A DNA stretch of 21,435 bases from a virus, in IMG/VR virus record IMGVR_UViG_3300042327_001120, positions 1 to 21,435 of that record. One strand, 5' to 3'. Shown in pieces: positions 1-21,435 of this stretch. Under the pieces are notes generated by a model. It made no database searches and was not told the DNA's origin. It was given only the letters and a program-made list of their open reading frames with translations. The translations under genes and the position numbers were made by a program. Numbering within the stretch: position 1 is the stretch's first letter; the number at the start of each line of letters is the position of its first letter.

Positions 1-576
1 GGTTCGCCGCGTATCCCGCGTTTAAAAGAGAATCTGAATGCCGCTGGCATTTCGGACTATCGGATCTTCTACGGCCTGAATGGAAAGAAGTCTGGCCTGA
101 AGGCGAGTATTCCGTACGAGGTCGATAATCCCGGCTCAGGATATCTGATCTGCGCCAAGCATGTCGGATGCACAATGTCACATTGGATGCTCTGGAACGC
201 CCTAGAGTTCGATCCAAAGACCCCCGACATGGTGATGGTGCTTGAGGATGACGTTCTCTTCAGGCCGCACTGGCGAGAGACGGTTGAACGCGCGCTGACA
301 AAACTGCCGGAGAACTGGGACTTGCTCTATCCAGGATCATGCTGCGCGCATGGCAAGATTAGCCGCGAGTACGACTCCAATCTGTTCGAGGGGATGCCGC
401 TCTGCACCCACTGTTACATCGTCAGAAAGAAAGCTCTGAAGACGCTGATCGAAACCAACGAGGCGATTTATGCTCCGATTGACTTGCAGATGTATTTCAA
501 CAGCAGGCAGCACCTGAACTGCTTCACCATTTTTCCGCGTGTTGCCGATCAAGAGGGTATGATTCTAGCCGACTAA
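1..576 (+). CDS. GT25-like glycosyltransferase, 5' end cut by window
   Basis: The frame is open from the first base, so the gene begins before the window; 191 residues are visible. It resembles glycosyltransferase family 25 (the LPS/collagen galactosyltransferase type), which transfers a sugar from a nucleotide-sugar donor. Visible marks are the GCTMSH segment, an EDDV acidic motif near residue 82 preceded by a hydrophobic strand (the likely metal/donor site), the GSCCAHG turn, CTHCYIV, and PIDLQM near the C-terminus. The same blocks recur in order in the gene at 1167-1796, where EDD lies at residue 97, so probably only about 15-20 N-terminal residues are missing here. It lies 3 bases before the methyltransferase gene and heads a coupled cassette. 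The acceptor is unknown: host surface glycan, virion protein or modified DNA are all possible. The family call is fairly sure, the substrate is not. Confidence 0.8.
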   Translation, partial: GSPRIPRLKENLNAAGISDYRIFYGLNGKKSGLKASIPYEVDNPGSGYLICAKHVGCTMSHWMLWNALEFDPKTPDMVMVLEDDVLFRPHWRETVERALTKLPENWDLLYPGSCCAHGKISREYDSNLFEGMPLCTHCYIVRKKALKTLIETNEAIYAPIDLQMYFNSRQHLNCFTIFPRVADQEGMILAD

Positions 577-579
577 AAT

Positions 580-1170
580 ATGGGTTCACCATTCAACGGA
601 GACACGTTCATCGAGCAGGAGTTTCTCTACCTCAAGGAACGCTTCGAACTTACCACTGCGGTTGAAACCGGAACTCACGAAGCCGACACAACCGCTTGGT
701 TGGCCAAGAACTTCCTGAAGACCGTCTCATGCGAGCTTAATCACGACTTGGTTGAAAGAGCTAAGGAGAAGTTTAAGCGTGAAAAGCTCCATGTTGAGAT
801 GTTCGAGGGTAGTAGCGATGCCTGCATGAACTGGTTCATCCCGCATCACGGGGTTGGACACGACACAATCTTCTTTCTCGACGCGCACTGGAACGACTAC
901 CTGCCGTTGCTTGAAGAGCTTGAGGCAATCAATCGGTACGACCTGCATCCGGTAATTGCCATCCACGACTTCAAAGAGCCAACCGGACACCTTGGTTACG
1001 ACAGTTACAATGGCCATGACATCTGCTTTGGCTACATCAAGGAGAAGTTGGACGCGATTTATCGAGCAAAGACGCTGACGCAAAAGTACGGCTACAGTTA
1101 CTACTACAACCACCCAAGCCGATGCACAGGCGCTCGGCGTGGAATCATCTACATCCTTCCAAACCGATGA
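580..1170 (+). CDS. Class I SAM-dependent methyltransferase-like protein
   Basis: A 196-residue protein with a Rossmann methyltransferase pattern: VETGTHEADTT (residues 28-38) as the SAM-binding glycine loop, an acidic strand end at SCELN (50-54), EGSS (76-79), and FFLDAHW (98-104) followed by IAIHDF (127-131), which fits the later core strands of small sugar or O-methyltransferases. No membrane segment or signal peptide is seen. It is sandwiched between two paralogous GT25-like genes and overlaps the second by an ATGA start/stop junction, so a role in methylating the sugar they transfer is a reasonable inference. The start ATG follows the upstream stop by 3 bases and has no Shine-Dalgarno sequence; coupled translation is likely. 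The methyl acceptor cannot be read from sequence. Confidence 0.72.
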   Translation: MGSPFNGDTFIEQEFLYLKERFELTTAVETGTHEADTTAWLAKNFLKTVSCELNHDLVERAKEKFKREKLHVEMFEGSSDACMNWFIPHHGVGHDTIFFLDAHWNDYLPLLEELEAINRYDLHPVIAIHDFKEPTGHLGYDSYNGHDICFGYIKEKLDAIYRAKTLTQKYGYSYYYNHPSRCTGARRGIIYILPNR

Positions 1171-1796
1171 GAGTCGATTTCGAGAACACACCGACCTTCA
1201 TCATCTCAAAACCTGAGAGCGAGAAGGAGAAGCGATGCGTCAGATACATGAAGTCATTCGGAATTGATGCAGTTCCGATCTATGGCTTTCGCTCGCATAA
1301 CTGCGGCATCTCGACCGACTACTACCACAGTCGGGAAAAGGAGAAGGTGAAGGTTAAAACCATCGTCGCCGGACTCAGCCACTTCTCTGCATGGTCGGCC
1401 ATTAAATGGATGGTTGAGGCCAAACTGACCGATCATCGCACCTTTCTGATCGTTGAGGACGACGTTGAGTTTCTTGATAAGAGCTGGAAGGCGTTGGCCA
1501 ACGATAACCTTCAATTTGTTCCGAACGACTGGCATGTCGTTTACCTTGGAAGCTGCTGCGCTGATCCGATTGAGGATCATGGCTACATTGCCGCCAACCT
1601 TTACAAGCTAGTTCGGGGCATGTGTACCCACGCATATCTTGTAAACTATGAGGGGGCTTGTAAGCTCCTCGAAACGAACCAAAAGGTTTGGGGTCCAATC
1701 GACATTCAGATGCTGGTTGACTCGATGCCTAGGATGAATTTTTACGGAATTCTTCCAAGATTGGCGACGCAGGAGAACACAAACTTGTATCCATGA
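1167..1796 (+). CDS. GT25-like glycosyltransferase, paralogue of the first gene
   Basis: A 209-residue protein. The frame is open from 1122, but the start at 1167 is preferred because its ATG overlaps the methyltransferase stop (ATGA). Family 25 marks: an N-terminal FIISKPESE strand, GLSHFSAWSAI (69-79), VEDDVEF with EDD at 97-99, GSCCADP, GMCTHAYLV, PIDIQM and an LPRLATQE tail. The same ordered blocks occur in the gene ending at 576, so the two are tandem paralogues separated by a methyltransferase. It overlaps the next gene by ATGA at 1793-1796. Retention of both copies suggests two different linkages or acceptors rather than simple redundancy, but that is inference. No transmembrane segment is visible, so it should act in the cytoplasm. 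Confidence 0.82.
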   Translation: MRVDFENTPTFIISKPESEKEKRCVRYMKSFGIDAVPIYGFRSHNCGISTDYYHSREKEKVKVKTIVAGLSHFSAWSAIKWMVEAKLTDHRTFLIVEDDVEFLDKSWKALANDNLQFVPNDWHVVYLGSCCADPIEDHGYIAANLYKLVRGMCTHAYLVNYEGACKLLETNQKVWGPIDIQMLVDSMPRMNFYGILPRLATQENTNLYP

Positions 1797-3151
1797 TGAG
1801 AGACATCATCCGAGACATCAGCCTCAAGGCGCTCAAACGATTTGCAAACGGTGGCGATGGTCATGCCGATCTTCTCATGCAGATCGAAGACCTCCGCAAG
1901 ACGCTGGAGATTCGAACTAAAGAGAATGAGGAACATCTGACCGAGGTCCGCGAAGAGCGCGACCATTGGCTTTCACTGTACGACGAAGTCAAATTCGCAG
2001 CCGAGTTTCTAATGAGCTACGCCAAAAATGATGTCCCCAAGCTGGCCGAACAGACCGATTGGGAGGTTGGCAAAATCGTTCTTCCGGCTGAAACCGGGAC
2101 GTATTACTTCAATCCAGCCATCATGCAGGAGGCAGATGGACGAATCATGCTTTTCGCACGTCGCTGCCGCAACAAGCGCGAGAAGGACGAGGACGTTTAC
2201 ACCGAGAAGAACGACATTGTTGCCTTCGAGCTGAGTAAAGATTTACGAGCCACAAAAAAGTCGATCCTCCAGCTCACCTCGAACTACCCGAACGAGCAGT
2301 TCGAAGATCCGCGTGTCGTGAAGTTCGGCGACAAGTACGGCGTGAGCTGCTGCACGTTCGTTCCGTTCAAAAGCTACGCGCATCAGGCGATGTTCCTGCT
2401 CGATAAGCAGTTCCTGAACGTGGGTCGGTTCGATCCGATCTACGGCAACAACTACGCGCAGGCCATGATCAACGATGGCCATGAGAAGAACTGGCTCTAC
2501 TTCGTCCACGACAATGCGCCGCACATGGTGTATTCGGCCAATCCTCATGTCGTTGTGCGCCTTAATGGGCGTTTAGAGAAGGATGCCGAATATGTCACCG
2601 AGGAGTTCAATCCGCTCTGGAAATTCGGAGAGGTTCGCGGTGGAACGAATCCCATTCTCTGCGACGGCTTGTACTGGACCTTCTTCCATAGCTCACTGCC
2701 CTGGATCAACAATAAACGCCGGTATTACATGGGTGCGTACGCTTTCGAAGCTAAGGCTCCATTCCGCATTGCTCGCATGACGACACTGCCGCTTCTTACC
2801 GGCACCAATCAGCAGGACTGGTGGCCAGGATTGCCTGCGGTCGTGTTCCCGTGCGGCGCTTTCTTTGACAGCGCGAAGAATCACTTCGTCATCTCATACG
2901 GCATCAACGATGTGGATTGCGGCTACATGAAGCTGCCACTGGCCGACTTGCTTGAGGTGACAAAGGTGATTCGACCGAAGCGCGATGTCGTCAACAAGGA
3001 GAACCCTCCAAAGCTGACTGACGTTCTCGATCCGATTCCCGAGCGGCATAAACTGAAACGAAACAAGAAATCAAAGTACAATGAACTGGCTAAGAGGCTT
3101 GACGAAGAACCCGAGCAAACAGGCGAAGCAGGACCTACTGAATCTGCCTGA
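1793..3151 (+). CDS. GH130-like beta-propeller protein with N-terminal coiled coil
   Basis: A 452-residue protein. Residues about 25-75 are charged and coiled-coil-like. From about 95 to 395 there is a five-bladed propeller pattern like GH130 mannoside phosphorylases/mannosidases: FNPAI (106-110), the hallmark EDPR (171-174, where family members carry the catalytic Asp), RGGTNP (282-287), FHSS (298-301), FPCGAF (352-357) and YGINDVDC (369-376). GH130 enzymes cleave or phosphorolyse beta-mannosides. Here it could equally be a sugar-binding or glycosyltransferase-associated propeller, since the N- and C-terminal extensions (Lys-rich then Glu-rich tail) are unusual. The start overlaps the previous stop (ATGA). 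Its last 71 bases overlap the next gene in another frame. Fold assignment is moderate; activity is unproven. Confidence 0.68.
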   Translation: MMRDIIRDISLKALKRFANGGDGHADLLMQIEDLRKTLEIRTKENEEHLTEVREERDHWLSLYDEVKFAAEFLMSYAKNDVPKLAEQTDWEVGKIVLPAETGTYYFNPAIMQEADGRIMLFARRCRNKREKDEDVYTEKNDIVAFELSKDLRATKKSILQLTSNYPNEQFEDPRVVKFGDKYGVSCCTFVPFKSYAHQAMFLLDKQFLNVGRFDPIYGNNYAQAMINDGHEKNWLYFVHDNAPHMVYSANPHVVVRLNGRLEKDAEYVTEEFNPLWKFGEVRGGTNPILCDGLYWTFFHSSLPWINNKRRYYMGAYAFEAKAPFRIARMTTLPLLTGTNQQDWWPGLPAVVFPCGAFFDSAKNHFVISYGINDVDCGYMKLPLADLLEVTKVIRPKRDVVNKENPPKLTDVLDPIPERHKLKRNKKSKYNELAKRLDEEPEQTGEAGPTESA

Positions 3152-3413
3152 GGTAAACCTGAGCGATTGGCAGAACGAGGGCCAGCAGGCAGAACTTGCT
3201 GCGATTATGCGAAATCCGATCCTTCGCATGGCCATTCGCATTGTTTCGGAATCAATCCCGGTGCCGATGCCGTCTCATGGAAGCAAGGAATCGGACATTA
3301 TTTTCGCTGCCGGTGTAACCGCTGGCTACGCGCATTGTCTTGAAAACCTCCGCAAATTGGGCGTAATTGAAACAGCGAAAGAACCTGAAGCAACTTTTGA
3401 AAAACAGTATTAA
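3081..3413 (+). CDS. Small phage protein upstream of scaffold-like gene
   Basis: A 110-residue predicted soluble protein of unknown function. The N-terminal 30 residues are basic and polar. The middle is alpha-helical (AELAAIMRNPILRMAIRIV), and the C-terminus carries GYAHCLENLRKL. Small helical proteins of this size often sit just before the scaffold gene in virion operons. The proposed start overlaps the GH130-like gene by 71 bases; a later ATG at residue 43 (position 3207) would remove the overlap and keep the helical core, so the start is uncertain. The gene ends 10 bases before the scaffold-like gene. Confidence 0.6.
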   Translation: MNWLRGLTKNPSKQAKQDLLNLPEVNLSDWQNEGQQAELAAIMRNPILRMAIRIVSESIPVPMPSHGSKESDIIFAAGVTAGYAHCLENLRKLGVIETAKEPEATFEKQY

Positions 3414-3423
3414 ATCTTAAAAT

Positions 3424-4581
3424 ATGGAAGAACCACTGAACTCACCTGTCGTCAGTAACGGCCAGACTCCAGACTTTGGAAGCTCGTTCATCGATGCTTT
3501 CAAGGCAATCGGCGCTGATAACGCGACTCCCGCTGAGAAGCCAGCAGTTACCGCCGCTCCGCAGAAGGCTGACAATACATCGCCCAAGCTCAGTAAATCC
3601 GAGATGGATATTGAGCGGATGTTCTCCAAAAAGACCGCTACTGAACCCACCCCCGCCGCCGCCCCAGCAGCGCCGGACGACGCGGACATTCCTGAGACAA
3701 TCAAGTCCACGAAAGCGGCTGATGCTTTCCGAAAGATCAAGGAGGAGAAGGCGCAGTTGGCCAAACAACTGGACGAGCTGAAGGCTGGTAAGTCTACCAA
3801 CCCTCAATTCGAATCGCAGCTCAAGACCTTGCAGGAGGAGCGTGACGCGCTTTCCGAGCGTGTCCGATTGTTGGACATCGAGCGTCATCCTGACTTCATC
3901 AAGAAGTACGAGGGCAAGATTACCGGCGTGTTCGATTCGGTGAAGAACCTTGTCGGAACCGATGGTGAACGGCTTGTTTCGCTCCTGAAATCACCCGATA
4001 GCGACTATCGCAACTCGCAGATCGACGACATTGTTGAGGGTCTTTCGCCGTCCAAGAAGGCCAAGCTCGGTGCGTTAATTGTTAAGTACGACGAAATCAA
4101 TGGCGAACGGTCTTCAGAGTTGACCGAGGCAAAGGCTGATTACGATGCGGTCATCTCCAAGTACAAGCAGGACAACGAGGAGGGTACGAAGGCTGCATTG
4201 GAGTCGGCCAATAAGACCTGGCAGAAGGTTTCCACCGACGCTCGCTCGCTCGAAATCTTTGAGCCGCGTGAGAACGATGAGGAATGGAACACCGAGCTGA
4301 ATGGCCGACTTAGCCTTGCCCAGCAAATCTTCAATGGTGAGAACAGCGAGGAGGATCTTGCCAAGGCTGCCCTTTGGGCTGCTGCCGCGCCAAAGTACCG
4401 CGAACTGCTCTATGCTCAGGTTGAGGTGAACAAGCGCTTGCAGGCTGAGCTATCGAAGTATCGAGGAAGCGAACCTGGAGTCACCTCGAAGGCGACATCT
4501 GGAGGTTATCGACCGGCAAATGCGAATGCCGCGAAGAGCGAGGATTTTGTTGCCAGCGTGATGAAGTCGTTAGGACGCTGA
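3424..4581 (+). CDS. Putative capsid scaffolding protein
   Basis: A 385-residue, highly charged, helix-rich protein. Residues 1-95 are low-complexity with an Ala/Pro-rich stretch (TPAAAPAAPDDA). Coiled coil follows from about 98 to 155 (AFRKIKEEKAQLAKQLDEL and similar), then further helices and a basic C-terminal tail with KSEDFVASVMKSLGR. Disordered acidic N-terminus, central coiled coil and short C-terminal helix are the usual design of tailed-phage scaffolds, which template procapsid assembly and then leave. No protease motif is seen. It is the last gene before the plus-strand terminator. Its strand is opposite to the putative capsid gene at 8631-9869, which is unusual for a scaffold. It could instead be another coiled-coil virion protein. 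The start has no Shine-Dalgarno sequence. Confidence 0.55.
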   Translation: MEEPLNSPVVSNGQTPDFGSSFIDAFKAIGADNATPAEKPAVTAAPQKADNTSPKLSKSEMDIERMFSKKTATEPTPAAAPAAPDDADIPETIKSTKAADAFRKIKEEKAQLAKQLDELKAGKSTNPQFESQLKTLQEERDALSERVRLLDIERHPDFIKKYEGKITGVFDSVKNLVGTDGERLVSLLKSPDSDYRNSQIDDIVEGLSPSKKAKLGALIVKYDEINGERSSELTEAKADYDAVISKYKQDNEEGTKAALESANKTWQKVSTDARSLEIFEPRENDEEWNTELNGRLSLAQQIFNGENSEEDLAKAALWAAAAPKYRELLYAQVEVNKRLQAELSKYRGSEPGVTSKATSGGYRPANANAAKSEDFVASVMKSLGR

Positions 4582-4601
4582 CACCACTCTCCGAAACAAT
4601 T

Positions 4602-4642
4602 ATCCCCCGATGGTTTTCATTACCACCGGGGGATTTTCGTTT
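4602..4642 (+). terminator. Rho-independent terminator between convergent operons
   Basis: A 13-base arm at 4602-4614 pairs with 4622-4634 with one mismatch around a 7-base loop, and TTTTCGTTT follows. It lies 20 bases after the scaffold-like stop and 4 bases from the stop of the convergent minus-strand gene. On the minus strand the same hairpin is followed only by ATAATTG, so it is best as a plus-strand terminator but may act both ways. Confidence 0.85.
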
Positions 4643-4645
4643 AAA

Positions 4646-4813
4646 TTACTTACCGCGATACGGACCGCTACCACCTCGATACGGACCGCTACCGCTAGGA
4701 ACCGGCGCTGGTGCAGGTCGAACCGGCGGCTTGGGCGGCGGAGACTGCCTGTAAGGTCCGCTGCCGGATGATCGGACAGCGGGAGAACCTTTATATGGTG
4801 CGTTATTGCTCAT
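4646..4813 (-). CDS. 55-aa Pro-rich protein with GSGPYR repeats
   Basis: A short frame giving 55 residues. It begins with MSNNAPYKGSPAVRSSGSG, has a central PPPKPPVRPAPAPVP stretch, and contains the motif GSGPYR three times, the last two in tandem at the C-terminus. It has no hydrophobic segment or signal sequence. Reality is supported by the ATGA overlap with the upstream lipoprotein gene and by a repeat phase that is an exact number of codons. It is the last gene of the leftward operon and ends next to the convergent terminator. The function is unknown. A Pro-rich basic peptide next to lysis genes could be a wall- or envelope-interacting factor, but nothing proves this. Confidence 0.6.
   Translation of the reverse strand: MSNNAPYKGSPAVRSSGSGPYRQSPPPKPPVRPAPAPVPSGSGPYRGGSGPYRGK
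4656..4693 (-). repeat. 17-bp tandem direct repeat, 21-bp period
   Basis: CGATACGGACCGCTACC occurs at 4656-4672 and again at 4677-4693, exactly seven codons apart. It encodes the two C-terminal GSGPYR motifs of the 55-aa protein. A third, diverged copy lies near 4750-4765. Confidence 0.9.
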
Positions 4814-5040
4814 TCCTTTGGGAGTGCATACCAGCCCTCATGGATGGTAATACGGTTCTTACTACGCACCGTTTTGCCGCTGGCGTCAACAGTCCAAACC
4901 TTTGCTTCAACGCTCTCAGCGAGGCGTATAGGCTCACCGTGGGGGACGTAAATCACTCTGCTCGCGCAGCTTACGCTCATGCTCGCGCACACGATCAAGA
5001 AGACCGCGCTTAAGATCAGGTTGTTTCTTTGCGTCTTCAC
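4810..5040 (-). CDS. Small phage lipoprotein, o-spanin candidate
   Basis: A 76-residue protein starting at GTG. A basic start (MKTQRNN) is followed by a hydrophobic stretch (LILSAVFLIVCASMSV) and then SVSC at residues 22-25, a plausible though imperfect lipobox (Ser rather than Leu at -3). The mature part (SRVIYVPHGEPIRLAESVEA and a GWYALP end) matches a type of small lipoprotein I recognise from phage lysis and tail regions. The N-terminal half is encoded inside the 59-aa frame at 4934-5113, in a different frame, as Rz1 is within Rz. It would be an outer-membrane lipoprotein bridging to an inner-membrane partner at the end of lysis. Its 3' end overlaps the 55-aa gene by ATGA. Coding status is fairly sure, the spanin role is inferred. 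Confidence 0.68.
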   Translation of the reverse strand: MKTQRNNLILSAVFLIVCASMSVSCASRVIYVPHGEPIRLAESVEAKVWTVDASGKTVRSKNRITIHEGWYALPKE

Positions 5041-5113
5041 TTGAAATGTCCTTGGTCGTCAGCGCGTGAAGCCAAATGACCAACTTCATCACCAAGTCGG
5101 CCAAGAAGTTCAT
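4934..5113 (-). CDS. 59-aa overlapping ORF, i-spanin-like candidate
   Basis: A short minus-strand frame starting with an ATG that overlaps the holin-like stop (ATGA). The product begins MNFLADLVMKLVIWLHAL, a short hydrophobic helix. A charged helical stretch follows (LKRGLLDRVREHERKLREQ), ending in RPPR. Two-thirds of it overlaps the lipoprotein gene in another frame. A hydrophobic start plus charged coiled coil, with an embedded lipoprotein gene downstream of a holin, is the layout of Rz/Rz1 spanins. Weak points: the hydrophobic segment is short and contains Asp and Lys, and the protein is shorter than usual Rz. An alternative frame (5037-5243) ends at the same place but lies wholly inside the holin gene. 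Confidence 0.5.
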   Translation of the reverse strand: MNFLADLVMKLVIWLHALTTKDISSEDAKKQPDLKRGLLDRVREHERKLREQSDLRPPR

Positions 5114-5304
5114 TCCGTCTGTTTGACGGGTGCGGCAGCGGCTGATTGCTTATTCTTCCAGATCGACCAGACAGCACCGAGCAGAGTGACAGTCGCGCCA
5201 GCAATCTCGGCAACCTGATCAGCACTGGCCAACCCCTTGGCAACGAGGAAACCGCCGAGCGCGCTAAGACCGTGGCGGAGGAGGGATGAAATATTGGCGT
5301 TCAT
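5110..5304 (-). CDS. Pam3-gp28-like phage holin
   Basis: A 64-residue membrane protein: MNANISSLLRHGLSALGGFL, then VAKGLASADQVAEIAG, then a second hydrophobic stretch TVTLLGAVWSIW and a Lys/Ala-rich tail. The order helix, LASADQ linker, second helix ending near Trp matches the Pam3-gp28 family of putative phage holins, which form inner-membrane pores that release endolysin and time lysis. The frame stays open upstream to 5541, but the ATG at 5304 overlaps the previous stop (ATGA) and gives the usual family length. The following 59-aa frame again overlaps by ATGA, so the block is translated as a chain. Confidence 0.75.
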   Translation of the reverse strand: MNANISSLLRHGLSALGGFLVAKGLASADQVAEIAGATVTLLGAVWSIWKNKQSAAAAPVKQTE

Positions 5305-5495
5305 TTGTCGTTTTTGAGTTTGCGATAGAGTTCTACTGCTTTCACGGCGCATGTAAGAAGCGCGGCGAACGCGCCAAGTGCCAATGAGGCAGTCTTGAGA
5401 TTCGGATCTGAAAATACCGCGTTCCCCAGAATACCGATGATCGGACCACCGACGCCGATTGAGATATCTCGAATGAAAGCGTGGTGGTCCGTCAT
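5301..5495 (-). CDS. Small two-segment membrane protein, possible second holin
   Basis: A 64-residue protein with two hydrophobic segments (about residues 12-30, SIGVGGPIIGILGNAVF; and 37-55, ASLALGAFAALLTCAVKAV) and a basic end LYRKLKNDK. Size and topology fit class II holins or antiholins. It overlaps the Pam3-gp28-like holin by ATGA, and holin/antiholin pairs are often adjacent. No specific family is recognised. The start ATG follows the upstream stop by 8 bases. Confidence 0.65.
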   Translation of the reverse strand: MTDHHAFIRDISIGVGGPIIGILGNAVFSDPNLKTASLALGAFAALLTCAVKAVELYRKLKNDK

Positions 5496-5503
5496 CGTGA
5501 TGG

Positions 5504-5662
5504 TTAGTTAGCGAGCGGAGCCTGAGCCTTAGCGGCGTCAAGGATCAGATCGTAGAGAGGAAGTCCGGCTTTCACATTGTTGATGTTGCCAGCCTTCATT
5601 GCGATTTCCACGAGTTGCAGCAGTGTGTTGGTTTGTTCGATGGTCAGTTCAATTTTAATCAT
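5504..5662 (-). CDS. 52-aa conserved-type small phage protein
   Basis: A short frame encoding 52 residues, starting MIKIELTIEQTNTLLQLVEI and ending AKAQAPLAN. It begins with a beta strand and then forms an amphipathic helix, a pattern (strand, then a helix starting TIEQTN) seen in small proteins of unknown function near phage tail and lysis genes. Its ATG overlaps the stop of the upstream gene (ATGA at 5659-5662), which supports it strongly. No membrane segment. Function unknown. Confidence 0.72.
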   Translation of the reverse strand: MIKIELTIEQTNTLLQLVEIAMKAGNINNVKAGLPLYDLILDAAKAQAPLAN

Positions 5663-6087
5663 GCCGCCGGAGCATCCGAAACAACCGGCTGCTCGTCAAC
5701 AGCGGCGACAGGAGTTTCCGCATTGACGAGCGGCGGCTCAACCTGCGGCAACATCGGCGGAACGATTTCAACCGGCGGCAACCACGGCAGCGGCGGAGCG
5801 ATGATCGGCGGGTTGATCTGGTTCTCGATCTGTTGCGTCACGTTCGCTTCGATGGCGGTCTTGTCCACGCCGTTGGCATAGCACCAGCCGAGAACCTGAT
5901 CCTGCGTCAGATCGGGATACGGCGTGAAGTTATCGGTCGGCGGAGCGAACGACGCGCTGCCGTAGCAGGTGCCGCTGTACTGATCCTGCGAGCCGTTGCA
6001 ACGCCAGTCGGCGGTGATGACGACATCGGTGAGACTGCCTTCGGTCGGCTTAACGAGAAGGCGTTCGATGATCCAAGAGATGTTCAT
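5659..6087 (-). CDS. Tail-region protein, DUF7936-like
   Basis: A 142-residue protein. Residues 1-75 form a beta-rich domain (MNISWIIERLLVKPTEG, VVITADWRCNG, YSGTCYGSASF, TPYPDLTQDQVLGWCYANG) like the small DUF7936-type proteins found beside tail-fibre genes of podoviruses and cyanophages. Residues 92-142 are a Pro/Val/Ala-rich tail (PPIIAPPLPWLPPVEIVPP) that is probably disordered. The family's role is unknown; a virion-associated or adhesin-linked role is inferred from its place just after the tail-fibre gene. The start ATG is 11 bases after the fibre stop. Confidence 0.65.
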   Translation of the reverse strand: MNISWIIERLLVKPTEGSLTDVVITADWRCNGSQDQYSGTCYGSASFAPPTDNFTPYPDLTQDQVLGWCYANGVDKTAIEANVTQQIENQINPPIIAPPLPWLPPVEIVPPMLPQVEPPLVNAETPVAAVDEQPVVSDAPAA

Positions 6088-6098
6088 GGTGGTATGGA

Positions 6099-7481
6099 TT
6101 AGGCTTCCAGAGCTTCAACACGGGCGGTGAGTTCCTTGATGGCGGCAACCAGCAGCGGGATGACTTCGGTGTAGCGAAGGCCAAGCTCGTTGTTGTCGCC
6201 CACCACATCGACCGCTTCAGGAAGCACAGACTTCACATCCTGAGCAATCAGGAACGAGCGGCGAGTGCCTTCGCTGTCGGTCTTGAACTTACCGATGACA
6301 GAACGAAGCGAACCAACCTTAGCGACGGCGTTTCCAATCGGCTCGATGATATCCTTCACCGTTTCATCGGACAGCGTGGTCCAAGCGGTGGCACCTGAGA
6401 CAAGCTGAACGCCAACTGCGGAAGCGTTTGAAATCTTAAACGCAGGAGTTGCAGACGAGTCATTAATGACGCCGAAATCCCAAACAGCGGTTCCGCTCTT
6501 TCGGATGGTGTGGTTTCCGTAGCTGGAAACGTAGTCGATTGCCGAATTGACGTTAGCAGCTTGAGACTTGATCAGCGTGGTGCAATCACCAGAAGCGGTC
6601 TGAACATTGAGTCGGTTGCCACCGGCACTCGTCGTCCCCACCAACAGATTCCCGCTCGCGTCGAGCGTCATCGCTGCCGTCGAGAAACCAGCAATGGTAT
6701 TTCCAGCCGTTCCAGCGACACCACTGTACCAAGAATGCGCTCCAACACTTCCATCAATCAAATAACGAGCGGCAGTATTCGACGTTGCCAGCTTGTAAAC
6801 CCAAGTGCCGCCAGCATTGCGGAAACCGTTTGAAACGATGTCAACTTGGTTGCTCGTCGATGTGCGGCCAGAAATCGAACCATTCTGACCGATGTCAAGG
6901 ACGTTGTATGAGTTATTCCACGCGCTCGGCGTAACGCCTATGCCCAGCCCCGTGGAGTTCAGGGTCATTCGGGTGCCGCCTGCGCCGTCGAACCATGTGA
7001 ACAAGCCGTTTGAAGCGATTCGGTATTGCTCCGCCATCGCATCAGCACCGTTACCGCATTGGAACGACAGATAGCCGACATCGGTTCCATTCAGAACGCC
7101 GTCAATCTGAGCAACCTTTTCGTTGCTGCCAGCACCAAGCCATTTGATGAATGAACCGCCGCCAGCACCGGCAGCAGTACGCAGTGAGATACCAGAGGTG
7201 ATTCCGCTGCCGCTTGCACGGAAAATGTCCAAATCGGAAGTGGGGCTTGCCGTCCCAATACCCACCCGATTGTTCGACGTGTCGACCTTCAGGACGTTCG
7301 TATCCACCGTCAGATCGCCGGTGATGGTGGCGGAGCCAGGAACGACGATGTTATTGCCGCTCGGGCCGACTGCCGTGTACAGCTCCGTGAAGTTCAGATT
7401 GCAGTAATCGAACGAGGTCCGCAGCGGCGTTCCCGTTCCGTCGTTCGGAGCTGTTCCGATATTGATCGTTTGCTTTGCCAT
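6099..7481 (-). CDS. Tail fibre/spike with C-terminal S74 intramolecular chaperone domain
   Basis: A 460-residue protein. The N-terminus MAKQTINIGTAPNDGTG with FDYCNLNFTELY is the common start of modular phage fibre proteins and probably attaches to the virion. The middle is Gly/Ser/Thr-rich beta structure with repeats such as RVGIGTASPT, LGIGVTP and GNLLVGTTS. The last 95 residues form an endosialidase-type chaperone (peptidase S74): LSDETVKDII (Ser near 371, the self-cleavage Ser-Asp with a nearby Lys), FLIAQDVKSVLPEAV, YTEVIPLLVAAIKEL and a coiled-coil end. Such domains fold the trimer and then cut themselves off. It should bind the host receptor. The ATG has no Shine-Dalgarno sequence. 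Confidence 0.88.
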   Translation of the reverse strand: MAKQTINIGTAPNDGTGTPLRTSFDYCNLNFTELYTAVGPSGNNIVVPGSATITGDLTVDTNVLKVDTSNNRVGIGTASPTSDLDIFRASGSGITSGISLRTAAGAGGGSFIKWLGAGSNEKVAQIDGVLNGTDVGYLSFQCGNGADAMAEQYRIASNGLFTWFDGAGGTRMTLNSTGLGIGVTPSAWNNSYNVLDIGQNGSISGRTSTSNQVDIVSNGFRNAGGTWVYKLATSNTAARYLIDGSVGAHSWYSGVAGTAGNTIAGFSTAAMTLDASGNLLVGTTSAGGNRLNVQTASGDCTTLIKSQAANVNSAIDYVSSYGNHTIRKSGTAVWDFGVINDSSATPAFKISNASAVGVQLVSGATAWTTLSDETVKDIIEPIGNAVAKVGSLRSVIGKFKTDSEGTRRSFLIAQDVKSVLPEAVDVVGDNNELGLRYTEVIPLLVAAIKELTARVEALEA

Positions 7482-7508
7482 ATCTGATTAAATAATTTGT
7501 TTTTCGAG

Positions 7509-7718
7509 TTACAGAAATTCGGTCATGTCCGCCGTGATGATCGTGCTGTCAGCCGTAATCACCGTGTTGTCCGCCGTGATGTCAGCCGTTCCGCCAAGCG
7601 TCGCAGCCTCCCAGAGTAGGCCAATTTCCAGCAGATTACGCTCGCGCGGACTCTTGCACGAAGCGCCGTAAGCCTCGGCGATCAGATTAGCAGCTTCCGC
7701 GCAGGAGATGTTAGCCAT
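7509..7718 (-). CDS. 69-aa protein with ITADxTx repeats, short paralogue of next gene
   Basis: A 69-residue protein. The N-terminal 35 residues (MANISCAEAANLIAEAYGAS, then CKSPRERNLLEIGLL) resemble the N-terminus of the gene at 7720-8148 (MPNITCDEAETLINEAASLG, then CRSPWEIELAKLAL), so the two share a module. The C-terminal part is different: three 7-residue repeats ITADNTV, ITADSTI, ITADMTE. Its start lies one base after the upstream stop. It is in the virion/fibre operon, and a small structural or assembly role is likely by position only. Confidence 0.65.
   Translation of the reverse strand: MANISCAEAANLIAEAYGASCKSPRERNLLEIGLLWEAATLGGTADITADNTVITADSTIITADMTEFL
7518..7580 (-). repeat. Three in-frame 21-bp tandem repeats
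   Basis: Units at 7518-7538, 7539-7559 and 7560-7580 encode ITADMTE, ITADSTI and ITADNTV. They are diverged at the DNA level (mostly third positions) but keep an exact 7-codon period; a partial fourth unit (TAD) precedes them. Confidence 0.8.
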
Positions 7719-7719
7719 A

Positions 7720-8148
7720 TCAGATGATGATGAACCAAGCGGTTCCGTTGCTCATAACCGTCACGCCAGCCCACTGAGAACTCAGCGTGTACGTCGTCGC
7801 CCCGTCAATCGTCTCCGACGCATAGCCGTCAACAACCACGTTGTTCGCACCGGCATTGATCCGCTTGAACACATAGATCCGACCCGGAACAAGCGCAGCC
7901 GGAGGCAACGTAACCGTCACCGCTCCAGCGGTTGAATCGCAGAGCAGAAGATAATCACCACTCGTGACATTACCCGTCGCGCTCACGCTCCGATACGTTC
8001 CGCGCGTCGCGCCACCGCCCTGAAGATACGCGGCAATGCGATTCTCCAGAGCCAGCTTCGCCAACTCAATCTCCCACGGAGAACGACATCCCAGCGACGC
8101 CGCCTCATTGATCAGCGTCTCCGCCTCGTCGCATGTGATGTTTGGCAT
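7720..8148 (-). CDS. Small virion-operon protein with beta-rich C-terminal domain
   Basis: A 142-residue protein. Residues 1-45 are helical and paralogous to the next gene downstream (7509-7718). Residues 52-142 are beta-rich (YRSVSATGNVTSGDYLLLCD, VTVTLPPAALVPGRIYVFKR, TTYTLSSQWAGVTVM), resembling the short beta-sandwich segments of phage fibre or neck proteins in which the strand DYLLLCDSTAGAVTVTLP is common. A tail or fibre accessory protein is likely. The start ATG (context CGATATG) has no Shine-Dalgarno sequence and follows the upstream stop by 13 bases. Confidence 0.68.
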   Translation of the reverse strand: MPNITCDEAETLINEAASLGCRSPWEIELAKLALENRIAAYLQGGGATRGTYRSVSATGNVTSGDYLLLCDSTAGAVTVTLPPAALVPGRIYVFKRINAGANNVVVDGYASETIDGATTYTLSSQWAGVTVMSNGTAWFIII

Positions 8149-8161
8149 ATCGATTTACAAT

Positions 8162-8452
8162 TTAGGCCATCGGACCAGAACCACGGCGCATCACCTCGGC
8201 AATGAAACCCTCCCCGCCGCCGCCCTCCGCAACCTCCTCCTCCTCCTCGTACTCCTCATCCTCCCCGCGCTCGGCCATCTTCTTGCCTTTGGACTTCTTA
8301 CTCTCGTAGCCTGGAATGACCATGCCATCAATCTCGATGACCTCAGCCTTGCCGCCCTTGCCAAGAACGATAGTCGCCATCGTCTGGAAAGCCTCGCCTT
8401 CCTTCAGATTCTCGGGGATTTCAACGCCTTCGGGGATGGTAAATACCGGCAT
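8162..8452 (-). CDS. 96-aa acidic protein, unknown function
   Basis: A 96-residue protein. The N-terminal half (MPVFTIPEGVEIPENLKEGE, then FQTMATIVLGKGGKAEVIEI) looks folded and beta-rich. The middle is basic (ESKKSKGKKM), followed by a run of Glu residues (EDEEYEEEEEVAEGGGG) and the end RRGSGPMA. It lies directly downstream of the capsid gene but after two terminators, so it may be expressed at a lower level or from its own promoter. The position suggests a virion or assembly protein, but no family is recognised. Confidence 0.6.
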   Translation of the reverse strand: MPVFTIPEGVEIPENLKEGEAFQTMATIVLGKGGKAEVIEIDGMVIPGYESKKSKGKKMAERGEDEEYEEEEEVAEGGGGEGFIAEVMRRGSGPMA

Positions 8453-8490
8453 ACGGGGAGCATCACTTTGTGGCCTACTCTGTCAATGCC

Positions 8491-8529
8491 AAAAACCCCC
8501 CACCAGCGCGCAACACGCTGATGAGGGGT
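8491..8529 (-). terminator. Second of two tandem minus-strand terminators
   Basis: Arms 8495-8508 and 8516-8529 form a 14-bp stem around a 7-base loop; on the minus strand the run TTTTT (8491-8495) follows. Two positions are G-U wobbles on the minus strand but A-C mismatches on the plus strand, so the hairpin is stable only for leftward transcription. An outer 8-bp inverted repeat (TGTCAATG 8481-8488, CATTGACA 8535-8542) flanks it. Confidence 0.82.
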
Positions 8530-8580
8530 GAACACATTGACACTACAAAACTAAACCGAGCCGCAATGATGCGTGAAAAC

Positions 8581-8611
8581 AAAAAACCCGCAAGCCTTTC
8601 GACCTGCGGGT
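8581..8611 (-). terminator. Terminator directly after the capsid gene
   Basis: On the minus strand ACCCGCA (8605-8611) pairs perfectly with TGCGGGT (8586-8592) and is followed by six T residues. It lies 20 bases after the capsid stop, so most capsid transcripts should end here. Confidence 0.88.
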
Positions 8612-8630
8612 CTGTGAATTATTAGCTCAA

Positions 8631-9869
8631 TTACGAGCAGATGATCTGTGTGAGCGCGCCGGTGCAACGGCGGAAGATAATGGTCATGCCTTGATTGGTG
8701 AAAACAGGCTCCGACGCATGAATGAACTCAGCGTAATGCTGACCTTTCTTCTCCAGCGGATCAGCGCAATCCACATCGAGCTTGTAGGCACCAGTCACCC
8801 ACTGCCACTCGCCCATGTAGTTGGTCGGCATCCAGCTCAAGTCGCCAACGCGGTTCACAGGACGCACGATGTGCGACTTGAACACATACGGAGTGACAAT
8901 GAACGCAGCCTCGAACGGAGCGGTCGTCCAGCTCGGGTTGACACTGAACACCGTACCCTTCGTGCCGCTGGAGCTGGTGAACGGCTGAACCAGCGTGTAC
9001 TTGCCACCGGCATAGGTAAACCGGGGCGGGAACAGATTCGGCACATGCCGGAAGTTCTTGATGACCCGATTCGCGCCAATGCGCTTGAGCAACTCAGCGC
9101 CGCTGCCGCTGCCCATATCAGCCTGACGCAGATCCTCACGGAACGCGGGGTTGTTCTGAGCGATGCGCTGCGAAGCCTCCAAGCCGATGTACAGCGGGAA
9201 GATCGGACCATCGCTGGAGTAGCTGATGAAGCCGGAGCTGTCAGGATTCGTCGCGCCGTTACGGATCAGCGTGGCGGCGGCGACATCGAGCATCTCCTGA
9301 GTCAGCTCGGAGGTGGACTGATTGAGCGCCTGACCAGCCGATCCGGTCTGAATCCAGGGGAACTCATTCACGCCAGACGGAATCGTCTCAACCTGAGTGA
9401 AGGACGAGTCGGCCACAGCCTTGATGGCGAACTTGGCGAAGGTGTTCTGGTAACGAGTCTCCCAAGTGCGCTGAGCGCGGATCGAGAGCTTCTCCAAGTA
9501 CACACGGAGGAACGCCTCGACGCGATGGTCGAAGGTCAGATCGTCCTTACACAGGAGCGGACCTTTGAGGGCGAAACGCTCAGGACTCCAGGTGACGGCA
9601 TTATAGCCGACCGGAACGTCATTGTAGGTGACATCGCAAGCGCCACCGTTCTCGCCGCTGGCGAGCGTGATGGCCGACCACTCCTCAGCCGCAGTCGGCT
9701 CGATGGAGGTGGTGGTGAACGAGGTCTGGGTCAGACCAGTACCTTGAGGATACTCGCCGCGCTCAATCATGTTGAGCCACATCGAGCGGTACGAGGCGCG
9801 TTTATAAACGTCCTGAGCGAGCGACTCGGTAGCCACCGCAAAGGCGTTGAAGACATTAGGACAAGACAT
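8631..9869 (-). CDS. Putative major capsid protein
   Basis: A 412-residue soluble protein. No signal peptide or enzyme motif is seen. It starts MSCPNVFNAFAVATESLAQD and has a long helix-rich stretch around 110-170 (VYLEKLSIRAQRTWETRYQN). Beta-rich segments at 270-400 (YTLVQPFTSS, AAFIVTPYVFKSHIVRPVN, MTIIFRRCTGALTQIICS) follow. Size, predicted architecture, its own strong terminator and its place after terminase-like genes fit an HK97-fold-type capsid protein, as in some environmental phages. I see no scaffold or protease domain fused to it. It could be another abundant virion protein such as a sheath. The 190-base leader contains repeats (see there) but no convincing promoter. Confidence 0.62.
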   Translation of the reverse strand: MSCPNVFNAFAVATESLAQDVYKRASYRSMWLNMIERGEYPQGTGLTQTSFTTTSIEPTAAEEWSAITLASGENGGACDVTYNDVPVGYNAVTWSPERFALKGPLLCKDDLTFDHRVEAFLRVYLEKLSIRAQRTWETRYQNTFAKFAIKAVADSSFTQVETIPSGVNEFPWIQTGSAGQALNQSTSELTQEMLDVAAATLIRNGATNPDSSGFISYSSDGPIFPLYIGLEASQRIAQNNPAFREDLRQADMGSGSGAELLKRIGANRVIKNFRHVPNLFPPRFTYAGGKYTLVQPFTSSSGTKGTVFSVNPSWTTAPFEAAFIVTPYVFKSHIVRPVNRVGDLSWMPTNYMGEWQWVTGAYKLDVDCADPLEKKGQHYAEFIHASEPVFTNQGMTIIFRRCTGALTQIICS

Positions 9870-9904
9870 GAGATTATGAAATTAAACCGACGTTATCTGC
9901 GTTA

Positions 9905-9944
9905 TGGCTGGTTATCCATCCACCACACGGTGGCTGATTATCCA
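9905..9944 (-). repeat. 14-bp direct repeat in capsid leader
   Basis: TGGCTGGTTATCCA (9905-9918) and TGGCTGATTATCCA (9931-9944) differ at one base and are 26 bases apart. A small hairpin (CCACC/GGTGG) sits between them. They lie 36-75 bases upstream of the capsid start and could be regulator sites or a leader structure. Confidence 0.6.
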
Positions 9945-9984
9945 ACCGCTTCCGATGCGGAGTGTCATTGCCGCTTAGACAGGG

Positions 9985-10007
9985 GCATTCAATGACCAGT
10001 TGAATGC
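9985..10007 (-). repeat. Perfect 8-bp inverted repeat in capsid leader
   Basis: GCATTCAA (9985-9992) and TTGAATGC (10000-10007) are perfect inverted copies around a 7-base loop. No T-run follows on the minus strand, so it is not a normal terminator. It may be an operator or an mRNA 5' hairpin between the nuclease-like and capsid genes. Confidence 0.6.
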
Positions 10008-10060
10008 AACTCTTAAGGTCGTTACGCGGGATGGAGCGATAGAAATGCTTATCGCGTCAA

Positions 10061-10588
10061 TTAAAATGTGGCGTCCATAGGGTTGGCCACCAACTCCGAT
10101 TGGATGGCGGCGTATGAGCGGTAACCCTTAATTGTCTCAATCCGATGAGGCGCGATGATCGTCTCCCGCGCTATCATGCCACGGTAAGTGTACGGACCTG
10201 GGAATGAGCCGGTCATTAGGACATAGAAATCAACGCCATCGGTTTTCGGGCCTTTGCGCGCATCGACTAGTAGCTTTCCAGTCTCGTACTTGGTTGTTTT
10301 GACATCGATGCGATATCCTGGCGCTGGCGGAATTGTCGCGTCGTAAAGCGGATGCGGAGGTTCACGGTCGGTATCCAGATCAGGATACACGTTGAACAAC
10401 TTGCAGAACGCTATCTCGCCGCATATACCCTCCAAATCCACAGTCGCAGAATCCTGCGCACTGATCTTCAAATTGGTAATGTTGAAATGACGATTATTGC
10501 CGTTGCGATTCTTGGCGATGAAGTGGGCCAACTTCCTCTCAGCGGTTGTTAAAGATACAGTTTGACCGATTTTGATTTTGTTTATCAT
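10061..10588 (-). CDS. PD-(D/E)XK nuclease-like protein
   Basis: A 175-residue protein starting MINKIKIGQTVSLTTAERKL. The core reads LEGICGEIAFCKLF (a helix with the conserved Glu), then YDATIPPAPGYRIDVKTTKY, where D followed by DVK is the classical PD-(D/E)XK metal-site pattern, then VDFYVLMTG and GMIARETI as later strands. Such folds occur in phage endonucleases, Holliday resolvases and small packaging nucleases. It lies between a terminase-like gene and the capsid gene, so a packaging or DNA-processing role is possible. A TTG six bases upstream is also in frame, but the ATG is preferred. No Shine-Dalgarno sequence is seen. Confidence 0.6.
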   Translation of the reverse strand: MINKIKIGQTVSLTTAERKLAHFIAKNRNGNNRHFNITNLKISAQDSATVDLEGICGEIAFCKLFNVYPDLDTDREPPHPLYDATIPPAPGYRIDVKTTKYETGKLLVDARKGPKTDGVDFYVLMTGSFPGPYTYRGMIARETIIAPHRIETIKGYRSYAAIQSELVANPMDATF

Positions 10589-10706
10589 GGTCAAAAAGGT
10601 GGAAAATTTTTGAGGGGGGTATCGTAAACGAAGCCCACCCGCAAAGGGGGTGCCAGGTCCTACGTCAACAATCGTGCCAACCCCTAGGAAAACAATCCTT
10701 TTCTGT

Positions 10707-10736
10707 CATAAGCAAAACTTATGCTGATCATAAGTT
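10707..10736. promoter_or_regulatory. Operator-like palindrome cluster
   Basis: CATAAG (10707-10712), CTTATG (10718-10723) and CATAAG (10729-10734) form a series of alternating half-sites with 11-base spacing. The last two belong to a perfect 8-bp inverted repeat, AACTTATG and CATAAGTT (10716-10723, 10729-10736), around CTGAT. It lies in the 181-base gap between the terminase-like and nuclease-like genes. A dimeric repressor binding one helical turn apart, or an AT-rich mRNA hairpin, would fit. Confidence 0.55.
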
Positions 10737-10769
10737 CCCCTGCGTTGCACATTACCTGTTATATTTACT

Positions 10770-11228
10770 TTAAACCGAGCTGCTGTCCGAGCTGCGCGAC
10801 TCATTCACGTTGACCTCAACCGAGCTTCGATCCGGCATCTGACCCAACAGATTGATGGACACACTCGCTTGTTCCCCTTGTTCGCTCCACCCGAACACAA
10901 GCGCCGATCGCTTCGCCACGCTGCCCAGAATAGTCTCACGCACGCTTTCATCCTTTATCCCGTCCAAGTTATAGCTGTCGATCCTTTCAATCGTTGCGGC
11001 GGCGTCCTCAGCTAACTTTGAGCGGACCAAAGCGGACAGGCTTTCTAGGGATTGAATCTCTTTTGAAGAGATTGTGTCCCTCATCCCCTTCCTGAACTTA
11101 GTCCAATCCTCCCGTGAGGCTTTGCTCATGAGCGTTGACTGATTTAGTCCCGTTTCGTCTGAAATCGCTTTCCACGACTTCCCCGCCAGATACAAAGTCT
11201 TGGCCTTTTCCCATGGCTTCTCTTTCAT
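10770..11228 (-). CDS. Putative small terminase subunit
   Basis: A 152-residue protein. The N-terminus MKEKPWEKAKTLYLAGKSWK, continuing AISDETGLNQSTLMSKASRE, is a helix-turn-helix of the type that opens many small terminase subunits, followed by the Trp of REDW. The middle (residues 55-125) is helical and suited to oligomerisation, and the C-terminus is Ser-rich. Small terminases bind the packaging site and recruit the large ATPase/nuclease subunit. The frame is open to a TTG at 11279, but the ATG at 11228 has an AAGG-type ribosome site in the right place, so it is chosen. No large terminase is in the window. It could also be another HTH DNA-binding protein. Confidence 0.62.
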   Translation of the reverse strand: MKEKPWEKAKTLYLAGKSWKAISDETGLNQSTLMSKASREDWTKFRKGMRDTISSKEIQSLESLSALVRSKLAEDAAATIERIDSYNLDGIKDESVRETILGSVAKRSALVFGWSEQGEQASVSINLLGQMPDRSSVEVNVNESRSSDSSSV

Positions 11229-11234
11229 GCCAAG

Positions 11235-11253
11235 TACCTTGCAATCCAAGGTA
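11235..11253 (-). promoter_or_regulatory. Hairpin covering the terminase-like ribosome site
   Basis: On the minus strand TACCTTG (11247-11253) pairs perfectly with CAAGGTA (11235-11241) around a 5-base loop. The 3' arm contains AAGG, the probable ribosome-binding bases, 6 bases before the ATG at 11228. When formed, it should hide the ribosome site; this looks like a translational operator. Confidence 0.55.
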
Positions 11254-11279
11254 GTCTTTCGCAAGGCCTGTCTTCCCAA

Positions 11280-11318
11280 TTTAGACGCTGTCTACTTTGA
11301 ATCCTGACACCGTCTAAA
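11280..11318. promoter_or_regulatory. Interrupted 13-bp dyad in divergent control region
   Basis: TTTAGACGCTGTC (11280-11292) and GACACCGTCTAAA (11306-11318) are inverted copies with one mismatch and a 13-base spacer. The dyad lies between the leftward terminase-like gene and the rightward promoter at 11384, where a regulator could switch between the two transcripts. The rest of 11229-11383 holds no gene that I can support. Confidence 0.55.
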
Positions 11319-11383
11319 CCACGCATTTTCCCCAATGAATCCGGCCCTTTTCACTCTCTCTCAAAAGAAAAGCAAAATTTATT

Positions 11384-11412
11384 TTGACTCTCTCCCATCT
11401 CTCCCCTAGTCT
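11384..11412 (+). promoter_or_regulatory. Sigma70-type promoter for the rightward early operon
   Basis: TTGACT (11384-11389) and TAGTCT (11407-11412) are separated by exactly 17 bases, with an A/T-rich stretch upstream (AGCAAAATTTATT). The predicted transcription start is about 11419, only about 4 bases before the ATG at 11423, so the mRNA would be nearly leaderless. It fits expression of the small genes that follow. Confidence 0.65.
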
Positions 11413-11422
11413 GTCCGCAGCA

Positions 11423-11527
11423 ATGAAATCCGCGCTCCGCAAACTCTCTTCCTTCCTAGCCCTTTGCATCACATACGCTGTCCTAGGTTACGCCTTTTAC
11501 TTCCTTTTCTTCGCCTCTCAATTCTAA
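11423..11527 (+). CDS. 34-aa single-pass membrane protein
   Basis: A very short frame giving 34 residues: MKSALRKLSSFL, then ALCITYAVLGYAFYFLFFAS and QF. A basic start followed by about 22 hydrophobic residues is a clear transmembrane or signal-anchor helix. It is the first frame after the promoter at 11384 and ends 18 bases before the Gp88-like gene. Function unknown; tiny membrane proteins early in phage operons often change host membrane functions or exclude other phages, which is inference only. The composition is strongly non-random, which supports real coding. Confidence 0.55.
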   Translation: MKSALRKLSSFLALCITYAVLGYAFYFLFFASQF

Positions 11528-11545
11528 CCCTCAATCCAATCACCA

Positions 11546-12214
11546 ATGAACGTCCATCTCACCCTCAAATCTTCAAACGCGAAAACCGGCCCTATTCCGG
11601 TTTCCACATCGTCGGCCGTCACTTGCAGTGATGCATGTCCATTCAAGAAAGACGGTTGCTATGCGGACTCCGGTCCGCTTGCGCTTCACTGGTCAAAGGT
11701 AACAAGCGGACAGCGCGGCTTTGACTGGTCTTCCTTCCTGTCTAAGGTCCGCTCTTTCCCGGCCGGGCAGTTGTGGCGTCACAACCAAGCTGGAGACTTG
11801 CCCGGTGTCGGTGACTCAATTGACGCAACCGCTCTTTCGCAATTGACGGAAGCAAACACTGGCAAGCGCGGTTTCACCTATACCCACAAACCGTTGACGC
11901 CAGATAACCTGTCCGCGATACGGTCCGCCAATGAGCGCGGTTTCGTTGTCAACCTGTCCGCGAATTCGGTGTCGCATGCTGACACCCTTGCCAAGCTAGG
12001 TTTGCCGGTTGCGGCCGTTGTCCCACAAGACAGCGCGGACCGATTCACGACACCGGAGGGCAACCGCGTTGTCGTGTGTCCTGCGCAGCGCGTTGACAGC
12101 CTGTCATGCGACAAGTGCCGCCTATGCGCCAAGGGCAACCGTGGATTCATTGTCGGTTTCAAGCCACATGGAACGGGTGCAAAGCGGGTGCAACGAATCA
12201 CAACGGCCGGTTGA
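11546..12214 (+). CDS. Gp88-like Cys-rich phage protein
   Basis: A 222-residue protein. Cysteines at 27, 31 and 38 (CSDACPFKKDGC) and 178, 188, 191 and 194 (CPAQ, then CDKCRLC) suggest a metal or iron-sulphur site. The conserved-looking segment LWRHNQAGDLPG (76-87) and TYTHKP (111-116) match the phage Gp88/DUF7227 type of protein, which occurs in many tailed phages and plasmids. Its activity has not been established to my knowledge. No membrane segment. It is the first sizeable gene after the 11384 promoter and has a CAATCCAATCACCA leader with no Shine-Dalgarno sequence. Confidence 0.78.
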   Translation: MNVHLTLKSSNAKTGPIPVSTSSAVTCSDACPFKKDGCYADSGPLALHWSKVTSGQRGFDWSSFLSKVRSFPAGQLWRHNQAGDLPGVGDSIDATALSQLTEANTGKRGFTYTHKPLTPDNLSAIRSANERGFVVNLSANSVSHADTLAKLGLPVAAVVPQDSADRFTTPEGNRVVVCPAQRVDSLSCDKCRLCAKGNRGFIVGFKPHGTGAKRVQRITTAG

Positions 12215-12264
12215 CGGTCCGCTTCAATCTATCGGCCGTCGGTAGGTTGACGCGTCTCTTCAAT

Positions 12265-12297
12265 CTCAATCCATCAAATCAAAACTCAATCCATCAA
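12265..12297 (+). repeat. 13-bp direct repeat in an A/C-rich leader
   Basis: CTCAATCCATCAA occurs at 12265-12277 and 12285-12297, just before the ATG at 12302. Related CAATCCA or ATCAAATC words precede several other starts (11546, 13174, 13529, 14663), so it may be a G-poor, unstructured translation leader. Confidence 0.7.
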
Positions 12298-12301
12298 TCC
12301 A

Positions 12302-12535
12302 ATGATCAACCGATATCCCGGACAATGCGTCCAATGTCACGAATACGTTCCCTCAGGCCTTGGCACCGTCACCAAGCGCGGCCGTGTCTGGCGCATAGAC
12401 TGCAACGCTTGCACTGGAAACATGCCGGAGGAATCCGGTCTTGTATGCGTCAAGACTTCATCCGGCTGGACTGGCACCCGCAATGCACGCGGCCGTTGTG
12501 AAGACGCACCGTGCTGCGGATGCTGCACTTTCTAA
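12302..12535 (+). CDS. Zinc-ribbon-like Cys-rich protein, 77 aa
   Basis: A 77-residue protein with ten cysteines. CVQC (9-12) and CNAC (34-37) separated by 21 residues form a likely zinc ribbon, with a basic strand-rich middle (GTVTKRGRVWRIDC). A second Cys-rich end, CEDAPCCGCC (66-75), may bind another metal. Zinc ribbons of this size usually bind nucleic acid or other proteins. It follows the Gp88-like gene with an 87-base leader containing direct repeats. Function unknown. Confidence 0.68.
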   Translation: MINRYPGQCVQCHEYVPSGLGTVTKRGRVWRIDCNACTGNMPEESGLVCVKTSSGWTGTRNARGRCEDAPCCGCCTF

Positions 12536-12554
12536 ATCCCAACGCATCAAAACT

Positions 12555-12974
12555 ATGGCAACCCTAAGCAAAAACGGCCGAGAGCTTGCGCGCTTCGATC
12601 AGCTCAAAACTTCCTATTCCATCCGTTCAAACGGGAAAGTTCTTCGAAACGAAGGATTTGGTTGGAAAGTCTGTACCCTTAAGGAAGGCTGGACGCTAGA
12701 AACCTTCCGCGCGCGCCTCGAGGAGATTGAGTCTAAGGTTTCCGAATCTTACCGTATTTACCGCGCGGCCGTTCAGGCGGAATTCCCGCTCCCGGTTCGT
12801 TGGCAATATCTCACCCTGTCCGATTTACTAGGCGACGATCTGGACGGAATTTATTCGGATCTTCAAGACCGCCACATTTACACGGATCTGGACACCCTGC
12901 GCGAGCTTCACGACCTCCACCAAGCCTATCGCGCGGAATTCGAAGCGCGCAAAACGGGAAAGGTTACCGCTTGA
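12555..12974 (+). CDS. Conserved-type phage protein, 139 aa, unknown function
   Basis: A 139-residue protein. The frame is open from 12441, but the ATG at 12555, after the zinc-ribbon stop and a G-poor leader, removes a large overlap and begins with a compact N-terminus (MATLSKNGRELARFDQLKTS, then YSIRSNGKVLRNEGFGWKVC). The N-terminal 45 residues are beta-rich; 50-85 and 105-135 are charged helices (FRARLEEIESKVSESYRIYR; DTLRELHDLHQAYRAEFEAR). No catalytic motif is seen. It ends in TTGA, where the TTG may start the next gene. Confidence 0.65.
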   Translation: MATLSKNGRELARFDQLKTSYSIRSNGKVLRNEGFGWKVCTLKEGWTLETFRARLEEIESKVSESYRIYRAAVQAEFPLPVRWQYLTLSDLLGDDLDGIYSDLQDRHIYTDLDTLRELHDLHQAYRAEFEARKTGKVTA

Positions 12975-13153
12975 AACTTGTGGAATTCCTACGCGCGCGC
13001 GCCTTCGAAGAGCCTTTCATCATGCATGCCGAAAAGTGGCAGTTCGTCACGATCAGACGCGCGGACGGGGCGGAGGACATTGGTGTCTACCGCTTCGCGA
13101 CGGACTTGTGTTACGACTATTCGGACTTTCGCGCGCTCTTCAACCTGTCCTAA
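12971..13153 (+). CDS. 60-aa small protein with TTG start
   Basis: A 60-residue frame. The start is proposed at a TTG that overlaps the upstream TGA by four bases (TTGA), giving MKLVEFLRARAFEEP. Two strands (KWQFVTIRRADG, DIGVYRFATDLCYDYSDFRA) follow. A GTG at 12980 is the alternative start. The frame is open far upstream inside the previous gene, but that part is a shadow. It has no recognisable family. It belongs to a row of small genes that probably act on host functions. Confidence 0.5.
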   Translation: MKLVEFLRARAFEEPFIMHAEKWQFVTIRRADGAEDIGVYRFATDLCYDYSDFRALFNLS

Positions 13154-13173
13154 ACCATCAAATCAAATCCATC

Positions 13174-13443
13174 ATGCAGGCAATCCACACAAAATATCTT
13201 CCCGCAACCGATAGCAACGGTTCACGCATTAAAGCAAAGTGTGCGCGCGGTTCTATCGTGATTCCATTCCCGCACGAATTGACAGGCGACGAAACCCACC
13301 GCGCGGCAGTTCTCGCGCTTGTGACTCGTTTCCTAGATGAAGATTCGGCCAAAGGCAGGCCCCGCGAAACCAATTTTTGGAACCGCACTTTCGTAAGCGG
13401 TTCGCTCCCCGACGGTTCAATGGCGCATGTTTTCCTAAGCTGA
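13174..13443 (+). CDS. 89-aa small phage protein, unknown function
   Basis: An 89-residue protein: MQAIHTKYLPATDSNGSRIK, then AKCARGSIVIPFPHELTGDE, then a helix (AAVLALVTRFLDED) and a strand-rich end (FVSGSLPDGSMAHVF). The ATG is preferred over in-frame upstream codons because it follows a gap with the G-poor leader CATCAAATCAAATCCATC. This sequence type (IHTKYLPAT, with a later GSLPDG and VF) looks like a recurring small protein of plasmid and phage accessory regions, but no function is known. Confidence 0.66.
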   Translation: MQAIHTKYLPATDSNGSRIKAKCARGSIVIPFPHELTGDETHRAAVLALVTRFLDEDSAKGRPRETNFWNRTFVSGSLPDGSMAHVFLS

Positions 13444-13528
13444 CCGCTGACCCATCCTCCGCGCGCCATGCGGCAACGCGTGACGCGAAAGGGTAGGCCA
13501 ATCTATCCGCAGCAATCAATCCACCCCC

Positions 13529-13738
13529 ATGCGCTACAAAATCCAACTCTCAACCTCAACCGGCGGCTGGTCAGACCTCCGCGAATCATCCGACGGCGAG
13601 AACTACGAACCGTGCCTATTCCCCACGCGGAACGCAGCCCTTGCCGCGCGCGAGGAGTTTGGCGAACTGTCCGAATTCCTCGAAACGACGCGCATCGTCA
13701 CCGCCGAAACTCCCGAAACCGAGAACATTTACGCCTGA
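13529..13738 (+). CDS. 69-aa GWSDL-type small protein
   Basis: A 69-residue protein. KIQLSTSTGGWSDLRES, then FPTRNAALAAREEF, matches the gene at 15611 (KIQISGAIGWSDLKE, FSSRKEADRAAKEL) in both segments and spacing, so they are diverged paralogues. The predicted fold is two or three strands followed by one helix. No catalytic residues are apparent. The 85 bases before it are GC-rich and contain the word TCCGCAGCAAT (13506-13516), which also occurs at 11414-11424. The start has a CAATCAATCCACCCCC leader without a Shine-Dalgarno sequence. Confidence 0.65.
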   Translation: MRYKIQLSTSTGGWSDLRESSDGENYEPCLFPTRNAALAAREEFGELSEFLETTRIVTAETPETENIYA

Positions 13739-13744
13739 AATCCC

Positions 13745-13981
13745 ATGAAATACAGAATCGGATACAATCATACCTCGCCCGAGTTTGCGTCTTCCTATGC
13801 TGACGCGCGGAAAGCGGTCCGACAGGAAGCTCGGACGCGCCGCATGATCGGCATGTCGGTCCGCCTCCGCTCGGTCAAATGCGACGACGGCGAATACCTC
13901 TACCTATCAACCGCCGATCTTCGCCAAGATTGCGACGGTTCGCGCGCCTTCGCGGTCATCTCCAAAAACTCCAACGCCTAA
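13745..13981 (+). CDS. 78-aa small phage protein, unknown function
   Basis: A 78-residue protein: MKYRIGYNHTSPEFASSYAD, a basic helix (ARKAVRQEARTRRMIGMSVR), then strands (LRSVKCDDGEYLYLSTADL). Strand-helix-strand small proteins like this often come in groups in phage early regions. It lies 6 bases after the previous stop and 7 before the next start. No family recognised. Confidence 0.62.
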   Translation: MKYRIGYNHTSPEFASSYADARKAVRQEARTRRMIGMSVRLRSVKCDDGEYLYLSTADLRQDCDGSRAFAVISKNSNA

Positions 13982-13988
13982 GAACCCA

Positions 13989-14303
13989 ATGAAATCCCAT
14001 ACCCCCGCCCCTTGGCTTGTCCGATTCGAAGAGGATCGATTCGACTCGAAACTGTCTGTCCTTGAGGTCATCGATGGAAGCGAGGCTTCATTAGATCATC
14101 CGCAGGGCGAGCTTGTCCTTGCGCGAGTCAATGTCAGCGCGTTTGCGCCGCACATGGATGAGCCGCTTGCAAATGCGACGCTCATCGCCTCCGCCCCCGA
14201 TCTTCTCTCCGCGCTTGAACGTCTCACGCATCCAATGGCCGACGACGACGACCTAGACTACGCGCGCGAGGTAATCGCCAAGGCGAGGGGAGGCCAGCTA
14301 TGA
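13989..14303 (+). CDS. THTPAPW-type phage protein, 104 aa
   Basis: A 104-residue protein with the typical start HTPAPWLVRF and the segment NATLIASAPDLLSALERL (about 72-89), the signature of a widespread phage and prophage protein of unknown function (usual form: HTPGPW, then NARLIAAAPELLEAL). It is normally found in early, host-interaction regions. The end overlaps the next small gene by ATGA. A strong GAGGGGAGG ribosome site for that next gene lies inside its last codons. Confidence 0.75.
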   Translation: MKSHTPAPWLVRFEEDRFDSKLSVLEVIDGSEASLDHPQGELVLARVNVSAFAPHMDEPLANATLIASAPDLLSALERLTHPMADDDDLDYAREVIAKARGGQL

Positions 14304-14440
14304 AAGTCTACTGGACAGCCTACTACGGCAAATTCCGAAAAAGCGAGTACACGTTTCAGGGCCGCAACGCCAAGCGCGACGCGTATCGACTGGTCAAACG
14401 ATTCGGCGGACGTGTGGTTCGTGAGAAAGGCCAGCCATGA
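14300..14440 (+). CDS. 46-aa basic small protein
   Basis: A short frame giving 46 residues: MKVYWTAYYGKFRKSEYTFQ, then GRNAKRDAYRLVKRFGGRVV and REKGQP. Both ends are ATGA junctions with neighbours and a GAGGGGAGG ribosome site precedes the start, so coding is likely. The aromatic/basic composition (two strands plus a helix) could bind nucleic acid. Function unknown. Confidence 0.65.
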   Translation: MKVYWTAYYGKFRKSEYTFQGRNAKRDAYRLVKRFGGRVVREKGQP

Positions 14441-14628
14441 AGAAACACATTCACAAACCAAGGACATTTATCACTCGCTGTTTCGCTGGTCCGGTTGATT
14501 CAAATCGCCCGAATCCACGCGCGCACGGCTGGGCGACGGTCAAGCAAGTCTGCCCTTGCGGCGCATGGCGCATGGTCAACGTGAACCAAAAGCAAAAGGA
14601 AGTCGGACATTGGCAAACCGAGCAGTAA
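14437..14628 (+). CDS. 63-aa protein with CPCG motif
   Basis: A 63-residue protein: MKKHIHKPRTFITRCFAGPV, then TVKQVCPCGAWRMVNVNQ. One CxCG motif plus an earlier Cys and His residues could hold zinc, but too few ligands are visible to be sure. The order (AHGWATVKQVCPCGAWRM) resembles small phage proteins of unknown function. It starts at an ATGA junction with an AAAGG ribosome site. Confidence 0.63.
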   Translation: MKKHIHKPRTFITRCFAGPVDSNRPNPRAHGWATVKQVCPCGAWRMVNVNQKQKEVGHWQTEQ

Positions 14629-14662
14629 ATCCCACGAATAAACCGCAAAACCGAATCAAATC

Positions 14663-15064
14663 ATGCATCCATTGCTCTTGTCCGCTCTCATTCAGGTCGA
14701 ATCAAACGGATCCGATCATGCGCGCGGCAAACACGGCGAACTTGGCGCGCTACAAATCAAATCGATCATGGTCCGCGACGTGAACCGCATCATGGGAACG
14801 CATTACGCGCACAACCAAGTCACGAATCGCGCTGTCTCAATCTTCATCGCGGAGTCCTATTTCTCGCATTACGGACGCAATCTCAGCGACGAATCTTTAG
14901 CTCGGCTCTGGCAAGGTGGGCCAAAAGCCCTTAAAAGATCATCCACGCGCGCCTATGGCCGCCGGGTCATGCGCGAGCTTGAGAAACAAACCGTCAAGGA
15001 TTCCTTGACAGTTGCGACTCGAAACAAACTCGACAGTAAAAACCCTACTTTCACCGGACGGTAA
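14663..15064 (+). CDS. Lysozyme-like (transglycosylase SLT-type) endolysin
   Basis: A 133-residue protein with a lysozyme-like fold signature: LLSALIQVESNGSDH with the catalytic Glu at 13, GELGALQI (25-32), VRDVNRIMGTHY (37-48), then FIAESYFSHYGR, LARLWQGGPKAL and the RRVMREL end. SLT-type enzymes cut the MurNAc-GlcNAc bond of peptidoglycan. No signal peptide is present, so export depends on a holin; the only holin candidates lie 9 kb away on the other strand (5110-5495), an unusual separation. It could be a virion-associated lysozyme or an early lysis-inhibition factor, but the length and the single domain fit an endolysin. The ATG follows a G-poor leader. Confidence 0.78.
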   Translation: MHPLLLSALIQVESNGSDHARGKHGELGALQIKSIMVRDVNRIMGTHYAHNQVTNRAVSIFIAESYFSHYGRNLSDESLARLWQGGPKALKRSSTRAYGRRVMRELEKQTVKDSLTVATRNKLDSKNPTFTGR

Positions 15065-15078
15065 AACCAACCAATTCA

Positions 15079-15312
15079 ATGAAACTAACCATTCAGTCCA
15101 AAACCAACGCCCAAACCATCGTTGACCTGTTCAACGCAATCATCAACGGCGAATGCGAGACGCCAGGAGTCACCCCGCTCTCGATCTACGACGACGACCG
15201 GCACATTTGCTCCCTCATAGACGCGGACGGCCATCAGATCCTTGAATTGATCATCGAACGCGAGATTGGCGACAAGCTCATGCAGATCGGCGAACCGGAG
15301 ACGCTGCAATGA
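15079..15312 (+). CDS. 77-aa acidic small protein, unknown function
   Basis: A 77-residue protein: MKLTIQSKTNAQTIVDLFNA, IINGECETPGVTPLSIYDDD, then DADGHQILELIIEREIGDK. Predicted as a strand, a helix and two further strands with an acidic surface. An acidic small early phage protein could imitate DNA or bind host enzymes, but there is no direct evidence. It overlaps the next gene by ATGA. Confidence 0.62.
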   Translation: MKLTIQSKTNAQTIVDLFNAIINGECETPGVTPLSIYDDDRHICSLIDADGHQILELIIEREIGDKLMQIGEPETLQ

Positions 15313-15614
15313 TCGACCGCAAACAATTCTACCGCAACCTATCCGAAACGGCTCTTGTGCAGGCTAGCACGATGCCGCTTAAGGAGTTGATCGAGAATCT
15401 CGAATCAGTCGCGCACATGATGCATTCACCAATGCTCCGCGAGGCGGCGAACCGGCTCCGCAACGCTGATTGCGCGGCAACAATACTGGAGGACTCGCTT
15501 TTCTACGCGCGGATGTACCGCGACACGACCATCGAGGGCGATAATCGGCGGAGAATGCTGATCGACGATGCGGAGACGGTTTGCTCGATAATCCGAAAGG
15601 GAGGGTGCCAATGA
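15309..15614 (+). CDS. 101-aa helical protein, unknown function
   Basis: A 101-residue, mostly helical protein: FYRNLSETALVQAS, then PLKELIENLESVAHMMHSPM, then LREAANRLRNADCAATILED, and a basic end. It begins at an ATGA overlap and ends in a second one; the GAGGG ribosome site of the next gene lies in its last codons. No family is recognised. Confidence 0.6.
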   Translation: MIDRKQFYRNLSETALVQASTMPLKELIENLESVAHMMHSPMLREAANRLRNADCAATILEDSLFYARMYRDTTIEGDNRRRMLIDDAETVCSIIRKGGCQ

Positions 15615-15856
15615 TCCGCAATCAATTCGCACCGCCCAAATTCAAGATCCAGATCAGCGGCGCGATTGGCTGGTCCGATCTGAAGGAGCGAGTGGTCCGA
15701 TTCGAGACGGTCGAATTCTCCTCGCGCAAGGAGGCGGATCGGGCGGCCAAGGAGTTGAACCCCGGCGAGTACACGCAAGGTCGGATTCGGGTCGTGCCGT
15801 TCGAGATGGCGGAGGACTACGATGTTTATCCGACGCCCGAAAGGTCCAAGCCATGA
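15611..15856 (+). CDS. GWSDL-type small protein, paralogue of 13529-13738
   Basis: An 81-residue protein. KFKIQISGAIGWSDLKERVV and FSSRKEADRAAKELNPGEYT align with the gene at 13529 in sequence and order; the C-terminus differs (RIRVVPFEMAEDYDVYPTPE). The ATG at 15611 overlaps the previous stop; the earlier in-frame ATG at 15581 would overlap more and is rejected. An AGGGAGG ribosome site lies 7-8 bases upstream. Function unknown. Confidence 0.67.
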   Translation: MIRNQFAPPKFKIQISGAIGWSDLKERVVRFETVEFSSRKEADRAAKELNPGEYTQGRIRVVPFEMAEDYDVYPTPERSKP

Positions 15857-16110
15857 GCGACATTCGAGATAGACTGGCCGAAATCGATCCTGACCTGCTT
15901 CTCATGGACGGATTCGATGACTGCATCATCGGCATCTGCGAGTCGTTCGGGAGCGTCCCGGTCGTCGCCTACGATTACGAAAGGGTGTTGGCCAACCTTC
16001 AAGCGAGCGGTATGACCTACGAGGAAGCAGTCGAGTACCATGAATTCAACCAAGCCGGAGCATACGTCGGCGAGCAGACTCCGGTGTTCATTCACCGCGT
16101 AGAAAGTTAG
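15853..16110 (+). CDS. 85-aa acidic protein, conserved phage type
   Basis: An 85-residue acidic protein: MSDIRDRLAEIDPDLLLMDG, FDDCIIGICESFGSVPVVAY, DYERVLANLQASGMTYEEAV, then EYHEFNQAGAYVGEQTPVFI. The pattern (DPDLLxxDGFDDCIIG, YDYERVLxxL, EFNxxGAYVGExTP) is one I recognise from many phage and prophage genomes, always annotated as of unknown function. It starts at an ATGA junction and is the last gene of the early small-gene row. Confidence 0.75.
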   Translation: MSDIRDRLAEIDPDLLLMDGFDDCIIGICESFGSVPVVAYDYERVLANLQASGMTYEEAVEYHEFNQAGAYVGEQTPVFIHRVES

Positions 16111-16227
16111 ATGTCCCGTCGGCCACCATTCCACTGCCAAAACTAGGTCGTCCGACCGATTCGATTCTAGCGCACCCAAACCCATGTCCGCTGTCATCAC
16201 ACCATCCAGCAATCAAAACGCATCAGC

Positions 16228-16357
16228 GCGTCGTTTAGAGCGTTTGAGCGGCATTCAAGTCGAGCGATTGAGCGACGCATCTTCTTCTTTTTCATCCCGA
16301 ACGGTTGCGACACCGCCCTCAAAGGCGGGGAGCAAGCATACCGTTTTCGGGATGAAA
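16228..16357 (+). ncRNA. Candidate structured RNA before the early-operon terminator
   Basis: The 368 bases from 16111 to 16478 hold no convincing gene. Within them, GCGTCG (16228-16233) pairs with CGACGC (16273-16278). TTTCATCCCGAA (16290-16301) then pairs perfectly with TTCGGGATGAAA (16346-16357). Inside that 12-bp stem, CGGT/ACCG, TGC/GCA and CCGCC/GGCGG (16313-16317, 16324-16328) continue the hairpin with small bulges. A terminator follows at once. This may be a small RNA or a 3' UTR protector; no known RNA family is recognised. Confidence 0.5.
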
Positions 16358-16400
16358 CCACCCCTCCTTGGGTTTTTAATCCCAAGGGGGGTTTCATTTT
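16355..16400 (+). terminator. Rho-independent terminator of the early operon
   Basis: CCTTGGG (16366-16372) and CCCC (16361-16364) pair with CCCAAGG and GGGG (16381-16391) around an 8-base loop, with one unpaired T, and TTTCATTTT follows. ATGAAACC (16352-16359) is also complementary to GGTTTCAT (16390-16397), which would compete with the upstream 12-bp stem. Confidence 0.82.
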
Positions 16401-16423
16401 AGTGAAATAGATAGTGCGTGTAG

Positions 16424-16470
16424 CTAACCGTGGAAGAGTTGAATCTAACCGAGAAAATGGAAATCTAACT
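16424..16470 (+). repeat. Three CTAAC words at about 20-bp spacing
   Basis: CTAACCG occurs at 16424-16430 and 16445-16451, and CTAACT at 16465-16470. The 21- and 20-base spacing puts all three on the same helix face upstream of the next transcript, as expected for activator or repressor sites. Confidence 0.45.
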
Positions 16471-16478
16471 TCCGGGCC

Positions 16479-16507
16479 TTGACAATGGTCGGTATGAACC
16501 GCAGACT
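16479..16507 (+). promoter_or_regulatory. Possible promoter inside the 16485 start region
   Basis: A perfect TTGACA (16479-16484) lies 17 bases from CAGACT (16502-16507), a weak -10 box. The start site would be near 16514, 3-4 bases before the in-frame ATG at 16518. The promoter is uncertain because the -10 matches the consensus at only three positions. Confidence 0.35.
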
Positions 16508-17021
16508 AGAGTTCGTTATGAGCTATTTACCATCAGGAAAAACACCAAGAACGATGTTCAGCCAGATGCCACCAAAGCGGCACGATCTGGACCCCAGCAA
16601 GTCGGAAGTTCTGGCCTACATCGGACAGGAGATGGGTTGCGACTTGGCGGCGGCGATACGGGCGTTCAATTCGATGCGGCATCCGAAGTGTCGGGTGCTG
16701 GTGTTCGACAAGATTGAGCGGCAGTGGAAGGGCTGCGAATTCCGACCGAGCGATGCGGAGACAAGCGAGCTGTCGATCATCCGTGAGCATCGCGCTTTTG
16801 AGCGGCAGCTAGCCGTTCTGAAGTCAACCGTGCGCCGGTTACAAGATGATGTTGAAGGCCTCAAGCGGAAGAATGCAAAGCGAAGCAAGGGCAAGAGGGG
16901 CGATGATAGGAAAGCGGGTGAGCCAGCCGACGAACCCGCTGAAGAGCAACCCGTGGAATCAACCGAACCTTCTTTGGCCGACGAGTTTGCACGACTCTTT
17001 CCGCAGTATTCTTCGAAATAA
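16485..17021 (+). CDS. Coiled-coil protein at head of replication block
   Basis: A 178-residue protein from the ATG at 16485; ATGs at 16494 and 16518 (MSYLPSGKTPRTMFSQ) are in-frame alternatives, and the last would fit a leaderless transcript. Residues 30-90 are a compact mixed region (SEVLAYIGQEMGCDLAAAIR, then CRVLVFDKIERQWKGCEF). A coiled coil at about 105-130 (AFERQLAVLKSTVRRLQDDV) is followed by a very basic then acidic low-complexity tail. Function unknown. First gene after the structured RNA region, so probably a replication or regulatory factor; that is inference. Confidence 0.62.
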   Translation: MVGMNRRLEFVMSYLPSGKTPRTMFSQMPPKRHDLDPSKSEVLAYIGQEMGCDLAAAIRAFNSMRHPKCRVLVFDKIERQWKGCEFRPSDAETSELSIIREHRAFERQLAVLKSTVRRLQDDVEGLKRKNAKRSKGKRGDDRKAGEPADEPAEEQPVESTEPSLADEFARLFPQYSSK

Positions 17022-17039
17022 CCCAGAAACCAACAGACT

Positions 17040-17486
17040 ATGGAAACCGATAAACTCACACAACTTGAACAAAATTTTGCAACGCTTGCCGGTTTCGTCG
17101 AGCGAGCAACCAAGAGTTTAGGCAGGATCGAAAAAACTTTGAAGGAGCATGAACGCAAGATCGATGAAGCGTTACAGCGTTCGTCCTATCAGGAGGACGA
17201 CGACGACTCTTGCGAAGGCTTCGGCCCGAAGCCAGAGCGGCAACCGTTCAATCCGAACGCCGAAACGTACACCCTGGAACTCCGCAACGGCCCGTACACG
17301 ATCCGACGCGACGACGGCGAATCCGATAAGGAATGGCAACGGCGCAAGGATCATCTCATGGATCAGCGCGTGACGTTCCTCAATGGCAGCGGCGTGAACG
17401 GAACACCGGAGCAGGTGGCCTACCTCCAAAGAATCGAACAACGACTAGGCCGAAAAATTTTTGAAAATCCTCTTGCAACGACTTGA
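17040..17486 (+). CDS. Phage protein with N-terminal coiled coil, unknown function
   Basis: A 148-residue protein. The N-terminus (METDKLTQLEQNFATLAGFV, ERATKSLGRIEKTLKEHERK) forms a coiled coil up to about residue 45, followed by an Asp-rich link (QEDDDDSCEGF). The C-terminal 80 residues (TYTLELRNGPYTIRRDDGES, DKEWQRRKDHLMDQRVTFLN) are mixed strand-helix and charged. No motif of a known enzyme. It lies 18 bases after the previous stop and is followed by a structured 100-base gap. Confidence 0.62.
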   Translation: METDKLTQLEQNFATLAGFVERATKSLGRIEKTLKEHERKIDEALQRSSYQEDDDDSCEGFGPKPERQPFNPNAETYTLELRNGPYTIRRDDGESDKEWQRRKDHLMDQRVTFLNGSGVNGTPEQVAYLQRIEQRLGRKIFENPLATT

Positions 17487-17532
17487 GACGACTGCAACAC
17501 TACGTCCGCAACGATGACAATTTTTTGGCAAC
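17475..17532 (+). repeat. Spaced GCAAC words before the structured leader
   Basis: GCAAC occurs at 17475, 17494, 17508 and 17528, spaced 19, 14 and 20 bases, the last within the 5' arm of the hairpin at 17526. The spacing is irregular, so iterons are possible but weakly supported. Confidence 0.3.
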
Positions 17533-17605
17533 TGGGCGTAGAGCGTGTTGAGGTAACACGACAGGGTGTTTTGGATTTCACCCGTGATTGATCACCCAGT
17601 TGCCA
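17526..17605 (+). ncRNA. Candidate three-helix RNA leader before the HTH gene
   Basis: TGGCAACTGGG (17526-17536) pairs perfectly with CCCAGTTGCCA (17595-17605). Inside, CGTGTT/AACACG (17544-17549, 17555-17560) and GGGTG/CACCC (17564-17568, 17579-17583) form two further hairpins, giving a three-way junction. CACG (17557-17560) could instead pair with CGTG (17583-17586), so two folds compete. It lies 15 bases before the TTG at 17621. It could be a regulatory leader, a protein-binding site or part of an origin; no known family is recognised. Confidence 0.5.
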
Positions 17606-17620
17606 TCCCCCTTTTCAAAC

Positions 17621-17917
17621 TTGAAAGTCTACACCGCCAAAGCCACAGCAGCGATGCTCCAAATCTGCACCGAGACGCTAAGGCGAATCGTTCGCAACGA
17701 CGGCATCCAGCACAGGAGAATTGGCCGACGAATCCTTTTCACGGAAGCCGACATCGCGGCGATTCTTGAGAGTCGAGCAATGACCGGAGCTGTGAATCCA
17801 TACGCAGCCAAGAAACCAAAACAGCAGATAGAGAATACAAATGAGCAACAACCTACAAACCAACCTGACGGTAGCAGTGCCGTCTCAAACGCAATCGCTG
17901 GCAACGACCAGCACTGA
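17621..17917 (+). CDS. Excisionase/MerR-type helix-turn-helix protein
   Basis: A 98-residue protein beginning at TTG (MKVYTAKATAAMLQICTETL, then RRIVRNDGIQHRRIGRRILF, then TEADIAAILES). Residues 3-50 are a winged helix-turn-helix of the HTH_17/excisionase type: YTAKATAAMLQI, TETLRRIV, then a basic wing RRIGRRILF. Such proteins bind DNA as recombination or transcription factors. The tail is polar (KQQIENTNEQQPTNQP). TTG at 17588 is rejected because it lies in the structured leader; ATG at 17654 would cut the HTH. It overlaps the annealing-protein gene by 77 bases and probably regulates this block. Confidence 0.68.
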   Translation: MKVYTAKATAAMLQICTETLRRIVRNDGIQHRRIGRRILFTEADIAAILESRAMTGAVNPYAAKKPKQQIENTNEQQPTNQPDGSSAVSNAIAGNDQH

Positions 17918-18674
17918 CAGCGGAGAGTTCTACTCTCGAATCGGGACATCGCTTGAAGCGGTGAAGGAACTCGGATCTTGGATTGCCAGGAGCGGAGTCT
18001 TTAATTGTCAGAAGGATGAGCAAGGGAACATGATTGCCCTTGAGTGTCTGGCCACACGCAAGACTCCGTTCGATTTCAAGCGAGAGTTTCATCTGGTCAA
18101 CGGATCGTTGACGATGCGGTCAGACGCGATGCTTGCCGGTTACCGGACTCGCGGCGGTAAGGTCATCTGGAAGCAGTTCGATTCGACTGCCGCGATTGGC
18201 ATCTGGAAGTACGACGGCAACGAATGCGAAATCGGATTCACCGCAGAAGATGCGAAGCAAGCTGGCCTATTACCCGCAAAGCCAGGATCTGGCTGGCAGA
18301 AAGATCCGTCGGCTATGCTCCGCGCTCGCTGCATCTCGAAGGCTATCCGCATGCTGGCTCCCGAGGTTGTTGCCGGTGTTTATGCCACCGAGGAAGCCGC
18401 CGACTTCAACACCCCATCAACACCCGCTCAACCCACTCCGACGCGCCAGACGGTCAATGTGACGCCGGAATCGACCTTCTCGCTGACAGACAAGCTGGAG
18501 CAAATCCTCGAACCGCACAGCGACATCGCCAATGCGTTCCTGCTCTCGAAGAACCTAATCAAGGAAGGTCAGAACTTCCGCGATGTCTCGACCAAGGTGG
18601 CCAACATGATCGTATCCGATCCTGACAGCTTCATCTCCAAGGCTAAGGCATTTTCAGCTCCTACACTCGAATGA
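17841..18674 (+). CDS. RecT/Red-beta-type single-strand annealing protein
   Basis: A 277-residue protein. After a polar Ser/Thr-rich start (SQTQSLATTSTDSGEFYSRI), the core reads LGSWIARSGVF, then DFKREFHLVNGSLTMRSDAM, LAGYRTRGGKVIWKQF, WKYDGNECEIGF, then DPSAMLRARCISKAIRMLAP and EVVAGVYATEEA. This order fits phage RecT-like annealing proteins, which coat single strands and pair them during recombination and repair. The C-terminus (SLTDKLEQILEPHSDIANAF) is helical. It overlaps the exonuclease gene by ATGA, the usual partner arrangement, which strengthens the call. No ATPase motif is seen, as expected for this class. Confidence 0.7.
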   Translation: MSNNLQTNLTVAVPSQTQSLATTSTDSGEFYSRIGTSLEAVKELGSWIARSGVFNCQKDEQGNMIALECLATRKTPFDFKREFHLVNGSLTMRSDAMLAGYRTRGGKVIWKQFDSTAAIGIWKYDGNECEIGFTAEDAKQAGLLPAKPGSGWQKDPSAMLRARCISKAIRMLAPEVVAGVYATEEAADFNTPSTPAQPTPTRQTVNVTPESTFSLTDKLEQILEPHSDIANAFLLSKNLIKEGQNFRDVSTKVANMIVSDPDSFISKAKAFSAPTLE

Positions 18675-19465
18675 GTATTCTAAACCGCCACATCAACTTC
18701 GACATGCCAGCCGAGAAGTATCACGCCGTTGACGCTCTCTCAAAGTCGATGATGACCAAGATCCTCAAGTCACCGGCGCACTACAAAGCCGCGCTGGACG
18801 AGCATCAGGAGCCAACGAAAGCTATGCAGATGGGTACGGCGATTCATACCGCTGTTCTCGAACCGCAACTCTATTCTCAGGTTGTCGCCGTTGTCCCACC
18901 GGACATCGACGGTCGGACCAAGGAAGGCAAAGCGTGGAAGGAGCAGCACAAGTCACGCATCCATCTGACTCATGCCGAGGACATCGATGTCCAGGGCGTC
19001 GCGAACAGTGTCCGTCGCCATCCGTTCTGGGACATCATTCATCTTAACCACAAGATCGAAGCCAGTGTGTTTGCCGAGGACGAGGAAACCGGCATTCCTC
19101 TGAAAGCTCGCCCTGATCTTTGGGTCGAGGACCACACCCTGGTCGATGTGAAAACAACGGACGACGCATCGCCTGAAGCGTTCAGCCGCACAATCACCTC
19201 GTTCGGCTACCACATTCAAGCCGCGCACTATCTGGCCATGACCGGAGCGGAGAACTTCATCTTCGTCGCCGTGGAACGCAAAGCTCCGTACGCCGTTGGC
19301 ATCTATCGGCTCGACATCGAGTGGCTTCAGGCCGGTGAGAATCTGCGGCGTAAAGCCATCTCGACGCTCCACGAGTGCCGCGCACTGGACAGTTGGCCAG
19401 CCTATCCGACAGCGACACAAACACTTTCATGCCCGAAATGGGTGCTGAATAAATCCGAGAGTTAG
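18671..19465 (+). CDS. RecE-like 5'-3' exonuclease (PD-(D/E)XK, DUF3799 type)
   Basis: A 264-residue protein. The start YHAVDALSKSMMTKILKSPAHYKAAL and MGTAIHTAVLEP (residues 54-65) match the N-terminus of the RecE/DUF3799 exonuclease family. The metal site is Glu130 (NHKIEASV), Asp149 (ARPDLW), Asp159-Val-Lys161 (VDVKTT), with Gln183 and Tyr187 (GYHIQAAHYLAM) after it. Such enzymes resect double-strand ends to leave 3' tails for the partner annealing protein, here the gene just upstream. The active-site set looks complete. Confidence 0.85.
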   Translation: MSILNRHINFDMPAEKYHAVDALSKSMMTKILKSPAHYKAALDEHQEPTKAMQMGTAIHTAVLEPQLYSQVVAVVPPDIDGRTKEGKAWKEQHKSRIHLTHAEDIDVQGVANSVRRHPFWDIIHLNHKIEASVFAEDEETGIPLKARPDLWVEDHTLVDVKTTDDASPEAFSRTITSFGYHIQAAHYLAMTGAENFIFVAVERKAPYAVGIYRLDIEWLQAGENLRRKAISTLHECRALDSWPAYPTATQTLSCPKWVLNKSES

Positions 19466-19491
19466 ACCACAATCCAAATCCCTAAAACAAT

Positions 19492-19926
19492 ATGTTCAAA
19501 GTTAATCGCAAAGACGCCGGAGGCAGCTACATCAACGCTGAAGGCGAGTACACCGTCACCGTGATGAAGGTCGAGGAAACGCTCGACGCCAAGGGCCGCG
19601 AGGTCTGCAAGGTGACATTCGCAACCGAGGACGGATCGAGCATCGCCGACCGTTTTATCAACCAGGAGAATGTCTGGTTCCGCGTGAATCAGCTTGTCGC
19701 CGCCACCAACCACAATGTGCCAGATGGAACCGAGGTGGACTTCCTCGGCGTCAAGGGCAGCTATGCCAACTTCCTGCGCTCAATGATTGGTCTTGAGCTG
19801 GCCATCACCGTTCGTGCTGAAGAGTACGAATCGAATGGCGAGAAGAAGAGGGCGTATCGCATCAAGAACATGAAGGCAGCTCCTGCGCCGACTGCTCCTG
19901 AGTCTGACGAAGAAAAGCCGTTCTAA
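19492..19926 (+). CDS. DUF669-like ssDNA-binding protein candidate
   Basis: A 144-residue protein of mostly strands: MFKVNRKDAGGSYINAEGEY, TVTVMKVEETLDAKGREVCK, then VTFATEDGSSIADRFINQEN and VDFLGVKGSYANFLRSMIGL. This is the shape of DUF669-type phage proteins that accompany recombinases. The tail ends SDEEKPF, an acidic tip finishing in Pro-Phe, which resembles the C-terminal peptide by which bacterial SSBs call partners. I infer ssDNA binding and partner recruitment. It follows the exonuclease by 26 bases with a G-poor leader. Confidence 0.65.
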   Translation: MFKVNRKDAGGSYINAEGEYTVTVMKVEETLDAKGREVCKVTFATEDGSSIADRFINQENVWFRVNQLVAATNHNVPDGTEVDFLGVKGSYANFLRSMIGLELAITVRAEEYESNGEKKRAYRIKNMKAAPAPTAPESDEEKPF

Positions 19927-19996
19927 ACTAAGGAAGACGGGGGGAGGGGAGCGCATTCCTAGTTAACGCTCAAACCTAAGAATTCAATTCGCATCC

Positions 19997-20641
19997 ATGA
20001 AAGTCAAAATCGCAGCAATCACAAAACCACTTGTCGGCGACGGTAACATGACCGCATCCGACTTCATCACGTTCGCCGCCCGTGTCAGCAATCCGTCGAA
20101 CCAGATGAGTCTGCTCACCGCTCCAAAACTACTGGCCTACTGCATCAAGAACGGCCACTGGAGCATTTTCGAGCAGGCCAGTATGACGGTCGAGATTCAG
20201 ACCAGCCGCGCCATCTCCGCTCAGATCATCAGACACAAATCGTTCTGCTTCCAGGAGTGGAGCCAAAGATATGCGCCAAGCGATGTTCCCGAGCCGGTCG
20301 AACTTCGCACTCAGGATCGAGTCAACCGCCAGGGAAGTGGTGATTCGTTCGATCAAGACTGGGCGTACGACGCGGTGGCCAAGTCTGTCGATCTTGCGTT
20401 CAAGACCTATCGCCAGCTCCTCCAGGAGGGTGTGAGCCGCGAGACTGCTCGCATGGTTCTTCCGCTCTGCACGCAGACGACGCTGTACATGACTGGAAAC
20501 ATTCGCTCATGGATTCATTACTTCGAGCAGCGGTGTGCGAAGGGTACGCAGAAGGAGCATCGCCAGATCGCGCTGGCCATTCGAGACGGCATTTTTGCCG
20601 AGCATTTCCAGGTCATCCATGAGGCAATTACGAGCGAATAA
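19997..20641 (+). CDS. thyX: Flavin-dependent thymidylate synthase ThyX
   Basis: A 214-residue protein. RHKSFCFQEWSQRY (79-92) is the ThyX signature (usual form RHRxxSxNExSxRY). Nearby SIFEQASMTVEIQTSR provides the N-terminal FAD/dUMP site residues, and GTQKEHRQIALAI the C-terminal helix. ThyX converts dUMP to dTMP with FAD and NADPH and methylene-tetrahydrofolate, with no dihydrofolate made. Phages carry it to raise dTTP during replication. The length is usual for phage versions. The first Ser of the usual signature is shifted (KSFCF), but the fold is intact. It has a 70-base leader with a purine-rich stretch. Confidence 0.96.
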   Translation: MKVKIAAITKPLVGDGNMTASDFITFAARVSNPSNQMSLLTAPKLLAYCIKNGHWSIFEQASMTVEIQTSRAISAQIIRHKSFCFQEWSQRYAPSDVPEPVELRTQDRVNRQGSGDSFDQDWAYDAVAKSVDLAFKTYRQLLQEGVSRETARMVLPLCTQTTLYMTGNIRSWIHYFEQRCAKGTQKEHRQIALAIRDGIFAEHFQVIHEAITSE

Positions 20642-20642
20642 A

Positions 20643-20804
20643 ATGAACAAACCCAAACCCAAACGTCCCGTTGCCAAGATGTTTGTCGTGTCAGACGACA
20701 CGCACAAGCGACTCAAAGAATACGCAAAGCGCAAAGGCTACAAACTGCAATACGTAGCAGATGAGGCGGTGAGTGAGTACTTGGAAGGAAAGGAAACGAA
20801 ATGA
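20643..20804 (+). CDS. RHH/CopG-like small DNA-binding protein, 53 aa
   Basis: A 53-residue protein starting one base after the ThyX stop. MNKPKPKRPVAKMFVVSDDT, then HKRLKEYAKRKGYKLQYVAD and EAVSEYLEGKETK. A basic start, one strand, and two helices (THKRLKEYAKRKG and LQYVADEAVSEYL) fit the ribbon-helix-helix fold. These form dimers and often repress their own operon. The frame is open upstream inside thyX, but the ATG at 20643 is the sensible start. The next gene overlaps by ATGA with an AAGGA site. Confidence 0.68.
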   Translation: MNKPKPKRPVAKMFVVSDDTHKRLKEYAKRKGYKLQYVADEAVSEYLEGKETK

Positions 20805-21055
20805 GCGACACCCCAATATCAGACAGCACACCGCACAACGTGGCCGAACTCGGCATGCTGTGCAGGAGTCTCGAACGCGACCTCACCGCGTCCAATGCAA
20901 TCATCCGTCAGCAGCAATTGTTGGATGAAGAGAACCTGCGGCTGCAAGAGCGCATCAAGCGGTTGGAGCGTGAGATTGAAGTGCTTCGATTCTATGGAAA
21001 CAAGGGATGCACAGCGGTTGCTGATAAAATACTAGCTAGGAATGCAAAGATATGA
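20801..21055 (+). CDS. 84-aa coiled-coil protein, paralogue of last gene
   Basis: An 84-residue protein: MSDTPISDSTPHNVAELGML, then CRSLERDLTASNAIIRQQ and a coiled coil (LDEENLRLQERIKRLEREIE), ending VLRFYGNKGCTAVADKILA. The closing segment YGNKGCTAVAD recurs as YGNKDCTAMAD in the gene at 21216, so they are paralogues. This form (ending RFYGNKxCTAxAD) seems a recurrent phage protein of unknown function. It overlaps the next gene by ATGA. Confidence 0.66.
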   Translation: MSDTPISDSTPHNVAELGMLCRSLERDLTASNAIIRQQQLLDEENLRLQERIKRLEREIEVLRFYGNKGCTAVADKILARNAKI

Positions 21056-21219
21056 ACGAAGAACTACTGACCAAACTATTGGAATACATTGACGCGGCAA
21101 TCGACGCAAAATCTGAACAAGCGAGAGAATCGTCTGACGGAGGATTGGTTGAGGCGGTCGTAAAATTTCGCGTAAGAGATGAACTGTTCAGTCTAATTAA
21201 AAAGGAGGCCAAGCCGTGA
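21052..21219 (+). CDS. 55-aa small protein, unknown function
   Basis: A short frame of 55 residues: MNEELLTKLLEYIDAAIDAK, SEQARESSDGGLVEAVVKFR, VRDELFSLIKKEAKP. It is helical with both ends overlapping neighbours (ATGA at the start, GTGA at the stop). The AAGGAGG ribosome site of the next gene lies within its last codons. No family recognised. Confidence 0.65.
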   Translation: MNEELLTKLLEYIDAAIDAKSEQARESSDGGLVEAVVKFRVRDELFSLIKKEAKP

Positions 21220-21435
21220 ATCTACCAAAATCAAGCATCATTGATGAGATAGCAGATCATCGTGACGAACTGCTAAATGAGAACAGAAAACTCAACCAAC
21301 GCATCAAGCGGCTGGAGGAGGCTTTGGACAAGACATCAAAAGCAGCGTGTAAACACATCAAACAGTTGGAGAGCGAAGTGTATGCGCTTCGACTCTACGG
21401 CAATAAGGACTGCACAGCTATGGCCGATCAAGCGT
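21216..21435 (+). CDS. Coiled-coil protein paralogous to 20801-21055, 3' end cut by window
   Basis: The frame starts at GTG overlapping the previous stop (GTGA), with a strong AAGGAGG ribosome site 8 bases before it, and is still open at the window end (73 codons seen). MNLPKSSIIDEIADHRDELL, then a coiled coil (NENRKLNQRIKRLEEALDKT), then LYGNKDCTAMADQA. It aligns with the C-terminal half of the gene at 20801-21055. Function unknown. Confidence 0.65.
   Translation, partial: MNLPKSSIIDEIADHRDELLNENRKLNQRIKRLEEALDKTSKAACKHIKQLESEVYALRLYGNKDCTAMADQA

Follow-up and report, generated by a model that had tools for sequence, protein, structure and literature searches.

The window analysed here, i.e. 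the whole stretch of 21,435 nucleotides constituting positions 1 to 21,435 of the IMG/VR virus record IMGVR_UViG_3300042327_001120, contains an element of 80 bases (17526-17605, plus strand) which takes the form of a three-way junction and is placed directly before an operon of recombination genes. The features of this region are as follows.

17473-17501, plus strand: predicted promoter, with the -35 box TTGCAA (17473-17478), a 17-base spacer and the -10 box AACACT (17496-17501)
17514-17591, plus strand: small upstream open reading frame (ORF), ATG to TGA, 25 codons, crossing the structure
17526-17605, plus strand: whole three-way junction of the putative leader RNA (covariance model R1, 61 distinct homologues)
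17526-17536, plus strand: 5' strand of helix P1; two-sided changes in 10 of 11 pairs, 95.8% of cells paired
17537-17543, plus strand: junction J1/2, CGUAGAG here; consensus NNUAGAG, with the U and the last G invariant
17544-17560, plus strand: P2 hairpin, a 6-bp stem with a GAGNN pentaloop (GAGGU here)
17564-17583, plus strand: P3 hairpin, 5 bp here and shorter in most relatives; U-rich loop
17584-17594, plus strand: junction J3/1, GUGAUUGAUCA here; invariant A, C and A near the 3' end
17595-17605, plus strand: 3' strand of P1, pairing with 17526-17536; 15 nt to the start codon
17621-17917, plus strand: HTH_17/excisionase-like protein with a TTG start (Pfam PF12728, E 1.9e-10; PHROG 1840, excisionase)
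17841-18674, plus strand: RecT-like single-strand annealing protein (PHROG 561, E 2.4e-22)
18671-19465, plus strand: exonuclease VIII-like nuclease (PHROG 412, E 2.1e-79; PF12684, DUF3799)
19492-19926, plus strand: SSB-like protein (PHROG 378, E 1.7e-9)

An initial annotation, made from the window alone, had read the genes as those of an HTH regulator, an annealing protein and an exonuclease, in agreement with the Pfam and PHROG matches, and had described an 11-bp stem enclosing hairpins of 6 and 5 bp, 15 bases before a TTG codon, an anatomy that proved exact on inspection of the sequence. The strands of P1 (TGGCAACTGGG and CCCAGTTGCCA) pair perfectly over 11 bp; P2 joins 17544-17549 with 17555-17560 around the loop GAGGT, P3 joins 17564-17568 with 17579-17583, and 15 bases intervene between the 3' end of P1 and the TTG codon at 17621. 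Across the junction, an extra pair between G17541 of J1/2 and C17562 forms the closing pair at the base of P2; it is flipped to C-G in three sequences (alignment columns 16-38). The 80-mer folds well both as RNA (z = -3.85; 0 of 200 dinucleotide shuffles equal) and as DNA (z = -4.97; 0 of 200 shuffles equal). Covariance model R1 assigns the window 87.8 bits (E 1.9e-21), the window itself being one of its training rows. Since a second perfect inverted repeat, of 12 bp, is present in the window (16290-16357), such a repeat is not decisive by itself, and it is the covariation among relatives that decides.

Distribution and covariation in related phages

Using the HTH protein as a query against the IMG/VR viral contigs, we obtained 79 relatives, in whose upstream DNA the element precedes the HTH gene wherever sufficient sequence is available. 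In a second HTH-based set it was found in 79 of 80 contigs, the exception (L342) ending just before the gene, so that none of the 79 HTH contigs that extend upstream lacks it. The HTH gene is the first gene after the element at every locus inspected. A context-free DNA pattern applied to the whole viral collection recovered 59 stretches, and those displayed with downstream sequence lie before related HTH genes or before a second tandem copy; the exact P1 and P2 pattern of the window had no match in the viral contigs. The same context-free pattern gave 11 matches in 84,980 bacterial and archaeal genomes, which we regard as chance matches, the covariance model having recognised no element in them. 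The element therefore appears, from its sequence distribution, to be confined to one uncultured phage group. A mobile, MITE-like repeat was also considered and rejected: the record containing the window has a single copy, and the relatives searched carry the element at this locus only.

Pairs of elements in tandem were found in a number of lineages (L018/L099, L022-L024, L026, L030, L032-L034, L080, L155, L157, L160, L162, L174 and L177), with further tandem copies among the loci inspected later, and the second type of element also occurs on its own (L285, L286 and L293). The recurrence of tandem copies in several lineages suggests selection for sharper control. No homologue of the HTH protein was found among isolated phages, in which the best match of the annealing protein belongs to the Verrucomicrobia phage P8625. 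The matched region of P8625 contains no convincing element, and a Verrucomicrobiota host is therefore only a hint. In nine relatives (L008, L010, L012, L020, L021, L025, L031, L040 and L062) the HTH and annealing genes are separated by an additional ORF of approx. 160-205 codons, which contains Cys-x-x-Cys motifs and may encode a homing endonuclease. In L112 (approx. 5001-6053) these two genes apparently form one frame of 350 codons, a possible natural fusion.

For the covariation analysis, unique elements were chosen by hand and aligned, and a covariance model was built from them and used for searching and realignment. At least 80 related phage sequences have retained the base pairs by means of matched mutations. 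Among 61 distinct homologues, pairing-preserving changes on both sides were observed for 20 of the 22 pairs, and 91.2% of the cells pair (71.8% after shuffling). The covariation score was 0.569 against 0.217 for shuffled data, with partner-slid controls at or below 0.123, in the 61-element alignment, which was fitted to the model; a MAFFT alignment that predates any model agrees (0.508 vs 0.191). By parsimony on a tree built from the coding DNA of the neighbouring HTH gene we counted 160 double compensatory changes, as compared with a mean of 32 and a maximum of 42 in 100 shuffles, a count that is approximate given the short gene segment. All six pairs of P2 have two-sided changes (95.6% of cells paired). 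The weakest helix is P3, in which four of the five modelled pairs show such changes but the paired cells amount to only 75.8%; two pairs are well conserved and the rest are variable. Covariation in related phages, which the initial annotation had named as one way to check the structure, is therefore present, and the helices are maintained by compensating changes rather than broken without them. The element is confirmed as a real feature, and the case for it is stronger than could be known from the window.

While the helix sequences vary freely, certain unpaired nucleotides remain fixed: UAGAG in J1/2, the nearly invariant G, A and G of the P2 loop, AC in J2/3, and U, A, C and A in J3/1. Such a combination suggests a specific binding partner, either a protein or a ligand, which would recognise the conserved junction and the GAGNN loop; this fixed core amid varying helices makes the partner directly testable. 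A switch between two folds, in which CACG would exchange partners between two copies of CGTG, had also been proposed. This pairing exists in the window, but an equivalent is possible in only 2 of the 61 homologues, and we rejected it as a conserved switch. A kissing contact between loops L2 and L3 was likewise discarded, the complementarity being equal to that of swapped sequences; with these two candidates tested, no alternative conserved fold incompatible with the first was found.

The changes within the helices also bear on the question of which nucleic acid is under selection. In a palindrome, what reads as G-T on one strand reads as A-C on the opposite one, and double-stranded DNA should therefore tolerate both types of cell equally. 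In the 18 interior pairs we counted 30 changes to G-U and a single change to A-C (85 and 49, respectively, in column shuffles), the A-C cells being clustered at helix ends. This asymmetry points to selection acting on the plus-strand RNA and not on a double-stranded palindrome. The DNA cruciform that the initial annotation had offered as an alternative is thus not supported, and the analysis yielded no evidence for the origin it also mentioned. Its suggestion of a regulatory leader, by contrast, is supported by the covariation, the promoter-like sequence, the constant placement before the operon and the strand-specific G-U pairs. A structure in plus-strand single-stranded DNA would be a less simple reading than RNA, because a promoter-like sequence lies upstream.

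Transcription, translation and the candidate effector

The spacer of the predicted promoter ends with CTGC (extended -10), and transcription would be expected to start at approx. 17507-17510. A simple consensus promoter scan did not list the version present in the window. Nearly every lineage has the pattern TTGnnn-17-nAnnnT upstream of the element; its -10 box is usually preceded by CTGC, and its -35 box is often TTGACA. The distance between the promoter-like -10 box and P1 varies from 4 to 24 nt; in L141 the -10 box ends only 4 nt before the aligned element, and the RNA would therefore begin almost at P1. On the other side, 9-16 nt separate the end of P1 from the start codon, for single elements and for the last of tandem copies, while the second tandem copy (b) of L099 overlaps the ATG start.

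No Shine-Dalgarno (SD) site is present between P1 and the HTH start, and an SD-like 4-mer precedes only 4 of the 26 starts of the main ORFs of the window, which suggests that initiation in the host group is largely independent of SD sites. With SD sites rare in this genome and absent at the HTH start, the accessibility of the start region is expected to be important, and the phage offers a test case for a leader structure controlling translation without SD sites. No intrinsic terminator (a G+C-rich stem followed by a U run) was called at the element, which argues against a switch of the terminator type.

The reading that we favour, with slightly better than an even chance of being correct, is that of a leader RNA which acts in cis on the translation of the HTH gene at the head of the operon, with a phage protein as the more likely effector. 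Transcription would proceed from the promoter-like sequence; formation or stabilisation of P1 and the junction would hinder loading of the 30S subunit at the SD-less HTH start, and an effector recognising the conserved junction and the GAGNN loop would set the balance. The start codon lies beyond P1 in nearly all members, so that any occlusion is indirect, and the short spacing between P1 and the start could instead reflect the compactness of the genome. By analogy, a protein of the same operon is a more likely effector than a metabolite; we might guess at the SSB, annealing or HTH protein, acting by autogenous feedback as do gp32 and gp43 of phage T4. The T4 SSB (gp32) and DNA polymerase (gp43) bind structured leaders and repress translation (PMC3014915). 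Like the T4 gene 32 and gene 43 operators, the element lies just before a phage DNA-metabolism gene, and its operon contains SSB-like and RecT-like genes, which invites comparison with the autogenous operator of the gp32 type. The T4 leaders are a pseudoknot (gp32) and a single hairpin (gp43), whereas this candidate operator, from unrelated phages, has a three-way junction and precedes an HTH gene.

A second explanation, possible but unlikely, is that the element represents a new class of metabolite-sensing riboswitch acting on HTH translation, its aptamers being in tandem in some phages. A P1-P2-P3 architecture and conserved junction nucleotides are found in purine and other three-way-junction riboswitches, and the element, compared at the level of overall architecture, shares both, together with conserved nucleotides in one loop and freely varying helices. 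Its tandem copies resemble the arrangements known for the glnA and pan RNAs, and such copies have been reported for riboswitches and riboswitch candidates (PMC2864571). Unlike the purine-type riboswitches, it has no supported loop-loop contact and no Rfam riboswitch match up to E 10, and its target gene and operon, which never differ, include no metabolic function; a further argument against this possibility is that it occurs in one phage group only, the matches in the bacterial and archaeal genomes being chance-like. Were it nevertheless correct, a riboswitch-like class of a single uncultured phage group would, singly or as tandem receptors, sense a small molecule or an infection-state signal and gate translation of the recombination operon in a system with little use of SD sites.

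Slightly more doubtful, though still in contention, is an antiterminator, whose nascent RNA would bind the host RNA polymerase on its departure from the early promoter and permit reading through terminators of the recombination operon. The model for such a function is put of phage HK022, whose antitermination involves the zinc-binding domain of the RNA polymerase beta' subunit. The put RNA acts in cis, is approx. 70 nt long and directly follows an early promoter; putL lies just downstream of PL and works without dedicated protein factors (PMC9378689). The element is of similar length (approx. 80 nt), also lies directly after a promoter-like sequence, of early type and travelling together with it, and precedes a recombination operon; P2 and P3 are adjacent and close to that sequence, but P1 encloses them. 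The put RNA is described as two stem-loops that no long stem encloses, whereas P1 is the longest well-kept helix of the element. The GAGNN loop and the tandem copies are further differences, and the narrow distance of 9-16 nt to the start codon would not be predicted. Moreover, the six terminator-like sites in 17000-21435 are a chance number, and the plus strand has just one of them.

Very unlikely, in our opinion, is a 5' mRNA stabiliser or processing signal, or an attenuator based on a translated leader peptide. The structure does lie near the presumed 5' end, and in many relatives a small ORF begins with an ATG just before P1, its frame in some of them ending at the HTH start. The length and frame of this ORF differ among relatives, it is missing in several lineages and in others single-base indels break the frame; a conserved function is thus not probable, and the leader peptide from the ATG at 17514 was rejected. 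For a stabiliser, the conserved junction and loop nucleotides would be needless. In lineages in which the small ORF ends at the HTH start codon (TGATG or TGAATG), translational coupling would be permitted.

Least probable of all is an element acting as DNA (a cruciform, a single-strand origin or an operator for the HTH protein), for which the perfect 11-bp inverted repeat, the good folding as DNA and the adjoining HTH gene could be cited, but against which stand the excess of G-U over A-C changes expected of one strand as RNA, the promoter-like sequence just upstream, and stem letters which, unlike those of an operator, vary freely with pairing kept.

Relation to known RNA families and other features of the window

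The window has no match in Rfam 15 at gathering thresholds, and three diverse members gave nothing credible there at E values up to 10, weak matches such as mir-2834 and SNORD87 being judged to be due to chance. No description of the element was found in the openly accessible literature. Within a known kind, the structured leader RNAs of phages, it constitutes a new family, and adds a covariation-supported member to the few such leaders that bear on replication or recombination genes. Like the STAXI motif (Weinberg et al. 2010), it is a structured element repeated near genes for SSB and DNA-handling proteins (PMC2864571); STAXI is a repeated pseudoknot, whereas the element is a three-way junction, usually single and always before one gene.

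Other features of the window were also recorded. The segment 16290-16400, within a long intergenic stretch, forms a strong hairpin with a perfect outer stem of 12 bp (z -4.25); it is directly followed by a G+C-rich hairpin with a T-rich tail, resembling a terminator, and may represent a separate small RNA or terminator. The ORFs at 1-576 and 1122-1796 were judged, by reading only, to encode proteins similar to LPS-type glycosyltransferases (family 25-like, with a LEDDV/VEDDV motif), and the one at 11546-12214 encodes a DUF7227 protein (Pfam PF23872, E 9.8e-92).
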